A stretch of DNA of 64,000 nt from Actinopolymorpha pittospori (lineage in GTDB: Bacteria; Actinomycetota; Actinomycetes; Propionibacteriales; Actinopolymorphaceae): NCBI RefSeq assembly GCF_014873875.1, contig NZ_JADBEM010000001.1, positions 8,122,001 through 8,186,000 on the forward strand. The letters run 5' to 3'. Positions 1-64,000 of the stretch are shown in pieces. A model generated the notes under the pieces. The model saw only the letters and a program-made list of their open reading frames with translations, was not told the origin of the DNA and made no database searches. The position numbers were made by a program, and so were the translations under genes. Each line of letters starts with the position of its first letter. The first letter of the stretch is position 1.

Positions 1-2
1 AC

Positions 3-1121
3 GGCGACTCCCTCGTCGTGGACGAGGTCGGCAAGGTTCTGACGCGGGCACCACAGTTCACCGAGGGCCTGCTCACGGTCGACCTCGACCTCGCCACCAC
101 CACCCACGGCGCGGACGAGTACGCCGGAATCCGGGTCGAGCGCACGGTAGTCAGCGACACCCCGGTCCCTGCCTACACCGCCACCCGTTCGGGCGTCGCA
201 CCGCGCCTGGAGGAGGAGGCCGAGATCTACACGGCCGTGGTGACCGGCCTGCGCGACTACGTCCACAAGAACGGCTACCACAGCGTCGCCCTCGGCCTCT
301 CCGGCGGCATCGACTCCGCGCTCGCGGCGACCATCGCCTGTGACGCCCTCGGCCCGGAGAACGTCTACGCCATCTCCAACCCGAGCAAGTACTCCACCGA
401 CCACTCCAAGGACGACGCCGCCGACCTCGCCGAGCGCACCGGTCTCAACTACCGCGTGATCCCGATCGAGCCGATCGTGTCGACCTTCCTCGACAACGTC
501 CCCTTGACAGGGGTCGCCGAGGAGAACCTCCAGGCCCGGATCCGCGGCATGATCTGGATGGGAATCGCCAACCAGGAAGGCCATCTGGTCATCGCGACCG
601 GCAACAAGAGCGAACTCGCCGTCGGCTACTCCACGATGTACGGCGACGCGGTCGGTGCGTTCGCGCCGTTGAAGGACCTGCCCAAGACCAAGGTGTGGGC
701 GCTCGCCCGTTGGCGCAACCAGGCCGCGCTCGACCTCGGCGAGACCCCGCCGATCCCGGAGAACTCCATCACCAAGGAGCCGTCGGCGGAGCTCCGCCCC
801 GGCCAGCTCGACATCGACTCTCTACCGCCCTACGACCTCCTCGACCAGATGCTCGAGGACTACGTCGAGGAGGACGCCGGCGCGGGCGACCTCATCGCGG
901 CCGGGTTCGACCCCGACCTCGTCGAGCGCGTGATCCGGATGGTCGACGCGGCGGAGTTCAAGCGTCGGCAGTACCCGCCGGGTCCGAAGATCAGCTTCAA
1001 GGCGTTCGGGCGTGACCGCAGGCTGCCGATCACCAACGGGTGGCGCGAGGCGACGATGCAGGGTCACCACCCGGTCGCCCCGCCTCGGACCGCACCGCCC
1101 GGTGAGGGACCTCGGACCTGA
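3..1121 (+). CDS. nadE: Glutamine-dependent NAD+ synthetase, C-terminal part (5' end outside window)
   Basis: The reading frame is open from base 3, so the window begins inside the gene. The visible 372 residues start with the tail of the nitrilase-like glutaminase domain and continue into the ATP-pyrophosphatase domain. The P-loop SGGIDS lies near bases 299-316, and ATGNKSELAVGY and the KTKVWALAR stretch follow. NadE adenylates nicotinic acid adenine dinucleotide and amidates it with ammonia channelled from glutamine, the last step of NAD biosynthesis in the cytoplasm. The GTG at 18 is only an internal codon. The C-terminal extension after the ITNGWREA stretch is proline-rich and probably disordered. 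The assignment is secure; the length and true start cannot be seen. Confidence 0.95.
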   Translation, partial: GDSLVVDEVGKVLTRAPQFTEGLLTVDLDLATTTHGADEYAGIRVERTVVSDTPVPAYTATRSGVAPRLEEEAEIYTAVVTGLRDYVHKNGYHSVALGLSGGIDSALAATIACDALGPENVYAISNPSKYSTDHSKDDAADLAERTGLNYRVIPIEPIVSTFLDNVPLTGVAEENLQARIRGMIWMGIANQEGHLVIATGNKSELAVGYSTMYGDAVGAFAPLKDLPKTKVWALARWRNQAALDLGETPPIPENSITKEPSAELRPGQLDIDSLPPYDLLDQMLEDYVEEDAGAGDLIAAGFDPDLVERVIRMVDAAEFKRRQYPPGPKISFKAFGRDRRLPITNGWREATMQGHHPVAPPRTAPPGEGPRT

Positions 1122-1135
1122 CCACGGCCTGGAGC

Positions 1136-2110
1136 ATGTCAGCAGTACCCAGATCAGTAATACCCCGAAGGAACGACCGCGAGGGACATGCGGTCGTCCT
1201 GGTCCTCGCCAGCGCCGTCTCCCTGCAGTGCGGTGCCGCCTTCGCCGTGCTCCTGCTGGACCGGGTGGGGCCGGTCGGAGCCGTCACGCTGCGGATGGTG
1301 CTCGCGGCGATCCTGGTTCTCACGGTGGTTCGACCCCGGTTGCGCGGCTACGGCCGACGGGATCTCGCGATCGGTGTCGCGTTCGGGCTGACGCTCGCGT
1401 TGATGAACTTCTGCTTCTACTCCGCCGTGGCGAGGCTGCCACTCGGCGCGGCGGTGACGCTTGAGTTCCTCGGGCCACTCGGCCTGGCCGTGGTGACCTC
1501 CCGCAGGATCCGGGACCTGGTCTGGGTCGGGGTCGCGGGTCTCGGCGTGATTCTGCTGAGCGAGACGGGCTTCGAACGGCTGAACCCGACCGGCGTCGCG
1601 TTCGCGCTCGGCGCCGGACTGTGCTGGGCGGGCTACATCCTGCTGGGCGCGCAGGCCGGCCGCCGGCTGTCGGGGGCCAACGCCCTCGCCGTCGCGCTCG
1701 CGGTCGCGAGCATCGCGATCGTTCCGGCGGCGGCGTTCACCAGCGGGCCGAACCTGTTCGAGCCGGTCACCTTGGCGCTCGGACTCGGCGTCGCCGTGCT
1801 CTCCTCGGCACTGCCGTACTCGATGGAACTCGCGGCACTGCGCCGGATCCCCGCGCGTACCTTCGGCGTCCTGATGAGCCTCGAGCCCGTGGTGGCCGTC
1901 CTCGTCGGCCTCCTCATCCTCCACCAGCGGCTCACCACGTGGCAGCTTCTCGCGATCGGGCTGGTCGTGGTGGCCAGCGCCGGCGCAACCCGTTCTGCCG
2001 GCGGACCCCGGCGGGGTGAGCGTGACGGGCCGGCGTCGTCCGTGCCGTCGCTGCCACCCGCCGATCCCCCCGAGGCTGCGGCCGGCCTCTCCCGGAGGGC
2101 GAAGCGATGA
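1136..2110 (+). CDS. EamA/DMT-family transporter (RhtA-like)
   Basis: A 324-residue protein with about ten hydrophobic segments in two EamA halves. It carries the family patterns RMVLAAILVL, NFCFYSAVARLPLGAAVTLEF and SSALPYSMELAALRRI, the last typical of RhtA/YedA-type exporters of amino acids and related metabolites. It should sit in the cytoplasmic membrane. The polar tail after about residue 285 is likely cytoplasmic and disordered. The start is uncertain: ATG 1136 has GGAG only one base away, which is too close for a normal ribosome binding site. It follows nadE by 14 bases and its stop overlaps the next small gene (ATGA). The substrate cannot be predicted. Confidence 0.85.
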   Translation: MSAVPRSVIPRRNDREGHAVVLVLASAVSLQCGAAFAVLLLDRVGPVGAVTLRMVLAAILVLTVVRPRLRGYGRRDLAIGVAFGLTLALMNFCFYSAVARLPLGAAVTLEFLGPLGLAVVTSRRIRDLVWVGVAGLGVILLSETGFERLNPTGVAFALGAGLCWAGYILLGAQAGRRLSGANALAVALAVASIAIVPAAAFTSGPNLFEPVTLALGLGVAVLSSALPYSMELAALRRIPARTFGVLMSLEPVVAVLVGLLILHQRLTTWQLLAIGLVVVASAGATRSAGGPRRGERDGPASSVPSLPPADPPEAAAGLSRRAKR

Positions 2111-2268
2111 AGATCGTCTGTCCGAGGTGCGGCGGCAGCGGCATCGTCACGGCGGAGCGGGCGGCGATCGAGTTGTCCGGGACGCGAACCGGGACGGGGC
2201 TGGTCCACGAGCCCTGCGACACCTGCGCGGAGAACGGCTGGCTGCTCGACGTCGCCGGGTTCGTCTGA
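2107..2268 (+). CDS. Small zinc-ribbon protein (53 aa)
   Basis: ATG 2107 overlaps the stop of the EamA gene in an ATGA, so translation is probably coupled. The peptide begins MKIVCPRCGGSG and later has CDTCAENGW, two CxxC knuckles about 30 residues apart that can form a zinc ribbon. The CxxCGGSG form also resembles DnaJ-type zinc repeats. Small proteins of this type are common in actinobacteria and mostly uncharacterised, so no function is assigned. The gene ends three bases before the convergent Rrf2 gene. Confidence 0.75.
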   Translation: MKIVCPRCGGSGIVTAERAAIELSGTRTGTGLVHEPCDTCAENGWLLDVAGFV

Positions 2269-2271
2269 GGG

Positions 2272-2757
2272 TCACCGATCGCCGGTCGGCTCCCCCGTCA
2301 ACCGCGCCCGGTTGCGCTTACGGGTGTGTGAGGGCACGAGCGCGACCAGATCGGCGACCGTCACCGAGGCGAGAGAGCCACGCCACGCCTCGTCGGCCTT
2401 GGCCATGACGACGCTGACCCCGCAGGGCCGGGTGCAGTCCTCCGGCGGGACGGCGCCGGTGCCGCGCTGGCGAATCTCCTGGCACAGAAAGGCCGGCGCT
2501 GTGCCCTCGATGGCCTCCAGGATCTCCAGCGCGGTGATCTGCTCGTCGGGCCGGGCGAGCCGGAACCCACCTCGCGGGCCGGGCGTCGCCGTGAGGACGC
2601 CGGCCCGGACCAACGCCTGCAGGTGCTTGGCGAGGTAGGCCTCGGGCAGCCCGTAGTGCTCGGACAGCAGCCGACGCGAGACAGCGATCCCGTCCGGCGC
2701 CTGCGCGACCAGCGCCGTGCAGTGCAGTCCCCACTCCACGCCTTGCGACAGCTTCAC
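2272..2757 (-). CDS. Rrf2-family transcriptional regulator with cysteine cluster
   Basis: A 161-residue winged-helix protein. The N-terminus MKLSQGVEWGLHC and the helix LPEAYLAKHLQALVRAGVL, then GPRGGFRLAR, are the Rrf2 DNA-binding fold. Three cysteines lie around residues 92-113 in the order C-x17-C-x3-C, the position of the Fe-S ligands in NsrR, IscR and RsrR, so it is probably a redox- or NO-sensing repressor (inference). It is divergent from the MFS exporter and is its likely regulator. The GTG start at 2757 lies six bases after the hexamer TAGGAT on the minus strand, which suggests a leaderless mRNA. Confidence 0.85.
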   Translation of the reverse strand: MKLSQGVEWGLHCTALVAQAPDGIAVSRRLLSEHYGLPEAYLAKHLQALVRAGVLTATPGPRGGFRLARPDEQITALEILEAIEGTAPAFLCQEIRQRGTGAVPPEDCTRPCGVSVVMAKADEAWRGSLASVTVADLVALVPSHTRKRNRARLTGEPTGDR

Positions 2758-2763
2758 ACCCCG

Positions 2764-2801
2764 ATCCTAAACGTAGATAATGTGGACATACAATCACCAC
2801 A
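2764..2801. promoter_or_regulatory. Divergent rrf2/MFS promoter with inverted repeat
   Basis: The 71-base divergent region holds a minus-strand -10 (TAGGAT, complement of 2764-2769) six bases before the Rrf2 GTG, and a plus-strand -10-like GATAAT at 2776-2781 for the exporter. An inverted repeat TGTGG (2781-2785), 11 bases, CCACA (2797-2801) overlaps the presumed start of the exporter transcript and is the best candidate for the Rrf2 operator. The region is clearly more AT-rich than its surroundings. Confidence 0.45.
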
Positions 2802-2828
2802 AATTCCGGTCGCTCGGAAGGACGCCAC

Positions 2829-4286
2829 GTGTCGGACGGTACGAGACAGCCGGTCGCGACGGCGGCAAGCCGCGAAGCGACGCTCCAGCTGCCGCGGGGA
2901 CGCGTCCTCGCCGTGTTGTTGTCAGCGACGTTCATGGGACAGTTCGACTTCTTCGTGGTCAACGTCGCCGCTCCGTCCCTGCGGCAGGCCCTCGGCGCGG
3001 GAGACGCCGCGCTGGAGCTGATCGTCGGCGGTTACGCCTTCGCCTACGCGGCCGCGCTGATCTCCGGCGGCCGGCTGGGCGACCTGCTTGGCCACCGGCG
3101 CGTGTTCGTCACCGGCATGCTCGCGTTCGCCGTGACGTCCCTGCTGTGTGGCCTCGCGACGAGCCCGGGCACCCTCGTCGCCGCCCGCCTCGCCCAGGGG
3201 CTGGCGGCCGCGGCGATGCTCCCGCAGGTGCTGGCGCTCATCACGGCGACCTTTCCGCCGGCCGAGCGGAGTCGGGCCCTGGCGTGGTACGGCGTGGCCG
3301 GCGGCGTCGGCTCCGTGGCCGGACAGGTACTCGGCGGATTGCTGGTGTCGAGCGACCTCGGCGGCCTCGGCTGGCGGCTGATCTTCCTGGTGAACGTTCC
3401 CGTCGGCCTCGTCGCCGCGCTGCTCGCCCGTCGCATGCTGCCTGCTGGCGGCGCGAGGTCACGCGCGGCCGTGGATCCCCTCGGCGCGCTGGGGATCGCG
3501 GTCACCCTCGCCCTGGTGCTGGTACCCCTCACCCTCGGACGCACCGCGGGCTGGCCCCTGTGGACCTGGCTCAGCATGGCCCTCGCCGTACCCGTCGGAG
3601 TCGTCACGATCCGCTGGCAGCACCACCTGCACCGCCGCGGTGGAACCCCCGTCCTGGACCTGACGCTGGTGCGTGAGCCGGCCTTCCGCGCCGGCCTGGT
3701 GGCCAACGGCGCGTTCATGCTCTACTTCGCGAGCTTCATGTTCACCCTCACCCTGCTCCTGCAGGCGGGGCTGCGGCTGACGCCGTTCACCGCCGGGCTG
3801 GCCTTCGCCCCCGCGGGGATCGCCTTCGCCTCGAGCGCGCTGGCCGCCCGACCGTTGCTTCACCGGTACGGCACCCGGGTGATGCTCGCGGGCTGCGCCC
3901 TGATCATCACCGGCCTCGCCCTGCTGACCGCCTTCATGCTCGGGACCGGTCCCACGACCTCGGCGGTGTGGGTCTCCGTGTGCGCGGCGATCGCGAGCCT
4001 CGGGAACGGCCTCGTTCTGCCGTCCCTCATCGGCGCCGCGCTGACCAAGGTCCAGGCCCACCACGCCGGCGCGGCGGCCGGGGTGCTCACCACGGCCCAG
4101 CAGTTCGCGAGCGCGGCCGGCGTCGCATTGCTCGGAACGGTCTTCCTGGCCACCACCGACGCCCATCCAGGCACGACCGGCTACTCCGCCGGCATGGTCC
4201 GGTCGGCGGCACTCGACATCGCGCTCGTCCTCGCTGTGGCGCTGTCCGTCCACCTCATCCGTCGGGTGAACCGCGCCGAGCGCTGA
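2829..4286 (+). CDS. MFS multidrug exporter, DHA2 (EmrB/QacA) type, 14 TM
   Basis: 485 residues with the alternating hydrophobic pattern of a 14-helix DHA2 drug:proton antiporter. MGQFDFFVVNVAAPSLRQAL in the first helix, GGRLGDLLGHRRVF (motif A between TM2 and TM3) and the GGVGSVAGQVLGGLL stretch (motif C, antiporter signature) are visible. It should export hydrophobic or cationic compounds across the cytoplasmic membrane. The GTG start is preceded by GGAAGGA at 2816-2822. The 3' end overlaps the convergent GNAT gene by 32 bases. The divergent Rrf2 gene probably controls it; the substrate is unknown. Confidence 0.9.
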   Translation: MSDGTRQPVATAASREATLQLPRGRVLAVLLSATFMGQFDFFVVNVAAPSLRQALGAGDAALELIVGGYAFAYAAALISGGRLGDLLGHRRVFVTGMLAFAVTSLLCGLATSPGTLVAARLAQGLAAAAMLPQVLALITATFPPAERSRALAWYGVAGGVGSVAGQVLGGLLVSSDLGGLGWRLIFLVNVPVGLVAALLARRMLPAGGARSRAAVDPLGALGIAVTLALVLVPLTLGRTAGWPLWTWLSMALAVPVGVVTIRWQHHLHRRGGTPVLDLTLVREPAFRAGLVANGAFMLYFASFMFTLTLLLQAGLRLTPFTAGLAFAPAGIAFASSALAARPLLHRYGTRVMLAGCALIITGLALLTAFMLGTGPTTSAVWVSVCAAIASLGNGLVLPSLIGAALTKVQAHHAGAAAGVLTTAQQFASAAGVALLGTVFLATTDAHPGTTGYSAGMVRSAALDIALVLAVALSVHLIRRVNRAER

Positions 4287-4851
4287 CCTCGTCGGAGACC
4301 GGACGGCCGGCGCGCAGCAGCACCCCGACCCCACCGGCGAACGTGATGCCCTGGAACGACGGGCTGCGGTCGGCCTCTACGAACCCGAAGGTCTCGTGGA
4401 GCGCGAGCGACGCGAGGTTCTGGACGTTGCTGAAGTACCACGCCACCTCCGAACGCCGCCAGATCCAGGCCAGCCGCGCCGCCGTCAGATCCGCCGCCAG
4501 CCCGCGACGTCGCCAGCGCCGCGCCACGGTCACTCCGGCCAGGTAGTAGCCAGCGGGCGCGTCGTCCACGTCTCTCGCGAGGTAGGCGACCCGGCCGTAG
4601 CCCACGGGTTCGGAGTCGACCGAGGCCAGGACGACCAGGTGCTCGGGGTCCTCGACCGCGTCGCACAGGCTGGCGATCCGGGCGTCCACGTCACCGGGGC
4701 GGACGCCCTGCTCGAGCAGTGCCAGCACGGTCGCGTCGGACCTGGTGGCGGTGCGGATCTCGGCCGCCGGCGCCGTCCCGCCTTCCCGATCCGGCTCGTA
4801 CGCGGCGATGAACGACATGAGGCGATTGTCCAGCAGGGCCGTGGCGCTCAC
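4255..4851 (-). CDS. GNAT-family N-acetyltransferase
   Basis: The protein has the GNAT core: a strand ending in PVGYGRVAYL, then YYLAGVTVARRWRRRGLAADL, in which RRWRRRGLA is the Q/RxxGxG/A acetyl-CoA pyrophosphate loop, and a late NLASLALHETFGFVEAD helix-strand. It transfers acetyl from acetyl-CoA to an unidentified amine. As drawn, the GTG start at 4851 directly abuts the stop of the upstream lipoprotein gene. An ATG at 4818 (MSFIAAYEP) is a reasonable alternative giving 187 residues. The 3' end overlaps the MFS gene on the other strand by 32 bases. Confidence 0.8.
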   Translation of the reverse strand: MSATALLDNRLMSFIAAYEPDREGGTAPAAEIRTATRSDATVLALLEQGVRPGDVDARIASLCDAVEDPEHLVVLASVDSEPVGYGRVAYLARDVDDAPAGYYLAGVTVARRWRRRGLAADLTAARLAWIWRRSEVAWYFSNVQNLASLALHETFGFVEADRSPSFQGITFAGGVGVLLRAGRPVSDEVSARRGSPDG

Positions 4852-5565
4852 TCACGGTCGGAACTGAACCTGGATGACGATGGAGGTGGAAAAGGTCGTA
4901 CCGTCGACCTGGATGCCGTAACACCCCGGCTCGCGAAACCACGTCAGACCGGTCCACGCACGGTAGCCGTCCACGACGTTGACGCCACGGCCGGGCGGGA
5001 TCTGCACGGCGAGGGCATGCGGGCGACCCGCGCCGAAGGCGACCTCACCGGGCTGGTCCAGGCGGGTGCCGCGCAGGAGCACCGGCCCGGTGTAGGACGG
5101 CGCGGAGAACCACAGCGTCTTCCCGCCGTACCAGCCCTGCCGGGGCTGGACCTCCAGCTGCAGTGTTCCGGCGACAGCGGCCTTCGCGTCGTGCTGCAGG
5201 AGGACGCCGCGCACCGGCCCCGATCCGACCGCGACCCCGCCGAAGGGCAGTCCGTCCGGTAGCCGCCGACCGCCGGTGACGGGGCATTTCTGTCCGGTGC
5301 TGGGGAAGTGCAGCGGACGCCGGAGTTGAACGGGTACGGCACCCGGTCGGGCCCGGCAGATCTGCGGTTGCAGCGAGCACGACTCGCGGTAGTTGGCCGG
5401 AGTGGTCGGTCCTCCCGGAGTGGGCGTCAGGACCGGCCGCGGGCTGGCCGCCTTGTGTGGCGTCACGCTGGCCTTGGGGCGCGCGGGTTCCTCATCCCCA
5501 CCGCCGCAGGCGCTGACGAGGAACGCCGCCGCGGTGAGCACCACCAGGACCCGCCTCCACCGCAA
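4852..5565 (-). CDS. Putative lipoprotein (about 237 aa)
   Basis: The chosen start is TTG 5565, seven bases after GGAG; it gives an N-terminus MRWRRVLVVL followed by the lipobox LVSAC, a textbook signal peptidase II site with Cys as residue 20. The frame could also begin at 5625, but that puts 25 extra residues before the signal. After the Cys come GGGDEEP and a Pro/Thr-rich linker, then a compact domain with four further cysteines (SCSLQPQIC, KCPV, GCYG) and strand-like stretches (KTLWFSAPSY, GLTWFREPGCYGIQV). It should be a membrane-anchored extracytoplasmic protein. No family recognised. The GNAT gene follows without a gap. Confidence 0.7.
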   Translation of the reverse strand: MRWRRVLVVLTAAAFLVSACGGGDEEPARPKASVTPHKAASPRPVLTPTPGGPTTPANYRESCSLQPQICRARPGAVPVQLRRPLHFPSTGQKCPVTGGRRLPDGLPFGGVAVGSGPVRGVLLQHDAKAAVAGTLQLEVQPRQGWYGGKTLWFSAPSYTGPVLLRGTRLDQPGEVAFGAGRPHALAVQIPPGRGVNVVDGYRAWTGLTWFREPGCYGIQVDGTTFSTSIVIQVQFRP

Positions 5566-5720
5566 TGGACCACTCCGTGCTCTCTCACCGGTCGCGTCCA
5601 AGCCGCCCAGGACATCCCGAGCCACCCACGCCGAAGGTTCCCGGGATCTCTGGACGGGAGTACCTGGCGAAGGTCACGCGATGATGTGAATGCTCCCATG
5701 CGAGCGCAGGGCACAGGAAA

Positions 5721-5752
5721 CGGCGGGCACCCCCGCACCTGGGTGCCCGCCG
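5721..5752 (-). terminator. Terminator hairpin after katA
   Basis: A perfect 12-bp stem CGGCGGGCACCC / GGGTGCCCGCCG with an 8-base loop starts 18 bases beyond the catalase stop codon. There is no long U tract, which is normal for terminators in high-GC actinobacteria. It separates katA from the lipoprotein gene. Confidence 0.75.
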
Positions 5753-5769
5753 TCGTCCTGTCGGTGCCC

Positions 5770-7239
5770 CTACTCGACACCGACCCCGGTGGCCACCTTG
5801 TCGCCGAGGTTCTTGTCCACGCCGCGCCAGTAGGCGACGACCCGGGCCCTGATCTCCGGCGTCACGCCGTTGGAGACGTGGCCGATGATGTTCGACGCCA
5901 GCCGCTCGCGGGCCGCGTCGTCCATGACCTCCCGGACGAGGGTCCCCGGCTGTCCGAAGTCGTCGTCGTCCCTGCGCAGGGTGTAGGCCGACCGCACCAT
6001 GTCGCCGTCGGTCTCCCACACGTGGTCGGCGAAGGGATCGTCCGGCACGCTCGGTCCGCTGTAGGAGTTCGGCGCGTAGACCGGGCTGTCACCGCTGTGC
6101 TGGTAGGCCATCGGGCCGTCGAACACGTAGCTGTTGACCGGCACCCTGGGTTGGTTGACCGGAAGCTGCGCGTAGTTGGCGCCGATCCGGTAGCGGTGGG
6201 TGTCGGCGTAGGCGAAGATCCGGCCGAGCAGCATCTTGTCCGGGGACACACCGATTCCAGGCACCAGGTTGCTCGGTTCGAAGGCCGCCTGCTCGATCTG
6301 GGCGAAGAAGTTCTCCGGGTTGCGGTTCAGGGTCATCCGGCCGACCCTGATCAGCGGGTAGTCGCTGTGCGGCCACACCTTGGTCAGGTCGAACGGGTTG
6401 AACCGGTAGTCGTGCGCGTCGGCGTACGGCATCACCTGCACCGAGAGCGTCCAACTCGGGGCGTCGCCGCGCTCGATAGCGTCGTACAGGTCGCGCAGAT
6501 GGTAGTCCGGGTCATCGCCGCGGATGGTCCGCGCCTCCGACTCGGTGAGGAACTCCACGCCCTGGTCGGTCTTGAAGTGGTACTTGACCCAGAACCGCGC
6601 ACCGGCCGCGTTCACCCACATGTACGTGTGGGAGCTGAAGCCGTCCATGTTGCGCCACGTCCTTGGCAGGCCCCGGTCGCCCATCAGCCAGGTCACCTGG
6701 TGCGCCGACTCCGGGTTGCGGGTCCAGAAGTCCCACTGCATGTTGTTGTCGCGGACGTGGCGGCGCGGCAGCCGTTTCTGGGAACGGATGAAGTGCGGGA
6801 ACTTCATCGGGTCCCGGATGAAGAAGACCGGCGTGTTGTTGCCCACCAGGTCGTAGTTGCCTTCGGAGGTGTAGAACTTCAGCGCGAACCCGCGCGGGTC
6901 GCGCTGGGTGTCGGCCGAGCCCAACTCCCCTGCCACCGTGGAGAAGCGGGCCAGCATCTCGGTCCGCACGCCGGGCTGGAACAACGCCGCGCGGGTGAAC
7001 TCGCTCAGGTCCTCGGTGATCTCCAGCACACCGAACGCGCCGCCGCCCTTGGCATGCACGTTGCGTTCGGGGATGCGCTCCCGGTTGAAGTTCGCCATCT
7101 GCTGGATGAAGTGATGGTCATGGAGCAGGATCGGGCCGTTGGGTCCGAGTGTCAGCGAGTGTTCGTCACTGGGCGCAGGTGCGCCGGCCTCGTTGGTGGA
7201 CCGGGAGGGCCGGCCGGCGGACGGGGCGGTGTCGGTCAC
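5770..7239 (-). CDS. katA: Monofunctional haem catalase, small-subunit (clade 3) type
   Basis: The 489-residue protein matches small-subunit catalases in length. [16 protein letters not shown] contains the distal catalytic His (about residue 62), [14 protein letters not shown] the catalytic Asn (about 134-135), and [17 protein letters not shown] the proximal haem-ligand Tyr region. It dismutates hydrogen peroxide to water and oxygen in the cytoplasm. The GTG start has GAAGGAG eight bases upstream. It lies 57 bases downstream of a FurA-like remnant that itself follows a FurA box, so peroxide- or iron-responsive control from that promoter is likely (inference). A strong hairpin follows the gene. 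Confidence 0.95.
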
Positions 7240-7296
7240 GGCTTCGACTCCTTCGTTGCGTGCTCACGGGTCCGGATGGTCGCTGAACCTGATGTC

Positions 7297-7467
7297 TTAC
7301 AGGCCTTCGGGCGTACTCGCTCCTTCGCTGGTGGGGGCCTGGCTGGTGGGATCGGCCGATGCCACCTGGCACTCGGGGCACACGTTGTCGCCCACCCGAC
7401 GCTCGTCCTGCTCACGCACGGCCACGGCGACCTCCTCGGCGGACAGGTGCGGTGCTGCCGAACTCAC
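7297..7467 (-). pseudogene. Internally deleted FurA-like remnant (about 56 codons)
   Basis: The frame from GTG 7467 gives a short peptide with HLSAEEVAVAVRE, the HxTAEEV-type helix of Fur N-terminal domains, then directly RRVGDN and NVCPECQ. In actinobacterial FurA, RVGDN precedes the HHHIVC metal site and CPxC is the C-terminal zinc knuckle, so three FurA landmarks are present in the right order, but most of the recognition helix, the HHH site and the dimer domain are gone. I infer one or more in-frame deletions. It occupies the place of furA in furA-kat operons, just below a FurA box. It could still make a zinc-binding micropeptide. An unrelated small gene is possible. Confidence 0.5.
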
Positions 7468-7484
7468 GCGGCCATCCAAGCAGC

Positions 7485-7504
7485 TTTTCTGGAACAACTC
7501 AAGA
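7485..7504 (-). promoter_or_regulatory. FurA box upstream of the furA remnant and katA
   Basis: The minus strand reads TCTTGAGTTGTTCCAGAAAA. This agrees with the FurA-binding sequence known from mycobacterial and Streptomyces furA-kat promoters (TCTTGACTNATTCCAGAAAA) at 17 of 19 defined positions. It stands out as AT-rich in GC-rich surroundings. It lies 17 bases before the GTG of the furA remnant and about 245 bases before katA, and should make catalase expression responsive to a FurA protein encoded elsewhere. Confidence 0.75.
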
Positions 7505-7600
7505 TAAGTTCGTTGTGCCGCCGCGCGCACACGGACCGTGAGACGGCTCCGTGGCGAGGAAACACCCGGGTGTCGGTCGTGCGGGCGCCGGACGCGCAGA

Positions 7601-7629
7601 TGCGCCGACCGAAGCACTCGGTCGGCGCA
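7601..7629 (-). terminator. Terminator hairpin (distal) after the F420 dehydrogenase gene
   Basis: Perfect 12-bp stem TGCGCCGACCGA / TCGGTCGGCGCA with a five-base loop, 69 bases past the stop of the F420-dependent gene. It insulates that gene from the FurA-box promoter. Confidence 0.7.
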
Positions 7630-7668
7630 CCTGGTGGCGAGGACAGCGGCCGACGACGGACCGCCTGG

Positions 7669-7686
7669 GCGGGCCCGAAGGCCCGC
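7669..7686 (-). terminator. Terminator hairpin (proximal) after the F420 dehydrogenase gene
   Basis: Stem GCGGGCC / GGCCCGC closed by a CGAA tetraloop, 12 bases after the stop codon at 7698. With the hairpin at 7601-7629 it forms a tandem terminator. Confidence 0.6.
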
Positions 7687-7697
7687 GAGGAGTCCGG

Positions 7698-8693
7698 TCA
7701 GGAGAAGCGGTCCCGCAGTTTGGGCAGTACGTCGCGGGCGAAGAGCTCGAGGAACCGCGCCTGGTCGTTGCCCGGACCGTGGAACACGAGTTCGGTGAAT
7801 CCCAGGTCGACGTACGGCGCGATCTTCTCGACCACCTCGTCAGGGTCGTCGGACACGATGAACCGCTTGGCGCCGACGAGCGGGTCGGCGTCGGCCAGGC
7901 GTTCGAGCTCCAACGGGTCGTCGACGCCCTGCTTCTGCTCCGGGCTCAGACCGAGCGCGGCCCACCAGGTGCAGGCCTCCTTCGCGGCCTGCAGGTCGGT
8001 GTCGTACGACACCTTGATCTCGATCTGGTTCGGGAGCTTCGCCGGGTCCTTGCCCGCGGCCTGCGCGCCCTCAGCGACCTTGCCGAGCACGCTCTCGTAC
8101 AGCTCGGGTGCCTTGCCGCTGGTCTGGATAACGCCGTCACCGATCCGACCGGCGAGCTTGCCCGCCAGCGGCCCGGAGGCGGCGAGGTAGATGGGCACGA
8201 GCACGTCGGGACGCTCGTACACGGTCGCCTTGTCGGTCCGGTAGTAGGTGCCGTCGAAGGTCACCCGCTCCCGCGTCCACAGCTCGCGGATCAGCGTCAC
8301 GGCCTCCGCCAGGCGCGCGCGGCGTTCTTTCCCGCCGGGCCAGGCGGTGCCGGTCGCCGGCACCTCGTTCATCGCCTCACCGGTACCCACGCCGAGGTAG
8401 ACCCGGCCCGGCGCCAGCTTCTCGATGGTGCCGAAACCCTGGGCGACAACGGACGGGTGGTAACGAAGCATCGGTGTCAGCACGCTCGTACCGATGGTGA
8501 GACGCTCCGACGCGTGCGCGAGCGCACCAAGCCAGCTGAAGACCAGTGGTGCGTGACCTCCGTGGTGGCGCCAGGGCTGGAAGTGGTCGGACACCGCGAC
8601 GATCTCGAACCCGAGTCGTTCGGCCAGGAGCGCGTAGTCAAGAAGCTCACGGGTGCCGAACTGCTCCGCCGAGGCCTTGTAGCCGTATTTCAC
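7698..8693 (-). CDS. fgd: F420-dependent glucose-6-phosphate dehydrogenase or close homologue
   Basis: A 331-residue luciferase-like barrel. GYKASAEQF at the N-terminus, VSDHFQPWRHHGGHAP, TSVLTP, LGVGTGEAMNE and TSGKAPELY all match the Fgd family closely. The Lys of TSGK, the Lys of SPEQKQGVDDP and the Arg of AKRFIV correspond to the three residues that hold the glucose-6-phosphate phosphate in Mycobacterium Fgd1, and Trp and His of HFQPW match the active site. The expected reaction is glucose-6-phosphate plus F420 to 6-phosphogluconolactone plus F420H2, supplying reduced F420 to enzymes such as the one at 61524. GTG start with GGGGAG five bases upstream. A close family member with another substrate is the alternative. 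Confidence 0.8.
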   Translation of the reverse strand: MKYGYKASAEQFGTRELLDYALLAERLGFEIVAVSDHFQPWRHHGGHAPLVFSWLGALAHASERLTIGTSVLTPMLRYHPSVVAQGFGTIEKLAPGRVYLGVGTGEAMNEVPATGTAWPGGKERRARLAEAVTLIRELWTRERVTFDGTYYRTDKATVYERPDVLVPIYLAASGPLAGKLAGRIGDGVIQTSGKAPELYESVLGKVAEGAQAAGKDPAKLPNQIEIKVSYDTDLQAAKEACTWWAALGLSPEQKQGVDDPLELERLADADPLVGAKRFIVSDDPDEVVEKIAPYVDLGFTELVFHGPGNDQARFLELFARDVLPKLRDRFS

Positions 8694-8712
8694 TCAAGCT
8701 CCCCTCTCGCTT

Positions 8713-8732
8713 CGCAGCTGTGAAGAGCTGCG
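8713..8732. promoter_or_regulatory. Inverted repeat in the fgd/8767 divergent region
   Basis: CGCAGCT, six bases, AGCTGCG: a perfect 7-bp palindrome in the 73-base divergent region, 20 bases before the fgd start. It may be an operator or a 5' leader hairpin; nothing decides between them. Confidence 0.35.
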
Positions 8733-8766
8733 TGTACGCCACCGTCAGTCTGGCACGCTAGGGGCG

Positions 8767-9405
8767 ATGGACCTTCAGCAGGCGAGAATGCTCCGCGACG
8801 TTCTCTCGGACACGGCGTGGTGGGACCGCACCCGCGCGTTCGGTCGCGCCCTTCGAACCTCCACCAGGACCCCGGGTGGCCTGCTCCTGATCGGTCCACC
8901 CGCCGCCGAGCCCTGGCATCTCACCGCCCATCTCGATGACGAGGCCCGCTTCGCCGGGCTCCCCGAGATGTCTCCGACCCTGGTGCGCTGGGATCCACCA
9001 CGCGGTGCGCCAAGCCAACTCGCGGTCGGGCTCGAGCGCCTGTCGACCGCCAAGCGCGGCGAGTCAGTGCTCGTGGTGGCGGAGACGGCACCGGAAGCGC
9101 TGCTCGAGCGCGTCCACGACGTACGCCGCGGCGGGGCGACCATCTTCGCTCTCGACACGGGTCACACAGAACTCGCGGGCATCGCGCACGAGGTCCTCTC
9201 CGTCGACACCGGAGTGGTTCCGGCAGGCAATGCCGCACGGACCGATCCTCTGGTCGAGCACCCGGCCGCCGGTCCGGCGATCTCCTTCGAGGGAGCACAA
9301 CACCTGCTGAGCCTCGCGGCCGCGGAAGCCGAGCCAGGGATGCCGAAAGGATTGCGATCCAGGCTCGCCCGACTGCTCGACGCCATCTCCGGGCCGGATG
9401 CCTGA
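8767..9405 (+). CDS. Conserved hypothetical protein (212 aa)
   Basis: Starts MDLQQARMLRDVLSDTAWWDRTR and shows an alternating alpha/beta pattern: GLLLIGPP, SVLVVAETAPEALLERVHDVRRGGATIFALD, then EVLSVDTGV. This resembles a Rossmann-like or SIS-like nucleotide or sugar-phosphate fold without a recognisable catalytic motif. No signal peptide or membrane segment. It is monocistronic, divergent from fgd and followed by a long intergenic region. I do not recognise the family and assign no function. Confidence 0.65.
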   Translation: MDLQQARMLRDVLSDTAWWDRTRAFGRALRTSTRTPGGLLLIGPPAAEPWHLTAHLDDEARFAGLPEMSPTLVRWDPPRGAPSQLAVGLERLSTAKRGESVLVVAETAPEALLERVHDVRRGGATIFALDTGHTELAGIAHEVLSVDTGVVPAGNAARTDPLVEHPAAGPAISFEGAQHLLSLAAAEAEPGMPKGLRSRLARLLDAISGPDA

Positions 9406-9611
9406 AGCGCCCGAGTGGGCTGTCTTGGTCCTGAATTCCTCGATTGAATAGTTGTCACTAATTCGCCCCGGCTCGAAGAATTGCCCGACCAGAGAAATCC
9501 GCCAAACCCCGCACTGATCAAGGAAATGCTTCGCTGTCAAGGGTTTACGAGACCGCCGAATGTCGCAAGATCCACTGAGATGGCGGGGCTACGTCCTTGC
9601 CACAGCAACGG

Positions 9612-9627
9612 TCCGGTAAATACCGGA
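9612..9627. promoter_or_regulatory. 16-bp palindrome before the histone-like gene
   Basis: TCCGGTA-AA-TACCGGA, a perfect palindrome with a two-base centre, lies 25 bases before the GTG at 9653 and just upstream of the GAGGGAGG ribosome binding site. Its position near the transcript start makes it a candidate operator. The whole 247-base gap 9406-9652 is relatively AT-rich and holds no other clear feature. Confidence 0.45.
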
Positions 9628-9652
9628 TGTCCCCGCAGAGGGAGGCAGTGCG

Positions 9653-10249
9653 GTGCCCACATCAGTGACATCAGCAGCAAAAAAGACCGCGAAGAAGGTC
9701 GCTCGAAAGGCCACGAAGGCTGTGGCTGGAAAAAGGACGACGGCGAAGCGGACGACCGCCAAGCGAACCACCGCGAAGCGGACGACCGCCAAGCGCGCCA
9801 CGGCCAAGAGGACCACCGCGAAGCGCGCCACGGCCAAGAAGACCCCCGCGAAGCGCGCGACCGCGAAGAGAGCCGCCAAGAAGACCACCAAGAAGGCGGC
9901 GGCGAAGAAGACCACCAAGAAGGCGGCCGCCAAGAAGACCACCAAGAAGGCGGCCGCCAAGAAGACCACCGCGAAGCGGACGGCGAAGAAGGCCGCCAAG
10001 CGCGCTCCGACCAAGAAGTCGACCGCCAAGCGCGCCCCCGCCAAGAAGGCCGCGGCGAAGCGCACGACGGCGAAGAAGTCGACCGCCAAGCGGACGACCG
10101 CGAAGAAGACCACCGCCCGGAAGACCGCGCGGAAGCTGACGGCGGGCCGGCGGACCCGGCCGGCGTTGGTGGACACGGCGATGGCGATGGTGGACTCCAC
10201 CATGGCAATGGCTCGTCCCTCGCCCCGGCGGTCCACGCGGAAGCGGTAG
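9653..10249 (+). CDS. Histone H1-like Lys/Ala/Thr-rich DNA-binding protein
   Basis: 198 residues, most of it degenerate repeats of AKRTT, AKKTT and AAAKK from about residue 12 to 155, like the C-terminal tails of eukaryotic H1 and of mycobacterial HupB. There is no HU-type globular domain; the N-terminus is only MPTSVTSAAKK and the C-terminal 40 residues lose the repeat. Such tails bind DNA through positive charge and compact the nucleoid. GTG start with GAGGGAGG at 9638-9645. Repetition at DNA level makes the length prone to change between strains and to assembly error. Function is inferred from composition only. Confidence 0.8.
   Translation: MPTSVTSAAKKTAKKVARKATKAVAGKRTTAKRTTAKRTTAKRTTAKRATAKRTTAKRATAKKTPAKRATAKRAAKKTTKKAAAKKTTKKAAAKKTTKKAAAKKTTAKRTAKKAAKRAPTKKSTAKRAPAKKAAAKRTTAKKSTAKRTTAKKTTARKTARKLTAGRRTRPALVDTAMAMVDSTMAMARPSPRRSTRKR
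9739..10125 (+). repeat. Degenerate short tandem repeats encoding AKRTT/AKKTT
   Basis: Units such as GCGAAGCGGACGACC and GCCAAGAAGACCACC repeat with small changes through most of the histone-like gene. A long antisense frame runs through the same repeats and is an artefact of them. Confidence 0.7.
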
Positions 10250-10260
10250 CCGCGCTGCCT

Positions 10261-10298
10261 GGGTGTGGAGGCGTGACTGCTGGCACGTCACCACACCC
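10261..10298 (+). terminator. Terminator-like hairpin after the histone-like gene
   Basis: GGGTGTGG (10261-10268) pairs with CCACACCC (10291-10298) over 22 bases that contain a second short GTGAC/GTCAC pair. It begins 12 bases after the stop codon. Confidence 0.5.
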
Positions 10299-10333
10299 AC
10301 GCGTCACCGTGCTCACCGGTGCACGGGCCTGCG

Positions 10334-10354
10334 GGCCGCCGCACGACGGCGGCC
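10334..10354 (-). terminator. Terminator hairpin after the 10377 gene
   Basis: Stem GGCCGCCG / CGGCGGCC with a five-base loop, 23 bases beyond the stop of the minus-strand gene at 10377. With 10261-10298 it separates two convergent genes. Confidence 0.6.
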
Positions 10355-10376
10355 TGCGCCCACGCGCCGGTCCACG

Positions 10377-10586
10377 TCAGCGACTGGCTTCGTCCTCATC
10401 GTCGGACCACCGCGGGTCGTGGTCCCACGTTTCGTTGCGCTCGGCGACCTTGTCGAGGGCGCGTTCGGCTTCGGCCCGGCTCGGGTAGGGGCCGAGCCGG
10501 TCCGCGGCCTTACAGCCCTCCCGCGGCTCGACCGTGTGATGACGGAGACAAAAGAACCATTCCGGCTGCTCCATGCTCATGCCCAT
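10377..10586 (-). CDS. Small SPOR-like actinobacterial protein (about 69 aa)
   Basis: The conserved core is MEQPEWFFCLRHHTVEPREGC followed by ADRLGPYPSRAEAERALDKVAERN and an acidic tail. The GPYPSRAEAERAL part is the strand-helix unit seen in SPOR-type repeats. The frame runs back to 10643, but the ATG at 10586 (or 10580) with GGGGAAAG just upstream fits better and starts close to the conserved region. No known function; it is divergent from map with only 74 bases between starts, a frequent actinobacterial arrangement as far as I recall. Confidence 0.7.
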   Translation of the reverse strand: MGMSMEQPEWFFCLRHHTVEPREGCKAADRLGPYPSRAEAERALDKVAERNETWDHDPRWSDDEDEASR

Positions 10587-10645
10587 GAGCTTTCCCCAGC
10601 ACGGCGGCCGCGGCAACTCCTGACGGCGCCGCGCGGGTCGCACCG

Positions 10646-10651
10646 TAGAAT
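10646..10651 (+). promoter_or_regulatory. -10 element of map, near-leaderless
   Basis: TAGAAT lies nine bases before the map ATG, so the transcript would start only a few bases ahead of the start codon. No Shine-Dalgarno sequence is present. Confidence 0.5.
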
Positions 10652-10660
10652 CCGGGAATC

Positions 10661-11518
10661 ATGGGCACTCTCGTTCCGGCGACCATCTCCCCCCGCCGCA
10701 AGGTTCCGCACACCATCGAGCGTCCGGAGTACGTCGACAAGCCTGGTCCGTCCAGGTTCACCGGGACCGAGGTCAAGGACGCTGACACGATCGCCCGGAT
10801 GCGGGGCGCGGGGCGGCTCGCGGCGCAGGCCCTGCAGGAGGTCGGCCGGCACGTGGCGCCCGGGGTGACCACGGACGAACTCGACCGGATCGGGCACGAG
10901 TTCCTCACCGACGCCGGCGCCTATCCCTCCACCCTCGGTTATCGCGGCTTCCCGAAGTCGCTGTGCACCTCGGTCAACGAGGTCATCTGTCACGGCATCC
11001 CCGACGCGCGGCCGCTGGAGGACGGCGACCTCGTCAACATCGACATCACCGCCTTCATCGGCGGGGTGCACGGCGACACCAACGCCACCTTCCTCGCGGG
11101 CGAGGTCGCGGAGGACCGCCGGCTGCTGGTCGAGCGCACGCACGAGGCGATGATGCGCGGCATCAAGGCCGTACGCCCCGGTCGTGAGGTCAACGTGATC
11201 GGCCGGGTGATCGCGTCGTACGCCAAGCGCTTCGGGTACGGCGTGGTGGAGGAGTTCACCGGACACGGCATCGGTACGTCGTTCCACTCCGGCCTGATCA
11301 TTCCGCACTACGACGAGCCACGCTTCGACACGGTGATCGAGGCCGGCATGACGTTCACCATCGAGCCGATGCTCACCCTCGGCACCCACGAGTGGGACAT
11401 GTGGGAGGACGGCTGGACCGTGCTGACCAAGGATCGCCGAGCCTCGGCGCAGTTCGAGCACACGATCCTGGTGACCGACTCCGGTGCGGAGATCCTGACC
11501 CTCGTCGACGCCGCCTGA
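10661..11518 (+). CDS. map: Methionine aminopeptidase, type I
   Basis: 285 residues. The five metal ligands are visible: Asp in [10 protein letters not shown], Asp in HGDTNATF, His in [11 protein letters not shown], Glu in FTIEPM and Glu in FEHTI. It removes the initiator Met from nascent proteins after deformylation. The 40-residue N-terminal extension with PRRKVP and RPEYV is the SH3-binding-like linker of actinobacterial type Ic enzymes, which can dock at the ribosome tunnel. Actinobacteria often have two map genes; this is the longer form. Single gene, convergent with the glycosyltransferase at 11579. Confidence 0.95.
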
Positions 11519-11578
11519 GCGGCCGGGCGCCGCGGTACGCGGACGCCGTCCCGTTCATGCGGCCCGTGAGCCGGTTGG

Positions 11579-12997
11579 TCAGCCAGACCCGGGCGCACCG
11601 GTGCGTGCGCGCGTCCACAGGCTCACTCGCAGACCCGCGAAGGTCTGCGTGCGGAGCTGGCGCAGCCCGGTCACGCCGGACGGCTTCGTCCGCTGCCAGT
11701 CCGGCTGCAGCACCCAGACGCGGTGGACGCTTGCCGGCAGGGCGCCGCTCACGCGTCGCGGCTGGCAGGAGCCGTCCCGGAGGTAATAGCGCAGCGCGCG
11801 CACGGTGTCCAGCGTCTCCTGGACGGCGTCGTCCGCACGGCAGTCGGCGGCGATCATCCGCGCCGCCGAACGGTAGTCCGGACCATGGCCGGCCGGCCCG
11901 CGCATCTGCGTGAGCGGTACCCAGGCGACCGCGAGGGCGAGCAGGCCGACGAGTCCGGCCTGCCAGGAGCCGAAGCGCCGGAACGCCGCGCCCGCCAGCA
12001 GGGCCAGCGCCGGCGCGCACACGAGCAGGTAACGCGGCAGGAACGCCGGAGTCAGCAGGCCGAGGATCGCGAGAAGAAGCGGAGGTAGGCCGAACCACGC
12101 GACCAGCGCGACGCTCAGCCGATCGCGGCGCAGGCCGAGCACCGCGAGCGTTGCGAGCAGCACCAGGAAGGCGGTCGTTCCGGCCATCGCGGTGAAGGCA
12201 TCGCCAAGCGTGGACAGGCTCGGGGGCTCGATCCAGGAGATGGTCGCACGCTGTCGGAACGCCGCGGCTCCCACCAACGCCGGCGCGACGAGGCCGGCGG
12301 CCACGGCGATGAGCCAGGCCTTCCACGGCCGTGTCCCGCCGGCTCCGTCGGCACGCCGGGCGGCCACCAGGAGGGGATGCGCCACGAGCGTGAGCAGCGC
12401 GAAGACGTGGACGACACCGAGCAGGGCGACCGCCACGGCGTAGCCGATCCAGCCGACTCGGCCAACCCAGCCGACCCGACCAGGGCGCGTGCCGGCGCGC
12501 CACAGACACCAGACCGCCGCGACCGCGAGGAACAACGCCAGCGCGTAGGGCCGGGCCTCCTGTGCGTACCGCGAAGCCATCGGTGAGAGGGCGAGCAGGA
12601 GGCCGCTCGCGACGGCACTGGAGTTGCCCCACCAGCGGCGGGCGAGGTCGGCGACCAGCGCCACCGCCGCGACCATCGCGAGCGCCGACGGCAACCGTAG
12701 CCAGGCCTCACCCTCGCCGAGACGGGTCCACCCGTGCAGCAGGAGATAGTAGGCGCCGAGGCCGGCGTCTCGATGGGAGAGGAAGTCGATCAGGCTGCCG
12801 AGTGAGCGGTCGGTGTCCTGTGCGGTCGCCGCCTCGTCCAGCCAGAGTGCCGGAGTCCCGATCCGCCAGAGATGGAGAACGAGCGCGCAGAGCACCGGAA
12901 GCGCAAGAGCCGCGACGGCGGCCGGGCTGCGCCTGCGTGGGCTGCGGGTCGGGGGCGGCGTGGGCGACACGGTCGAGACGACCTGCGCCACACCCAC
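11579..12997 (-). CDS. Polytopic membrane glycosyltransferase (GT39/ArnT-like)
   Basis: 472 residues with about 10-12 hydrophobic segments. After the first membrane segment comes PALWLDEAATA, the extracytoplasmic loop with the Asp-Glu pair conserved in GT-C transferases (PMT, ArnT), then YAQEARPYAL. The soluble C-terminal region begins at about residue 375. It should transfer a sugar from a polyprenyl-phosphate donor to a cell-envelope acceptor outside the membrane. It lies 28 bases downstream of the LexA-boxed small gene on the same strand, so it may be co-transcribed and damage-inducible (inference). GTG start at 12997; GTG 12991 is also possible. Donor and acceptor are unknown. Confidence 0.8.
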   Translation of the reverse strand: MGVAQVVSTVSPTPPPTRSPRRRSPAAVAALALPVLCALVLHLWRIGTPALWLDEAATAQDTDRSLGSLIDFLSHRDAGLGAYYLLLHGWTRLGEGEAWLRLPSALAMVAAVALVADLARRWWGNSSAVASGLLLALSPMASRYAQEARPYALALFLAVAAVWCLWRAGTRPGRVGWVGRVGWIGYAVAVALLGVVHVFALLTLVAHPLLVAARRADGAGGTRPWKAWLIAVAAGLVAPALVGAAAFRQRATISWIEPPSLSTLGDAFTAMAGTTAFLVLLATLAVLGLRRDRLSVALVAWFGLPPLLLAILGLLTPAFLPRYLLVCAPALALLAGAAFRRFGSWQAGLVGLLALAVAWVPLTQMRGPAGHGPDYRSAARMIAADCRADDAVQETLDTVRALRYYLRDGSCQPRRVSGALPASVHRVWVLQPDWQRTKPSGVTGLRQLRTQTFAGLRVSLWTRARTGAPGSG

Positions 12998-13025
12998 ACC
13001 CCCTCAGACGCCCGCGGCCCCGCGG

Positions 13026-13178
13026 TCAGATCTGGGACTGTCCGCGGCGTAGTTCGGAGACGATCTGCTCGGCGTCACGCCTCGTCATGTCGAGGCGTGG
13101 AATCCACCAGTCGTCGTTGTCCGCGTCCCAGATGCCGTAACCATAGTCGGTCTGTCGTACGACGAATCGCTCGCTCAC
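13026..13178 (-). CDS. Small protein (50 aa), likely SOS-regulated
   Basis: GTG 13178 has GGAGG seven bases upstream, among the best ribosome binding sites in the window, and the frame stays open for 50 codons. The peptide has YGYGIWDADNDDWW near residues 12-25, then an amphipathic helix MTRRDAEQIVSELRRG. There is no signal peptide or membrane segment. A perfect LexA box lies 36 bases upstream in the promoter. Small LexA-controlled proteins in other bacteria include cell-division inhibitors, but those are usually membrane or LysM proteins and nothing here shows such a role. The downstream glycosyltransferase may be co-expressed. No family recognised. Confidence 0.75.
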   Translation of the reverse strand: MSERFVVRQTDYGYGIWDADNDDWWIPRLDMTRRDAEQIVSELRRGQSQI

Positions 13179-13214
13179 CAGATGACCTCCCCATGCCCAA
13201 TGAACAAAAGACTA

Positions 13215-13230
13215 TCGAACGCGTGTTCGA
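13215..13230. promoter_or_regulatory. LexA (SOS) box, perfect match
   Basis: TCGAAC-GCGT-GTTCGA is the actinobacterial LexA operator (TCGAAC N4 GTTCGA) without mismatch. It fills the 16-base spacer of a minus-strand promoter, -35 TTGCGT (13236-13231) and -10 TAGTCT (13214-13209), placed to drive the 50-residue gene at 13178. No plus-strand gene is near. Confidence 0.85.
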
Positions 13231-13311
13231 ACGCAAGTGCCGACCAGGATGCGGACAGCCGGACGCCCACGCCCCGCGCGGTCGCTGCGAGGGGTGTGCG
13301 AGCGTTCTCCG

Positions 13312-13821
13312 TCAGTCGTCGCGAGTGGTGCGGGTCTGAACGGCGACGAGCCGTGCCAGCTCCCGAACCGCGGCACGGGCACGCGGCCCGTCGGCGGACT
13401 GGATCGCCATCACCGACACGGTCGTGCCGTCGTCAAGATCGAGTTGGACCCAGGGATCACCCGAGCGCAGGCCGACCCGTACGACCTGGGCCCATTCCAA
13501 CGTGCGGGTCCTGGTCAGGTTGACCACGGTGAGTCCCCGCTCGTCGGCGCAGACCCGCATCCGGGCGACCCTTTGCAGGCCGAACAGGATGGCGAGCAAC
13601 ACGAGGAGCAGTGTCACCGTCTGGAGCAGGTTGAACTGGGCGCGCACCTCAGCGGGAAAGGCGATCCACATCGCGGCGGCCGCGGCGGCGAGCACCACCC
13701 CCATCACGACGGCGACGGCCGGACCCAGGCGGGGCCGCCAGGTGTGCGGCAGCGCCGGCACGCCGGCAGACTCGGCGGGGCCGGTCGGCTCGGGAGCGGA
13801 CCCGGGCTCACGTGATGACAT
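13312..13821 (-). CDS. PH-domain membrane protein
   Basis: About 169 residues from ATG 13821. Two hydrophobic segments (AVAVVMGVVLAAAAAAMWIAF and LLQTVTLLLVLLAILFGL) are followed by a small beta-rich domain: MRVCADERGLTVVNLTRTRTLEWAQVV and GDPWVQLDLDDGTTVSVMAIQ, the pattern of bacterial PH_6 domains, with ARAAVRELARL as the closing helix. It lies 11 bases downstream of hisG on the same strand, so it probably rides on the his operon. Its role is unknown; such proteins are common behind hisG in actinobacteria. The frame extends upstream to 13890 but would then overlap hisG. Confidence 0.8.
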   Translation of the reverse strand: MSSREPGSAPEPTGPAESAGVPALPHTWRPRLGPAVAVVMGVVLAAAAAAMWIAFPAEVRAQFNLLQTVTLLLVLLAILFGLQRVARMRVCADERGLTVVNLTRTRTLEWAQVVRVGLRSGDPWVQLDLDDGTTVSVMAIQSADGPRARAAVRELARLVAVQTRTTRDD

Positions 13822-13832
13822 GGACGCACCGA

Positions 13833-14693
13833 TCAGAGTCGGCAGGCGTGGATACTCGTCACCAGAATGGCACGAGCCCCGATCTCCCACAGCTCGTCCA
13901 TCAATCGCTGGGCGTCCTTCCGGGGCACCATCACGCGCACCGCGACCCAGCCGGCCCGATGCAGCGGCGACACGGTCGGCCCTTCGAGTCCGGGCGCGAT
14001 CGCCGACGCCTCGTCCACCCGGTCCGCGGCGATGTCGAAGTCCATCAACACGTAGTCGCGCGCGACCAGAACGCCCTGCAACCGACGGAGCAGCAGCTCG
14101 AGCCCGGCGGGGTCGGCGGTGCCGTCCCGCTTGACGAGGACCGCCTCGGACTGAAGGATCGGGTCCCCGAACAGGACCAGGCCCGCCTGCCGCAGCGTCG
14201 CGCCGGTCTCCACCACGTCGGCGATCACGTCGGCCACCCCGAGCTGGATGGCCGTCTCGACGGCGCCGTCCAGGTGGGTCACGTGCGCGTTGACGTTGTG
14301 GTCGGCGAGGTACTTCGTGACCAGACCGGTGTAGGACGTGGCCACCCGCATGCCCTCGAGGTCGGCAACGGATGCCGCCGTGCCCGGCCTGCTCGCGAGC
14401 CGGAACGTCGAGCGGGCGAAGCCGAGGGTGAGAAGCTCCTTCGCCGGCGCCCCGGCGTCGAGCAGCAGGTCGCGACCGGTGACGCCGACGTCGAGAGTGC
14501 CCTCACCGACGTAGATCGCGATGTCCTTCGGGCGCAGGTAGTAGAACTCGATCTGGTTCTCGGGATCGATCAGGACCAGTTCTTTGGAGCTGCCGCGCTG
14601 GCGATAACCGGCCTCGCGCAACATCTGGGTGGCGGGTTCGGCGAGAGCACCCTTGTTCGGAATGGCGACACGCAACATTGGGTTTCGACTCAT
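13833..14693 (-). CDS. hisG: ATP phosphoribosyltransferase, long form
   Basis: First step of histidine synthesis: ATP plus PRPP to phosphoribosyl-ATP. LRVAIPNKGALAEPATQML is the N-terminus, EGTLDVGVTGRDLL and VADVIADVVETGATLRQAGL the catalytic core, the latter being the PRPP loop. The C-terminal 75 residues (PTVSPLHRAGWVAVRVMVPRKD) are the ACT-like domain that binds histidine for feedback inhibition, so this is the hexameric long form that does not need HisZ. ATG 14693 (MSRNPMLRV) is chosen; ATG 14678 (MLRVAIPNKG) is equally plausible. hisE lies just upstream. Confidence 0.95.
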   Translation of the reverse strand: MSRNPMLRVAIPNKGALAEPATQMLREAGYRQRGSSKELVLIDPENQIEFYYLRPKDIAIYVGEGTLDVGVTGRDLLLDAGAPAKELLTLGFARSTFRLASRPGTAASVADLEGMRVATSYTGLVTKYLADHNVNAHVTHLDGAVETAIQLGVADVIADVVETGATLRQAGLVLFGDPILQSEAVLVKRDGTADPAGLELLLRRLQGVLVARDYVLMDFDIAADRVDEASAIAPGLEGPTVSPLHRAGWVAVRVMVPRKDAQRLMDELWEIGARAILVTSIHACRL

Positions 14694-14747
14694 TTCCTCA
14701 GCCTGGACGGGATTCGTACGTCGATCAGGGGTGAGGGTCACTCACCC

Positions 14748-15011
14748 TTACAGATGCGCGTACACGTCGTCGAGGTCGAGATCGCAAGCGAGCATCAGCA
14801 CCTGGGCGTGGTAGAGCAACTGGGAGATCTCCTCGGCGGCCCGTTCCCGTGACTCGTGTTCGGCCGCCATCCATGCCTCGGCCGCCTCCTCGACGAGCTT
14901 CTTGCCGATGGCATGGACGCCCGCGTCCAGCTCCGCGACGGTGCCCGAGCCCTCCGGACGCGTCACGGCCTTCGCGGCCAGCTCGGCAAACAACTCCTCG
15001 AACGTCTTCAT
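14748..15011 (-). CDS. hisE: Phosphoribosyl-ATP pyrophosphatase
   Basis: 87 residues from ATG 15011: [16 protein letters not shown], then [17 protein letters not shown] and [17 protein letters not shown], the ExxE and ExxxD-like helices of the alpha-helical MazG-related HisE fold that bind magnesium pyrophosphate. It hydrolyses phosphoribosyl-ATP to phosphoribosyl-AMP, the second histidine step. hisG follows, separated by a small hairpin GGGTGAG / CTCACCC just after the hisE stop. The frame stays open to 15134 but the conserved start is at 15011. Confidence 0.92.
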
Positions 15012-15157
15012 GCGGGTTGGGTTCCTGGGATCGAAGTTCGATGGTGCGTGGACGGGCTCAAGACTAGGGCCTGTGCCACGAACGAGGATCGTTGGGTGAG
15101 TAGCTGATCCACCCCTCCCGGGCCGCGGCGCCAACGGCGAAAGGCCTGGCCGCGGGC

Positions 15158-15862
15158 TCAGGCGAGGCCGGAACGCACGGCGTACAACGCGGCCTGGGTC
15201 CGGTCGGCCAGGTTGAGCTTCGCGAGGATCGAGGACACGTGCGTCTTCACGGTCTTCTCCGACAGCACCAGTGCGCGTGCGATCTCCCGGTTTGAGCGGC
15301 CATGGGCGATCTCGACCAGAACCTCGCGTTCACGGTCGGTGAGCGCGTCGGTACGTTCGTCGGCGTTCTCGCCGCGCAGCAACGCTCCGGCGACCTCCGG
15401 CTCGAGCAGGATCTGACCGGAGTGGACGGCGCGGATCGCCTGGGCCAGCGCGTCCGGGTCCACGTCCTTGAAGAGGTAACCCGCGGCACCGGCGCGCAGC
15501 GCGGGAACGACCGTGGCCGGCTCGGTGAACGACGTGAGGACGAGCACCCGCGTCGTGGTGCCGCGGTCACGAAGGATGCGCAGTGCCTCCACGCCGTCGA
15601 TGCCCGGCAGTTGCAGGTCGAGCAACATCACGTCGGGCCGCAACTCCTCGACCCTGGCCACCGCCGCCTCACCGTCACCGGCCTCGCCCACGACCTCGAT
15701 GTCGTCCTGGATGTCCAGGAACGTCCGCAGCCCGTGCCGGACCACCTGGTGGTCGTCGACCACGAGCACCCGGATCGGACCGCTGCGCTCGTTGGTCTCG
15801 CGTCCGTCCGCCACGTGTGCTGCCACCTCGTCCACCCCACCGTCGGTCACGCTGTCAGTCAC
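15158..15862 (-). CDS. NarL/LuxR-family response regulator
   Basis: 234 residues from GTG 15862, whose codon overlaps the stop of the kinase gene by eight bases. The receiver domain begins at [16 protein letters not shown] (about residue 30) with the phospho-acceptor Asp in [13 protein letters not shown] and Thr/Lys in LVLTSF and YLFKDV. The HTH domain reads [25 protein letters not shown], then [14 protein letters not shown] start nearer residue 25 is possible. It is the partner of the GAF kinase upstream and probably binds a GGGACC-type site in front of it (inference). Confidence 0.92.
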
Positions 15863-17006
15863 GCGGGATCTCCAACCTGATCGTCGTTCCCGCGCCCGTG
15901 TCCGACTCCACCCGCAACCGGCCACCGGCCTGCCGGGCCCGCTCCCGCATCGAGGTGATCCCGAGGTGGTGCCCGCCGGCCTTGGCGGGATCGGCGACGA
16001 ACCCCTTGCCGTCGTCGGCGACCTCGAGCACGACCGCCTCCTCCGGAGTCCGCAGGGTGATGTCGACGGTGGTGGCATCGGCGTGCCGGAGCGCGTTGTG
16101 GAGCGCCTCCTGCGCGACCCGGAAGACCGCGTCCTCCACCGCGCTCCCGAGTTCGCACCGGCCGTCGCAGTCGGAGTCGAAACGCACGGCGACCGTGTGG
16201 GCACGAGAGATGACCGCGACGTGCTTGCGCAGGGCGGGGACGAGCCCGTCCTCGCGCACGGCGGGTGGCCGGAGTTCGGTGACGACCGCGCGGAGTTCGT
16301 CGAGGGCGGACCCGGCGAGTTCCTTCACCCGGGTGAACTGCTCCCGTGCGCGTTCGGGATCGCCCTTCAGGGCCAGGGCTTCGGCGGCACCCACGGTGAG
16401 CCGGAGACTGAAGAGCTTCTGCGCGACGGCGTCGTGCAGGTCCCGGGCGATCCGGGAGCGCTCCTCGGCGAGAGTGAGTTCGCGGTCGCGTTCGAACATC
16501 CGCGCGCGGGTCAACGCGATCGCCGCGTGTGCGGCGAGGATGCCGAGGAGGCGTTCGTCGTCGGCGCTGAACTCCGGCGCGTCCGGCCCGTTGGCGACGT
16601 AGACCGCGCCGAGGATCTCGCCCCGGTCGACGATCGGGACGCCGAGAAAGCCCCGCATGTCTGGATGTGCCGAGGGCCAGCCGGAGAACCGCTCGTCGGT
16701 CTTGACGTCGGACGTGCGGTAGGGCGCCGCCTCCCGCATCATCACGCTCAGCAGCCCGTGCGCGCGGGGCACCGGGCCGATCTCACGCCACTGCTCGTCG
16801 CTCACCCCGCTGGCGTAGAACTCCGCGAACCGACCGCGTTCGTCGGGGAGCCCGAGGGCGGAGTAGTCGGACCGGACCAGGGTGCGTGCCGACTCCACGA
16901 TCATCTGCATGACCTCGCGCGTGGCGGTCTGCTCGGTGACGGCGAGCAGGGCGCGGGACAGCGCGTCGAGATCGTCTCGGCAGACCGTGGGATCAGGCTG
17001 GGCCAT
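15855..17006 (-). CDS. GAF-domain sensor histidine kinase (HisKA_3)
   Basis: 383 residues, no membrane segment. One GAF domain spans about residues 15-170 (RSDYSALGLPDERGRFAEFY, MRGFLGVPIVDRGEILGAVYVAN). The dimerisation helix carries the phospho-acceptor His in ERSRIARDLHDAVAQKLFSL (about 200), and the ATPase part has VAQEALHNALRHA, VADDGKGF and LGITSMRERAR. It resembles DevS/DosT and Streptomyces NarL-partner kinases but has one GAF domain rather than two; the GAF ligand (haem, nucleotide or none) cannot be read. ATG 17006 lies seven bases after TAGCGT, so the mRNA is probably leaderless. Confidence 0.9.
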   Translation of the reverse strand: MAQPDPTVCRDDLDALSRALLAVTEQTATREVMQMIVESARTLVRSDYSALGLPDERGRFAEFYASGVSDEQWREIGPVPRAHGLLSVMMREAAPYRTSDVKTDERFSGWPSAHPDMRGFLGVPIVDRGEILGAVYVANGPDAPEFSADDERLLGILAAHAAIALTRARMFERDRELTLAEERSRIARDLHDAVAQKLFSLRLTVGAAEALALKGDPERAREQFTRVKELAGSALDELRAVVTELRPPAVREDGLVPALRKHVAVISRAHTVAVRFDSDCDGRCELGSAVEDAVFRVAQEALHNALRHADATTVDITLRTPEEAVVLEVADDGKGFVADPAKAGGHHLGITSMRERARQAGGRLRVESDTGAGTTIRLEIPRD

Positions 17007-17013
17007 CCACCGA

Positions 17014-17088
17014 ACGCTACCCGTTCGCGGCCGGCACGGGACCTGCCGTTCGGCCGGACCTCACTCGGTAGCGGGACCTAGGCCTAAG
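17014..17088 (-). promoter_or_regulatory. Kinase-operon promoter with two GGGACC boxes
   Basis: Minus-strand -10 TAGCGT (17019-17014) stands seven bases before the kinase ATG. CGGGACCT occurs at 17037-17044, over the expected -35 position, and again at 17072-17079, where it continues as GGGACCTAGGCCTAAG, similar to the DosR box GGGACTTTCGGCCCTAA but two bases shorter in the middle. Autoregulation by the adjacent NarL-type regulator is an inference. Confidence 0.4.
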
Positions 17089-17193
17089 GGCGGAGGCGCC
17101 ACCGAGCGGCGGACCGATGGCCGAGAGAGCTCGCGTCACTACGTTCGATCACATCGACGCAGGAGCTTCACCTTCACAGCCTGGGAGGAACTT

Positions 17194-17916
17194 ATGCCCG
17201 TCGCCATCGTCACCGGCGCCTCGCGCGGCCTCGGACTCGCCGTCGCCGCCGACCTCGCCGACCACGGCTGGTCTCTCGTCGTCGACGCCCGAAACGCCGC
17301 ACCGCTGCGGGACGCCGAAGCCGAACTCAGGTCCCGTGCCGGCTCGCGGCAGCAGATCATCGCCCTGGCGGGTTCCGTCGCCGACGCAGACCACCGCGCC
17401 GACCTGGTGGCGGCCGCCGACGACCTCGGCGGCCTCGACCTTCTGGTCAACAACGCGGGCATTCTCGGGCCGAGCCCACTGCCCGGACTGTCCGTCCTCG
17501 GCGCCGCGGCGTACCGCGAGATCCTCGAGATCGGTGTCGTGGCGCCGCTCAGCCTGACCCAGCTCGCCCTCCCGTCGCTCCGGCGCCACCACGGCGCGAT
17601 CGTCAACGTGACCAGTGACGCCGCGGTCGAGGCCTACGCCGGCTGGGGTGGGTACGGCTCGGCCAAGGCCGCGCTGGAGCAGTGGTCGCGGGTCCTCTCC
17701 GTCGAGCTCGCCGAGTCCGGCGAGGACGTGCGCGTCTGGTGGGTCGATCCAGGCGACCTCCGCACCGAGATGCACCAGGACGCCTTCCCTGGCGAGGACA
17801 TCTCCGACCGCCCCCTGCCCGACACGGTGGCAGCGGCGTTCCGACGGCTCGCCGCCGAACGCCCCGCGAGCGGCCGCCACCGCGCCGCCGACATCCTGAC
17901 GGGAGCCCCGGCATGA
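17194..17916 (+). CDS. Short-chain dehydrogenase/reductase
   Basis: 240 residues from ATG 17194, which has GGGAGGAA upstream. VTGASRGLGLAVAADLADHG is the nucleotide-binding TGxxxGxG motif, LVNNAGILGPS the NNAG motif, VNVTSD carries the catalytic Ser region, and YGSAKAALEQW holds the Tyr-x3-Lys pair. WVDPGDLRTEMHQDAF follows. An NAD(P)-dependent oxidoreductase of unknown substrate. Its stop overlaps the start of the QueA-like gene (ATGA), so the two are translationally coupled and may act on related substrates. Confidence 0.88.
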   Translation: MPVAIVTGASRGLGLAVAADLADHGWSLVVDARNAAPLRDAEAELRSRAGSRQQIIALAGSVADADHRADLVAAADDLGGLDLLVNNAGILGPSPLPGLSVLGAAAYREILEIGVVAPLSLTQLALPSLRRHHGAIVNVTSDAAVEAYAGWGGYGSAKAALEQWSRVLSVELAESGEDVRVWWVDPGDLRTEMHQDAFPGEDISDRPLPDTVAAAFRRLAAERPASGRHRAADILTGAPA

Positions 17917-19025
17917 CCCTGACCACCCAGCACCCGCGTTCCGCACTCCAGCACCCGCGCGAGGCCGCCCTTCCCCGGGCGGCCGGGCAGCCGGGCGAGC
18001 TTCCCGGGCCCTCGCTCGACTTCGTGCTCCCGCCCGAGCTCGAGGCACACGAACCACCGGAGGCACGCGGCCTGACCCGGGACGGCGTGCGCCTGCTGCT
18101 CGGCGCACAGGACGGGAAGCAGACGCGGGTGAGCCACCACCGGTTCGCCGACCTGGCCGACCTGCTCGCACCCGGTGACGTCCTGGTCGTGAACCGCTCC
18201 GGAACCATCCCCGCGGCCGTGGACCTGGACCGCGACAGCGCGGGCGATCGATCGGTCCACTTCTCCACCCTGGCTCCCGACGGGACATGGCTCGTCGAGC
18301 TTCGACGGGGCGAGAGACCCGATCCCGGCGGTCGGCCCGGCGAGCGGATCGCGCTGCCCGAGGACGCCGCACTCGTCCTGCGGGAGCGGCACGTCTCCGG
18401 ACGTCTGTGGCACGCCGTACCGACCTTCCCCGACGTACCCGGCTATCTCGCCCGCAACGGCCGGCCGATCCGTTACGGCTACGTCGCGCGGTCGTGGCCG
18501 CTCGACGCCTACCAGACCGCCTTCGCCACCGTGCCGGGCAGCGCGGAGATGCCGAGCGCGGGTCGTCCGTTCACTCCGGAGATCGTGACCAGGCTGGTCG
18601 CGAACGGTGTCCTCGTCGTACCGGTGACCCTGCACACCGGAGTGGCGTCACCGGAGTTCCACGAACCGCCGTACGCCGAATGGTTCGAGGTGCCCGAGGC
18701 GACCGCACGCGTGGTGAACGACGCGACCGTGCGGGGCGCCCGGGTCGTCGCGGTCGGCACGACGGTGGTCCGGGCACTGGAGTCGGCCGGCGCCGGCGGC
18801 GCGGTGGTCGCCGGACAGGGATGGACGGATCTGGTGATCACCCCCGAACGCGGCGTCTCGGTCGTCTCGGGGCTGCTGACCGGCTTCCACGAGCCACGGG
18901 CCTCGCACCTGCTGATGCTCGAGGCGATGGCCGGGCCGGAGCTGGTCCGCCGCTGCTACGCGGCCGCGGTCGACGCGGGCTACCTGTGGCACGAGTTCGG
19001 CGACGTCAACCTGCTCCTGCCCTGA
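17913..19025 (+). CDS. QueA-like S-adenosylmethionine:tRNA ribosyltransferase-isomerase family protein
   Basis: 370 residues. LDFVLPPELEAHEPPEARGL at the N-terminus, LAPGDVLVVNRSGTIPA, then VARSWPLDAYQTAFA, VPVTLHTGVASPEF, FEVPEATA and TTVVRALES are the blocks of the QueA fold, which transfers the ribosyl part of AdoMet to preQ1 in tRNA. I see no tgt or preQ1 genes in the window, and the canonical motifs LRPG and GDTHV-like stretches are altered (LHTGVASPEF), so this may be a paralogue with another substrate. Coupled to the SDR upstream and followed at once by a strong terminator. Confidence 0.75.
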   Translation: MTLTTQHPRSALQHPREAALPRAAGQPGELPGPSLDFVLPPELEAHEPPEARGLTRDGVRLLLGAQDGKQTRVSHHRFADLADLLAPGDVLVVNRSGTIPAAVDLDRDSAGDRSVHFSTLAPDGTWLVELRRGERPDPGGRPGERIALPEDAALVLRERHVSGRLWHAVPTFPDVPGYLARNGRPIRYGYVARSWPLDAYQTAFATVPGSAEMPSAGRPFTPEIVTRLVANGVLVVPVTLHTGVASPEFHEPPYAEWFEVPEATARVVNDATVRGARVVAVGTTVVRALESAGAGGAVVAGQGWTDLVITPERGVSVVSGLLTGFHEPRASHLLMLEAMAGPELVRRCYAAAVDAGYLWHEFGDVNLLLP

Positions 19026-19026
19026 C

Positions 19027-19062
19027 GGCCAGACCGGACGTCGACCAATGTCCGGTCTGGCC
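19027..19062 (+). terminator. Terminator hairpin after the SDR-QueA operon
   Basis: Perfect 13-bp stem GGCCAGACCGGAC / GTCCGGTCTGGCC with a ten-base loop, starting two bases after the stop codon. Confidence 0.8.
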
Positions 19063-19144
19063 TGTCAAGGGCAGGTTGGCAGGGCGCGCGGCGCGGGCGT
19101 GTCCGGTCCCGGACCCGACCGCGCGACCAAGGGCCCGGACCGCC

Positions 19145-19150
19145 TAGGTT
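19145..19150 (+). promoter_or_regulatory. -10 element of the GDSL gene, leaderless
   Basis: TAGGTT ends six bases before the GTG at 19157, placing +1 at or next to the first base of the start codon. Confidence 0.5.
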
Positions 19151-19156
19151 CGGAGT

Positions 19157-19780
19157 GTGAGCGTGCTGAAACCACAGTCGAAGGTGCTCTTCATCGGCGA
19201 CAGCATCACCGACGCCGGCCGGGACCGCACCGATCCCGACGATCTCGGTCGCGGCTACCCGCGCCTGGTCGCCGCCACCTACGCCGAGGCCCACCCAGGA
19301 GACGGGGTCCGGTTCCTCAACCGGGGCATCAGCGGCAACCGGGTCCGCGACCTGCGCGCCCGCTGGGAGCCCGACTGTCTGGATCTCGCCCCCGACGTGG
19401 TGTCGGTCATGATCGGCATCAACGACACCTGGCGGCGCTACGACCGCGCGGACGCCACCTCGGCCGAGGACTTCGCCGCCGACTACGAGCGGATCCTCGC
19501 GCTCACCACGGACCGGCTCACCGCCCGGCTGGTTCTGGTCGAGCCCTTCCTGCTCCCGGTCCGCCCGGGCCAGGACTCCTGGCGGGAGGACCTCGACCCC
19601 AAGATCGCCGTCGTCCGCCGGCTGGCCCGGGAGTACGCCGCCACCCTGGTGCCACTCGACACGATCGTCACGGCGGCCGCCGCAAACCGCGACGCCGCCG
19701 AACTCGCGGGCGACGGCGTACACCCCACCATGGAAGGACACGCACTCATCGCCGGCTCCTGGCTCGAGGCGACGACCTGA
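19157..19780 (+). CDS. SGNH/GDSL hydrolase (esterase)
   Basis: 207 residues with all four SGNH blocks: FIGDSITDAG (nucleophile Ser, block I), GISGNRVRDL (Gly, block II), GINDTWRRY (Asn, block III) and DGVHPTMEGH (Asp-His, block V). There is no signal peptide, so it is cytoplasmic. The pattern fits rhamnogalacturonan-acetylesterase-like and related carbohydrate esterases that remove acetyl groups from sugars, but the natural substrate is not defined. The probable leaderless promoter TAGGTT lies directly before the GTG. Followed after 37 bases by rtcB. Confidence 0.88.
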   Translation: MSVLKPQSKVLFIGDSITDAGRDRTDPDDLGRGYPRLVAATYAEAHPGDGVRFLNRGISGNRVRDLRARWEPDCLDLAPDVVSVMIGINDTWRRYDRADATSAEDFAADYERILALTTDRLTARLVLVEPFLLPVRPGQDSWREDLDPKIAVVRRLAREYAATLVPLDTIVTAAAANRDAAELAGDGVHPTMEGHALIAGSWLEATT

Positions 19781-19792
19781 GACGCCGCCGCG

Positions 19793-19806
19793 GGCGGGTG
19801 CCCGCC
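19793..19806 (+). terminator. Short GC hairpin between the GDSL gene and rtcB
   Basis: GGCGG-GTGC-CCGCC sits directly before the AGGGAG ribosome binding site of rtcB. It may act as a weak terminator for the GDSL gene or shape the rtcB leader. Confidence 0.35.
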
Positions 19807-19817
19807 AGGGAGTCTCC

Positions 19818-20978
19818 ATGGAGAAGATCAGCGAACGGCTCCTGAGCTGGGCCTCGGTCCTGGAACCGAGGACCAGGCAGCAGGCCGAGACGACGGCGGG
19901 CATGCCGTTCATCTACCCGCATATGGCACTGATGCCCGACGCGCACCTCGGCAAGGGGGCGACGGTCGGCTCGGTGATCCCGACGTTGGGCGCGATCATC
20001 CCCGCCGCGGTCGGCGTCGACATCGGGTGCGGCATGATCGCCGTCCGCACGCGGTTCGACGTCGACGACCTCGGTGACCGCGACCGGAAGGTGTTACGGC
20101 ACTCGATCGAACGTGCCGTCCCCCTGTCGGCGGGACACCACAACAAGGCGCTCACCGACACCGCCCGCAAGCGGATCGCCCACCTCGAGGACCTGGCCGA
20201 GGTCGACTACGACGACGTGTCCCGCACCTGGCGGTCGCAGCTCGGTTCGCTCGGATCCGGCAACCACTTCATCGAGGTCAGTGTGGACGAGGAACGCCGG
20301 GTCTGGCTCTTCCTCCACTCCGGCTCCCGCGGCATCGGCAACAAGCTCGCCACCCGGCACATCGACGTGGCGAGGACCCAACTGAGCAGGCAGCACGTCC
20401 AGTTGCCCGACCCCGACCTCGCGTACCTCCAGGAAGGTACGAAGGAGTTCGACACCTACATCCGGGACCTTCGCTGGGCACAGGAGTTCGCGTTGCTGAA
20501 CCGCGAGGAGATGATGGACCGGCTGGTCGACCGCTTCGAGCGTTGGATGGGTACGCCGATCGAGGAGGTGGAGCGCATCAACTGCCACCACAACTTCACC
20601 CAGCGGGAGACACACTTCGGCAGGCAGGTCTGGCTCAGCCGCAAAGGAGCGATCGAGGCGACCTTGGGCAAGCCCGGGTTGATCCCGGGCTCGATGGGCA
20701 CCGCGAGCTACGTCGTGACCGGGAAGGGCAATTCGGTCGCGCTGAACTCCTCACCGCACGGAGCCGGCCGCGCCTACTCCCGCCGGGCGGCGCGCAAGAC
20801 CTTCACCCGCGAGCAGTTGCGGGCGGCGATGAAGGGCATCGAGTACCGCGACACCCCCGCGTTCCTCGACGAGATTCCCCAGGCGTACAAGGACATCGAC
20901 CAGGTGATGGCCGACGCCGCCGACCTGGTGGAGATCCAGCACACCCTCCACCAGATAGTCAACGTCAAAGGCGACTGA
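19818..20978 (+). CDS. rtcB: RtcB-family RNA ligase
   Basis: 386 residues. The manganese ligands and guanylylation site are complete: Cys in GVDIGCGMIAV, Asn-His in GSGNHFIEV, His in LFLHSGSRGIG, His in INCHHNFTQRE, and the His in NSSPHGAGRAYSR that receives GMP. RtcB joins 2',3'-cyclic phosphate or 3'-phosphate ends to 5'-OH ends using GTP, repairing RNA cut by ribonucleases and toxins. No archease, rtcA or rtcR is next to it. ATG start with AGGGAG five bases upstream. It ends 50 bases before the convergent BNR gene. Confidence 0.93.
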   Translation: MEKISERLLSWASVLEPRTRQQAETTAGMPFIYPHMALMPDAHLGKGATVGSVIPTLGAIIPAAVGVDIGCGMIAVRTRFDVDDLGDRDRKVLRHSIERAVPLSAGHHNKALTDTARKRIAHLEDLAEVDYDDVSRTWRSQLGSLGSGNHFIEVSVDEERRVWLFLHSGSRGIGNKLATRHIDVARTQLSRQHVQLPDPDLAYLQEGTKEFDTYIRDLRWAQEFALLNREEMMDRLVDRFERWMGTPIEEVERINCHHNFTQRETHFGRQVWLSRKGAIEATLGKPGLIPGSMGTASYVVTGKGNSVALNSSPHGAGRAYSRRAARKTFTREQLRAAMKGIEYRDTPAFLDEIPQAYKDIDQVMADAADLVEIQHTLHQIVNVKGD

Positions 20979-21028
20979 GGGTCGCGACGTCCCGCATCCA
21001 CGCTGGCGGCGTTGTCGTCCTCCCGACC

Positions 21029-23734
21029 TCACTTCACGTGGACGGTGGTGGTGCCGAGCAGCGGCGTGCCGTCGCGCGTCTCACCGACCAGCCGAGCGGT
21101 CTGCTCGCCGGTCTGGAAACGCGTCCCGTCGACCCGGAACCGCAGCACGAGGCTGCCGTCCCGCACTCGTCCCCGGCCCACCGGTCGCGCGCCACGTGTC
21201 CCGGTCGCGTAGTCGGCCGACCCGAAACGCAGCGACGCCACGTCCACCGAGGTCGTCGGGTCGAACCCGTTCCTGCGGCCGACCACCACCTCCACCAGGC
21301 CGTGCCCGTCGCCGCGGACCGTCGACGTCACCTCCACGTCCACCAGGACAGGGAGATCGGTGAAGAAGTAACTGCTCCCACCGGGCCCCACGACGAGCCG
21401 GTCCCGCACGAAGGCCATGTTGAACGCGAAGTTCTGGTCGTTGATCCGCTCCAGCGCCTCGAACGTCGTTCCTCGGTCGTCGCTGTAGAGCACGTGGGGT
21501 TCGTCCTCGAGGGCGACCGCGATCCGCTCCGGATGGTGCGCGTCGTAGGCCACCGCGTTGACCCGCGCGTCGACGAGCTTTCGCCACGTACGACCGCCGT
21601 CCAGGGTCTCCCACGCGCCGCCCTGTCCGGAGGAGATCGCGACCAGGAACCGTCCGTCGGTGCTCGGGTCCGCGGTCACCTGGTAGGCCTCGCCACCGAA
21701 GTCGACCTCGGGAACGAACCACTCGCCGGTCCGGGCGTCCCAGCACTGGAGCGGGCCGTCATACCAGGGCGCGAGGACGATCGTGCCGTCGCCGGACATC
21801 GCGAGCGGGTCGTTGTAGGAGAAGGTCTGCGCGGGAACCGAGCCGGTGAGAGTACCCGGCAGTTCCGCCCAGGTGGCACCACCATCGGTCGAGCGGTAGA
21901 CGCCAACACCTCCTTGACGACCGGTGCCTTCCGGGAAACCGCCCCAACTGGTGCCGGTGTACTGCTCGTAGGTGCCCCCGATGGCCGCCACGACGTACTC
22001 CGCGTCCTTGGGGTGCACGGCGAGACCCATCACCGCCGGCGACACCGGGTTGGGGTCGCCGTCACTGGGGCCGTAGAAGTCCTCGTACCACGCGAGCGAC
22101 TCGTTCAACTCCACCGCGGGCAGGCCGCCCTTCGCGGCGTCGACCGACGTCCACGTCACGCCCTTGTCGGTACTGACGCAGATCCGGCCGACCGGAGGCT
22201 CGGTGTTGTAGTTGGCCGACGCGGCGTAGATCCGGTTCGGGTCCGCCGGGCTCACCGCGAGGGTGTTGAGGATGTGGATGTCGGGGTAGCGGTGGAACTC
22301 GTAGCGTTCACCCTGGTCACCCAACCGGAAGTACATCCAGTCCGCGGTCGCCGCGTGCACGAGGTCGCTACCGGGTGCCGGATCCTGGACGACCTCCATG
22401 GTCACCATCTCCTCCAGGCCCATGCTGGAGTACGTCCACTGCCGACCGGCGTCGGTGCTCCGGTACGTCGCGTAGGTGGACGTGAGGTACCACTCGTCCG
22501 GGTCGGCGGGGTTGAACGCCACCGCGGACACGTCGTCGATCGTCGGCCGGCGGGTCTCCTCCCACCAGGCGTCGTCGTCGACCGTGCTCTGGTTCCCGTC
22601 GCTGTAGGCCTCCCACGTCGACCCGCCGGCGGGAAGCCGCCAGATGCTCACGCCGTAGTCGGGCTCGCCGCTGAACAGCAGGACCTCACCGGGCCGGGTC
22701 TCGATCAGCTGGAAGTTGGTCTGCGGCAGTCCCGCCATGAACGGCGCCCAGGTCCGTCCGCCGTCGGTGGAGCGCTTGACCGTGGGGCCCACGCCCATGC
22801 CGATGTCGGGATCGAAGTAGCCGTAGAGCACGTCCGCGTGGTCGGGATCGAACCGGAACTCCGAGGGGTACTCCTGCGTGAGCTTGGTCCAGGTGTCACC
22901 CCGGTCGGTGCTGCGCCACAGGCCCGGTACGAAGGTCCGGCCGGAGCTGCGGTCCTGCGGCTGGGACACGACGTACACCGTGCCGGGGTGGTGCGGGTCG
23001 AAGTGCACGTCGGCGGTCTGGATGCCGGCCGGGCTGGTCGCCAGCAGCGTCCAGGTGGCACCGCCGTCGGTCGAGCGGTACAGGCAGGGTTTCCCGCCGG
23101 CGTCGGCGAGAGTGCCCGCGACCAGGACGTCGGGGTTCGTCGGGTCACGGTCGATGACACTCCCCCGGCCGCGGAAGGTGCCGTTGGTCTCCGCGAAGTT
23201 CCGCCGTTCGACCGGATGACTCCAGACATCATCGAGGGTGAGGTCGGGGTCGCGGTACTGCGCGGTCACCCGCGTCGAGTGGTAGATGCCGTCCTGCTTG
23301 ACGAGGACCAGCGTCTGCGCGTCGCGCGGGTCGACGCTCAGCGAACGCGCCGGCTGACCGTCGTCGACCATGTACCAGTACGCGCCGCGGTCGTCGCTGC
23401 GGTAGGTCCCGCTGGCGTCGTTGCGGAGGTAGACGACGTCCGGGTTCGCCGGCGTGGTGTGGATCCCGGTGACGTAACCGCCCGCGCCGAGGAACGTGTG
23501 CGTCCACGCGCCGTACGTTGGCATTCCGGTGGGCCCGTAGCGAGGCGGTCCCTGGTAGGCAAAGCTCGGCGTCGGGCCCGCGCCCGACGCGACCCCGGGT
23601 GCGGACGTGGGGACAGGGGACGCCTGCGCTGTGCCCTCCCGGCCGGCGAGGACACTCGCGGCACCCACCGCTGTGGCCGCGAGGAGCGTGCGCCGGGACA
23701 GCGGGAGTCCGCGCGCGGACAGGTCAGCATTCAT
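21029..23734 (-). CDS. Secreted BNR/Asp-box repeat protein (sialidase or GH74-like propeller)
   Basis: 901 residues. The N-terminus LSRRTLLAATAVGAASVLAG is a twin-arginine signal. The mature protein is a chain of Asp-box repeats SxDxGxTW: RSDDRGAYW, RSTDGGATW, RSTDRGDTW, RSTDGGRTW, STDKGVTW, RSTDGGATW and others, expected to form one or two seven-bladed propellers as in GH74 xyloglucanases, sialidases and sortilin. The last 120 residues look like a beta-sandwich. I cannot identify catalytic acids, so it may be a hydrolase or only a binding protein. ATG start with GAGG seven bases upstream. Monocistronic. Confidence 0.8.
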   Translation of the reverse strand: MNADLSARGLPLSRRTLLAATAVGAASVLAGREGTAQASPVPTSAPGVASGAGPTPSFAYQGPPRYGPTGMPTYGAWTHTFLGAGGYVTGIHTTPANPDVVYLRNDASGTYRSDDRGAYWYMVDDGQPARSLSVDPRDAQTLVLVKQDGIYHSTRVTAQYRDPDLTLDDVWSHPVERRNFAETNGTFRGRGSVIDRDPTNPDVLVAGTLADAGGKPCLYRSTDGGATWTLLATSPAGIQTADVHFDPHHPGTVYVVSQPQDRSSGRTFVPGLWRSTDRGDTWTKLTQEYPSEFRFDPDHADVLYGYFDPDIGMGVGPTVKRSTDGGRTWAPFMAGLPQTNFQLIETRPGEVLLFSGEPDYGVSIWRLPAGGSTWEAYSDGNQSTVDDDAWWEETRRPTIDDVSAVAFNPADPDEWYLTSTYATYRSTDAGRQWTYSSMGLEEMVTMEVVQDPAPGSDLVHAATADWMYFRLGDQGERYEFHRYPDIHILNTLAVSPADPNRIYAASANYNTEPPVGRICVSTDKGVTWTSVDAAKGGLPAVELNESLAWYEDFYGPSDGDPNPVSPAVMGLAVHPKDAEYVVAAIGGTYEQYTGTSWGGFPEGTGRQGGVGVYRSTDGGATWAELPGTLTGSVPAQTFSYNDPLAMSGDGTIVLAPWYDGPLQCWDARTGEWFVPEVDFGGEAYQVTADPSTDGRFLVAISSGQGGAWETLDGGRTWRKLVDARVNAVAYDAHHPERIAVALEDEPHVLYSDDRGTTFEALERINDQNFAFNMAFVRDRLVVGPGGSSYFFTDLPVLVDVEVTSTVRGDGHGLVEVVVGRRNGFDPTTSVDVASLRFGSADYATGTRGARPVGRGRVRDGSLVLRFRVDGTRFQTGEQTARLVGETRDGTPLLGTTTVHVK

Positions 23735-23879
23735 GTCGAAACCTCACGCCGTAGGCGAACCGAGGGCTGGCTCCCACCAGAGCTGGAAGCGACATGCGAC
23801 TGCCCGACCAGGCAAGCAGTGGCCTCCGGGCCGGTCAAGGGTGGCGACCGTAACCAGCCGCGGCGTGGCCGGACGGCGG

Positions 23880-24752
23880 TCAGATGCGCGGCCGATGAAC
23901 CTGGCGGTGCGTCCCGCCCTCGCCAGACCGGGATTCCTCCGCCAGGTGGGCGAGCAGGAGCAGCCGCTCATGGGACTCCGTCCCTCGCTCGGCGTGGTAG
24001 GTGACGAGCATCTGGCCATGCGTACCGGGCAGGGCGAGCTTCTCGTACTGGAGGTCGAGCGGACCGACCTGCGGGTGCAGGAGGCGGGTGAGCCCACTGG
24101 TCTGCTGGCGGACGTCCTGGCGAGCCCACAGCGTCCGGAACCGCTCGCTGCGCAGGCTGAGTTCGCCGACGAGTTCCACCAGCCCGGGATCGTCGAGCCC
24201 GCCGCCGATGATCGACCGCAGGTAGGCCACCGCCTTCGCGGTCATTTCGCCCCAGTCGCGGTAGAACTCCCGCATCTCCGGCTCGAGGAAGGCCGCTCGC
24301 AGGGTGTTGGTGCCCGGCGCGAAGTACGGGCTGAGCGCGACGGCCAGGGAGTTCGCGGCCAGAGTCGTGAGGTAGCGGCTCTGGACCATCGCCGGCGTGG
24401 TGGTCCAGTTGTCGATCAGGGTCTGGACGCTGGCGCTGACCCGCTCCGACCGGGCGGGGCGGTGGCGGGCGGATCGCGCCGGGCGGGCGAGGTCGCGCAG
24501 GTAGGTCTCCGCGTCCGGATCGAGTCGCATGGCCCCTGCGATGGCGTCGAGGACCTGGTCGGAGGGGTGCTGGTCGCGGCCCTGCTCCAGGCGCAGGTAG
24601 TACTCCACGCTGATGCCGGCCAGGAGAGCGACCTCCTCCCGGCGCAGCCCTGGCACCCGACGGCGGCCTCCGGGGGGCAGCCCGACCTCCTCCGGGCGCA
24701 GACGTTCGCGGCGAACCCGCAGGTAGTCGCCCAGTCTGCTGCCCGTCGCCAT
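23880..24752 (-). CDS. XRE-family regulator with MmyB-type ligand domain
   Basis: 290 residues from ATG 24752. N-terminal HTH: RLGDYLRVRRERLRPEEVGLP, then VPGLRREEVALLAGISVEYYLRLEQGRDQHPS. The C-terminal half (NSLAVALSPYFAPGTNTLRAAF, DWGEMTAKAVAYLRS, LWARQDVR, KLALPGTHGQMLVTYHAE) is the MmyB-like PAS-type domain thought to bind fatty acids. Regulators of this type usually stand beside a divergent short-chain dehydrogenase, as here, and repress it. ATG lies seven bases after TACGCT, so the mRNA is probably leaderless. Confidence 0.9.
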   Translation of the reverse strand: MATGSRLGDYLRVRRERLRPEEVGLPPGGRRRVPGLRREEVALLAGISVEYYLRLEQGRDQHPSDQVLDAIAGAMRLDPDAETYLRDLARPARSARHRPARSERVSASVQTLIDNWTTTPAMVQSRYLTTLAANSLAVALSPYFAPGTNTLRAAFLEPEMREFYRDWGEMTAKAVAYLRSIIGGGLDDPGLVELVGELSLRSERFRTLWARQDVRQQTSGLTRLLHPQVGPLDLQYEKLALPGTHGQMLVTYHAERGTESHERLLLLAHLAEESRSGEGGTHRQVHRPRI

Positions 24753-24759
24753 GGTCCCC

Positions 24760-24765
24760 AGCGTA
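24760..24765 (-). promoter_or_regulatory. -10 element of the MmyB-type regulator, leaderless
   Basis: The minus strand reads TACGCT, then seven bases, then ATG 24752. The rest of the 101-base divergent region holds a minus-strand TTGACA (24811-24806), which is too far away to be its -35. Confidence 0.5.
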
Positions 24766-24853
24766 GGAGGCGGCCGGACGCGCAACCTGCCCCCGCGAGT
24801 ACTAGTGTCAACAGGGTCTTACTGTCGGTGATGAGCGGCCGCACGATCGATCC

Positions 24854-25780
24854 ATGACTGATCTTCACGTTCCTGGTACGCCGTTCGGATTCGCCTCGAC
24901 CGCCGACGACGTCCTCGCCGGGGTGGACCTGTCCGGCACCCGAGCGCTCGTCACCGGCGCCACGTCGGGCATCGGCACCGAGACCGCCCGTGCCCTCGCC
25001 GCCGCGGGTGCCACGGTCGTACTCGGCGTCCGCGATGTCGACGCGGGTTCGAAGACCGCCGCCGGGATCTCGGCGTCGACCGGCAACCAGGAGGTCGGTG
25101 TCGGTCGCATCGACCTCGCCGACCTGGCCTCGGTCCGCGCGTTCGTCGGCACCTGGCGGGGACCGCTGCACATGCTCGTCACCAACGCGGGGATCATGGC
25201 GCTGCCGGAGCTTACCCGTACCCCCGAGGGCCGGGAGATGCAGTTCGCGGTGAACTTCCTGGGACATTTCGTCCTCGCCGTCGGCCTGCACGACGCCCTC
25301 GCCCGGGCGGACGGCGCACGCGTCGTGTCCCTCAGCTCCAGCGCCCACCTGGCCGGTCCGCCGGTCCTCGACGACGTCGACTACCGCTTCCGGCCCTACC
25401 ACCCGGTGGGTGCCTACGCCGAATCGAAGACGGCGACGGCGCTGCTGGCGGTCGGCGCCACCCGGCGATGGGCGGATGACGGCATCCTGGCGAACGCCGT
25501 CAACCCCGGAGCCATCGCCACCAACCTCCAGAAGCACACCGGCGGCCTGCAGACACCGCCCGAACGCCGTAAGACCGTCGCGCAGGGCGCGGCGACGTCG
25601 GTGCTGTTGGCCGCCTCACCACTCCTGGCCGGAGTCGGGGGGCGCTACTTCGAGGACTGCGCCGAGGCCGAGGTCGTGACCGAACGGCCGGCGGGGTTCA
25701 GGGGCGGTGTCGCGCCCTACGCGCTGGACCCCGGCAACGCCGAACGGCTGTGGGAGCTCGCCTCCCGTCTGGTCTCCTGA
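24854..25780 (+). CDS. Short-chain dehydrogenase (WWOX/retinol-dehydrogenase-like)
   Basis: 308 residues. TGATSGIGTETARALAAAGATVVLGVRD is the NADP-binding start, followed by LVTNAGIM, NFLGHFVL, VVSLSSSAHLAGPP and YAESKTATALLAV (Tyr-x3-Lys). The FRPYHPVGAY stretch and length fit the atypical SDRs related to WWOX and retinol dehydrogenase. The substrate is unknown. It is divergent from the MmyB-type regulator, its likely controller. A perfect 9-bp hairpin containing its stop codon ends the gene. Confidence 0.88.
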   Translation: MTDLHVPGTPFGFASTADDVLAGVDLSGTRALVTGATSGIGTETARALAAAGATVVLGVRDVDAGSKTAAGISASTGNQEVGVGRIDLADLASVRAFVGTWRGPLHMLVTNAGIMALPELTRTPEGREMQFAVNFLGHFVLAVGLHDALARADGARVVSLSSSAHLAGPPVLDDVDYRFRPYHPVGAYAESKTATALLAVGATRRWADDGILANAVNPGAIATNLQKHTGGLQTPPERRKTVAQGAATSVLLAASPLLAGVGGRYFEDCAEAEVVTERPAGFRGGVAPYALDPGNAERLWELASRLVS

Positions 25781-25794
25781 GTCCGCAGGAGACC
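25771..25794. terminator. Bidirectional terminator between the SDR and fabI
   Basis: GGTCTCCTG (25771-25779), six bases, CAGGAGACC (25786-25794); the SDR stop codon lies in the 5' arm and loop. The genes on both sides converge on it. Confidence 0.65.
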
Positions 25795-25834
25795 GACGGA
25801 GGCGAACTCGGGTGTGCTCGGGGACAACCGGGGG

Positions 25835-26605
25835 TCAGGCGCCCATCGCGTGATAGCCACCGTCGACGTGCACGATCTCCCCCGTCGTCTTCGGGAAGAA
25901 GTCCGACAGGAGCGCGACGACCGCGCGCCCGGTGGCGTCGCTGTCGGTCGTGTCCCAGCCGAGCGGCGCCCGCTCGCTCCAGATGTTCTCGACCCGTTCG
26001 ATGCCGGGGATGCCACCGGCCGCGATGGTCTTGGTGTAACCCGCCGAGACCAGGTTGACCCGGATCCCCCTCGGACCGAGGTCACGGGCGAGGTAGCGCG
26101 CGCACGACTCCAGGCCGGCCTTCGCCACGCCCATCCAGTCATAGGACGGCCAGGCCACCGAGGCGTCGAAGGTGAGTCCGACGACCGAGGAACCCTCGCT
26201 CAGCAGCGGCAGCACGGCCGTCGTCAGCGACTTCAGCGAGTACGCCGACACCTGCAGCGCGGTGGCCGCGTCGGGCCAGCTGGTGTCGAGGAAGTTGCCG
26301 CCGAGCGCCTCCTGCGGGGCGAAGGCGATCGAGTGCACCACGCCGTCGAGACCGTCGACGTGTGCCCGCAGGGAGTCGGCGAGCCCGGCGAGGTGTTCGT
26401 CGTTCGTGACGTCGAGCTCGAGCACCGCCGGCTCGACCGGCAGCCGCTTCGCGATCCGGCGCGTGATCGACAGCGCCCGGCCGAAGTTGGTGATGACGAC
26501 CTGCGCGCCCTGCTCCTGTGCGACCCTCGCCGCCGCGAAGCCGAGCGAGGAGTCCATGGTCACGCCCGCGACCAGGATGCGCTTGCCCTCGAGAATCCCG
26601 CCCAT
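25835..26605 (-). CDS. fabI: Enoyl-ACP reductase (FabI/InhA type)
   Basis: 256 residues. MGGILEGKRILVAGVTMDSSLGF is the InhA-like N-terminus, VARVAQEQGAQVV, LELDVTNDEHLAGL, VVHSIAFAPQ and PSYDWMGVAKAGLES follow; Tyr and Lys of YxxMxxxK are the catalytic pair. STARTing from the FabG product, it reduces the enoyl-ACP double bond with NADH, the last step of each fatty acid elongation cycle. Two bases separate it from fabG upstream, the same order as mabA-inhA in mycobacteria. This protein class is the target of isoniazid- and triclosan-type inhibitors. Confidence 0.93.
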   Translation of the reverse strand: MGGILEGKRILVAGVTMDSSLGFAAARVAQEQGAQVVITNFGRALSITRRIAKRLPVEPAVLELDVTNDEHLAGLADSLRAHVDGLDGVVHSIAFAPQEALGGNFLDTSWPDAATALQVSAYSLKSLTTAVLPLLSEGSSVVGLTFDASVAWPSYDWMGVAKAGLESCARYLARDLGPRGIRVNLVSAGYTKTIAAGGIPGIERVENIWSERAPLGWDTTDSDATGRAVVALLSDFFPKTTGEIVHVDGGYHAMGA

Positions 26606-26607
26606 TG

Positions 26608-27312
26608 TCAGTGCCCCATCCCTAGTCCGCCGTCAACCGGGATGACGGCCCCGGTGATGTATGCCGCCTCATCGCTTGCCACCCACCGGATCACCCGCGC
26701 CACTTCTTCGGTGCTGGTGTACCTGGCCAGCGGAATCTGCTTGAGGTACTGCTTTTGTAGCTCCTCCGACAGCACCTCGGTCAGGGCGGTTTCCACAAAA
26801 CCAGGTGCCACGACGTTGGCGGTAATGCCCCTCGAACCGAGCTCACGGGCGATCGAACGGGCCATCCCGACCATCCCGGCCTTGCTGGCCGCGTAGTTGA
26901 CCTGGCCGGCGCCGCCGAAGAGTCCGACGACGGACGACACCAGGACGATCCGGCCGCGACGCAGCCGCAGCATCCCCTTGGCGGCCCGCTTCGCGACCCG
27001 GAACGCGCCGGAGAGGTTGGTCTCGATGACGCTCGACCAGTCCTCCTCGCTCATCCGCAGCAGCAGGGTGTCGCGGGTGATGCCGGCGTTGGCGACCAGG
27101 ACCTCGACCGGCCCCTGCTTCTCCTCGATCTCCGCGAACGCGGCCTCGACGGTGTCGGGCTCGGTCACGTCGCACTTCACCGCGAGGAAGCCCTCCGGTG
27201 GCTCGCCGCCACGGTAGGTGACGGCCACGTCGTCGCCCGCCTCCCGGAACGCCTGCGCGGTCGCCAACCCGATGCCCCGGGTGCCGCCAGTCACCAGCAC
27301 CGATCGACCCAC
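26608..27312 (-). CDS. fabG: 3-oxoacyl-ACP reductase
   Basis: 234 residues from GTG 27312, chosen because GGGAGG lies five bases upstream and the protein then begins MGRSVLVTGGTRGIGLA. The frame remains open to 27354. LVANAGITRDTLLLRM, VLVSSVVGLFGGAGQVNYAASKAGMVG (Ser, Tyr, Lys) and the C-terminal ITGAVIPVDGGLGMGH are diagnostic. It reduces 3-oxoacyl-ACP with NADPH. It forms a two-gene operon with fabI, two bases apart. Confidence 0.93.
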   Translation of the reverse strand: MGRSVLVTGGTRGIGLATAQAFREAGDDVAVTYRGGEPPEGFLAVKCDVTEPDTVEAAFAEIEEKQGPVEVLVANAGITRDTLLLRMSEEDWSSVIETNLSGAFRVAKRAAKGMLRLRRGRIVLVSSVVGLFGGAGQVNYAASKAGMVGMARSIARELGSRGITANVVAPGFVETALTEVLSEELQKQYLKQIPLARYTSTEEVARVIRWVASDEAAYITGAVIPVDGGLGMGH

Positions 27313-27689
27313 GAACGCCTCCCTGGTCCTGTGCCGGGGGCGCGGTCCTGCCACCCGGCCTTAGCTCTGTCCGGCCCGTTCGCCGGGCCCTACGATCCGG
27401 TCCGGCCGTGTCGACGGCCCCGTTCTGGCCCCGTCGTCCGGTCTGTTCTCTGGTCACGGAACGCTAGCAGCCGTGCTGTCGATCATCCGTCCTGAGGCTT
27501 GTCGGACCGGGGTCCGCTGCCTTCGTCCCGTCGTACCACGGAGCTGACCGCTTCCGGCCGGCGGCGCGCCCGTTTCGTCCTCGATCCGTGCCCTGATACG
27601 TGGACTCGACCTGGCGGGCGGCGTGGGCGGCCGACCTGGTCCGGACGCCGGGCTGCCGCGGCACCAGGTCGGTCCACGACAATGCCCCG
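27313..27689. promoter_or_regulatory. fabG/alpha-hydroxyacid oxidase intergenic region with competing inverted repeats
   Basis: 377 bases without a credible gene. The left part contains a minus-strand -10-like TAGCGT (27465-27470) for fabG. The right part can fold in two exclusive ways ahead of the oxidase ATG at 27690. Segment A (27599-27614, CGTGGACTCGACCTGG) pairs with segment C (27664-27678, CCAGGTCGGTCCACG) over 15 bp with one bulged T. Segment B (27631-27640, CCGACCTGGT) pairs with 27663-27672 over 10 perfect bp. Whether it acts as RNA attenuator or DNA operator is not known. Confidence 0.5.
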
Positions 27690-28733
27690 ATGACGAATCT
27701 TGGGTCACTCGGGCCAACCGGACCAGCGAGGCTCGAAGCGGCGGCCCGGTCGGCGATGTCGGGGCACGTGTACGACTACATCGCCACCGGCTCAGGTGTG
27801 GAGGAAACCCTCGCGGCGAACGAGGCGGCCTGGCGAGACCTCCTCCTGCGGCCGCGCGTCCTGCGCGACGTGACGACCGTCGACACCTCGACGACGGTGC
27901 TCGGCACGCCGGTCTCGGCGCCGGTGCTGGTCGCCCCGACCGGCTACCAGCGGCTCGTCCACCCCGAGGGCGAGGTCGGCATGGCCGCCGGTTCGGCGCG
28001 GGCGGGATCCCTGCTGACGCTGTCGACACGGGCCACCGTGACCTTCGAGGAGCTGGTGGAGGTGTCCGGACCCTGGTGGCTGCAGCTTTACATCCTGCGC
28101 GACCGCGGCCTCACCGAGACGATCGTGCAGCGTGCCGCCGCGGCGGGGGCGAGGGCGCTGGTGCTGACCGTCGACACGCCCTACGTCGCGCGCAAGGCCC
28201 GGCGGACGCCGTTCCCGCCGGACGTCGTCTCGCCGGTGCTGGTGCCCGAACTCCAGGCCCGCGACGACAAGGGGGTCTGGCAGGACCCGGGCGTGACGGT
28301 CGCGGACCTCGCCTGGCTGGCAGAGATCTCCGGCCTGCCGCTCGTCGTCAAGGGCGTCCTGCGTGGGGACGAGGCACGCGCGTGCGTCGACGCGGGCGCC
28401 GCCGCGATCTGGGTCTCCAACCACGGTGGCCGCCAACTGGACGGCGTCGTACCGACCGCGACCGCGCTGGCGGAGGTACGCGCCGCGGTGCCCGAGGAGG
28501 TTGAGGTCTACGTCGACGGCGGCCTCCGCACCGGTCGCGACGTCCTGCGGGCGCTGGCGCTCGGCGCCACGGCGACCTTCGTCGGCCGCCCGGCCGTGTG
28601 GGCCCTCGCGACCGAAGGCGCCGCCGGGGTGCACGACCTCCTGGTCTCACTGCGGGCCGAACTCGAGGAGGCCATGGCGCTGGCCGGCTGCCGCACCGTC
28701 GCGGAGGTGGCACCGGACCTCCTCCACCCGTGA
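27690..28733 (+). CDS. FMN-dependent alpha-hydroxyacid oxidase/dehydrogenase (LldD/glycolate oxidase family)
   Basis: 347 residues. The barrel shows VLVAPTGYQRLVHPEGE, WWLQLYILRDRG, LTVDTPYVARKARR, LPLVVKGVL (the Lys at the FMN) and VSNHGGRQLDG, whose His is the catalytic base, then YVDGGLRTGRDVLRAL for FMN phosphate binding. It oxidises an L-2-hydroxyacid such as lactate, glycolate or mandelate to the 2-oxoacid, passing electrons to oxygen or a carrier. The exact substrate is open. No good Shine-Dalgarno sequence precedes ATG 27690; the leader has the competing inverted repeats described separately. It ends 15 bases before the convergent ABC gene. Confidence 0.88.
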   Translation: MTNLGSLGPTGPARLEAAARSAMSGHVYDYIATGSGVEETLAANEAAWRDLLLRPRVLRDVTTVDTSTTVLGTPVSAPVLVAPTGYQRLVHPEGEVGMAAGSARAGSLLTLSTRATVTFEELVEVSGPWWLQLYILRDRGLTETIVQRAAAAGARALVLTVDTPYVARKARRTPFPPDVVSPVLVPELQARDDKGVWQDPGVTVADLAWLAEISGLPLVVKGVLRGDEARACVDAGAAAIWVSNHGGRQLDGVVPTATALAEVRAAVPEEVEVYVDGGLRTGRDVLRALALGATATFVGRPAVWALATEGAAGVHDLLVSLRAELEEAMALAGCRTVAEVAPDLLHP

Positions 28734-28748
28734 GCGTCCCGACGTGAG

Positions 28749-30533
28749 CTAGCGGTACGCCTTGGACTGCAGGTCGTACAGCTCCGCGTACAGCCCGCCG
28801 TGCTCCATCAGCTCGGCGTGGCTGCCCTGCTCGAGCACCCGTCCCTTCGACAGGACGACGATCAGGTCGGCCATCCGGACAGTCGAGAAGCGGTGCGAGA
28901 CCAGCAGCGTCACCGCACCGCGGCCGGCTCCGGTGCGCGCCGCCTGCGCGAAGCGCTCGAACATCGCGTGCTCCGTCTGCGCGTCCAGAGCGGCCGTGGG
29001 TTCGTCGAAGACGACCAGCAGCGGGTCGGACCGCATCAACCCGCGCCCGAGGGCGAGGCGCTGCCACTGGCCACCGGACAGGTCGACGCCACCGTCCCAG
29101 GACTTGCCGAGTTGGGTCTCGAGTCCGTTCGGCAACGCGGTGAGGACGCCGCTCGCCCCGGCGCGTTCCAGCCCGGCGAGGACGGCCGCGTCGTCGCCGA
29201 TCCGCGGCTGGTCGGCGACCCCGACCGTCTCCCGGGCGAGGAACTCGAAGGCCACATGGTCCTGGAACGCCGCGCTCACCCGCGCCCGCCACCGCTCGAC
29301 CGGAATCCGCGCGAGCGGCGTGCCGTCGACCAGGATCTGCCCTGTGTCGGGGCGGTAGAAGTCGCAGAGCATCTTCACCAGCGTCGTCTTTCCGGCGCCG
29401 TTCTCGCCGACGAGCGCGACGACCGTGCCGGCCGGCAGGTGCAGCGACAGCCGGTCGAGCACGGTGCGCGAGGTGTCCGGGTAGCCGAAGGAGACGTCCC
29501 GCAGTTCGATCCCCTGGGTCAGCCGGTCCGGCACGTCCGCCGGGTCGCTCGGCACGTACGCCGTGTCCCGCGCGTAGTCCTCCAGCCACACCAGCCGAAC
29601 GCCGATCCGGAGTACCCACATGAAGTGCGTGCCGTACATGACGGCGCTGTAGACGATGCCGGTGAGCTGCGCGGCCAGCCCGATCGCGAGGACCACGTCA
29701 CCGGGGCTCGCCTGCCCACGAACGGCCCGTAGGAGGACGAACGCGATCGCCGCGACGTAGGCCAGCGCGAACACCAGCGCGTCGACCACGCCGAGTGCCG
29801 CTCCCTGCCAGGTCGCGCGGTTGCGTTCGTCGATCACCTTCCGCGCGACGGCGTGGTGCCGGTCCAGCAGTTCGCCAGTGAGCCCGAAGACCCGGAGTTC
29901 CTTGCCGGACGGCGCGGAGGTGGCGATGTCGAAGATGTGCCGCCGCAGCCGCTCCGGTTCGGTGGTGAGCTCCTGCGCGGTGACGTCGAGGTCCCTGGCC
30001 CGCTTGCCGACCGCGATGGAGACCACGGCGACGAACGGCAGCGCCAGCAGGACCGGATGGATCTGCGCGAGGAGAACCCCTGCCGCGCCCAGCGAGACCA
30101 CCGCGCGGAGGATGCCGGCGGTGGCGTTGGTCATCGAACCGAGCGCGCCGCTCTCCTCGCGGATGCGCTGAACCTGGTCGAGGTACTCCGGTCGTTCGTG
30201 GTGGGCGAGCCCGTCGACGCCGCCCATCAGCTCCATCAGCCGGCGGTCGGCGTATGCCCGGGCGCGCTCCATCACTCCGAAGGCACAGTCGACGTAGTAG
30301 AAGACGGTGACGAGGTTGACCGCCACCATCACGGCGACGAGGACGCCCGCGAGGACCCCCAGCCGCAGGTCGTGGGCGACCACGGCGTCGATCAGCAGCT
30401 TCCCGCCGTAGGCGGCGACCGGAGCACCGAGCGACATGATCACTCCGGTCACCAGCTGGAACGTCGCCTGCCAGGGCGCGGCACGGAAGCCGATCCGGAT
30501 CAGCATCCGGTAGGCGCGCAACGTCTCACGCAT
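28749..30533 (-). CDS. ABC exporter half-transporter (TM + ATPase), second gene
   Basis: 594 residues from ATG 30533: six-helix membrane domain (about 1-320), then the ATPase with GENGAGKTTLVKML (Walker A), LSGGQWQRLALGRGL (signature), LLVVFDEPTAALD (Walker B) and LVSHRFSTVR (His switch). The start overlaps the upstream half-transporter by eight bases, so the two are made together and very likely form a heterodimeric exporter. Neither ATPase shows obvious loss of catalytic residues. The divergent CocE and beta-lactamase-fold hydrolases may act on the same compound. Cargo unknown. Confidence 0.88.
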   Translation of the reverse strand: MRETLRAYRMLIRIGFRAAPWQATFQLVTGVIMSLGAPVAAYGGKLLIDAVVAHDLRLGVLAGVLVAVMVAVNLVTVFYYVDCAFGVMERARAYADRRLMELMGGVDGLAHHERPEYLDQVQRIREESGALGSMTNATAGILRAVVSLGAAGVLLAQIHPVLLALPFVAVVSIAVGKRARDLDVTAQELTTEPERLRRHIFDIATSAPSGKELRVFGLTGELLDRHHAVARKVIDERNRATWQGAALGVVDALVFALAYVAAIAFVLLRAVRGQASPGDVVLAIGLAAQLTGIVYSAVMYGTHFMWVLRIGVRLVWLEDYARDTAYVPSDPADVPDRLTQGIELRDVSFGYPDTSRTVLDRLSLHLPAGTVVALVGENGAGKTTLVKMLCDFYRPDTGQILVDGTPLARIPVERWRARVSAAFQDHVAFEFLARETVGVADQPRIGDDAAVLAGLERAGASGVLTALPNGLETQLGKSWDGGVDLSGGQWQRLALGRGLMRSDPLLVVFDEPTAALDAQTEHAMFERFAQAARTGAGRGAVTLLVSHRFSTVRMADLIVVLSKGRVLEQGSHAELMEHGGLYAELYDLQSKAYR

Positions 30534-32577
30534 GGCGGTCGGTCCCTTCTGCGTGCTGGGCGTGGGAGGACCCGCGCGAGGTCGAGGTCGAGGTCGCGTC
30601 GTCGAGGAAGCGGGCCGCCTGCAGGGTGAACATCCGTGCGTAGCGACCGTCCAGGTCGAGGAGCTCCTCGTGGGTACCGTCCTCGACCACGCCACCGTCG
30701 GAGAGGACGACGATCCGGTCGGCCCGTCGGACGGTCGAGAAGCGGTGCGAGATCAGGCACGTGGTGAGGCCCTCGGTGAGTTCGAGGAAGCGGTCGTACA
30801 GCTGCGCCTCGGCGCGGACGTCGAGCGCCGCGGTCGGCTCGTCGAGGATGAGCAGCCGGGCCCCGGCGCCGACGGCGAACATCGCGCGGGCGAGCGCGAC
30901 GCGTTGCCACTGGCCGCCGGAGAGGTCGACGCCGCCGGTGTACTCCCGGGACAGCACCGTGTCCCATCCGCGCGGCAGCGACTCGATCAGGTCGAGGACT
31001 CCCGCCTTCTCGGCGGCGGCACGCAGCCGCTCCTCGTCGTGGGCGTACGCCGGAGCACCGAGCCCGATGTTGTCCCGGACCGGCAGGTGATAGCGGGCGA
31101 AGTCCTGGAACAGCACCGCCACGCGATCCCGCCAGGCGCGTTCGTCCAGGTCGGCCAGGTTGTGGCCGTCGACGCGAAGCCGGCCGCTCGTGGGCGGGTA
31201 GAGGCCGCAGAGCAGCTTGACCAGTGAGGTCTTGCCGGCGCCGTTCTCCCCCACGATCGCGAGCGAGCGTCCGGCCGGGATCGTCAGGTCGAGACCCGCG
31301 AGGGCGGAGCGCTCGCTGCGTGGATACCGGAAGGTGACGTCCTCGAACCGGATCCGCGTCCGTGGCGCGTCCGGTGGAAGCGCGACGTCGGGCGTCGCGG
31401 TGCGCGGGCGGGTCGTCGCGACGCCCGTCGCCGCTGTCGTCCGGGCGTCCGTCACGTCGGTACCGGGCGTCTCAGTCAGGCGGGCGTCGAGCGCGAGGAT
31501 CTTGGGGACCGACACGGCGCCGAAGGACAGGTGGGCGTTGTGGTCGTCGAAGGCGGTGTAGGAGTTCACCCCGGCGAGCGCCCGGGTGTAGACGGCCAGC
31601 GCCGCGAGCCCGAGGTCGCCCCGGATCGCCGCCCACACCAGCACCACGAAGGACGCGAGATTGATCACCAGCACGGCACCGCTCGCGCCGAACACCACCC
31701 GCGCACGAGGCTGGCGTACCTCCCACACCGGCCCCATCGCGGATCGCCAGGCCTGTTCGAACGCCGCGATCAGCCAGCCCAGCATTCCCCACACCCGCAC
31801 CTCCTTGCCGGCCGGCGGGTTGAGTGCCAGGTCGCGGAGGTACTCCGCACGGCGCAGCGCGTCGCTGCGGCCGTAACCGACCTCGCCCACCCGGAGGTAC
31901 TCTCGCTGCATCACGAACACCACGAGCGGCCAGACCACCAACCAGGCAAGGCCGACCCACCACGAGAAGAACAGCAGCACCACCGCCGAGCCCAGGGCCT
32001 GCAGCCAGGACGGCAGCACATAGGCCAGCGCCTCGACGGCGAGGCCGGGCCGGTTGGCGTCGACTCCCAGTCCCCTGACCAGCCGGACCTCGGACAGGAC
32101 TGCCGGGTCCTCCAGATGGGCGATCCCGCTGGGCCGGCCGACCGCGGCGATGACGCGTTCCTGGAGGTAGCGGTCGGTCTCCCGGCCGAGGGTGACGGTG
32201 AGGGCGCTCAGCAGCGGCGCGACCACGCGCGTGACGACGATGAGGCCGCCCACCCCTCCGAGCAACCAGAGCGTCGTCCGTCCGCTCGGGGAGTCCAGTC
32301 CGGCGCGGACCGCCGTCGGGATCGACCCGATCAGCAACCCGGTCAGGACGGCGGTCGCGACCGGGAGCGCCGCCGCGATCGCCACCCCGACGGCGAGCAG
32401 GGCGGGCTTGCGCCGACTCACCCGGGGCAGCAGCCGAAGCAGGGCCACGATCCCCTGGATGGACGCCGAATGCGTCCACCGTCGCAGGAGGGAACGGACC
32501 GCACCCGATCCGGACCGGCGGGCGATCCCGTCGGGGCGGTTGGCCTGGTCGGTTTGGGCGGATACCGGAGAACGCAT
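30526..32577 (-). CDS. ABC exporter half-transporter (TM + ATPase), first gene
   Basis: 683 residues: a membrane domain from about residue 50 to 370, a Thr/Arg-rich linker (about 375-410) and an ATPase with GENGAGKTSLVKLL, LSGGQWQRVALARAM, LLILDEPTAALD and LISHRFSTVRRAD. The last eight bases overlap the start of the second half-transporter. ATG 32577 lies six bases after a -10 CATTAT, indicating a leaderless mRNA controlled by an operator that overlaps the promoter. Typical of exporters of peptides, lipids or drugs; no neighbouring biosynthesis genes reveal the cargo. Confidence 0.88.
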   Translation of the reverse strand: MRSPVSAQTDQANRPDGIARRSGSGAVRSLLRRWTHSASIQGIVALLRLLPRVSRRKPALLAVGVAIAAALPVATAVLTGLLIGSIPTAVRAGLDSPSGRTTLWLLGGVGGLIVVTRVVAPLLSALTVTLGRETDRYLQERVIAAVGRPSGIAHLEDPAVLSEVRLVRGLGVDANRPGLAVEALAYVLPSWLQALGSAVVLLFFSWWVGLAWLVVWPLVVFVMQREYLRVGEVGYGRSDALRRAEYLRDLALNPPAGKEVRVWGMLGWLIAAFEQAWRSAMGPVWEVRQPRARVVFGASGAVLVINLASFVVLVWAAIRGDLGLAALAVYTRALAGVNSYTAFDDHNAHLSFGAVSVPKILALDARLTETPGTDVTDARTTAATGVATTRPRTATPDVALPPDAPRTRIRFEDVTFRYPRSERSALAGLDLTIPAGRSLAIVGENGAGKTSLVKLLCGLYPPTSGRLRVDGHNLADLDERAWRDRVAVLFQDFARYHLPVRDNIGLGAPAYAHDEERLRAAAEKAGVLDLIESLPRGWDTVLSREYTGGVDLSGGQWQRVALARAMFAVGAGARLLILDEPTAALDVRAEAQLYDRFLELTEGLTTCLISHRFSTVRRADRIVVLSDGGVVEDGTHEELLDLDGRYARMFTLQAARFLDDATSTSTSRGSSHAQHAEGTDRHA

Positions 32578-32612
32578 GACGGCATAATGGCGTCATCAAG
32601 ACGTCTAGTCAA
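32576..32612 (-). promoter_or_regulatory. Leaderless promoter with overlapping operator (ABC exporter pair)
   Basis: The minus strand reads TTGACT (32612-32607), a 17-base spacer, CATTAT (32589-32584), six bases, ATG 32577: the most consensus-like promoter in the window. The palindrome AGACGTCT (32599-32606) fills the spacer and a second inverted repeat ATGACG, nine bases, CGTCAT (32576-32596) brackets the -10 and reaches the start codon. A bound repressor would block polymerase and ribosome access. No regulator gene is adjacent. Confidence 0.65.
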
Positions 32613-32718
32613 CGGGAAGACGATGTCGTTCTGCCGTCGTACTGTGTCGCCGGAGTCCGGGGTGACCGAGGAAGGACAGCCCAGCGGACGGCGCGCCGTC
32701 CGCGCCGGCGCGGAAACG

Positions 32719-32724
32719 TAGGCT
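32719..32724 (+). promoter_or_regulatory. -10 element of the CocE-family gene, leaderless
   Basis: TAGGCT ends six bases before GTG 32731; +1 would coincide with the start codon. Confidence 0.45.
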
Positions 32725-32730
32725 CCGAGG

Positions 32731-34446
32731 GTGAACCGAGCCGCGCGCATCCTGAGTCTCGACACCACCGTCACGACGCCTGACGGCGCAGCACTCGCGA
32801 CTGACGTCACCGTCGCCGACGACGGCCAACGCCATCCCGTCCTGCTGATCCGTACGCCGTACGGACGGGCCTCCGTCCGAGGGATGCACGACGCCATCGG
32901 CCTCGCCCGGCTCGGCTTCGCGGTCGTCACCCAGGACGTCCGCGGCCGCTGGGACTCCGGCGGAGCCTTCTCGCCGTTCCAGAGCGAGCGCGCCGACGGC
33001 GCCCACACGGTCGACTGGTGCGCTTCCCAGCCCTGGTCGAACGGCGCGGTCGCGATGGCGGGCGCCTCCTACAACGGCTTCACCCAGTGGCTCGCCCTCG
33101 CGGAGCGACCCGCCGCCCTTCGGGTGGTCGCGCCGAGCGTCGCGGGACCAGACATCCGTTCCGCGGTGTATGAGGGTGGGGCCCTGCAACTCGGGGTCTT
33201 CTCGTCCTGGACGCTCGGGATCGGCGCCCTCGGCAGCAACCTCGACGGCGACATCCGCCGCGCCTCGATCGGCGCGCTGGACACCTGGCCGGCCTCCATC
33301 GACCACGACCACGACGTCCTGGCCCGGATCAGCCCGAACTGGGGCCGCTGGCTCAGCCCGGACGGGAGCGGCCCGAGCGGTGCCGTCCTCGCGGGCGCAC
33401 CCGGCGCGAACCCCGACGGCGCGGCCGGCCGACGCGCGTCCGACGGAGCAGTCGGCGCCGACGGCGTTGACGGCGTTGACGGCGCCGCGTTCGCCGATGC
33501 CGACCTGTGGGGACCACTCGACGCGACGCCCGCGTTGGCCGGCGGGACCGACGTGGCCGGCTACCACCTCGCCGGGTGGCACGACCTGTTCTGCGAAAGC
33601 ACGATCCGGGGCTACACCCTGCTCGCGGGCGCCGAGGAGCAGACCGCGAAGCGCCAGCGACTCGTTGTCGGTCCCTGGTCACACGCGACGATGCTGCGAC
33701 GTACGACCGGGCAACTCGACTTCGGCGTGACCGCACAGGGCGACTTCAACGGGCTCGTGGAGGAACAGGTCGCCTTCGCCGCCGCCGGGATGGCTGGCGG
33801 CGACGTGCCCCACGGCGTGCGGGTCTACGTCATGGGCGCCAACCGTTGGCTCGACCTGGACGCGTGGCCACCCACGCGGGACACCGTCACCCTGCACCTG
33901 GCGGCCGACGGCCGGCTGGAGTCCTCGCCCCCGCAGACGACCGGCGCCGACCACTACCGGCACGACCCGACCGACCCGGTGCCGACCAGCGGCGGTCGCA
34001 CCCTGCATCCCGTCCTGCCCGAGGCAGGTCCGCGCGACCAGCGAGCCGTGGAGGAACGCCGCGACGTCCTCGTCTACACCGGTGAGGTGCTCCCGGCCGA
34101 CCTCACCGTGCTCGGCACGGTTCGCGCCCAGCTCACCTTCGCCTCGAGCGCCCCCGTCACCGACGTCACGGTGAAACTCGTCGACGTCCACCCTGACGGC
34201 GCCGCCATGCTCGTCGTCGACTCGATCCGGCGAGTCCGGGCGACACCGGGATCGACGAGCGAGGTGGAGGTCGAGGTCGGCTCGACCGCGATGACGTTCG
34301 CCGCCGGGCACCGCGTCCGGATCGAGATCGCCTCCTCCAACTACCCCCGCTTCGACCTCTCCCCCGCCGCCGACCAGACCGTCCGTCACGGAGGTCGCGC
34401 GACGTCCCGCATCGTCCTGCCCACCTACGCCGGGAGCCTTCGATGA
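32731..34446 (+). CDS. CocE/NonD-family serine hydrolase (X-Pro dipeptidyl-peptidase-like)
   Basis: 571 residues without a signal peptide. The N-terminal alpha/beta-hydrolase domain has PVLLIRTPYGR, VTQDVRGRWDSGG and the nucleophile motif MAGASYNGFTQW; the His is in VGPWSHATM. The C-terminal jelly-roll (LPADLTVLGTVRAQLTFASSAP to the end) is typical of cocaine esterase and alpha-amino-acid ester hydrolases, which cleave esters or amides, including beta-lactam side chains. Between about residues 215 and 255 an Ala/Gly/Asp-rich insert (GADGVDGVDGA) with a 12-base DNA repeat looks like a flexible loop. The stop overlaps the next gene (ATGA). Confidence 0.9.
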   Translation: MNRAARILSLDTTVTTPDGAALATDVTVADDGQRHPVLLIRTPYGRASVRGMHDAIGLARLGFAVVTQDVRGRWDSGGAFSPFQSERADGAHTVDWCASQPWSNGAVAMAGASYNGFTQWLALAERPAALRVVAPSVAGPDIRSAVYEGGALQLGVFSSWTLGIGALGSNLDGDIRRASIGALDTWPASIDHDHDVLARISPNWGRWLSPDGSGPSGAVLAGAPGANPDGAAGRRASDGAVGADGVDGVDGAAFADADLWGPLDATPALAGGTDVAGYHLAGWHDLFCESTIRGYTLLAGAEEQTAKRQRLVVGPWSHATMLRRTTGQLDFGVTAQGDFNGLVEEQVAFAAAGMAGGDVPHGVRVYVMGANRWLDLDAWPPTRDTVTLHLAADGRLESSPPQTTGADHYRHDPTDPVPTSGGRTLHPVLPEAGPRDQRAVEERRDVLVYTGEVLPADLTVLGTVRAQLTFASSAPVTDVTVKLVDVHPDGAAMLVVDSIRRVRATPGSTSEVEVEVGSTAMTFAAGHRVRIEIASSNYPRFDLSPAADQTVRHGGRATSRIVLPTYAGSLR

Positions 34447-35882
34447 CCCGAACCAGCGCGCCGGAGTGGCCCGCCGTCCGACCCGACTACGAGTCGCTCG
34501 CCGCCTGTGTGGGAGGCGAGGCGGGCCGCTGGAACGTGCCCGGTGTCGCGGTCGGCGTCCTGCAGGACGGTCACCTCGAGACCCTTGCGTACGGCGTCAC
34601 GAGCGTGGAGACCCGCCAGCCGGTGACACCCGACACGATCTTCCAGGTGGGCTCGATCTCCAAGGTCGTCACCGCGACCCTCGTCATGCGGCTGGTCGAG
34701 GACGGGCTGTTGGATCTCGACACTCCCGTGGTGGAGTACCTCCCCGACCTCGTGCTCGCCGACGCGACCGCGCGTCGGTCGATCACGCTGCGCCAGTTGC
34801 TCGCCCACGCGAGCGGACTGGAGGGCGATCGATTCATCGACTACGGACGAGGTGACGACGGTCTCGCCAACGCGGTCGCGACGTACTCCACGCTGCGTCA
34901 GTGGGCCGCGCCCGGCACGTTGTGGACCTACAGCAACGCCGGCTTCTCCCTGGTGGGGCGGGTCGTCGAGGCGGTGACGAAGGAGACGTTCGAGGGCGCC
35001 ATCAGGACCAGGTTGTTCGAACCGCTCGGGCTCGAACGCACCGTCTACTTCGCCGAGGAGGCGATCACCTGGCCGCATGCGGTCGGGCACCACCTGAAGA
35101 GTCCCGCCGCGAGCCACCAGGTCGCCCGGCCGTACTCCTTCCCGCGCCACGTCAACCCCGCGGGCGGCATCGTCAGCTCCGTCGGCGAACTCCTGCGCTT
35201 CGCCGCCCTGCACATCGGCGACGGCGAGGTCGACGGGCAGCGGCTGCTGCGCGCCGCGTCGGCCCAGGCGATGCGCGAGCCGTTCGTGGAGGCCGGGAAC
35301 TTCGGCCGGTCCTACGGCATCGGCTGGTCCGTCTGGGACGTCGCCGACGGCGAGGGGAACGCTGTCCGCATCGTCGACCACGGTGGTGCCACCCGCGGCT
35401 TCCGGGCCCAGCTCACCGTGGTGCCCGAACGCGGCTTCGCGCTCGCCCAGCTTACGAACGGCGAGTCCGGTACCCAGGCGATGGCGCAGATCGAGGCGTG
35501 GGCGCTCCGGCACTACCGCGGGCTCGCGAAACGGCCCGAGGTGGGCGTCGTCCGGCTGTCGGAGGGCGACCTCGGCGCGTTCGCCGGCGTCTACGAGCGT
35601 CATGACGGTCGGTTCGTGATCGCGCCGGAGCAGGGCACCGGGCGACTGACCGTCGAGGTGACCGAGATCGACGAGGAGAACGCCGAGGAGAGCGAACAGC
35701 CCGCGCTGGTGCTCGAGCCGGTCGGTGCCCGCAGGTTCCGCAGCGTCCAGGGTCCGTCCAAGGACGCGATCGTCGACTTCCTGACGCTCGCGGACGACGC
35801 CGGCCAGACCCGCACGCTGGTCCGGATCAGTGGCCGGCTCGCCGAACGCGGCCGGACCGAGAGCGGCGCGGCCGACGCCTGA
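34443..35882 (+). CDS. Serine hydrolase, beta-lactamase/class C PBP fold
   Basis: 479 residues. FQVGSISKVVTATL holds the Ser-x-x-Lys catalytic pair, WTYSNAGFSLVG the Tyr-x-Asn motif and IVDHGGATRGF the HxG motif. No signal peptide, so it acts in the cytoplasm like EstB-type esterases and D-aminopeptidases rather than as a secreted beta-lactamase. A C-terminal extension of about 120 residues (LGAFAGVYERHDGRF onward) is a lipocalin-like domain often found in these proteins. Coupled by ATGA to the CocE-like gene; both probably work on the same ester or amide substrate. A CCGCCC/GGGCGG hairpin follows the stop. Confidence 0.88.
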   Translation: MTRTSAPEWPAVRPDYESLAACVGGEAGRWNVPGVAVGVLQDGHLETLAYGVTSVETRQPVTPDTIFQVGSISKVVTATLVMRLVEDGLLDLDTPVVEYLPDLVLADATARRSITLRQLLAHASGLEGDRFIDYGRGDDGLANAVATYSTLRQWAAPGTLWTYSNAGFSLVGRVVEAVTKETFEGAIRTRLFEPLGLERTVYFAEEAITWPHAVGHHLKSPAASHQVARPYSFPRHVNPAGGIVSSVGELLRFAALHIGDGEVDGQRLLRAASAQAMREPFVEAGNFGRSYGIGWSVWDVADGEGNAVRIVDHGGATRGFRAQLTVVPERGFALAQLTNGESGTQAMAQIEAWALRHYRGLAKRPEVGVVRLSEGDLGAFAGVYERHDGRFVIAPEQGTGRLTVEVTEIDEENAEESEQPALVLEPVGARRFRSVQGPSKDAIVDFLTLADDAGQTRTLVRISGRLAERGRTESGAADA

Positions 35883-35921
35883 CCCCCGCCCCTGGTGATC
35901 GCGGGAAGGGAGGGCGGAACG

Positions 35922-36536
35922 TCAAAGCCAGCCCTGGGAGTCGGCGATCCGCACGGCCTCGGCCCGGGTACGCGCACCCGTCTTCCCGATCGCGCTCGAG
36001 AGATGGTTGCGCACCGTCCCCTCCGACAGCGACAGCGCCCGCGCGATGTCGGCAACGGTGCCGCCACCGCGGGTCTCCTGGAGTACGTCGCGCTCCCGCC
36101 GGGTCAGCGGGCTGTCCCCGGACGCCAGCGACTCCACGGCCAGCGTCGGGTCCACGACCCGCAGTCCCTGGTGGACCCGGCGGATGCTGTCGGCGAGTTG
36201 CGAGGCCGGGGTGTCCTTCACCACGAAGCCGCTCGCCCCCGCCTCGAGCGCCCGGCGCAGGTAGCCCGGCCGCCCGAACGTCGTGACCACGAGCACCCGA
36301 CACGCCGGCAGCCCCACCCGCAACTCGCGCGTGGCGGTGATCCCGTCGCCGCCCGGCATCTCCACGTCGAGCAGCGCCACGTCGGGCCGGGTCTCGCGGG
36401 CCTTCGCGAGTACCTCGTCGCCCCTGCCCACCTCGCCCACGACCTCGATGTCGGGTTCGAGGGACAGCAACGCCGCCAGCGCACCGCGCACGAGGTGCTG
36501 GTCGTCAGCGAGCAGGATCCTGATCGCCTCACTCAC
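35922..36536 (-). CDS. NarL/LuxR-family response regulator (DesR-like)
   Basis: 204 residues from GTG 36536, which overlaps the kinase stop by four bases (GTGA). Receiver: IRILLADDQHLVRGALAALL, Asp in VALLDVEMPGGDG, then LVVTTFGRPGYLRRAL and FVVKDTP. HTH: LTRRERDVLQETRGGGTVADIARALSLSEGTVRNHLSSAI. It is the partner of the membrane kinase upstream and probably controls the ABC-2 exporter in the same operon. Confidence 0.92.
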   Translation of the reverse strand: MSEAIRILLADDQHLVRGALAALLSLEPDIEVVGEVGRGDEVLAKARETRPDVALLDVEMPGGDGITATRELRVGLPACRVLVVTTFGRPGYLRRALEAGASGFVVKDTPASQLADSIRRVHQGLRVVDPTLAVESLASGDSPLTRRERDVLQETRGGGTVADIARALSLSEGTVRNHLSSAIGKTGARTRAEAVRIADSQGWL

Positions 36537-37657
36537 TGGGGTACCTCCGCACGGAGTCGGAAACCGCCTTCGGCTCGTGGGCCCGCCAGCAGGGTGCCGC
36601 CGACCGCGACCACGCGCTCCCGCAGTCCGGTGAGGCCGTTCCCGTGGTGGGAGGCGTCCGGGCAGTGCTCGAGGTCGAAGGGCGCTCCCGCGCCGACACC
36701 GACCCCGTCGTCGACGACCTCCACGCTGGTCGGCGTCAACCGGACGCTGCACGACGTCGCCCTGCTGTGGCGTACGACGTTGGTGATGCCCTCCCGCACC
36801 ACCCAGCCGAACAGGTCGCGATGGGGGCCGGTGACCTCGTCCACGGCGCTGGGAAGCACGGCGGTGATGCCGGCCGCCTCGAGGGAGCGCCGGGCCTGGC
36901 TGACCTCGGCCGCGAGGCTGCTCGCGCGGTAGCCGGCCACCGTCGCGCGAACGTCGGACAGCGCCTCCCGCGCGAGCCGCTCGACGTCGGCGATCTCGGT
37001 CGCCGCGCGGTCGGGGTTGCCCTCGACCAACCGGCCTGCTAGCTCCGACTTGACGGTGATCACGGTGAGGCTGTGTCCGAGGATGTCGTGCAGGTCGCGC
37101 GAGAAGCGCAGGCGCTCGTCGGCCACCGCGAGCCGGGCGATCTCGCTCTGCGCCTCGCGAAGCTCCCAGTTGCGGCGCAGCAGTTGCACGAACCCAGAGG
37201 CCGCCATCGCGCCCAGCAGCACCGACATCGTGCCCGACGGCTCGATCGTCCAGCCGGGGACGACCAGGGGCAGCAGGACGGTGAGCCCGACCCACGTCCC
37301 GGTCCACAGGGCGGACTGGCGCTCGGAGAGTACGACCCCTCCCGCGGCACCCAGGAAGACGAAGCTGAAGATGCCGTCCTCGCCCGCGAGGAGGCAGAAC
37401 CCTCCGGCCGTGAGCGCGAGCCCGGCGAGCAGGGCCGGACCGACCCACCTGGCCGGAGCGGTCGCCGCGAGCAGCGGGAAGATCGCGATGTACAGCAGGC
37501 AGAAGACGGACGTCACGGCGATCACGACGGCCCGCATGCCAACGTCGGGGTGCCGTTGCAGGGCCTCGGACACCGGGCTGGCCAGGAAGATCAGCCAGAC
37601 GGCTCCGAAGATCAGTCCCCGGCCGCGTTTGCGGCCGGGGACTTGCGTCTCGGGCAT
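36533..37657 (-). CDS. Membrane sensor histidine kinase (DesK-like)
   Basis: 374 residues from ATG 37657. Five or so hydrophobic segments occupy residues 12-160 with no sizeable extracytoplasmic domain, typical of kinases that sense the membrane itself. The catalytic part has the phospho-His in FSRDLHDILGHSLTVI, the N box VREGITNVVRHS and VVDDGVGVG, then NGLTGLRERV. A GTG two codons earlier is an alternative start. Order on the strand is ATPase, permease, kinase, regulator, all within 26 bases or overlapping, as in LiaS/DesK-linked exporters that respond to envelope stress. Confidence 0.9.
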   Translation of the reverse strand: MPETQVPGRKRGRGLIFGAVWLIFLASPVSEALQRHPDVGMRAVVIAVTSVFCLLYIAIFPLLAATAPARWVGPALLAGLALTAGGFCLLAGEDGIFSFVFLGAAGGVVLSERQSALWTGTWVGLTVLLPLVVPGWTIEPSGTMSVLLGAMAASGFVQLLRRNWELREAQSEIARLAVADERLRFSRDLHDILGHSLTVITVKSELAGRLVEGNPDRAATEIADVERLAREALSDVRATVAGYRASSLAAEVSQARRSLEAAGITAVLPSAVDEVTGPHRDLFGWVVREGITNVVRHSRATSCSVRLTPTSVEVVDDGVGVGAGAPFDLEHCPDASHHGNGLTGLRERVVAVGGTLLAGPRAEGGFRLRAEVPQ

Positions 37658-37683
37658 GCTCACGGGGACCGACTCTAAGCCGC

Positions 37684-38418
37684 TCAGGCCCGGGCGGTGT
37701 CGATGCGGTATCGCCGCGCCACGATCAGCGCGATGACCAGAGCCCACCCGAGCAGGACAGGGATGGCTTTCCACTCGAATCCGGCCAGACCGAGCGGACT
37801 GCGCCCGATGATGCCGAGCCAGTACGACGGGAGCACCTGCGCGATGTTGGCCATCACCTTGGGCATGACCTCGACGGGGATGAAGATCCCGCCGAACAGC
37901 GACAGGGTCATGAAGGTCGCCGGGAAGATCGCCTGCGCGCTGTCGGGCGAGGCGACGTAGCCGATCAGGATCCCGAGCGCCGCGAACGGGATCAGCGCGA
38001 GCCAGAGCCCGACCCCGGACACCGCCCACTCCCAGGCCGAGAGGTGGACGTGCTCGATGAGGGCGCCGGCGGCGTAGACGAGGATGATCGCCGGCAACGC
38101 GACCAGCATGCCGACGCTGCCCTTGGCGAGCAGGTAGGACAGGGGGCGGAGCGGGGTCAGCCGCAATTGGCGGTTCCAGCCGCTCTGACGTTCGAGCGCG
38201 ATCCTGCTGCCGGCCGACATCGAGCCGCTCATCGCGCCGAACGCCGCCATGCTGACCATGAGGTACGCGCGGGCGCTGACGCCGTTGATGCCCTGCTCCT
38301 CGCCGTACAACTGGACGTAGATGAGGAAGAGCGCGACCGGCATCGCCACGGTGAAGAAGAGGAACCGCTTGTTGCGGTAGGCGCGGCGCGCCTCGAGGAG
38401 GAGGTAGCGCGAGGTCAC
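37684..38418 (-). CDS. ABC-2 type transporter permease
   Basis: 244 residues, six membrane segments in the ABC-2 layout: ARRAYRNKRFLFFTVAMPVALFLIY, SAGSRIALERQSGWNRQLRLTPL (the cytoplasmic coupling loop), LSLFGGIFIPVEVMPK and a last segment near the C-terminus. Start overlaps the ATPase stop (ATGA). With the ATPase it forms an exporter of a drug, peptide or lipid. Confidence 0.88.
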   Translation of the reverse strand: MTSRYLLLEARRAYRNKRFLFFTVAMPVALFLIYVQLYGEEQGINGVSARAYLMVSMAAFGAMSGSMSAGSRIALERQSGWNRQLRLTPLRPLSYLLAKGSVGMLVALPAIILVYAAGALIEHVHLSAWEWAVSGVGLWLALIPFAALGILIGYVASPDSAQAIFPATFMTLSLFGGIFIPVEVMPKVMANIAQVLPSYWLGIIGRSPLGLAGFEWKAIPVLLGWALVIALIVARRYRIDTARA

Positions 38419-39377
38419 GACAGGCTCCTGGTGTCCTGGGTGGATTGGCTGAGCGCGCCGGAGGGTTCGGCCGCGTCTGAGGTGAGGGCGACAACCGCGT
38501 CCTCGAGGTCGACACTTCGGACCTCGACGTCGCGGGCGTCGGTGTACGTCGCGAGCAGGGACCGCAGCGCGGCGTCGGAGTCCTTGCAGCGCAGCACCAC
38601 CTGGTCGCCGCGCGTCTCGACCTCCGTGACGCCGGGCAGGCCGGCCAGTCGCGCGCGGTCGGCGCCCGGGAGTGTGGCGGTGATGCTGCGGCCGGCGACC
38701 TGGCTCTTGATCGCGGCCGAGGTGCCGTCGGCGATGACCCGGCCGCCCCGCATCAGCACCACCCGGTCGGCGTACGAGTCGGCCTCGTCGAGGTAGTGCG
38801 TGGCGAAGAGCACCGTCCGGCCGGCGGCCGTGAGCTTGTGCATCGCCGCCCAGAATGCCCGGCGGGACTCCACGTCCATGCCCACCGTCGGCTCGTCCAG
38901 GACGAGGAGGTCGGGGTTCGGTACGACGGCCAGCGCGAACCGAACGCGCTGGGCCTGACCACCGGACAGCTTCGCGGTCGGTCGCTGGGCGAGGTCGGCG
39001 ATACCGGCCTGCTCGAGCGCTTCCTGGACCGGGAGGGAGTCGCGGTGCAATGCGGCGAACATCTCGACCAGTTCGCCCACGGTCGCGTCCGGAAGGAGGG
39101 TGCCGGACTGCAGCATCGCGCCGACGTAGCCCTGCGCGACGGCCCGGTGCGGTTCGACGTCGAACACTGTGACGTTGCCCTGGTCCGGTCGGGCCAGGCC
39201 GAGCAGCATGTCGATCGTCGTCGACTTGCCGGCGCCGTTCGGGCCGAGCAGCGCCACGACCTCACCGGGTGCGATGTCGAGGTCCACGCCACGGACGGCC
39301 TGGACGGTCCCGTAACTCTTCACCAGACCGGTCAGGCGGACCGCCATCCCCGTCGTGGTGGCTGTTGGTGTGTTCAC
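38415..39377 (-). CDS. ABC transporter ATPase (drug-exporter type)
   Basis: 320 residues from GTG 39377 (N-terminus MNTPTATTTGM); ATG 39347 is an alternative. GPNGAGKSTTIDMLLG (Walker A), KLSGGQAQRVRFAL (signature), LLVLDEPTVGMD (Walker B) and FATHYLDEAD (His switch) are intact. The C-terminal 90 residues (GVTEVETRGDQVVLRC) are the DrrA-like extension. First gene of the exporter/two-component operon. A small inverted repeat TGACA-TC-TGTCA at 39438-39449 lies in the upstream region and may be its operator. Confidence 0.9.
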   Translation of the reverse strand: MNTPTATTTGMAVRLTGLVKSYGTVQAVRGVDLDIAPGEVVALLGPNGAGKSTTIDMLLGLARPDQGNVTVFDVEPHRAVAQGYVGAMLQSGTLLPDATVGELVEMFAALHRDSLPVQEALEQAGIADLAQRPTAKLSGGQAQRVRFALAVVPNPDLLVLDEPTVGMDVESRRAFWAAMHKLTAAGRTVLFATHYLDEADSYADRVVLMRGGRVIADGTSAAIKSQVAGRSITATLPGADRARLAGLPGVTEVETRGDQVVLRCKDSDAALRSLLATYTDARDVEVRSVDLEDAVVALTSDAAEPSGALSQSTQDTRSLS

Positions 39378-39541
39378 GTGGACCACGATCGTCGACCGGC
39401 CGAACGTGGACCTGCGCCGGCAATCGTGACCTCGCCATGACATCTGTCACAAGGGACCCGTAAGTTCCTGCCCCCAGGTCACATCCGCGGCGGCAGCACC
39501 GTCGTACTGGGCGTAACGTGGCATGCGACGCGGGAGGTGGG

Positions 39542-39871
39542 ATGAACCAGAAGTCGGACCAGCCGGTCTTCCGGATCTCGGGGGCCCCGCGAAGCCTCAA
39601 GGCTGACGTGCGTTCCCGTGAAGTCCGCTACCTGATCTCGATGGGTGTGCGAACCGCGTGCTTCATCGGGGCCTTCGTCACGCACGGCATTCTTCGGTGG
39701 CTGCTCATCGTGGCCGCCTTCCTCCTGCCGTATATCGCGGTCGTAATCGCCAACGCCGGACGTGAGCGCCGCAACAGCGCGCCACCGGCCTTCCTCCCCG
39801 ACCATGCCGGGGAGCTTCCACCCGCTCCCAATCACGCCAGGCCGCCGCAAAATAACGCGGGGACCGGCTAG
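39542..39871 (+). CDS. DUF3099-family membrane protein
   Basis: 109 residues from ATG 39542, preceded by GGGAGGTGGG. FRISGAPRSLKADVRSREVRYLI is the conserved leader of the family, MGVRTACFIGAFV and LRWLLIVAAFLLPYIAVVIAN are two membrane helices, and the C-terminus is Pro-rich and cytoplasmic. Widespread in actinobacteria, function unknown. The 6C RNA follows 26 bases after the stop; a small hairpin CTGGC/GCCAG (39874-39895) stands between them. Confidence 0.82.
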   Translation: MNQKSDQPVFRISGAPRSLKADVRSREVRYLISMGVRTACFIGAFVTHGILRWLLIVAAFLLPYIAVVIANAGRERRNSAPPAFLPDHAGELPPAPNHARPPQNNAGTG

Positions 39872-39897
39872 ACCTGGCTGGCCCCTTCGTGCCAGAC

Positions 39898-39991
39898 TCT
39901 TTCTGCGCGCTCCGCTTCCCCCGTCGGAGTGCGACGTGATGCGATGCCGGGCGGCTTCCCCCGTGGCTGCCCGGCATCGCTTCTTTTGTTG
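39898..39991 (+). ncRNA. 6C-type small RNA (two C-rich-loop hairpins plus terminator)
   Basis: Hairpin 1: CTCCG (39910-39914), loop CTTCCCCCGT, CGGAG (39925-39929). Hairpin 2: GCGATGCCGGGC (39941-39952), a 16-base loop that again contains CTTCCCCCGT (39955-39964), GCCCGGCATCGC (39969-39980), followed by TTCTTTTGTT. Two stem-loops with cytosine-rich loops followed by a terminator define the actinobacterial 6C RNA family (B11 in mycobacteria), whose loops pair with ribosome binding sites of target mRNAs. The second stem with its U-run doubles as an intrinsic terminator. The 5' end is a guess; no clear promoter is visible and it could be processed from the DUF3099 transcript. Confidence 0.8.
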
Positions 39992-40016
39992 TCTACAGAA
40001 ACTCACCCGTTACGCA

Positions 40017-40032
40017 GCGCATTCGAATGCGC
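40017..40032. promoter_or_regulatory. 16-bp perfect palindrome upstream of the 40157 gene
   Basis: GCGCATTCGAATGCGC. A -10 element TATACT follows at 40077-40082 and a second palindrome CCCTAT-CGA-ATAGGG at 40103-40117, downstream of the expected transcript start. The combination suggests a regulated promoter with two sites for the gene at 40157. Confidence 0.5.
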
Positions 40033-40156
40033 GAATTGCGGCTTTTCCCCAACACTCTTCGAAGTCGGGTCCGCTCTATACTGGGGACGCTTCACGGCAA
40101 TTCCCTATCGAATAGGGCACTTCGCCGCTCTCTCTCGCGGTTGCCCAGAGGTACTC

Positions 40157-40381
40157 ATGACCGAACCAACCGCGGCACCGGATGCCATCTGCTCCGCGAA
40201 GGGCTGCACTCGAACAGCCACGTGGGCGCTGTTGTGGAACAACCCGCGCATCCACACCCCTGACCGGCGCAAGACCTGGCTCGCCTGCGACGAGCATCGG
40301 CGTCAACTCTCCGACTTCCTGTCGGCGCGAAGCTTCCTCCGCGACGTCGAACCGTTCCAGGGCGATCAACCGCGGGAGTGA
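40157..40381 (+). CDS. Small conserved Cys/His protein (74 aa)
   Basis: ATG 40157 with AGAGG upstream. CSAKGCTRTATWALLWNNPRIH and then WLACDEHRRQLSDFLSARSFLRDVEPF: the two cysteines, Cys-x2-Glu-His and the spacing look like a small treble-clef or zinc-binding unit. Proteins of this type are conserved in actinobacteria and, as I recall, sometimes mislabelled as acetone carboxylase. No function known. The 125 bases before it hold an unusual promoter with two palindromes. Confidence 0.75.
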   Translation: MTEPTAAPDAICSAKGCTRTATWALLWNNPRIHTPDRRKTWLACDEHRRQLSDFLSARSFLRDVEPFQGDQPRE

Positions 40382-40400
40382 CCCGCGTCACGTCGCGGGT
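40381..40400. terminator. Bidirectional hairpin between the 40157 gene and moaA
   Basis: ACCCGCG-TCACGT-CGCGGGT begins at the last base of the stop codon. A second weak stem GCCGG/CCGGC follows at 40419-40437. The flanking genes converge. Confidence 0.5.
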
Positions 40401-40442
40401 GCCCTCGACTCCCAGCTGGCCGGTGAGACTTGCCGGCGCGAC

Positions 40443-41441
40443 CTAGCCGCCGATCGCGGACATCGGCCGGGCCGGTTGGAGAAAGCTCGGATCGTCGATG
40501 CCGTGACCGGGCCGCTTGGTGGCGACCGCCGCCTGCCACCGCCGCGCGAGTTCGGCGTCGTCGGCCCCGGCCCGCAGCGCGGTGCGCAGGTCGGACTCCT
40601 CGCGGGCGAACAGGCAGTTGCGCACCTGTCCGTCGGCGGTGAGCCGCACCCGGTCGCAGTCACCGCAGAACGGCCTGGTCACCGACGCGATGATGCCCAC
40701 CCGACCCGGTCCGCCGTCGACGACGAACGTCTCGGCCGGTGCGCTGCCGCGCTGGCGCGGGTCGTCCGGTGTCAGGACGAAAGACTCCTGCAGCTGCGCG
40801 AGGACCTCATCGGCGGTCACCATCGTGTCGCGGCTCCACTTGTGCAGCGCGTCGAGGGGCATCTGCTCGATGAAGCGCAGCTCGTAGCCGCGCTCGAGGC
40901 ACCAGGACAACAGGTCGGCGGCCTCGAACTCGTTGACCCCCCGCATCAGGACGGCGTTGACCTTGACCGGCGTCAGGCCGGCCCCCTCGGCTGCCGCGAG
41001 TCCGGCGACGACGTCGGACCACCGGTTGCGTCGGGTCAGCTCCGCGAACGTCTCCGGCCGCAGGGTGTCGAAAGAGACGTTGATCCGGTCGAGGCCCGCG
41101 TCTTTCAGTGGCTGCGCCAACCGGGTGAGTCCGATGCCGTTGGTCGTCAGGGAGATCTCCGGACGCGGCGCCAACCGCGCCGTGCGAGCCACGATGTCGA
41201 CCAGACCGCGCCGGATCAGCGGCTCGCCCCCGGTGAAGCGCACGTCACGCACGCCGAGCAGAGAGACCGCCACGTCGACCAACCGGAGGACCTCGTCGTC
41301 GGTGAGCACCTCCGGCGCCGGCAACCATGGCAGCCCCTCAGGGGGCATGCAGTAGCTGCACCGCAGGTTGCACCGGTCGGTCAGCGAGACCCGCAGGTCG
41401 GTCGCCACCCGGGAGTAGCCGTCCATCAGCCGCGCAGCCAT
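40443..41441 (-). CDS. moaA: GTP 3',8-cyclase, molybdenum cofactor biosynthesis
   Basis: 332 residues. TDRCNLRCSYCMPPEG is the radical-SAM Cx3Cx2C cluster, VRFTGGEPLIRRGL the AdoMet-binding GGEP, and RPFCGDCDRVRLTADGQVRNCLF the second 4Fe-4S site that holds GTP; the protein ends in the Gly-Gly tail needed for activity. It converts GTP to 3',8-cyclo-dihydro-GTP, the first step of molybdopterin synthesis. ATG 41441 lies six bases after TAGGGT, suggesting a leaderless mRNA. No other moa genes are nearby. Divergent from the SURF1 gene. Confidence 0.95.
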   Translation of the reverse strand: MAARLMDGYSRVATDLRVSLTDRCNLRCSYCMPPEGLPWLPAPEVLTDDEVLRLVDVAVSLLGVRDVRFTGGEPLIRRGLVDIVARTARLAPRPEISLTTNGIGLTRLAQPLKDAGLDRINVSFDTLRPETFAELTRRNRWSDVVAGLAAAEGAGLTPVKVNAVLMRGVNEFEAADLLSWCLERGYELRFIEQMPLDALHKWSRDTMVTADEVLAQLQESFVLTPDDPRQRGSAPAETFVVDGGPGRVGIIASVTRPFCGDCDRVRLTADGQVRNCLFAREESDLRTALRAGADDAELARRWQAAVATKRPGHGIDDPSFLQPARPMSAIGG

Positions 41442-41447
41442 CCCTCA

Positions 41448-41453
41448 ACCCTA
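41448..41453 (-). promoter_or_regulatory. -10 element of moaA, leaderless
   Basis: Minus-strand TAGGGT, six bases (TGAGGG), then ATG 41441. Confidence 0.5.
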
Positions 41454-41600
41454 GGCCATGTCTCCCCGGGAGCGGGTGATCGTGACAGCGGTCGAAGCGA
41501 GGGTCGGCGAAGATCGTTTCCGGTCCCGGTCGGCTCCGCCGCCCGGCCCCCGACAGGTGCGCCACGGACCCCGATGGGAGGCTCGCACAGGTCTGTCGGT

Positions 41601-41606
41601 TAGCGT
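41601..41606 (+). promoter_or_regulatory. -10 element of the SURF1 gene, leaderless
   Basis: TAGCGT, eight bases, then GTG 41615; no Shine-Dalgarno sequence between them. Confidence 0.45.
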
Positions 41607-41614
41607 CACTGCTC

Positions 41615-42589
41615 GTGTACCGCTTTCTGCTGCGGCCACGCTGGATCGGTTTCATGGTCGGGGTCGCACTGCTCGTGACGGTGTTCGGTCTCCTGGGCCA
41701 GTGGCAGCTCCACCGCCTGGACCAACGCCGTGCGAACAACGCCATCATCACGAGCAACAGCGGGGTGACCGCGCGCCCGGCCGACGACGTACTCGCTCCC
41801 GGCCGCGAGGTTGGCGCCAAGCAGGAGTGGCAGACGGTCAAGGCACGCGGCACCTACGACGCGAAGCACCAGATTCTGGTGCGATACCGCCCATTGGAGG
41901 GCGAGCCCGGCTTCAACGTGCTCACGCCGTTCCGGATCGCCGGGAGTCCCGGCGGCGAGGCGGTCCTGGTCAACCGGGGCTGGATCCCGAGCCTGAGGTC
42001 GACCGGAGCGCCGACGCCGCCCGCGCCGGCCGGTGGCGAGGTCACCATGATCGGCCGGGTACGCCAGAGCGAGGCCGGCGCGGGCAACCCGGGCCTGGGC
42101 AACGGGCAGACCCGCTTCATCGACGTGTCGGCGATCGCCGCGATCCTCCCCTACCCGGTCGTCGGCGGCTACGTCGAACTCGCCGGCGGGGTACCGGAGC
42201 CGGCCGACGGCGGCGGCCAACCGCACCTCCTCCCGCCGCCGGAGCTGTCCGAAGGACCTCACCTCGCCTACGCGTTCCAGTGGTTCCTCTTCGCGGTGAT
42301 CGGCGTCGGTGGTGTGGGCGTGCTCGCCTACGACGAGGCACACGCCGGCCAACTCCGCGACCGGCTGCGCTCCACCCGGGTCGAGCCGAGCGCGCGGGCG
42401 GTCGCCGGGCGTGCCGGCTCCACGTCCCGGACCGCCGGGTCAGGCGGCACCGGGTCACGCGGCACCGGAACGCCCCGCCCGACCGGAACGCCCCGGCCCG
42501 CGCAGCCAGCGCGCGAAACCGAGGCGGCACGCGACCGGAAGACGCCCGCCGACGCGCCGGCGAAGGACCAGGGCACGCCCGTCGACTGA
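41615..42589 (+). CDS. SURF1-family cytochrome oxidase assembly protein
   Basis: 324 residues. RPRWIGFMVGVALLVTVFGLLGQWQLHRLDQR is the first helix with the family Gly-x-Trp-Gln motif; LVRYRPLEGEPGFNVLTPFRI and AVLVNRGWIP are the periplasm-facing core; HLAYAFQWFLFAVIGVGGV is the second helix with the conserved Tyr-Ala-x-Gln-Trp. SURF1 helps assemble haem a into cytochrome aa3 oxidase. The last 80 residues are Arg/Thr/Pro/Ala-rich and probably disordered, longer than in most relatives. Confidence 0.92.
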   Translation: MYRFLLRPRWIGFMVGVALLVTVFGLLGQWQLHRLDQRRANNAIITSNSGVTARPADDVLAPGREVGAKQEWQTVKARGTYDAKHQILVRYRPLEGEPGFNVLTPFRIAGSPGGEAVLVNRGWIPSLRSTGAPTPPAPAGGEVTMIGRVRQSEAGAGNPGLGNGQTRFIDVSAIAAILPYPVVGGYVELAGGVPEPADGGGQPHLLPPPELSEGPHLAYAFQWFLFAVIGVGGVGVLAYDEAHAGQLRDRLRSTRVEPSARAVAGRAGSTSRTAGSGGTGSRGTGTPRPTGTPRPAQPARETEAARDRKTPADAPAKDQGTPVD

Positions 42590-42620
42590 CGTGCGGCGGC
42601 CCGGTCCTCCCTCGCACCGG

Positions 42621-42662
42621 CCGAGCTTCAACGACCGAGCTTCAACGGCCGAGCTTCACCGG
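42621..42662. repeat. Three tandem 14-bp repeats at the SURF1/alaS junction
   Basis: CCGAGCTTCAACGA, CCGAGCTTCAACGG, CCGAGCTTCACCGG at 42621, 42635 and 42649. The third copy contains the alaS stop codon (42656-42658). The repeat lies between convergent genes where a terminator is expected. Confidence 0.7.
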
Positions 42663-45367
42663 CGGGGATCGGCGATGCTGGACGCGAGCTCTTCGGCCGC
42701 GAGTGCGAGCGCCGCGTCGAGCCGTTCGGCGTCACGACCACCCGCGTGCGCGAGCCGCCCGACCCCGCCCGCACCCCCGCCGATGCCGCGGCCCGCCGGC
42801 GTGAGCAGGTCACGCGCTCGTACGCCGGTTCGCGCCAACGGCTCGTTGACGACGAGGACGAGCTGGGCCTTGCCGTCGTGGACCCGACCAAGGACCACTC
42901 CGCCGGGCCGTTCGCCCGGCCCGGCCGCGAGGACCGCCTCGACCAACTCCCGTAGCTCCGCTCCACCGGCCCGGCGTCGCTCGCTCCCACCCCCGCCGCC
43001 GTCGGACCCGTCGACGCGCACCGCGACCAGCCAGCCGCCCGGGACGTCCCGGCGCCTCCCCGCGAGTTCCCGCGCCCACGACGCGAGCTCGACCCGGCGC
43101 GACTCCGCGAGTTCCCGCTCCGCGTCCGCCAACGCACCGAGCCGGTTCCGGAGCCGGTCGAGAACCTGGTCGGTCGGGCTGTCGCCGAGCAACGCCTCGA
43201 CCTGCTCGAGCAACCGGCGTTCGTGGTCGGCGTAGCGCAACGCGTCGAGCCCGGTCAGCGCCTCGATCCGCCGTACGCCGGACCCGACCGAGCCCTCCGC
43301 GACGATCCGCACCGGGCCCGCGGAGCTCCCGTGCGCGACGTGGGTTCCGCCACACAGCTCGCGGGAGAAGTCACCGATGTCGACCACCCGGACGACCTCG
43401 CCGTAGGTCTCGCCGAACAACGCGATCGCACCCGCGGTCTGCGCCTCCGCCCGGCTCGCCTCCCACACGCGTACCTCCGGGTCGGCGAGCAGGCGCTGGT
43501 TGACGTCCTCCTGGATCCTCGCGAGCACCTCGGAGTCGAGCGCGCCGAAGTGGGCGAAGTCGAACCGCAGTCGCCCGGGCGCCACCAGCGATCCCTGCTG
43601 GCGCGCGTGGTCGCCGAGCGTCGAGCGGAGCACCGCGTGCAGCACATGAGTGGAACTGTGCGAGCGGGCGGTGGCCTCCCGCCGGTCCTGGTCGACGACG
43701 CTCTGGACGAGTTCGCCGACGCCGATCGCCCCCCGCGTCACCTCGACGGCGTGGACGTGCAGCCCGTCCCCGCCACGCTGGGTGTCGAGCACGCGCACCT
43801 CCGCGCCCGACGCCGTCCGCACGATGCCCGTGTCGCCCACCTGGCCGCCGGACTCGGCGTACATCGGGGTGCGGTCGAGGAGGAGTTCGACGCGTTCACC
43901 CTCGCTCGCCGAGACCACCTCGAGGCCGTCTCGCACCAGCCCGAGCACGGTGCCCTCCGCGGTGGAGTGGGCATAGCCGACGAAGCTGGTCGGGCCGTGC
44001 CGGGTGACGAGGCGCCGGTACGTGTCGTCCCGACCGGAGTCCGCCTCCCGGGGCGCCCGCGCACGCTGCGCCCGTCGTCGTTGCGCGTCCATCAGCGTCG
44101 CGAAGCGTTCGGTGTCGACGTCGAGACCGGCCTCCTGCGCGACCTCGACCGTGAGGTCGACCGGGAAGCCGTAGGTGTCGTGCAGTTCGAACGCCGTCCG
44201 GCCGGACAGCGTGGGTTCGCGGCGCTCGCGAGTACGCCGGATCGCCGTGTCGAGCAGCCTCGTGCCCTGCGCCAGCGTGCGGTCGAACGCGTCCTCCTCG
44301 TGCGCGAGCGCCTGGCGGACCAGGTCCCGCTGGCCGGTGAGCTCGGGCCACGCCTCCTCGTGCGAGTCGATCACGTCGCCGCCGAGGTCGGCGAGGACCG
44401 GCTCGGTCGCGCCGAGCAGCCGCGTGTGCCGGACCGCGCGGCGGATCAGCCGCCGCAGGACGTATCCGCGACCGTCGTGCGCCGGAAGCACCCCGTCGGC
44501 GAGCAGGAACGCTGCCGCCCGCACATGGTCGACGACCACGCGCGCGGACAGCTCACGGTCGGCGCCGTCCAGCTCGTCGGGTCCGTCGAGACCGACGTGC
44601 CGCGCCAACCGCTCCAGGACGGGCAGCAGCGCGTCGGTGCGGTGGATGTGGGGGACGTCCTGTAGGACCACCGCCGCCCGCTCGACGCCCAGGCCGGACT
44701 CGACGCAGGATTGGGGCAGGTCACCGATCAGGGGGTAGTCCTCCAGCTCGGGACCCGCACCGCGGATGTGCCGCATGAAGACGAGGTTCCACACCTCGAG
44801 GTACCGGTCGGTGTCGATGGCCGGGCCGCCCTCGCGCCCGAACTCCGGCCCGCGATCGTAGAAGATCTCCGAGCACGGCCCGCACGGACCAGGCCCGCGG
44901 GTGGACCAGAAGTTGTCGGCCATGCCCAGCCGCTGGATGCGTTCGGCCGGGATGCCCAGCTCCTGCCACAGCGCCGGGGTCTCGTCGTCGTCACGGTAGA
45001 CCGTCGCCCACAGCCGGTCCGGGTCCATGCCGAGATGCTCGGTGAGGAGCTCATACGCCCACGGCACCACTTCGCTGGGGCCGTAGTCGCCGAAGGAGAA
45101 GTTGCCGAGCATCTCGAAGAACGTCGTGTGCCGGTCGGTACGCCCGACGCTTTCGATGTCACCGGTGCGGACGCATTTCTGCGCCGAGGTCAGCCGCGCC
45201 CGCGGCGGCGCGGACGTGCCCAGGAAGTACGGCTTGAACTGCACCATGCCGGCGGTGGTGAGCAGCATGGTGGCGTCGTCGGGGATCAGGGAGGAGGACG
45301 GCACGACCAGGTGGCCGTGCTGTCGGAAGAAGTCGAGGAAGGTACGACGGATGTCGACGGAGCGCAC
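42656..45367 (-). CDS. alaS: Alanyl-tRNA synthetase (possibly a second copy)
   Basis: 903 residues. Class II catalytic domain: FRQHGHLVVPSSSLIP, QKCVRTGDIESVGRTDRHTTFFEMLGNFSFGDY (motif 2 region) and SGLGVERAAVVLQDV (motif 3). The editing domain keeps the zinc ligands HSSTH and CGGTHV. The C-Ala domain has a long coiled coil and a Gly-rich loop (GSDGGGGGS). It charges tRNA-Ala and clears Ser/Gly-tRNA-Ala. Motif 3 is usually GMGLER preceded by Asp; here it reads ESGLGVER. The usual actinobacterial neighbours (ruvX, mltG, aroE) are missing, so this may be a paralogue (inference). GTG start with GAGAGG upstream. Confidence 0.9.
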   Translation of the reverse strand: MRSVDIRRTFLDFFRQHGHLVVPSSSLIPDDATMLLTTAGMVQFKPYFLGTSAPPRARLTSAQKCVRTGDIESVGRTDRHTTFFEMLGNFSFGDYGPSEVVPWAYELLTEHLGMDPDRLWATVYRDDDETPALWQELGIPAERIQRLGMADNFWSTRGPGPCGPCSEIFYDRGPEFGREGGPAIDTDRYLEVWNLVFMRHIRGAGPELEDYPLIGDLPQSCVESGLGVERAAVVLQDVPHIHRTDALLPVLERLARHVGLDGPDELDGADRELSARVVVDHVRAAAFLLADGVLPAHDGRGYVLRRLIRRAVRHTRLLGATEPVLADLGGDVIDSHEEAWPELTGQRDLVRQALAHEEDAFDRTLAQGTRLLDTAIRRTRERREPTLSGRTAFELHDTYGFPVDLTVEVAQEAGLDVDTERFATLMDAQRRRAQRARAPREADSGRDDTYRRLVTRHGPTSFVGYAHSTAEGTVLGLVRDGLEVVSASEGERVELLLDRTPMYAESGGQVGDTGIVRTASGAEVRVLDTQRGGDGLHVHAVEVTRGAIGVGELVQSVVDQDRREATARSHSSTHVLHAVLRSTLGDHARQQGSLVAPGRLRFDFAHFGALDSEVLARIQEDVNQRLLADPEVRVWEASRAEAQTAGAIALFGETYGEVVRVVDIGDFSRELCGGTHVAHGSSAGPVRIVAEGSVGSGVRRIEALTGLDALRYADHERRLLEQVEALLGDSPTDQVLDRLRNRLGALADAERELAESRRVELASWARELAGRRRDVPGGWLVAVRVDGSDGGGGGSERRRAGGAELRELVEAVLAAGPGERPGGVVLGRVHDGKAQLVLVVNEPLARTGVRARDLLTPAGRGIGGGAGGVGRLAHAGGRDAERLDAALALAAEELASSIADPRR

Positions 45368-45607
45368 GGGAGCCTCTCAGCGGAACGGCGTCGCGGACAG
45401 GAGGTCACTGCGATGACAGGGATCGCAGCTGTCACTGCACACGCCGAGCCGGACCGAGGGGGCCGGCAGAGGGGTCAGTGGTGACGGATCTCGGCGCCCG
45501 GCTCGGCGCACGTAGCTCGCTGTCCCACCGACATGAGTCGCGTCTCCTTCACGGATTCGTCGTCCGGGCCAGTATGCCGGGCCTCGACGGAACCGCACCA
45601 CCGGGTT
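45368..45607 (-). promoter_or_regulatory. alaS leader region with candidate leader peptide
   Basis: 240 bases without an ordinary gene. On the minus strand a -10-like CATACT (near 45574-45569) is followed by AAGGAG and a 19-codon frame 45534-45475 (begins MSVGQRATC, ends RHH), then hairpin options: TGACAG/CTGTCA and GCGAT/ATCGC, which share bases and exclude each other (about 45406-45436), then the alaS ribosome binding site. This looks like an attenuator, but the peptide has no run of Ala, so amino-acid sensing is not evident. Confidence 0.35.
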
Positions 45608-46927
45608 TCAGTGCGCGGGCTCGTCCACGGAGTCCACGGAGTCGACCTTGTCGGCACGGAACGCCGGCTGCTCCTCCAGGGAGGGAGCCTCCGACCGCCC
45701 GGTGTGGTGCGCGGTCACGCAGGCGAGGCGGGCGCCGGCGCCACGCAGCCGGATCTCGATCCGCTCCGCGCTGACCGGCGCGAACGCGTGGATCCGGCGG
45801 ACGCCGACGGTCCCTCCCGACGCGACCACGACACCGTCCACGACCACCTCGTGGCCGCTCACGTGCTGGCCGTCCGTGAGGTCCTCCGACAGCATCAGGT
45901 GGTCGAAGGTGGTCGGGCCGTCGAAGCGCACGCGGACGGCCTCGCCGCCGGACTCGGCCGTGCAGCTGCCGGCGTGGCCGGACCCGAACCGGCGGCGCAG
46001 CTCCCGCCCCAACCCCTCCAACCGCACGCGGTCGTGGTCGTCGAGGAGCCCGCGCCGATCCGGCGGAACGTTGAGCAGCAGACCCGCACCGAGGCCGACG
46101 GAGCGGTAGTAGATGGCGAGCAGGTGTTCCAGGCTCTTCAGGGTGTCGAGGTCGTCGGACTGCCAGAACCAGTGCCGCCGGATCGCGACGTCGCACTCCG
46201 GCGGGAGGTAGCGTCCACCGGCGAGCCAGGTCCGGTCACCGCCGTCGGTGTCGCCTCGCGTCGCGTCGACGACGTAGGTGCAGGGATCTGCGGCCAGACC
46301 GTCCTCGTTGCCCACCCAGCGGATCGTCGGCCGCCCCATGTTGAAGACCATCGCGCCCGGCTGGTGCTCCTGGACGACGCCCATGATGCGGTTCCAGTCA
46401 TAGACCCGACCCTCCGAGCCCGCCCCGTCGAACCACACCTCGAACAGCGGGCCGTACCTCGTGCACAACTCCGTGAGCTGCCGTACGTAGAAGTCGTCGT
46501 AGGCCGCCGGATCGTCGTAGCAGCGCGCGTTCCGGTCCCAGGGAGACAGATAGAGCCCGAGACCGAGACCGGCGTCCTGACAGGCCAGCGCCAACTCCTC
46601 GACCACGTCGCCGCGGCCCGAGCGCCACAGGGACGAACGGACCGAGTAGTCGGTGGTATCGGTCGGCCAGAGACAGAAGCCGTCGTGGTGCTTGGCCGTG
46701 AGAACGACGTACTTCATGCCCGCGTCGACCGCGGTCGCCGCCCACTGCCGGGCGTCCAGGTCCGAGGGCGCGAAGCCCGCGGCGGGAAGCGTCCCGTCGC
46801 TCCACTCCTTGTCGTGGAAGGTGTTGACGCCGAAGTGGCAGAACATCCCGAAGCCGGCCCGCTGCCAGGCGAGCTGTTCGGCCGTGGGGCGATGGGAGGC
46901 CGGTGTCGTCGGGTCGTCGCTGGTCAT
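45608..46927 (-). CDS. Alpha-L-fucosidase, GH29
   Basis: 439 residues from ATG 46927. The barrel starts FGMFCHFGVNTFHDKEWSDG, then YVVLTAKHHDGFCLWPTDTTDYSV and PLFEVWFDGAGSEG, where the Asp of WFDG is the catalytic nucleophile of the family. LLLNVPPDRRGLLDD ends the barrel and a beta-sandwich follows. No signal peptide is visible, so it would act on imported fucosides. The start overlaps the sirtuin stop (ATGA), an unexpected pairing. The acid/base residue cannot be placed with confidence. Confidence 0.88.
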   Translation of the reverse strand: MTSDDPTTPASHRPTAEQLAWQRAGFGMFCHFGVNTFHDKEWSDGTLPAAGFAPSDLDARQWAATAVDAGMKYVVLTAKHHDGFCLWPTDTTDYSVRSSLWRSGRGDVVEELALACQDAGLGLGLYLSPWDRNARCYDDPAAYDDFYVRQLTELCTRYGPLFEVWFDGAGSEGRVYDWNRIMGVVQEHQPGAMVFNMGRPTIRWVGNEDGLAADPCTYVVDATRGDTDGGDRTWLAGGRYLPPECDVAIRRHWFWQSDDLDTLKSLEHLLAIYYRSVGLGAGLLLNVPPDRRGLLDDHDRVRLEGLGRELRRRFGSGHAGSCTAESGGEAVRVRFDGPTTFDHLMLSEDLTDGQHVSGHEVVVDGVVVASGGTVGVRRIHAFAPVSAERIEIRLRGAGARLACVTAHHTGRSEAPSLEEQPAFRADKVDSVDSVDEPAH

Positions 46928-47703
46928 CCTGCCTCCTGGCGGGTGGCGGCGTCGGCGAGGCGCGGGAGCACTTCGCCGATGGGTTCGTGGAGGACAGCCG
47001 AGGCCACCTCGTCGTAGGGCGTCGGCTGGGCGTTGACGACGACCAGGCGGGCGCCGCACCGCCGCGCGACGTCGCAGAGTCCCGCCGCCGGATGCACCTG
47101 GAGCGACGTGCCGACCGCGAGCATCAGGTCGCAGCCGGCGGCGGCCCGTTCGGCCGCGGCGAGGACCTGCCGGTCCAGAGCCTGGCCGAAGGAGATCGTC
47201 GCGGACTTCTGGATGCCGCCGCAGTGTGGGCACAGGGGGTCCGCCTCGCCGGCCTCCACCCGGGCCAGCACCTCCCGCATCGGGGTACGCAGGTCGCAGG
47301 ACACACAGACGGCCCACCACACCGTGCCGTGAATCTCGATGACCTGCCGTGACCCGGCTCGCTGGTGCAGGCCGTCGATGTTCTGGGTGATGATCGCTCG
47401 TACGATCCCGGCGTCCTCGAGCCGCACCAGGGCCTGGTGGCCGGCGTTCGGCGACGCGGTCCACGCCGGGTGCTCCCGGCGTCGTTGCCACGATTCGACG
47501 CGGACCAGCGGGTCGGCGAGATAGTCCTGCAGGGTCGACAGCCGTTCGGCCGACGGGTCGCGGGTCCACACGCCGTTCGGGCCACGAAAGTCGGGGATAC
47601 CAGAATCCGTCGAGATCCCGGCTCCGGTGAGTACAGTGACTGCCTTGGCCGCGCGCAGCCAGGCGCTGACCCGGGAGCCCTGCTCGCCGAGTTGGTCGGA
47701 CAT
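46924..47703 (-). CDS. Sirtuin NAD-dependent protein deacylase
   Basis: 259 residues from ATG 47703. LTGAGISTDSGIPDFRGPNGVW binds NAD, ITQNIDGLHQRAG and IEIHGTVWWAVC hold the catalytic His, and CVSC with CPHC are the zinc pair. VGTSLQVHPAAGL closes the NAD site. It removes acyl groups from lysines using NAD. The active pocket lacks the Tyr-x2-Arg pair expected in class III desuccinylases, so deacetylation is more likely. ATG lies seven bases after TACGGT, so the mRNA is probably leaderless. Overlaps the fucosidase gene downstream. Confidence 0.92.
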   Translation of the reverse strand: MSDQLGEQGSRVSAWLRAAKAVTVLTGAGISTDSGIPDFRGPNGVWTRDPSAERLSTLQDYLADPLVRVESWQRRREHPAWTASPNAGHQALVRLEDAGIVRAIITQNIDGLHQRAGSRQVIEIHGTVWWAVCVSCDLRTPMREVLARVEAGEADPLCPHCGGIQKSATISFGQALDRQVLAAAERAAAGCDLMLAVGTSLQVHPAAGLCDVARRCGARLVVVNAQPTPYDEVASAVLHEPIGEVLPRLADAATRQEAG

Positions 47704-47710
47704 GACACCG

Positions 47711-47716
47711 ACCGTA
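47711..47716 (-). promoter_or_regulatory. -10 element of the sirtuin gene, leaderless
   Basis: Minus-strand TACGGT, seven bases, then ATG 47703. Confidence 0.45.
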
Positions 47717-47892
47717 CGCGAGTTCGGCGGCCGCCCCTCGACCGCCCGTCGCCATCGGACGGCGATTACCCTTCGAGGATCCATCGCACTGCGACGATGT
47801 TCGCAACCGGCCGCACGAGACGTCAGTAAATGTCGGAAGGGCAGTCGTGTCCGCATGCGCAGCGTGACCACCATGGGGAAAGATGAGGCAGC

Positions 47893-48651
47893 GTGGATCT
47901 TGGCGTGCGGGACCGAGTGTTCCTTCTCAGTGGAGCAAGTAGAGGGTTAGGCCGGGCTACCGCCGAGGTCCTGGTGGCCGAAGGCGCCTACGTCGTGATC
48001 TCGGCGCGGGGCGAGGACGGCGTCCAACGCGCCGCCGCGAGCCTCGGCACCGCGCGTGCTGTCGGGGTGGCGGCTGACAACGCCGAACCCGCCGCCGCCG
48101 AACGCCTCGTCGCGACGGCGATGGCCAAGTGGGGACGCCTCGACGGCGCGCTGATCAGCGTCGGTGGACCGGCACCGGGCTCCGCGCTCGACTCCCCCGA
48201 GGAACACTGGCGCGCCGCGTTCGACTCGGTCTTCATGGGCGGACTACGGCTCGCCCGCGCGGTCGCGGCCGCCTGTCGGGACGGCGGCTCCATCGCGTTC
48301 GTCCTGTCGAGTTCCGTCCGCTCGCCCATCCCCGGGCTCGCCATCTCCAACGGTCTGCGGCCCGGCCTCGCCGGCCTGGCCAAGACCCTCGCCGACGAGC
48401 TCGGGCCGGCCGGTGTCCGGGTCAACGGCCTCCTACCGGGAAGCTTCGACACCGAACGCACCCGGGAGATCGCCGCGCACAACGCCGATCCCGAGGCATA
48501 CCGGCGTCGCCGGGAGGCCGAGATCCCGATGCGGCGTTACGGGTCACCGCCCGAGTTCGGCCGGGTGGCCGCCTTCATCCTGTCGCCGGTCGCGTCGTAC
48601 ATGACCGGTACCACTGTCGCCGTCGACGGTGGAGCGCTGCGCGCCATCTAG
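47893..48651 (+). CDS. SDR-family protein with altered active site (BKR-like)
   Basis: 252 residues. SGASRGLGRATAEVL binds the nucleotide and the C-terminus MTGTTVAVDGGALRAI is that of 3-oxoacyl reductases. The central LSSSVRSPIPGLAISNGLRPGLAGLAKTLADELG region aligns where Tyr-x3-Lys is expected, but Ser stands at the Tyr and Arg at the Lys position; LLVNNAG is replaced by LISVGGPAPG. This matches a known SDR subgroup without the normal tetrad, so it may be a binding protein or use other chemistry. GTG start with GAGG four bases away. It overlaps the convergent ABC gene by four bases. Confidence 0.82.
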   Translation: MDLGVRDRVFLLSGASRGLGRATAEVLVAEGAYVVISARGEDGVQRAAASLGTARAVGVAADNAEPAAAERLVATAMAKWGRLDGALISVGGPAPGSALDSPEEHWRAAFDSVFMGGLRLARAVAAACRDGGSIAFVLSSSVRSPIPGLAISNGLRPGLAGLAKTLADELGPAGVRVNGLLPGSFDTERTREIAAHNADPEAYRRRREAEIPMRRYGSPPEFGRVAAFILSPVASYMTGTTVAVDGGALRAI

Positions 48652-50564
48652 GATCCTGGACCCCGGCGGCTGTCCGCCGGGCTTCCCTCCGCCTCCTGCT
48701 GTGGGCGGAACTGCGTCCGGTACAGCTCGGCGTACAACCCGGCCCGCGCCAGGAGCTCCTCGTGGGCACCGGTCTCGGCGACCCGACCGCCGTCGAGCAC
48801 CACGATGAGGTCCGCGTCGCGGACGGTCGAGAGCCGGTGCGCGATGACGAGGGACGTACGCCCGCGCAGCGCGGTGGCGAGCGCCTTCTGCACCGCCACC
48901 TCCGACTCGGAGTCCAGGTGGGCGGTCGCCTCGTCGAGGATGACGACGCGGGGCGCCTTGAGTAGCAACCGGGCGATCGCGAGGCGCTGCTTCTCCCCAC
49001 CGGAGAGCCGGTAACCGCGTTCGCCCACCACCGTGTCCAGCCCGTCGCCGAGCCTCTCGACGAGACTCCAGATCTGGGCGGCCCGCAGTGCCTGGACGAT
49101 CTCCTCGTCGGTGGCGTCGGGTCTGGCATAGCGCAGGTTGGCCCGGATCGTGTCATGGAACATGTGCGGGTCCTGGGTCACCACACCGATCGCGTCACGC
49201 AGGGACGTGAGAGACAGGTCGCGGACATCGATGCCGCCGATCCGGATGGCGCCGCCCGTCACGTCGTACATCCGGGTGACCAGGTTGGTCATCGTGGTCT
49301 TTCCGGCGCCGGACGGACCGACCAGCGCGACCAGTCGGCCCGCCTCCGCGCGCGCCGACACCTCGTGGAGCACCTGCGCGGGCGTGGTCTGGTCCAGTAC
49401 CGCGACGGTCTCCAGGGACGCGAGCGAGACCTCCTCGGCACGCGGGTAGGAGAAGGTCACCCGGTCGAACTCCACGCTCGCGGGCGCGTCGTCCGGCAGG
49501 TCCCGCGCGTCCGGGTGCTCCCTCACGAGCGGCTCGAGGTCGAGCACCTCGAAGACCCGCTCGAAGCTCACCAGGGCCGTCATGACATCGACGTGCACGT
49601 TGGACAGGGCGGTGAGGGGTCCGTACAGGCGGGTCAGGTAGGCGGTCAACGCCACCAGGCTGCCGACGCTGAGGGTCCCGGCCACGGCCTGCAGACCGCC
49701 CCATCCATAGACCAGCGCGACCGACAGCGAGGCCACCAGGAGCAGGAAGAAGACCCGGCTGTACATCGCCTGGGTGACGCCGATGTCACGGACGCGCGCC
49801 GCCCGCCCCTGGAAGGCCTGGTCCTCCCGCTCGTGCCGGCCGAACAGCTTGACCAGCAGTGCGCCGGAGACGCCGAGCCGTTCGGTCAGCATGGCGTTCA
49901 TCTGCGCGTTCAGGTCGTAGGACTCTCGGGTGATGGCCTGCAGCCTGCGACCGACCCACCGGGCCGGAAGGAGGAACAGCGGCAGCATGACCAGCGCGAC
50001 GAGGGTGATCCGCCAGGAGAGCACGACCATCGCGGCGAGGGTGAAGACGGCGGTCAACAGATTGCTGACGACGTTGGACAGCGTGGAGGTGAACGCCTGC
50101 TGGGCGCCGAGGACGTCGTTGTTGAGTCGGGACACCAGCGCCCCGGTCTGGGTGCGGGTGAAGAACGCGAGCGGCATCCGCTGAAGATGGGCGAAGACCT
50201 GGGAGCGCATGTCGAAGATGAGGCCCTCGCCGATCCGGGATCCGCAGTACCGCTCGACCAGGCCGAGACCCGCCGTCACGACTGCGATCCCACCGACCAC
50301 CAGTGCCAGGGTGACGACGCGCACGGCGTCCCTGCCGAGAACGCCGTGGTTGATGATCTCGCGGAACAGCAGGGGGGTGGTCGCGCCGAGTGCGGCGTCG
50401 ACGGCGAGCAGAGCCGTGAGGGTGACCACGAACGACGTGTACGGGCGCGCGAAGGAGACGATCCGCTTCGTGGTGCCGGGCGCGAGGTGTTGCCTGGTCG
50501 CCGACCGGTCCCGGGTGAACGAGCGCATCGCGCCCCAGCCACCGAAGCCGCCCTGCAGACTCAA
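48648..50564 (-). CDS. ABC exporter half-transporter (TM + ATPase)
   Basis: 638 residues from TTG 50564, chosen because AGGAGA lies six bases upstream. The frame is open to 50582; ATG 50528 is a second option. Six helices in residues 50-330 with RLNNDVLGAQQAF in a coupling loop, then GPSGAGKTTMTNLV, RLSGGEKQRLAIARLL, VVILDEATAHLDSESE and VIAHRLSTVRDAD. The Glu after Walker B is present, so it is active and probably homodimeric, of the MsbA/multidrug type common in actinobacteria. Cargo unknown. Confidence 0.9.
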   Translation of the reverse strand: MSLQGGFGGWGAMRSFTRDRSATRQHLAPGTTKRIVSFARPYTSFVVTLTALLAVDAALGATTPLLFREIINHGVLGRDAVRVVTLALVVGGIAVVTAGLGLVERYCGSRIGEGLIFDMRSQVFAHLQRMPLAFFTRTQTGALVSRLNNDVLGAQQAFTSTLSNVVSNLLTAVFTLAAMVVLSWRITLVALVMLPLFLLPARWVGRRLQAITRESYDLNAQMNAMLTERLGVSGALLVKLFGRHEREDQAFQGRAARVRDIGVTQAMYSRVFFLLLVASLSVALVYGWGGLQAVAGTLSVGSLVALTAYLTRLYGPLTALSNVHVDVMTALVSFERVFEVLDLEPLVREHPDARDLPDDAPASVEFDRVTFSYPRAEEVSLASLETVAVLDQTTPAQVLHEVSARAEAGRLVALVGPSGAGKTTMTNLVTRMYDVTGGAIRIGGIDVRDLSLTSLRDAIGVVTQDPHMFHDTIRANLRYARPDATDEEIVQALRAAQIWSLVERLGDGLDTVVGERGYRLSGGEKQRLAIARLLLKAPRVVILDEATAHLDSESEVAVQKALATALRGRTSLVIAHRLSTVRDADLIVVLDGGRVAETGAHEELLARAGLYAELYRTQFRPQQEAEGSPADSRRGPGS

Positions 50565-50584
50565 GGAGAGTCTCCTGCGCAACG

Positions 50585-50625
50585 GAACCCCCCGGCCGGG
50601 GAACGTCTTCCCGACCGGGGGGTTC
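50585..50625 (+). terminator. Long GC hairpin upstream of the 50564 gene
   Basis: GAACCCCCCGG (50585-50595) pairs with CCGGGGGGTTC (50615-50625), with a further CGGG/CCCG pair inside; GTCTCTTCGTTGTC follows on the plus strand. On the minus strand it would terminate transcription coming from the HTH gene. Confidence 0.5.
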
Positions 50626-50682
50626 GTCTCTTCGTTGTCATGGTGAACCGGCCCGCCTGCCCTGGAGACCCCCGCGCCCCCA

Positions 50683-50704
50683 GGGCTCTAGGAACCTAGA
50701 GCCC
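50683..50704. terminator. Hairpin after the small HTH gene
   Basis: GGGCTCTAGG-AA-CCTAGAGCCC, a 10-bp near-continuous palindrome 31 bases past the stop at 50735. Probably a terminator of the HTH gene. Confidence 0.5.
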
Positions 50705-50734
50705 CTGGAACTCCAGATACGTACCTCGGCGGCC

Positions 50735-50953
50735 TTATGGACGCGCCTTCTTGGCCCGGGTGGCCCCGCCTCTACTCCGGAGTCTCACACCGGACTCGCT
50801 CAGGAGCCGGTGCACGAATCCGTAGGATCGCCCGGTCTCCGCGGCGATGGTGCGGATGCTTTTCCCGCCGTCGTACTTCCTTCTCAGGTCTGCGGCGAGC
50901 TTGTCACGCTGCGTACCGGTGACCCGGACGCCTTTCTTCAGGGTCTCGACCAC
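50735..50953 (-). CDS. Small helix-turn-helix protein (Rv1473A-like)
   Basis: 72 residues from GTG 50953, with GGGAGG five bases upstream. VTGTQRDKLAADLRRKYDGGKSIRTIAAETGRSYGFVHRLLSESGVRLRSRGG is a resolvase-type HTH followed by a basic tail (RAKKARP). A protein of this kind, Rv1473A, stands beside the ABC-F gene Rv1473 in Mycobacterium tuberculosis; here too the next gene upstream is an ABC-F protein. It likely binds DNA; the target is unknown. Confidence 0.8.
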   Translation of the reverse strand: MVETLKKGVRVTGTQRDKLAADLRRKYDGGKSIRTIAAETGRSYGFVHRLLSESGVRLRSRGGATRAKKARP

Positions 50954-51082
50954 GCCTGCCTCCCACTGACGAGTTGATGGTCGCGTTCGGCTCACCTGAA
51001 CGGGAGCCGAAGCCTTCGATCAACTCACCAATGCCCCAAGATCCGCCGACCCATGCGCGGCAACCGGCGAAAGATCGGTGAT

Positions 51083-51121
51083 GTTGCCAACGAAAAATCA
51101 GCGAGATCTCGTTACGGCAAC
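51083..51121. repeat. Inverted repeat in the ABC-F/HTH gap
   Basis: GTTGCCAACGA (51083-51093) pairs with TCGTT-AC-GGCAAC (51109-51121), 11 bp with a two-base bulge. It lies in the AT-richer 201-base region 50954-51154 and may end the ABC-F transcript or regulate the HTH gene. Confidence 0.4.
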
Positions 51122-51154
51122 GAATCCCACCACTATCCGGTGAAAATCCGGAAA

Positions 51155-52753
<1,599 letters not shown>

Positions 52754-53116
52754 GAGGAAACTCTCCGGAGTCGATCGGACACAGGGGACACAAGGGCAGC
52801 GGAGTGTCCAGTCATGCAGTCCGGATGAGCATGCGCCCAGTGTAGAGGGGATCACCCACGAGCGCCGAAGTGGGCTCGGACGGGTGCTTTGTCTCGTGCG
52901 TGTCGCGACTCCTCACCGGTCCCCTCGCGAGCCCGGGCGTCGCGGTCCTGGGACCAGGCCGAGTTGTGAGATCAGGCCGAGTTGTGGGATCAGGCCAAGA
53001 GGGACGCACAGACGTTGGCGTGGTGGCCATCGTCGGAGGTGACGAGGTGGCGCATACCCTCGAAAACGGCCCGCACGGACACGGCCCCCCGCAGTACCGG
53101 AACGGAGTTCTCCCCC
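52754..53116. promoter_or_regulatory. ABC-F/bioY divergent region with tandem repeats and BioQ-like site
   Basis: 363 bases without a credible gene. An 18-bp unit ATCAGGCCGAGTTGTGGG is repeated 2.6 times: 52953-52970, 52971-52988, partial 52989-52999. A -10-like TACCCT lies at 53055-53060. GAAC-GGA-GTTC (53100-53110) resembles the BioQ operator (TGAAC N3 GTTAC/GTTCA) of actinobacterial biotin genes and covers the GGAG ribosome binding site of bioY, so a bound repressor would block expression. No biotin riboswitch is known or seen. Confidence 0.5.
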
Positions 53117-53719
53117 ATGCCGCCAGCCCGCCGCCTGCCTACCAGGGACCTCGCGCTGATCGCGCTGTTCGCCGCCCTCATCGCCGTACTCGGCCTGCCC
53201 GGGTCGTTCTCCCTGTTCGGCAACGCCGTCCCCATCACCGCACAGAGCCTCGGCATCATGCTGTGCGGAGCGATCCTCGGCGCGAAGCGGGGCCTGCTCG
53301 CGGTGCTCACGTTCTGCGCCCTCGTCCTTGCCGGACTTCCCCTGCTGGCCGGTGGACGGGGTGGGCTCGCCGTCCTGGCCAGCGCCTCCGCCGGCTACTT
53401 CGTGGGATTCCCGTTGGGTGCCTGGGTCACCGGCTGGCTGACGGAGAAGATGCTGCCGCGCTACACGGTCCCGGTCGGCCTGATCGCCAACATCGTCGGC
53501 GGGATCGCCGTCGTGTACGCCATCGGCATCCCGGTCCAGGCCTGGCGTACCGACACCTCCGGCGTGGTCGCGACGCTCGTGGCCTCCGCCGTGTTCCTGC
53601 CGGGCGACCTGATCAAGGCGGTGGTGGCGACCGTCATCGCCAAGGGGGTGCACGCGGGCTACCCGACCCTCGGCTCCGACCGCACGGAGCCCCCCAGCCG
53701 GATCCGATCCGGCCGCTGA
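53117..53719 (+). CDS. bioY: BioY biotin-binding S component of an ECF transporter
   Basis: 200 residues from ATG 53117. Six hydrophobic segments with the BioY patterns LIALFAALIAVLGLPGSF, PITAQSLGIMLCGAILGAKRG, GLPLLAGGRGGLAVLASASAGYFVGFPLGAWVTGWL and FLPGDLIKAVVATVIA; the ARRLPTRDLALIALFAAL start also fits. It binds biotin at the membrane and works with BioM and BioN encoded 2.7 kb downstream. Two genes for a ligase and a thiolase-like protein lie between them, an order I also recall from other actinobacteria. Confidence 0.93.
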   Translation: MPPARRLPTRDLALIALFAALIAVLGLPGSFSLFGNAVPITAQSLGIMLCGAILGAKRGLLAVLTFCALVLAGLPLLAGGRGGLAVLASASAGYFVGFPLGAWVTGWLTEKMLPRYTVPVGLIANIVGGIAVVYAIGIPVQAWRTDTSGVVATLVASAVFLPGDLIKAVVATVIAKGVHAGYPTLGSDRTEPPSRIRSGR

Positions 53720-53767
53720 GCGCCTCCCCGACCTGGGCAGGAGGGACCTGTCCAGGCCGGGGAGAGG

Positions 53768-53773
53768 TACCGT
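53768..53773 (+). promoter_or_regulatory. Possible internal -10 element before the ligase gene
   Basis: TACCGT, eight bases, ATG 53782: the same spacing as the leaderless promoters elsewhere. It follows the AGGAGGGACCTGTCC stretch after the bioY stop. Confidence 0.35.
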
Positions 53774-53781
53774 TCGCCACG

Positions 53782-55077
53782 ATGCCCATCTCCCGAGACG
53801 TGATGAGACGCGCGGCCGCCGATCCCGATCGGCCCGCCGTGGTCGGCCCCTGTGGTCCGGTCAGTTTCGGTGAGTTGGGCGAGCGTGCGCGACGACGGGC
53901 GGAGGCACTCGCCGACTCCGGGGTGGTCGCCGGTCAGGGCGTGGTCTGCGCCGAGGAGGATCCGAGCGCCGTCCTCGTCTCGCTGGTCGCCGCCGACCTC
54001 CTCGGCGCCGCCGCCATCGTCACCGAGCCGGCCTGGCCCGACGCGGTCGCCGACGCCGCCGTCACCGCCGCCCGTGCGCTGGTCGACCAACACGGCAAGG
54101 CCGCGTCGCTGGTGGTGTTCAGTTCCGGGAGTACGGGGCTGCCGCACCCGATCGCGCGCACCCGGCGTTCCTGGACGTTCAGCTTTCCGACCTTCTCCGC
54201 CCTCACCGGCATCGGCGCCGACGACACGGTGCTCATCCCCGGTCGGCTGTCCGGCAGTCTCTTCCTCTACGGCGCGCTGCACGCGCTGACGATGGGTGCC
54301 GCGGTGCATCTGCTGCCGACCTGGTCACTGGGCCTCGCCGCCGAGGCGGCCGCGTCCACCACGGCCGTCCACCTGGTGCCCACGATGCTGGCCAGCCTCA
54401 TCGAGCGGATCGACCCCGCGGCCAGCCGACTCCGGGTGGCGGTGTGCGCCGGCGCGCACCTGGACCAGCCGGTGGAATCCGCCGCGCGCTCGGCGGGGGT
54501 GCAGGTCATCGACTACTACGGCGCCGCCGAACTCTCCTTCGTCGCCATCCGCCGGCCTGGGCTGGCGCCGGGCCGGCTCCGCGTCTTCCCCGAGGTGGAG
54601 GTCGACGTGCGGGACGGCGCGATCTGGGCGCGGAGTCCCTACCTCGCGCTCGGCGTCGACCAGGACGCCGAGGGCTTCGCCGGCGTCGGCGACCACGGCG
54701 TACGCCATGACGACGGCACGTTGACCGTTCTCGGTAGGGGCGACGCGGCGATCACGAGCGGTGGTGCCACGATCGCGCCGGAGGCGGTCGAGGGCGTTCT
54801 GCGCACGGCGCCCGGTGTCCAGGACGTCGCTGTCGTCGGCTCGCCACACCCACGCCTCGGTCAGGTCGTCGTCGCGGTCGTCGAGGTCCGACCCGACCAC
54901 CCACTGTCGCTGCCCGTCCTGCGTTCCACGGCGACCGAGCAACTTCCCCCCGCGCAGCGTCCCCGCGTCTGGTACGCCGTGGACCAGCTTCCGCGCACCG
55001 GCAGCGGCAAGGTCGCCCGAGCCCTCGTCGGTGCCGGGCTGCGGGACGGCTCGCTCGGGGCCCGGGTGCTCGCATGA
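53782..55077 (+). CDS. Class I adenylate-forming ligase (AMP-binding, acyl-CoA ligase-like)
   Basis: 431 residues from ATG 53782, about 70-100 shorter than typical acyl-CoA ligases. VVFSSGSTGLPHPIARTRRSW is the A3 P-loop, though the usual Lys after Pro is His. YYGAAELSFVAIRR (A5), VGDHGVRHDDGTLTVLGRGDAAITSGGATIAPEAVEGVL (A7-A8) and LPRTGSGKVARAL, with the catalytic Lys (A10), are complete. It activates a carboxylate as AMP ester and probably passes it to CoA. Between bioY and bioMN, biotin, a biotin catabolite or pimelate are candidate substrates (inference). Stop overlaps the thiolase start (ATGA). Confidence 0.85.
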   Translation: MPISRDVMRRAAADPDRPAVVGPCGPVSFGELGERARRRAEALADSGVVAGQGVVCAEEDPSAVLVSLVAADLLGAAAIVTEPAWPDAVADAAVTAARALVDQHGKAASLVVFSSGSTGLPHPIARTRRSWTFSFPTFSALTGIGADDTVLIPGRLSGSLFLYGALHALTMGAAVHLLPTWSLGLAAEAAASTTAVHLVPTMLASLIERIDPAASRLRVAVCAGAHLDQPVESAARSAGVQVIDYYGAAELSFVAIRRPGLAPGRLRVFPEVEVDVRDGAIWARSPYLALGVDQDAEGFAGVGDHGVRHDDGTLTVLGRGDAAITSGGATIAPEAVEGVLRTAPGVQDVAVVGSPHPRLGQVVVAVVEVRPDHPLSLPVLRSTATEQLPPAQRPRVWYAVDQLPRTGSGKVARALVGAGLRDGSLGARVLA

Positions 55078-56381
55078 GCGCGGGAACTCACCAGAACGCG
55101 GGCGCCGACTGGCACCCCCCGACGACCGACCCCTTCGAACCTGTGATCGTCGCGGCGCGGCGGACGCCGATCGCGACCGCCGGACACGGCCTGGCCCAGC
55201 GTTCCGCCGAGCGGCTCGCCGCGCCCGTCCTCAGCGCTCTGCTCGCCGACCTCGGCGTCGATTCCGACCAGGTGGCCGACGTACTCCTGGGCAACACGAT
55301 GGGACCTGGCGGCAACCTCGCCCGGGTCGCGGCGCTGGCGGCCGGTCTCGGGACTCGTGTGCCCGGCGTGACGGTCGACCGCCAGTGCGGAAGTGGGCTG
55401 GAGGCCGTGACGCTGGCCGCCAGCCAGGTCCGTGCGCGCCGCGGCGACCTGTACCTCGCCGGCGGGGTGGAAAGCGCGTCCACCGCGCCGATCCGGGCCT
55501 GGCGGCCGACCACCGAGGGCGAGGAGCCCCGCGTCTACGAACGCGCGCCGTTCGCTCCCCCGCCCTACGCCGACCCGGAGATGGGCGAGGCCGCTGACCT
55601 GGTGGCCCGGGAGGCCGGGGTCAGCCGGGCCCGTCAGGACGCCTACGCCGCCCGCAGCCACGCCCGGGCGATCGCGGCGACGGAGGCGAAGGCCTTCGCC
55701 GACGAACTCGTTCCGCTGGACGGACTCGACCACGACGAGCGTCCCCGCGCCGGGCTGGACGTGCGCCGGCTCTCGCGGCTGCCTCCGGCGTTCGTCCCCG
55801 AGACGGAGGGCGGGACCGTCACCGCGGGCAACTCCTGCGGCGTCAACGACGGCGCGGCCGCCGTCGCCGTCGTCTCCGAACGCGTGCGGGCCCGGCACGG
55901 CTGGCCGGGGCTGCGGCTCCTCGACTGGGAGTGCGCCGGATCCGATCCCGCCCGACCCGGACTCGGTCCCGTACCCGCGGTCCGCGCGCTGCTGGCTCGA
56001 AACGACCTCGGCCTCGACGACGTGGGCGCGATCGAGTTCGTCGAGGCTTTCGCCGGCCAGGTCCTCGCCTGCGCCGACGCCCTCGACCTCGATCCTGTGC
56101 GGATCTGCCCCGAAGGCGGCGCCCTGGCCCTCGGCCATCCGTGGGGCGCGAGCGGAGCCGTCCTGCTCGTCCGCCTGTTCTCCCGGATGGTCCGCGCGGA
56201 CGGACCCGCCCTCGGCCTCGCCGCCGTCGCCATCGGTGGCGGCATGGGCCTCGCGGCGCTCGTGACGCGGGTCGGCCCAGGACCCGGCCCAGAACCAGGC
56301 CCAGAACCAGGCCCAGAACCAGGCACTGACACACCCGGCGATACGCCGGGCACGGGACCGACTCCGGAGAACGAGCAGTGA
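55074..56381 (+). CDS. Thiolase-fold protein lacking two catalytic residues
   Basis: 435 residues. The nucleophile Cys is present in VDRQCGSGLEAVTLAA and the active His in GGALALGHPWGASGA. The second Cys of the usual CxGGGxG is Ala (AVAIGGGMG), and Asn of NEAFAxQ is Val (VEAFAGQ). Without the second Cys the enzyme cannot deprotonate the nucleophile acyl-CoA as known thiolases do, so an acyl-transfer or hydrolytic role is more likely (inference). The C-terminus ends in PGPEP repeats and a Thr/Pro tail. Coupled to the ligase upstream, 18 bases before bioM. Confidence 0.82.
   Translation: MSAGTHQNAGADWHPPTTDPFEPVIVAARRTPIATAGHGLAQRSAERLAAPVLSALLADLGVDSDQVADVLLGNTMGPGGNLARVAALAAGLGTRVPGVTVDRQCGSGLEAVTLAASQVRARRGDLYLAGGVESASTAPIRAWRPTTEGEEPRVYERAPFAPPPYADPEMGEAADLVAREAGVSRARQDAYAARSHARAIAATEAKAFADELVPLDGLDHDERPRAGLDVRRLSRLPPAFVPETEGGTVTAGNSCGVNDGAAAVAVVSERVRARHGWPGLRLLDWECAGSDPARPGLGPVPAVRALLARNDLGLDDVGAIEFVEAFAGQVLACADALDLDPVRICPEGGALALGHPWGASGAVLLVRLFSRMVRADGPALGLAAVAIGGGMGLAALVTRVGPGPGPEPGPEPGPEPGTDTPGDTPGTGPTPENEQ
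56286..56321 (+). repeat. Three tandem 12-bp repeats in the thiolase-like gene
   Basis: GGCCCAGAACCA at 56286, 56298 and 56310, encoding Pro-Gly-Pro-Glu repeats in the C-terminal tail. In frame, so copy number can change without frameshift. Confidence 0.75.
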
Positions 56382-56399
56382 TCGAGCAGTGACCAGACC

Positions 56400-57074
56400 A
56401 TGATCGAACTCCGGGACGTCACCCACCAGTACGGCTCCCGCGTCGTCCTCTCCCGTCTCGACCTGCGCCTGTCCGAACGGCGTATCGGCGTGGTCGGCGC
56501 CAACGGCTCGGGCAAGTCCACCTTCGCGCGCCTGCTCAACGGCCTGGTGGTTCCTACCGAGGGGCAGGTCCTCGTGGACGGCTTCGACACGCGAACGGCC
56601 GGCCGGGAGGTACGCCGCCGCGTCGGCTTCGTCTTCACTGACCCCGACGCCCAGGTCGTGATGCCCACGGTCGGCGAGGACGTCGCCTTCGGGCTGCGCC
56701 GCTCGGGCCTGCCGCGGGAGGAGATCGCCCGTCGGGTGGAGGAGGCCTTGCGCGCCTACGGACTCGCGGAGTACGCCGACCATCCCGCGCACCTGCTCTC
56801 CGGCGGCCAGACCCAGCTCCTCGCGCTGGCGGGCGTCCTCGTCACCGAGCCGGCGACGCTGGTGTGCGACGAGCCCACCACCCTGCTCGACCTGCGCAAC
56901 GCGCGGATGGTCACCCAACTCCTCGCCAAGCTGCGGCAACAGGTGATCCTCGTCACCCACCACCTCCAGCTCCTGACCGGGTTCGACCGGGTACTCGTCC
57001 TGCACGAGGGCCGGCTCGTCGCCGACACCGATCCGGCCAGCGCGGTCGCCGCCTACGAGGAGCTGCTGGCATGA
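56400..57074 (+). CDS. bioM: ECF transporter ATPase (BioM/EcfA)
   Basis: 224 residues. GANGSGKSTFARLLNG (Walker A), VFTDPDAQVVMPTVGEDVAFGL (the Q-loop region typical of EcfA/CbiO), LLSGGQTQLLALAGVL (signature), LVCDEPTTLLDLRN (Walker B) and LVTHHLQLL. A single ATPase gene implies a homodimer that powers BioY uptake through BioN. The start is only 18 bases after the thiolase-like gene and its stop overlaps bioN (ATGA). Confidence 0.92.
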   Translation: MIELRDVTHQYGSRVVLSRLDLRLSERRIGVVGANGSGKSTFARLLNGLVVPTEGQVLVDGFDTRTAGREVRRRVGFVFTDPDAQVVMPTVGEDVAFGLRRSGLPREEIARRVEEALRAYGLAEYADHPAHLLSGGQTQLLALAGVLVTEPATLVCDEPTTLLDLRNARMVTQLLAKLRQQVILVTHHLQLLTGFDRVLVLHEGRLVADTDPASAVAAYEELLA

Positions 57075-57688
57075 GCGGAGCGTTGACTCCGGCACTGGGG
57101 CTCTACCAACCGGGCGCTTCGCTGCTGCACCGCGCCCCGGCCGGCGCGAAGCTCGCCGGGCTGGCGTTGCTCGCGGTGGGTGTCCTGCGGATCACCGCGG
57201 TCACCACCCTCGGCATGGTCTTCGGCGCCACCCTGGCCGCCGCGGCCCTGGCGGGGCTGCCGTGGCGGGTCTGGCTCGCCCAGCTGCTGCCCGTCTGCTG
57301 GTTCGCCCTTCCCCTGCTGGTCTTCCAGTGGGTGACGGCGGGCCAGCACCGCGCGTTCATGGTGGTCGGCCAGTTGGTGGTGCTCGTCTCCCTGGCTGCA
57401 CTGGTGACCCTGACGACCCGGGTGTCGGCGATGCTGGACGCGTTCGAGGTGGCGCTTGGCCCACTGCGTCGGATCGGCGTCAGCCCGTCCCGGGTCGCCC
57501 TCGTGCTCGCCCTCACGGTCCGCTGTGTGCCGATGGTCGCGCAGACGTACGCCGAGACCCGGGAGGCCCAACGCGCCCGCGGCCTCGAACGCAGCCCGGT
57601 CGCCCTCGTCGTCCCCCTCGTCATCCGGCTGCTGAAGAAGGCGGACGCCATCGGCGAGGCGCTCTCGGCCCGGGGGCTCGACGACTGA
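57071..57688 (+). CDS. bioN: ECF transporter transmembrane protein (BioN/EcfT)
   Basis: 205 residues. Four or five membrane segments, LHRAPAGAKLAGLALLAVGVLRI at the start, and two cytoplasmic Ala-Arg-Gly coupling motifs, AQRARGLERS and LSARGLDD, which dock into the ATPase grooves. It completes the biotin transporter with bioY and bioM. The gene ends seven bases before the convergent IclR regulator. Confidence 0.92.
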   Translation: MSGALTPALGLYQPGASLLHRAPAGAKLAGLALLAVGVLRITAVTTLGMVFGATLAAAALAGLPWRVWLAQLLPVCWFALPLLVFQWVTAGQHRAFMVVGQLVVLVSLAALVTLTTRVSAMLDAFEVALGPLRRIGVSPSRVALVLALTVRCVPMVAQTYAETREAQRARGLERSPVALVVPLVIRLLKKADAIGEALSARGLDD

Positions 57689-57695
57689 TCGCCGC

Positions 57696-58556
57696 TCAGG
57701 AGGGTGCGGGACTCGCCGCCAGAACCTGGGCCCGCACACCCTCACGGGTGGCGCCGAGACCCTGGGAGACGCTCCACGCGGCGGCGGCGAGCAGCGGAGC
57801 CATCCGCTCCATGCGCTCCTCGGGCATCCGGCTGGTCGGCGCGGAGATGCTGATCGAGGCGACCGGGAGGTCGGCCGCGTCGAAGATCGCCGAGGCGATC
57901 GTGCGGATCCCGGCGATGCGTTCGGAGAAGGAGAACGCGACGTTGCCCGCCCGGATGTCGGCGAGTTGCTTGCGCAGAAGGTCCGGGTCGGTCGGCGTGG
58001 TCGGGGTGGCGGCCGGGATGGGCCGGGCGAGCACCACCTCCTGGACGTCGTGCGCGAGGTGGGCGAGCAGGACCTTGCCGGGAGCACCGAGCGGCAACGG
58101 GATGGGAACGCCGAACTCGGTGTAGGTGCGGCGCAGTGGCTGCCGGGTCTCCACCTGGTCGATGACCGCCCGCTCCTGGGTCGGCAGGAGAACATGCAGG
58201 CCGATCGTCTCGTCGACCTCGTCGCGCAGTCTGGTCATGGTCGGCCGGGCCACCTCGTGCACGGCGGAGGGCAGAACTCCGCCGCGGGCGAGCCGCATCA
58301 GCAGCGGACCGAGGGCGTAGCGGCGTTCGCGGGTCTGGCGGACGACGCCGTTGTCCTGCAGCGCACTGAGCAGGCGGTGGGTCGTACTGGTCGACAGCCC
58401 GGTCTGCCGGGAGATGTCGCTGATTCCGAGCTCGGGGTGCAGGGCGTCGAAACACCGCAGGATGGCGACGGCGCGGTCGATGGACTGAACGCCGCGGCGA
58501 CGTTCGGCGAGGTCAGGCGGCTCGTGGTGCGGATCCTGGGGATTCGTTGACCTCAC
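57696..58556 (-). CDS. IclR-family transcriptional regulator
   Basis: 286 residues. HTH at VQSIDRAVAILRCFDALHPELGISDISRQTGLSTSTTHRLLSALQDNG, then the effector domain with ETIGLHVLLPTQERAVIDQVE, YTEFGVPIPLPLGAPGKVLLAH and AFSFSERIAGIRTIASAIFD. It is divergent from an enoyl-CoA hydratase/LhgO pair and is the likely regulator of those genes, possibly sensing an organic acid such as 2-hydroxyglutarate (inference). An imperfect palindrome TCGAATTGCGA lies at about 58577-58589 in between. Confidence 0.9.
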   Translation of the reverse strand: MRSTNPQDPHHEPPDLAERRRGVQSIDRAVAILRCFDALHPELGISDISRQTGLSTSTTHRLLSALQDNGVVRQTRERRYALGPLLMRLARGGVLPSAVHEVARPTMTRLRDEVDETIGLHVLLPTQERAVIDQVETRQPLRRTYTEFGVPIPLPLGAPGKVLLAHLAHDVQEVVLARPIPAATPTTPTDPDLLRKQLADIRAGNVAFSFSERIAGIRTIASAIFDAADLPVASISISAPTSRMPEERMERMAPLLAAAAWSVSQGLGATREGVRAQVLAASPAPS

Positions 58557-58682
58557 CCTTCCCCTGTGCCTAGGGTTTCGAATTGCGAGAGATTATCCCA
58601 CTTGGTGGCATTCACGTAAGGAACCACTGGCGATGCTGCGCAGGGTTACACCGCCTCTTCGGGCCACGATCGAGGCCGTCCG

Positions 58683-59459
58683 GTGACCGACCAGCTGCTG
58701 CTCAGCCGTTCCGGCGCGGTGGCGACGCTCACCCTGAACCGGCCGGAGCGTCACAACGCGATCACCCTCGACATGTTCAGGGAACTCCCGACCGTCCTCG
58801 CCGAACTCGACGCCGACGACACGCTCAAGGTGGTCGTGCTCCGTGGCGCGGGACGGCGGGCCTTCGCCTCCGGCGCCGACATCGCGGAGTTCGAGGAGGT
58901 GCGCGGCGACGCCGCGAGCGCGCGGGTCTACAACGATGACGTGGCGGTGGCTGAGCAGGCCCTCCGAGACCTCACCAAGCCCACGATCGCGATGATCCAC
59001 GGCTACTGCATCGGTGGCGGCTGCGGCCTCGCTCTCGCCGCCGACCTCCGCTTCGGCGACACCCGCACCCGGATGGCCATCACCCCGGCCAAGCTCGGGC
59101 TCGTCTACAGCCTCGACTCCACCAGGCGGCTCGTCGATCTGGTCGGTCCCTCGCGGGCCAAGTGGATCCTCATGTCCGGTGAGCAGATGGACGCGCACGA
59201 AGCCCACCGCCTCGGTCTCCTCGACGACCTGCAGCCCGTCGAGAACCTCGAGGCGCACACCTACGACTTCGCGCGGCTGCTCACCACGCGGGCGCAGTAC
59301 AGCGTCCGGGCCGCCAAGCAGATCGTCAACAGGATCGTCGCGGGCCAGATCGCCGAGGACGAGTTCACGACGGATCTGCGCAACTCCTCCTTCGACACCG
59401 CCGACTACGCCGAGGGCGTGCGCGCGTTCCTCGACAAGCGCGAACCCCACTTCGACTGA
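58683..59459 (+). CDS. Enoyl-CoA hydratase/isomerase family protein
   Basis: 258 residues. LNRPERHNAITLDMF, ASGADIAEFEEV (the oxyanion-hole Ala-Gly-Asp region), IHGYCIGGGCGLALAADLRF and ITPAKLGLVYSLDSTRRL. In place of the two catalytic Glu of crotonases only some positions are acidic, so hydratase activity is not certain. GTG start with GAGG seven bases upstream. The gene leads an operon with lhgO, 20 bases away. Confidence 0.88.
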   Translation: MTDQLLLSRSGAVATLTLNRPERHNAITLDMFRELPTVLAELDADDTLKVVVLRGAGRRAFASGADIAEFEEVRGDAASARVYNDDVAVAEQALRDLTKPTIAMIHGYCIGGGCGLALAADLRFGDTRTRMAITPAKLGLVYSLDSTRRLVDLVGPSRAKWILMSGEQMDAHEAHRLGLLDDLQPVENLEAHTYDFARLLTTRAQYSVRAAKQIVNRIVAGQIAEDEFTTDLRNSSFDTADYAEGVRAFLDKREPHFD

Positions 59460-59479
59460 CGAACGCAGGGGACCGACAC

Positions 59480-60724
59480 GTGACGCCCGCCGGCGCGGGT
59501 CCCGGGAGGACGCGTCGGTGCGCCGTGGTCGGAGGTGGCATTCTCGGCGTCGCCGTCGCCCGGCGGTTGCTGCAGGTCGAGCCCACGGCGAGCGTCACCG
59601 TCCTGGAGAAGGAGCCCGAACTCGCCCGGCACCAGACCGGCCACAACAGCGGCGTCGTCCACGCCGGGCTCTACTACCCGCCGGGATCGCTGAAGGCGCT
59701 GCTGTGCCGGCGCGGCGTGGGACTCCTGCGAGACCTGTGCGCCGCCCACGACGTCCCCTACGTCGAGTGCGGCCAGGTGCTCGTGGCTCTCGACGAGGTC
59801 GAACGCCGACGCCTGCTCGAGATCCGCGACCGCGCGGTCGCCAACGGCGTGCCTGGCATCCGGCTGCTGGACGCGGACGGGATCCGGCGGATCGAGCCGC
59901 ACGCGCACGGCGTCGCGGGGCTGCACTCCCCCACGACGGCCATCGTCGACTTCGTGCGGGTCACCGGAGCGCTCGCGGCCGACGCGACGGCCGCCGGCGC
60001 GAGTGTACGGACCGGCGTCGAGGTCACGGGGTTCCGCCACCGCGGTGCCGAGGTGGTGGTGACGGGGGCGCACGGGTACGACGCGGCGTTCGACCTGGTG
60101 GTCGTCTGCGCGGGACTGCAGGCCGACCAGGTGTCGGTCCTCGCCGGCGACGAGCCCGATCCGGTGATCGTGCCGTTCCGGGGCGAGTATCACCTGCTAC
60201 GGCCCGAACGCCGCTCGCTGGTACACGGCCTCGTCTACCCCGTCCCCGACCCGCGGTTCCCCTTTCTGGGTGTCCACCTGACCCCGCGCGTCGACGGCGA
60301 GGTCATGGTCGGGCCGAACGCGGTCCTCGCCCTCGCCCGCGAGGGATACGCGAGGGGTACGGCGTCGTGGCCACAGGTGCGCTCGACTCTCCTGCACCCG
60401 GGCTTCCGCGCGTTCGCGCGCCAGCACTGGCGGACCGGGCTCACCCAACTGCGGAGCTCGTTCAGCCACCGGGCGTTCGTGGCGGCGGTCCAGCGCTACG
60501 TGCCTGTCCTCCGGCCCGAGGACGTCCTGCCGGGGCCGGCCGGGATCCGCGCCCAGGCCCTCGACCGGGACGGCGTCCTGGTCGACGACTTCCGTATCCA
60601 CCGGCGCGGACCCGTGGTGTGCGTCCGCAACGCCCCCTCGCCCGGGGCCACGTCATCCCTCGCGATCGCCGAGCACATCGTCGACCTGGCGCTCGACCGG
60701 CCGCTGCGGTTCGGTGGGAGCTGA
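59480..60724 (+). CDS. lhgO: L-2-hydroxyglutarate oxidase/dehydrogenase
   Basis: 414 residues. The FAD motif is VVGGGILGVAVARRLL, followed by LEKEPELARHQTGHNSGVVHAGLYYPPGSLKA, the family signature, VPFRGEYHLLR, VYPVPDPRFPFLGVHLTPRVDG and a C-terminal VRNAPSPGATSSLAIAEHI. It oxidises L-2-hydroxyglutarate to 2-oxoglutarate, either as repair or in lysine/glutarate catabolism, which suits the enoyl-CoA hydratase and IclR neighbours. GTG start with a distant AGGGGA. The last 72 bases overlap the gene on the other strand. Confidence 0.9.
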   Translation: MTPAGAGPGRTRRCAVVGGGILGVAVARRLLQVEPTASVTVLEKEPELARHQTGHNSGVVHAGLYYPPGSLKALLCRRGVGLLRDLCAAHDVPYVECGQVLVALDEVERRRLLEIRDRAVANGVPGIRLLDADGIRRIEPHAHGVAGLHSPTTAIVDFVRVTGALAADATAAGASVRTGVEVTGFRHRGAEVVVTGAHGYDAAFDLVVVCAGLQADQVSVLAGDEPDPVIVPFRGEYHLLRPERRSLVHGLVYPVPDPRFPFLGVHLTPRVDGEVMVGPNAVLALAREGYARGTASWPQVRSTLLHPGFRAFARQHWRTGLTQLRSSFSHRAFVAAVQRYVPVLRPEDVLPGPAGIRAQALDRDGVLVDDFRIHRRGPVVCVRNAPSPGATSSLAIAEHIVDLALDRPLRFGGS

Positions 60725-61414
60725 GTCGGCCGAACCGCGGTCGGCCGAACCGCGGTCGGCTGGGCCAGCACCGGGCTCGGGGCCGAACCGCACCGACCGC
60801 AACTGGTCCGCCGTACGCCGGTCCAGCACCAGGGCGGACCGCGCGCCGGGCACCAACAGGTCGGGCCTCTGCGCCGCCTCGTCCAACAACGCGGACCAGC
60901 GGCGGCAGTGCAGGTCGAAGCGGCCCGGCGGAATCGACCGCCCCCGGGCCAGCTGCCCAGCCCGGGCCTGCTCGGGTGAGACGTCGAGCAGCAGCAGGTG
61001 TACTTCCAGGCCGTGTCGGCCCGCCCAACGACCGGCGAGCCGGCGCACCAACGGGCGGGTGCCGCAGTCGTGGGCGAGGACGGGGCCTCCCCGCCGGATC
61101 GCCGCCCACAGCCGCACGTAGTGGGAGGCGTGGACGAGCGGGCGCCAGAACCGGTACGGCACCGGCTGGAGCACTGTCCGCCACGCGGCACGCGTCTGCT
61201 CGGAGTCGAGGATCTGGATGCCACCCGTGCGTGGTGGCAGGGTCGGGCGGGCACCGTCGGCGTACAGCCGGCGCAACAACGTGGTCTTCCCGGCGCCCGG
61301 GACGCCGATGAGGAGCACCAGGGCATGCGCGGGAAAGCGCAGCTCGTCGACGGCGGAGCCACGCAGGTCGGCGAAGCCACGAGCCACGGCCACGTGCTCC
61401 TGAATCATGCGCAT
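60653..61414 (-). CDS. P-loop nucleotide-binding protein (kinase-like)
   Basis: 253 residues. LVLLIGVPGAGKTTLLRRLYADGA is a Walker A, followed by IQILDSEQTRAAWR, GPVLAHDCGTRPLVRRLAGRWA and VHLLLLDVSPEQARAGQLARGR, a pattern like the ATP/GTP-binding zeta-toxin and chloramphenicol-phosphotransferase-like small kinases. The substrate is unknown. The last 24 codons overlap lhgO on the opposite strand, and its C-terminal ADRGSADRGSAD tail comes from a repeat just after lhgO, so the tail is probably a recent extension. Confidence 0.75.
   Translation of the reverse strand: MRMIQEHVAVARGFADLRGSAVDELRFPAHALVLLIGVPGAGKTTLLRRLYADGARPTLPPRTGGIQILDSEQTRAAWRTVLQPVPYRFWRPLVHASHYVRLWAAIRRGGPVLAHDCGTRPLVRRLAGRWAGRHGLEVHLLLLDVSPEQARAGQLARGRSIPPGRFDLHCRRWSALLDEAAQRPDLLVPGARSALVLDRRTADQLRSVRFGPEPGAGPADRGSADRGSADSAPTEPQRPVERQVDDVLGDREG
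60726..60755. repeat. Two tandem 15-bp repeats
   Basis: TCGGCCGAACCGCGG twice, with a partial third copy (TCGGC). On the minus strand it encodes the Ser-Ala-Asp-Arg-Gly tail of the P-loop protein. Confidence 0.75.
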
Positions 61415-61523
61415 TCAACGTCGGGGAACGCGACCGGCGTTCCACTGGGCACGCCGACATCCCACCCGATACCCTGCCGCGGGACTCCGGGAACCTGCCC
61501 GGGGACGGCGAGAGGAGACGGGC

Positions 61524-62417
61524 GTGCGCGTAGGTGTGATGCTCCCGATCGGTGACGAGGTCGAGCCCGGCGTGCCGCGCGGCTACTCCGACATCCGAGA
61601 CCTCGCGGTCCACGCGGAGTCCGCCGGCCTGGACGCGGTCTGGGTCTACGACCATCTACTCGGCGACTCGGTCGAGGACGCGGGCAGCTCCCCGTGGGAG
61701 GCATGGACCGTCCTCAGCGCGCTGGCGGAGGCCACCTCGACCGTGAGCCTCGGGGCGCTCGTCCTGTGCACGGCGTTCCGGCCCGCGGGCGTCCTCGCCC
61801 GGATGGCCGACTCCCTGCAGGAGGTCAGCGGCGGGCGGCTGGTTCTCGGCCTCGGCGCCGGCTGGCACCAGCCCGAGTTCGACGCGTTCCACCTGCCCTT
61901 CGACCACCGGGTCGGGCGGTTCTCCGAAGCGCTCGAGATCATCGCCACGATGCTCCGCGAGGGCCGGGCCACGCTGCGCGGTGAGTATCACCAGGTGGAG
62001 AACGCGCCGGTGCGGGAGCGTCCCGACCGTCCCGTGCCGCCGATCCTCGTCGCCGGTGTCCGGCCGCGGATGCTGGACCTGACCGCGCAGTACGCCGACG
62101 TCTGGAACCTAGCGTGGTACGGCCTGCCGAACGACCGCTTCCGGGAGGCCAACGCCGCGCTCGACGAGGCGTGCCGCAAGATCGACCGCGACCCGGCCAC
62201 CCTGGCGCGCACCGCGGGCATCCTGGTCGGCACGCCGTCGGGGGACGACGAAGGCGACCAGCGCGTCGTCCCCGCCGACCCGGCGCGGATCGCGGCCGCG
62301 TTCGCCGCCTGGGCGGCGGAGGGAGTCTCGGAGCTCATCTGCCGACCGGACCCGTCCGACGCGGCGACAGTGAGCGTGATCGCGGACGGCTACGCCCGCT
62401 ACCGCGCGGGTGCCTGA
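61524..62417 (+). CDS. Luciferase-like F420-dependent oxidoreductase
   Basis: 297 residues from GTG 61524, with AGAGGAG upstream. VRVGVMLPIGDEVEPGVP, LAVHAESAGLDAVWVYDHLLG, LGALVLCTAFRPAGVLARMADSL, LVLGLGAGWHQPEFDAFHLPF and PPILVAGVRPRMLDLTAQYADVWN are the blocks of the actinobacterial F420 LLM class. It probably uses F420H2 made by the Fgd-like enzyme at 7698 or another F420 reducer; the substrate is not predictable. Confidence 0.85.
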   Translation: MRVGVMLPIGDEVEPGVPRGYSDIRDLAVHAESAGLDAVWVYDHLLGDSVEDAGSSPWEAWTVLSALAEATSTVSLGALVLCTAFRPAGVLARMADSLQEVSGGRLVLGLGAGWHQPEFDAFHLPFDHRVGRFSEALEIIATMLREGRATLRGEYHQVENAPVRERPDRPVPPILVAGVRPRMLDLTAQYADVWNLAWYGLPNDRFREANAALDEACRKIDRDPATLARTAGILVGTPSGDDEGDQRVVPADPARIAAAFAAWAAEGVSELICRPDPSDAATVSVIADGYARYRAGA

Positions 62418-62452
62418 GCAGCCGCGCGGACGAACGCACTCGGCCCACCTGC

Positions 62453-63160
62453 TCAGGCTGGCTGGGTCAGCCTGATCCGCACCGCGCGGAACTCCTCCGG
62501 GGTGTTCCGGAGCACGGCCAGCTTCGGGTCGGGCACGTGCAGGTGTGGGCCGGTGACCAGCGTCCGTAGCGGAGCGAGCCGGGCGTCCTCGAGCACCTGC
62601 GCCACGGCTCGCCGGTCGCCGCCGACCACCATCGCGTCGAGGTCGGCCGCGTGCGGCAGGAGTACGCGCGCCACCACGTCCGCCGCGGCCTCGAAGGCTT
62701 CGCGGGCCTGCTTCTCGCGGCGCCGGGCGAAGCGCTGCTGGGACCAGCCGCCAGCCGCGGTACGGCCCTGCACCAGGCGTGCGCCGACCTTCGACACCTC
62801 GAGTCGCCGCCCGACGAAGACACCCGCGGCGTAGCCACCCATCCGGACCAACAGCACCCCGACGCGCCGGTCACGGGTGGCGTGGCCGACCAGACCGGCG
62901 TCGGGCAGCGCGGGATTCGCCCGCAACGGCGGGAAGGGCACGGTGCACTCGGCCCGGGCGCCGTCGGCGGCGACGAACGTCACCGTCTCCGCGCTCGCTC
63001 GCACGGCGTCGCCTCCGGTGTGCTCGCCCACCTCGGCGGCGCCGCCATGCCGCTCGAAGAAGCCGGCAAGCCAACGGTCGAGCCGTTCCGGCCCGACCGT
63101 CAGGTCCCGCTCCGTGCGCTCCGGCTCAGACGTTGAAGCCGAGGGCACGGAGCTGCTCAC
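62453..63160 (-). CDS. acVLRF1-family peptidyl-tRNA hydrolase (release-factor-like)
   Basis: 235 residues. Near the middle, GGWSQQRFARRREKQAREAF is the catalytic loop of the actinobacterial Vms1-like release factor group, where Gln takes the role of Gln in GGQ; VGVLLVRMGGYAAGVFVG before it and AMVVGGDRRAVAQVLED after it are the family core. Such enzymes cut nascent chains from tRNA on stalled or split ribosomes. GTG 63160 overlaps sufT by 35 bases; a GTG at 63148 is also possible. The overlap implies coupling to the suf genes. Confidence 0.82.
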   Translation of the reverse strand: MSSSVPSASTSEPERTERDLTVGPERLDRWLAGFFERHGGAAEVGEHTGGDAVRASAETVTFVAADGARAECTVPFPPLRANPALPDAGLVGHATRDRRVGVLLVRMGGYAAGVFVGRRLEVSKVGARLVQGRTAAGGWSQQRFARRREKQAREAFEAAADVVARVLLPHAADLDAMVVGGDRRAVAQVLEDARLAPLRTLVTGPHLHVPDPKLAVLRNTPEEFRAVRIRLTQPA

Positions 63161-63449
63161 GGCCTTCGTCGGTGATCTTGTCCGGCCCCCACGGCGGCAT
63201 CCAGACCCAGTTGATCCGGAAGGCCTCCACGATCCCGTCGAGGGCGACCTGCGTCTGGTCCTCGATCACGTCGGTGAGCGGGCAGGCGGCGGAGGTGAGG
63301 GTCATGTCGATGGTGGCGACGTTGTCTTCGTCCAACACCACGCCGTAGACGAGACCGAGGTCGACGACGTTGATGCCCAGTTCGGGGTCGACGACGTCCT
63401 TCAGCGCCTCGAGGAGGTCGTCCTCACTCGTCTTCACAGCGTCGGCCAT
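63126..63449 (-). CDS. sufT: Iron-sulfur assembly protein SufT (MIP18/DUF59)
   Basis: 107 residues. LLEALKDVVDPELGINVVDLGLVYGV is the family signature with the DPE motif, followed by IDMTLTSAACPLTDVI carrying the reactive Cys, and WVWMPPWGPDKITDEGREQLRALGF at the end. SufT helps deliver clusters to apo-proteins and stands beside sufU in many Gram-positive suf operons. Its start codon shares a base with the sufU stop. Confidence 0.92.
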   Translation of the reverse strand: MADAVKTSEDDLLEALKDVVDPELGINVVDLGLVYGVVLDEDNVATIDMTLTSAACPLTDVIEDQTQVALDGIVEAFRINWVWMPPWGPDKITDEGREQLRALGFNV

Positions 63450-63985
63450 CAGCCGACTCCCTTCTCGTTGCGGTGGTCCTGCGCGGACTCGGCCGCTCCA
63501 TCGTTGGAGGACACCTCGCCGTCACCCCGTGCCTGCGCCTGCAGCGTCGCGTCCTTCCAGGCCATCCAGGACAGCAGCGCGCACTTGATCCGGGCGGGGT
63601 ACTTCGAGACGCCCGCGAACGCGATGCCGTCCTCGAGTACGTCCTCGTCGGGCTCGGCCTGCCCCTTGGACTGCATGAGGGCGAGGAACTCGTCGTGCAG
63701 ATGCAAGGCTTCCTTGACGCTCTTGCCCAGCAGCAGGTCGTGCATGACCGACGTGGCCGCCTGGCTGATCGAGCAGCCCATGCTTTCGTACGACACGTCC
63801 TCGACCCGGGCATCCTCGCCCGCACCGACCAGGTGGACGCGCAGGGTCACCTCGTCGCCGCAGGTCGGGTTGACGTGGTAGACCTCGGCCTCGAACGGAT
63901 CCCGCAGGCCCTTGCCGTGCGGGTTCTTGTAGTGGTCCAGGATGATGTCCTGGTACAACGCTTCGACCTGCATCAGGTCAGCCAC
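63449..63985 (-). CDS. sufU: Fe-S assembly scaffold/sulfur-transfer protein SufU
   Basis: 178 residues as drawn from GTG 63985; ATG 63973 (MQVEALYQDIILDHYKNP) is the more conserved start. NPTCGDEVTLRV, SMGCSISQAATSVM and ARIKCALLSWMAWKDA hold the three Cys of SufU with the insertion typical of zinc-dependent SufU. It accepts sulfur from SufS and passes it on for 4Fe-4S assembly. A low-complexity acidic tail follows. The bases beyond 63985 run out of the window; sufS probably lies there, but its end cannot be read. Confidence 0.93.
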   Translation of the reverse strand: MADLMQVEALYQDIILDHYKNPHGKGLRDPFEAEVYHVNPTCGDEVTLRVHLVGAGEDARVEDVSYESMGCSISQAATSVMHDLLLGKSVKEALHLHDEFLALMQSKGQAEPDEDVLEDGIAFAGVSKYPARIKCALLSWMAWKDATLQAQARGDGEVSSNDGAAESAQDHRNEKGVG

Positions 63986-64000
63986 CGCCCTCAGCTTGTC

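Follow-up and report, generated by a model that had tools for sequence, protein, structure and literature searches.

Organization of the locus

The window, a stretch of 64,000 nucleotides from Actinopolymorpha pittospori, carries at positions 53117-57688 a single tight operon of five genes, all on the + strand and in the order bioY-ligase-thiolase-bioM-bioN (Table 1). Read directly from the sequence, 62 bp separate bioY from the ligase gene and 18 bp separate the thiolase gene from bioM; the ligase/thiolase and bioM/bioN junctions are ATGA overlaps. The encoded Pfam domains are, gene by gene, BioY; AMP-binding and AMP-binding_C; Thiolase_N and Thiolase_C; ABC_tran; and CbiQ. With a BioY protein, an ABC ATPase and a CbiQ-type T component found together by Pfam, the products of bioY, bioM and bioN are a predicted biotin ECF transporter, and this bioY is the sole BioY match in the whole genome. 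A conserved element lies upstream of bioY across the window's family.

Table 1. Genes and key codons of the operon, in coordinates of the window.
Feature	Positions	Strand	Evidence
bioY, biotin ECF transporter S component, 200 aa	53117..53719	+	PF02632, 117 bits
AMP-forming acid:CoA ligase, YhfT-like, 431 aa	53782..55077	+	PF00501, PF13193
Thiolase-fold enzyme, YhfS-like, 435 aa	55074..56381	+	PF00108, PF02803
Codon, nucleophile Cys105 (DRQC)	55386..55388	+	Cys in 151/151 readable relatives
Codon, Val323 at the NEAF Asn position	56040..56042	+	Relatives N 86, V 40, T 26 (n=152)
Codons, His355-Pro-Trp357 (GHPW)	56136..56144	+	His in 152/152 relatives
Codon, Ala386 at the CxG Cys position	56229..56231	+	No Cys in 151 readable relatives
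bioM, ECF ATPase, 224 aa	56400..57074	+	PF00005; TIGR04520 209 bits, below cut-off 315
bioN, ECF T component, 205 aa	57071..57688	+	PF02361 (CbiQ)

The ligase and the altered thiolase

The ligase is shorter than the 487-position PRK07638 model, its best NCBIfam match, on which it scores 164 bits and does not reach the cut-off of 518. It retains what we take to be the nucleotide loop (SGSTG) and the C-terminal GSGK lysine, both of which are invariant columns in an alignment of 60 sequences, as is a Trp just past the loop (60/60).

The thiolase passes the TIGR01930 cut-off (357 bits against 240.55) and is matched by PRK06690 with 327 bits, short of the cut-off of 498, the next best protein of the genome scoring 216. 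Like the biosynthetic thiolases of Zoogloea and human T2, it has both thiolase domains, the nucleophile Cys (Cys105, in DRQCGSG) and the GHP His (His355, in GHPWG); unlike them, it has Val323 in place of the NEAF Asn (VEAF) and Ala386 in place of the CxG Cys (AIGGGMG). This second Cys is the acid/base residue of acetyl-CoA condensation (PMC6790690, PMC3406046). Pfam also reports a match to ketoacyl-synt over 51 residues (24.3 bits against a cut-off of 20.8) and no FabH-type domain among its matches, and the C-terminal tail of the protein is rich in Pro.

Across 152 distinct relatives, the CxG position holds Ala in 83, Gly in 47, Ser in 21, a gap in 1 and Cys in none, and the residue following GHP is always aromatic (Trp 100, Tyr 48, Phe 4). 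Thirteen other thiolases, six of which came from the same pattern scan and were set apart from the family for having no ligase gene directly upstream after their Cys was known, have Cys at CxG and Asn at NEAF in 13/13 cases and Leu (10), Ile (1), Phe (1) or Pro (1) after GHP. The CxG and NEAF columns lay outside the patterns used to collect the relatives, one of which included the nucleophile Cys. A tree separates the 13 thiolases from the 152 relatives with a support of 0.975, and the NEAF Asn column changes three times on it. In these alignments, loss of the second Cys is family-wide and loss of the Asn is clade-specific. A local mutation or sequencing error at these sites was ruled out, the second Cys being missing from 151/151 readable relatives.

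The initial annotation had described a biotin transporter operon interrupted by a ligase and a thiolase that keeps its nucleophile Cys and His and carries Ala and Val at the two other positions. The coordinates, the Pfam domains and the residues agree with that description, and the alignment of syntenic homologues that it had proposed bears out the Cys loss in full and the Asn loss only in part, Asn being kept in 86/152.

Linkage to biotin uptake across the family

Among 74 named loci of the family, the ligase gene lies directly upstream of the thiolase gene in 71, the matches at the other three beginning 9-190 bases from a contig end. A bioY gene is found within 8 kb in 62/74 loci and bioY or ecfT in 66/74, which upholds the earlier proposal that the two enzymes go with biotin uptake. 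The linkage spans Actinomycetota, Bacilli and Alphaproteobacteria, and a chance neighbourhood was rejected on this recurrent synteny. Clustering of neighbouring genes returned antisense shadows alongside the real genes.

The closest known counterpart is yhfT-yhfS of Bacillus and Staphylococcus, a member of the BirA regulon, of which the pair in the window appears to be a distant version. Both genes are biotin-regulated, and the source passages on them give no tested function. A 2002 study by Rodionov reportedly dealt with the biotin regulon; PRK06690 is presumably YhfS and PRK07638 YhfT, an assignment that, like the gene order in B. subtilis, we take as given. The two systems share the bioY-ligase-thiolase linkage, and these two models are the nearest narrow NCBIfam models of the window proteins. 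In a locus of the yhfT-yhfS type whose two proteins exceed both cut-offs (L128), the second Cys is absent as well. In contrast, the window proteins score far below the cut-offs (for the thiolase, despite its bioY and ligase neighbours, below the 498 bits of YhfS), their genes are placed between bioY and bioMN, and the Asn is lost too.

A similar arrangement occurs in Sinorhizobium meliloti, where SMc00965-SMc00966, an AMP-binding protein and a thiolase, are listed with a BioY gene and as down-regulated in an RNA-seq table in PMC12445080. The pair stands beside a BioY-type gene as in the window, and the same cluster type recurs in loci L130, L136 and L141; however, the order there is bioM-bioN-bioY-ligase-thiolase and the Asn is kept. 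TLP1 of Mycobacterium smegmatis is likewise a thiolase-like protein with changed NEAF and CxG motifs, but it has also lost the CxS and GHP fingerprints, and the passages of PMC3406046 mention no biotin link. Passages of PMC6391492, PMC7235819 and PMC7478625 served as further background.

Extended operons and the distribution of biotin synthase

Relatives of Paenibacillus carry a larger version of the operon, newly noted here, to which predicted genes for a HadA/HadB-type dehydratase, a FabG-like ketoreductase and a FabK-like enoyl reductase are added; BirA-box-like sites often precede it. Of 22 regions sampled from the GTDB family that includes Paenibacillus chibensis (L124), 16 have the series ligase-thiolase-HadA-HadB-ketoreductase, 15 also a FabK-like gene and 9 also ecfT, with identical gene order among these. 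Predicted genes for a condensing enzyme, ketoreductase, dehydratase and enoyl reductase occur together in 15/22 regions; the window operon has only the ligase and the condensing enzyme. The FabK, HadA/HadB and FabG models all remain below their NCBIfam cut-offs on these proteins; the FabK-like protein matches solved FabK, with a putative nitroalkane dioxygenase scoring level, and among solved structures the ketoreductase matches best an entry named (3R)-hydroxyacyl-CoA dehydrogenase. No acyl-CoA dehydrogenase occurs among the operon genes identified. Formation of a beta-keto thioester would give the ketoreductase, dehydratase and FabK-like genes a role, and the enoyl reductase speaks for a reductive direction.

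Model searches for biotin synthase found no bioB match in 8/8 genomes of the window's family, that of the window included. In a class-level sample, bioB was missing from 35/45 carriers versus 164/349 non-carriers, and in the Paenibacillus family from 19/19 genomes with the extended operon versus 5/20 without an orthologue, both as raw counts that ignore kinship. Outside that family, bioB occurs in 3/5 genomes whose operon is extended fully or in part (L110, L118 and L104, as opposed to L113 and L126). The gene is above cut-off in 22/70 carriers of one set and present in 16/22 further named carriers (Actinomycetota 12/18, others 4/4); pooled, 43 of about 124 thiolase carriers have it and about 81 give no match, a count that omits G778, apparently the same genome as G148. 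Some Bacilli without bioB have a bioF match above cut-off (G558, G560 and G562).

BirA-box-like sites and biotin protein ligase

BirA-like sites were scanned for in 38 Bacilli regions, with what we take to be the BirA-box consensus and a maximum score of 18. On that assumed consensus, sites scoring 17-18 precede 20/38 operons (L197 repeating L121), including nine distinct ligase-first operons with no bioY recognised (L105, L109, L121, L188, L191, L192, L193, L195 and L196). As a control, 24 of these loci (336,561 bases) contain 19 such sites, every one of them in the 370 bp that precede the operon. Ten of the 38 regions reach at most 14 (L104, L183-L186 and L200-L204); at L183 the upstream gene is Vut_1, not bioY. 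Biotin protein ligase, which activates free biotin itself, is encoded in 80/80 genomes (TIGR00121), so that free biotin is usable in all of them; a CoA route in place of this enzyme was rejected on the same count.

A possible two-carbon elongation of shortened biotin

Starting from the operon, its residues and their conservation, the extended operons, the bioB distribution, the BirA-like sites of Bacilli and the ubiquity of biotin protein ligase, we tentatively favour, at somewhat less than even confidence, a reading in which the ligase and thiolase provide the two substrate-specific activities of a reductive, CoA-based elongation by two carbons. This elongation would be coupled to the import of a biotin vitamer with a truncated side chain. 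Briefly, BioY and BioMN would import such a nor-biotin, for example bisnorbiotin, a product of beta-oxidation of biotin, and the ligase would convert it to its CoA thioester. The thiolase would load the acyl group on Cys105 and add a two-carbon unit, after which ketoreduction, dehydration and enoyl reduction would yield biotinyl-CoA, whose hydrolysis would release biotin for biotin protein ligase. The Paenibacillus relatives would draw the enzymes of the later steps from the operon itself, and the window's organism would borrow them from its general lipid metabolism, presumably working in the same direction. With the proton-abstracting second Cys lost across the family, the extender is more likely a malonyl thioester, condensed decarboxylatively in the manner of a ketoacyl synthase, than acetyl-CoA. 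The invariant Trp of the ligase and the aromatic residue after the thiolase GHP would suit a ring substrate. The many carriers that possess bioB count against the elongation reading, as do the ten Bacilli regions with low BirA-like scores and the sub-cut-off FabK, HadA/HadB and FabG matches. Since the window joins no more than the ligase and thiolase genes to those of the transporter and its thiolase has also lost the NEAF Asn, that thiolase may do less chemistry than its counterpart in Bacilli.

Among the other explanations, a biotin-sparing route is rather unlikely. Acetyl-CoA carboxylase would fail in biotin shortage, and the operon would scavenge external fatty acids and lengthen them as CoA thioesters, which explains control by biotin and the distribution of bioB no less well than vitamer elongation does and agrees with the annotation of ligase and thiolase as fatty-acid enzymes and with the FAS-like nature of the added genes. 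However, biotin would be saved only by condensation with acetyl-CoA, which requires the acid/base Cys (passages of PMC6790690 and PMC3406046) that 151/151 relatives lack; moreover, the genes are interleaved with a biotin transporter, and ordinary chains should presumably be served by the general enzymes of fatty-acid synthesis. The initial annotation had preferred acyl transfer to Claisen chemistry, with biotin, its valerate side chain or a pimelate-like precursor as substrate. Such a transfer, in which the ligase would make biotinyl-CoA to retain biotin and the thiolase fold would move the biotinyl group to another acceptor or water, is unlikely. It draws on the retained Cys105 and His355, the lost base Cys (and, in the window, Asn), the ligase and thiolase being all that is tied to the transporter there, and the three changes of the Asn column, by which this residue may be dispensable for a shared function. 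Yet it leaves the ketoreductase, dehydratase and FabK-like genes of the same Bacilli operons unexplained, the Asn is kept in more than half of the relatives, and biotin protein ligase, which activates free biotin itself, is encoded in 80/80 genomes.

More doubtful still is that the two enzymes make a pimeloyl thioester to feed de novo biotin synthesis. The precedent is BioZ, which acts with glutaryl-CoA and, in PMC11089781, follows the same logic of a biotin-linked condensation, then reduction, dehydration and reduction towards pimeloyl-ACP, and part of the carriers have bioB (22/70 and 16/22 in the two sets). BioZ, however, is FabH-like and feeds later bio genes, whereas the window protein is of the Thiolase_N/C type in a genome without a bioB match; in this genome and in the other carriers without one, the known route from pimelate to biotin is impossible, and pimelate supply is disfavoured as a function common to all carriers. 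Least probable is chain shortening, in which biotin homologues or conjugates bearing longer side chains would be trimmed by beta-oxidation. Beta-oxidation also employs MaoC-type hydratases and SDR dehydrogenases, and the name of the ketoreductase's best solved match would fit, but a FabK-like gene is present, no acyl-CoA dehydrogenase is among the identified operon genes, and thiolytic cleavage likewise uses the missing Cys. Of the earlier suggestions, the tie to biotin uptake holds, acyl transfer is less supported, and carriers without bioB are unlikely to use a pimelate-like precursor; the best fit is chemistry at the valerate side chain, on a substrate that we infer.

Implications

In its widest form, the elongation reading amounts to an apparently undescribed salvage in which side-chain-shortened biotin is imported and its valerate chain rebuilt by dedicated two-carbon elongation, so that bacteria lacking bioB would live on degraded biotin, with a thiolase turned decarboxylative and ketoacyl-synthase-like by loss of its base Cys. 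This full version, which would account for yhfT and yhfS of the BirA regulon, is possible but held with still more reserve than the elongation itself. Titles and abstract openings in the literature searched, few of them from subscription papers, describe no nor-biotin salvage, bacterial biotinyl-CoA or bioY-linked elongation operon. Taken together, the operon anatomy recasts yhfT/yhfS as a testable pathway: the gene pair recurs, in one family it adjoins a complete set of predicted reductive genes, and bioB is missing from all 19 genomes there with the extended operon. If true, predictions of biotin auxotrophy need an additional vitamer class, cross-feeding on degraded biotin is a real ecological trait, and the transition from thiolase to ketoacyl synthase becomes accessible to mechanistic study.

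The operon and its thiolase

The genome that holds the window (at 8122001-8186000) is a single contig of 10.56 Mb with one BioY match, around which the genes listed below were assigned by Pfam. The ligase gene follows bioY after 62 bp and bioM follows the thiolase gene after 18 bp, with ATGA overlaps at the ligase-thiolase and bioM-bioN junctions. The flanking ATPase and IclR-type regulator genes are placed outside the operon because of their orientation.

Genes of the operon and its borders in the window
Feature	Position	Strand	Pfam assignment
bioY	53117-53719	+	BioY
ligase	53782-55077	+	AMP-binding with C-terminal domain
thiolase	55074-56381	+	Thiolase_N/C
bioM	56400-57074	+	ABC_tran
bioN	57071-57688	+	CbiQ
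ATPase	upstream of bioY	opposite	two ABC_tran matches
IclR-type regulator	downstream of bioN	convergent	IclR-type

About 120 bp 5' of bioY lies the element TTGTGGGATCAGGCCAA (52982-52998), a candidate operator adjoined by an 18-bp tandem repeat (52955-52996); a similar TTGTGGGGTCACGCCAA-like element was seen in five of seven same-family relatives (L223-L227; not L228 or L229). Within the thiolase gene, 12-bp tandem repeats (56274-56324) encode a Pro/Gly/Glu-rich C-terminal tail that is missing in all six other sequences of alignment A1.

In classical thiolases the acyl group is carried on a first Cys, a second Cys serves as acid/base, and the NEAF Asn positions the oxyanion-hole water, as described in the active-site accounts of PMC6790690 and PMC3406046. 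In the window thiolase the nucleophile Cys (Cys105), the GHP His (His355) and the Gly-rich loop are kept; the NEAF Asn position is occupied by Val323 and the CxG Cys position by Ala386. Relatives were collected from four scans: 45 of 394 genomes of the class (20 of 138 genera; E 1e-85 or better, with scoring limited to the four top candidates of each genome), 25 matches among 196 genomes of the order, 74 counted as family among the best 80 of 582 loci in named genomes, and 32 matches in 197 genomes of the GTDB family of Paenibacillus chibensis (the L124 family), of which 24 at E 1e-148 or better are taken as orthologues. Once repeats had been discarded, these scans gave 152 distinct sequences. 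The nucleophile Cys is kept in all 151 that are readable there and the GHP His in 152/152, while the CxG position holds Ala (83), Gly (47), Ser (21) or one gap, and never Cys. The NEAF position is Asn in 86, Val in 40 and Thr in 26, and GHP is followed by Trp (100), Tyr (48) or Phe (4). The 13 other thiolases used for comparison all have both the CxG Cys and the NEAF Asn, with Leu (10), Ile, Phe or Pro (one each) after GHP. A tree separates the two sets (support 0.975) and places three changes in the Asn column, with Asn ancestral. From these counts and the tree, absence of the base Cys is the hallmark of the family, and the NEAF Asn was lost later, in some actinobacterial lines.

Relation to YhfT-YhfS and likely control by biotin

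The nearest narrow NCBIfam models are PRK06690 for the thiolase and PRK07638 for the ligase, which we take to be YhfS and YhfT; both window proteins score under the cut-offs, and the broad model TIGR01930 outscores PRK06690. Both cut-offs are exceeded by the proteins of a Cytobacillus locus (L128), which, like the window, has the order bioY-ligase-thiolase and lacks the CxG Cys; one of 14 control genomes exceeds each cut-off. A second YhfT-like ligase gene lies directly 3' of bioN in Rhodococcus-type and Nocardia operons (L074, L076, L077, L078, L081, L082, L084, L087, L091, L093, L096 and L112); the one in L112 has 217 bits against PRK07638, above the window ligase.

In S. aureus, yhfS-yhfT is repressed by BirA together with bioY and the bio operon, the passages concerned labelling the enzymes putative (PMC6391492, PMC7235819), and a review reports the same repression of yhfS-yhfT in B. 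subtilis and S. aureus, stating no function where it does so (PMC11089781). We scanned 38 Bacilli regions (L197 repeating L121) with a BirA-box consensus (maximum score 18). Directly 5' of the first gene, the site scored 17-18 in 20 regions, 16 in two, 15 in six and 14 or less in ten; ligase-first operons without a recognised bioY (L105, L109, L121, L188, L191, L192, L193, L195, L196) scored 17 or 18. In 24 of these loci, spanning 336,561 bases, the same consensus gave 19 sites of at least 17 within 370 bp 5' of the operon and none elsewhere. No such site was found in the scanned stretch of L183-L186 and L200-L204.

Extended operons in Bacilli

Operons in Bacilli may continue beyond the thiolase with further genes, named here from Pfam domains and from NCBIfam matches under equivalog cut-offs. 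By Pfam, FAS1_DH_region, MaoC_dehydratas and adh_short genes follow in this order in L110 and L109, an adh_short gene in L106, L114, L105, L145 and L118, and a fused FAS1_DH/MaoC protein occurs in L104. An NMO-family protein in the L105 and L109 operons (Pfam) is FabK by NCBIfam (279-289 bits in L105, L109 and L121, under the cut-off of 453); its top solved structures are a FabK enzyme tied with a putative nitroalkane dioxygenase. In 22 fetched L124-family regions (L183-L204), ligase and ketoreductase are present in 22/22, HadA, HadB and ketoreductase together in 16, with the FabK-like gene in 15 and with ecfT as well in nine; bioY was recognised in seven. The fullest order is bioY-ligase-thiolase-HadA-HadB-ketoreductase-ecfA-ecfA'-ecfT-FabK, which would correspond to activation, condensation, ketoreduction, dehydration and enoyl reduction, interspersed with biotin transporter genes.

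A CHY zinc-finger gene lies between ecfT and the FabK-like gene in L118, L124, L189 and L190 (Pfam checked on L124). At the expected place of bioY, 5' of the ligase, L183 has a gene (1549-2259) that Pfam assigns to Vut_1, a family of putative transporters for vitamin uptake, and L185 has a similar frame. In a divergent group (L200-L204), ligase-thiolase-ketoreductase genes lie 3' of an EcfT-type gene; an adenine-deaminase-like gene also precedes the ligase in L200, with similar frames in L201 and L204. The L121/L197 and L135 operons may be partly decayed, since their ligase is split across two reading frames. In Sinorhizobium (L130), a 4HBT-type thioesterase gene (9146-9547, minus strand) is convergent to the thiolase gene, and its product could release biotin from a CoA thioester.

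Distribution of biotin synthase

Biotin protein ligase was found in 80/80 genomes tested. The bioB model had no match in the eight genomes (three genera) sampled from the window's family; in one sample of 70 genomes carrying the thiolase, 22 had a match above the cut-off. In the class sample, bioB occurs in 10/45 carriers versus 185/349 non-carriers (Fisher p 1.1e-4, kinship ignored). Within the L124 family, 15/20 genomes without a thiolase match have bioB, against 4/26 orthologue genomes (p 6.7e-5) and 0/19 with the extended operon (p 7.7e-7), kinship again ignored; these 19 comprise 16 fetched regions plus L124, L105 and L109, the last two assigned to the family by genus. Among further named carriers, bioB is present in 16/22 (12/18 Actinomycetota, e.g., Rhodococcus, Nocardia and Saccharopolyspora, and 4/4 others). 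As for other extended or partly extended operons, it is present with L110, L118 and L104 and was not found with L113 and L126. Since bioB occurs in 43 of about 124 distinct carriers overall, its absence is common but not universal; it holds without exception only among L124-family genomes with the extended operon. The BioF model slightly exceeded its cut-off in three Bacilli genomes without a bioB match (G558, G560, G562), where the matches may be related synthases of other function.

Proposed reading and alternatives

A biotin-sparing route to fatty acids, rather than elongation of a vitamer, would account for the regulation and the distribution about equally well; its main obstacles are the missing base Cys and the interleaving with biotin transporter genes. 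The initial annotation had proposed that ligase and thiolase act by acyl transfer instead of Claisen chemistry, which may hold for the lines that also lack the NEAF Asn, the window among them.

We favour salvage of a short-chain vitamer to biotin. The reductive elongation set, its likely control by biotin, the wiring to the transporter and the many carriers unable to close the biotin ring together suggest biotin itself as the simplest product, made from a vitamer that already has the ring but whose chain is too short. With the base Cys missing, the condensation may well be decarboxylative, and in the organism of the window and other Actinomycetota the later three steps would be drawn from general metabolism. 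Such a salvage route would be useful to bacteria with bioB as well.
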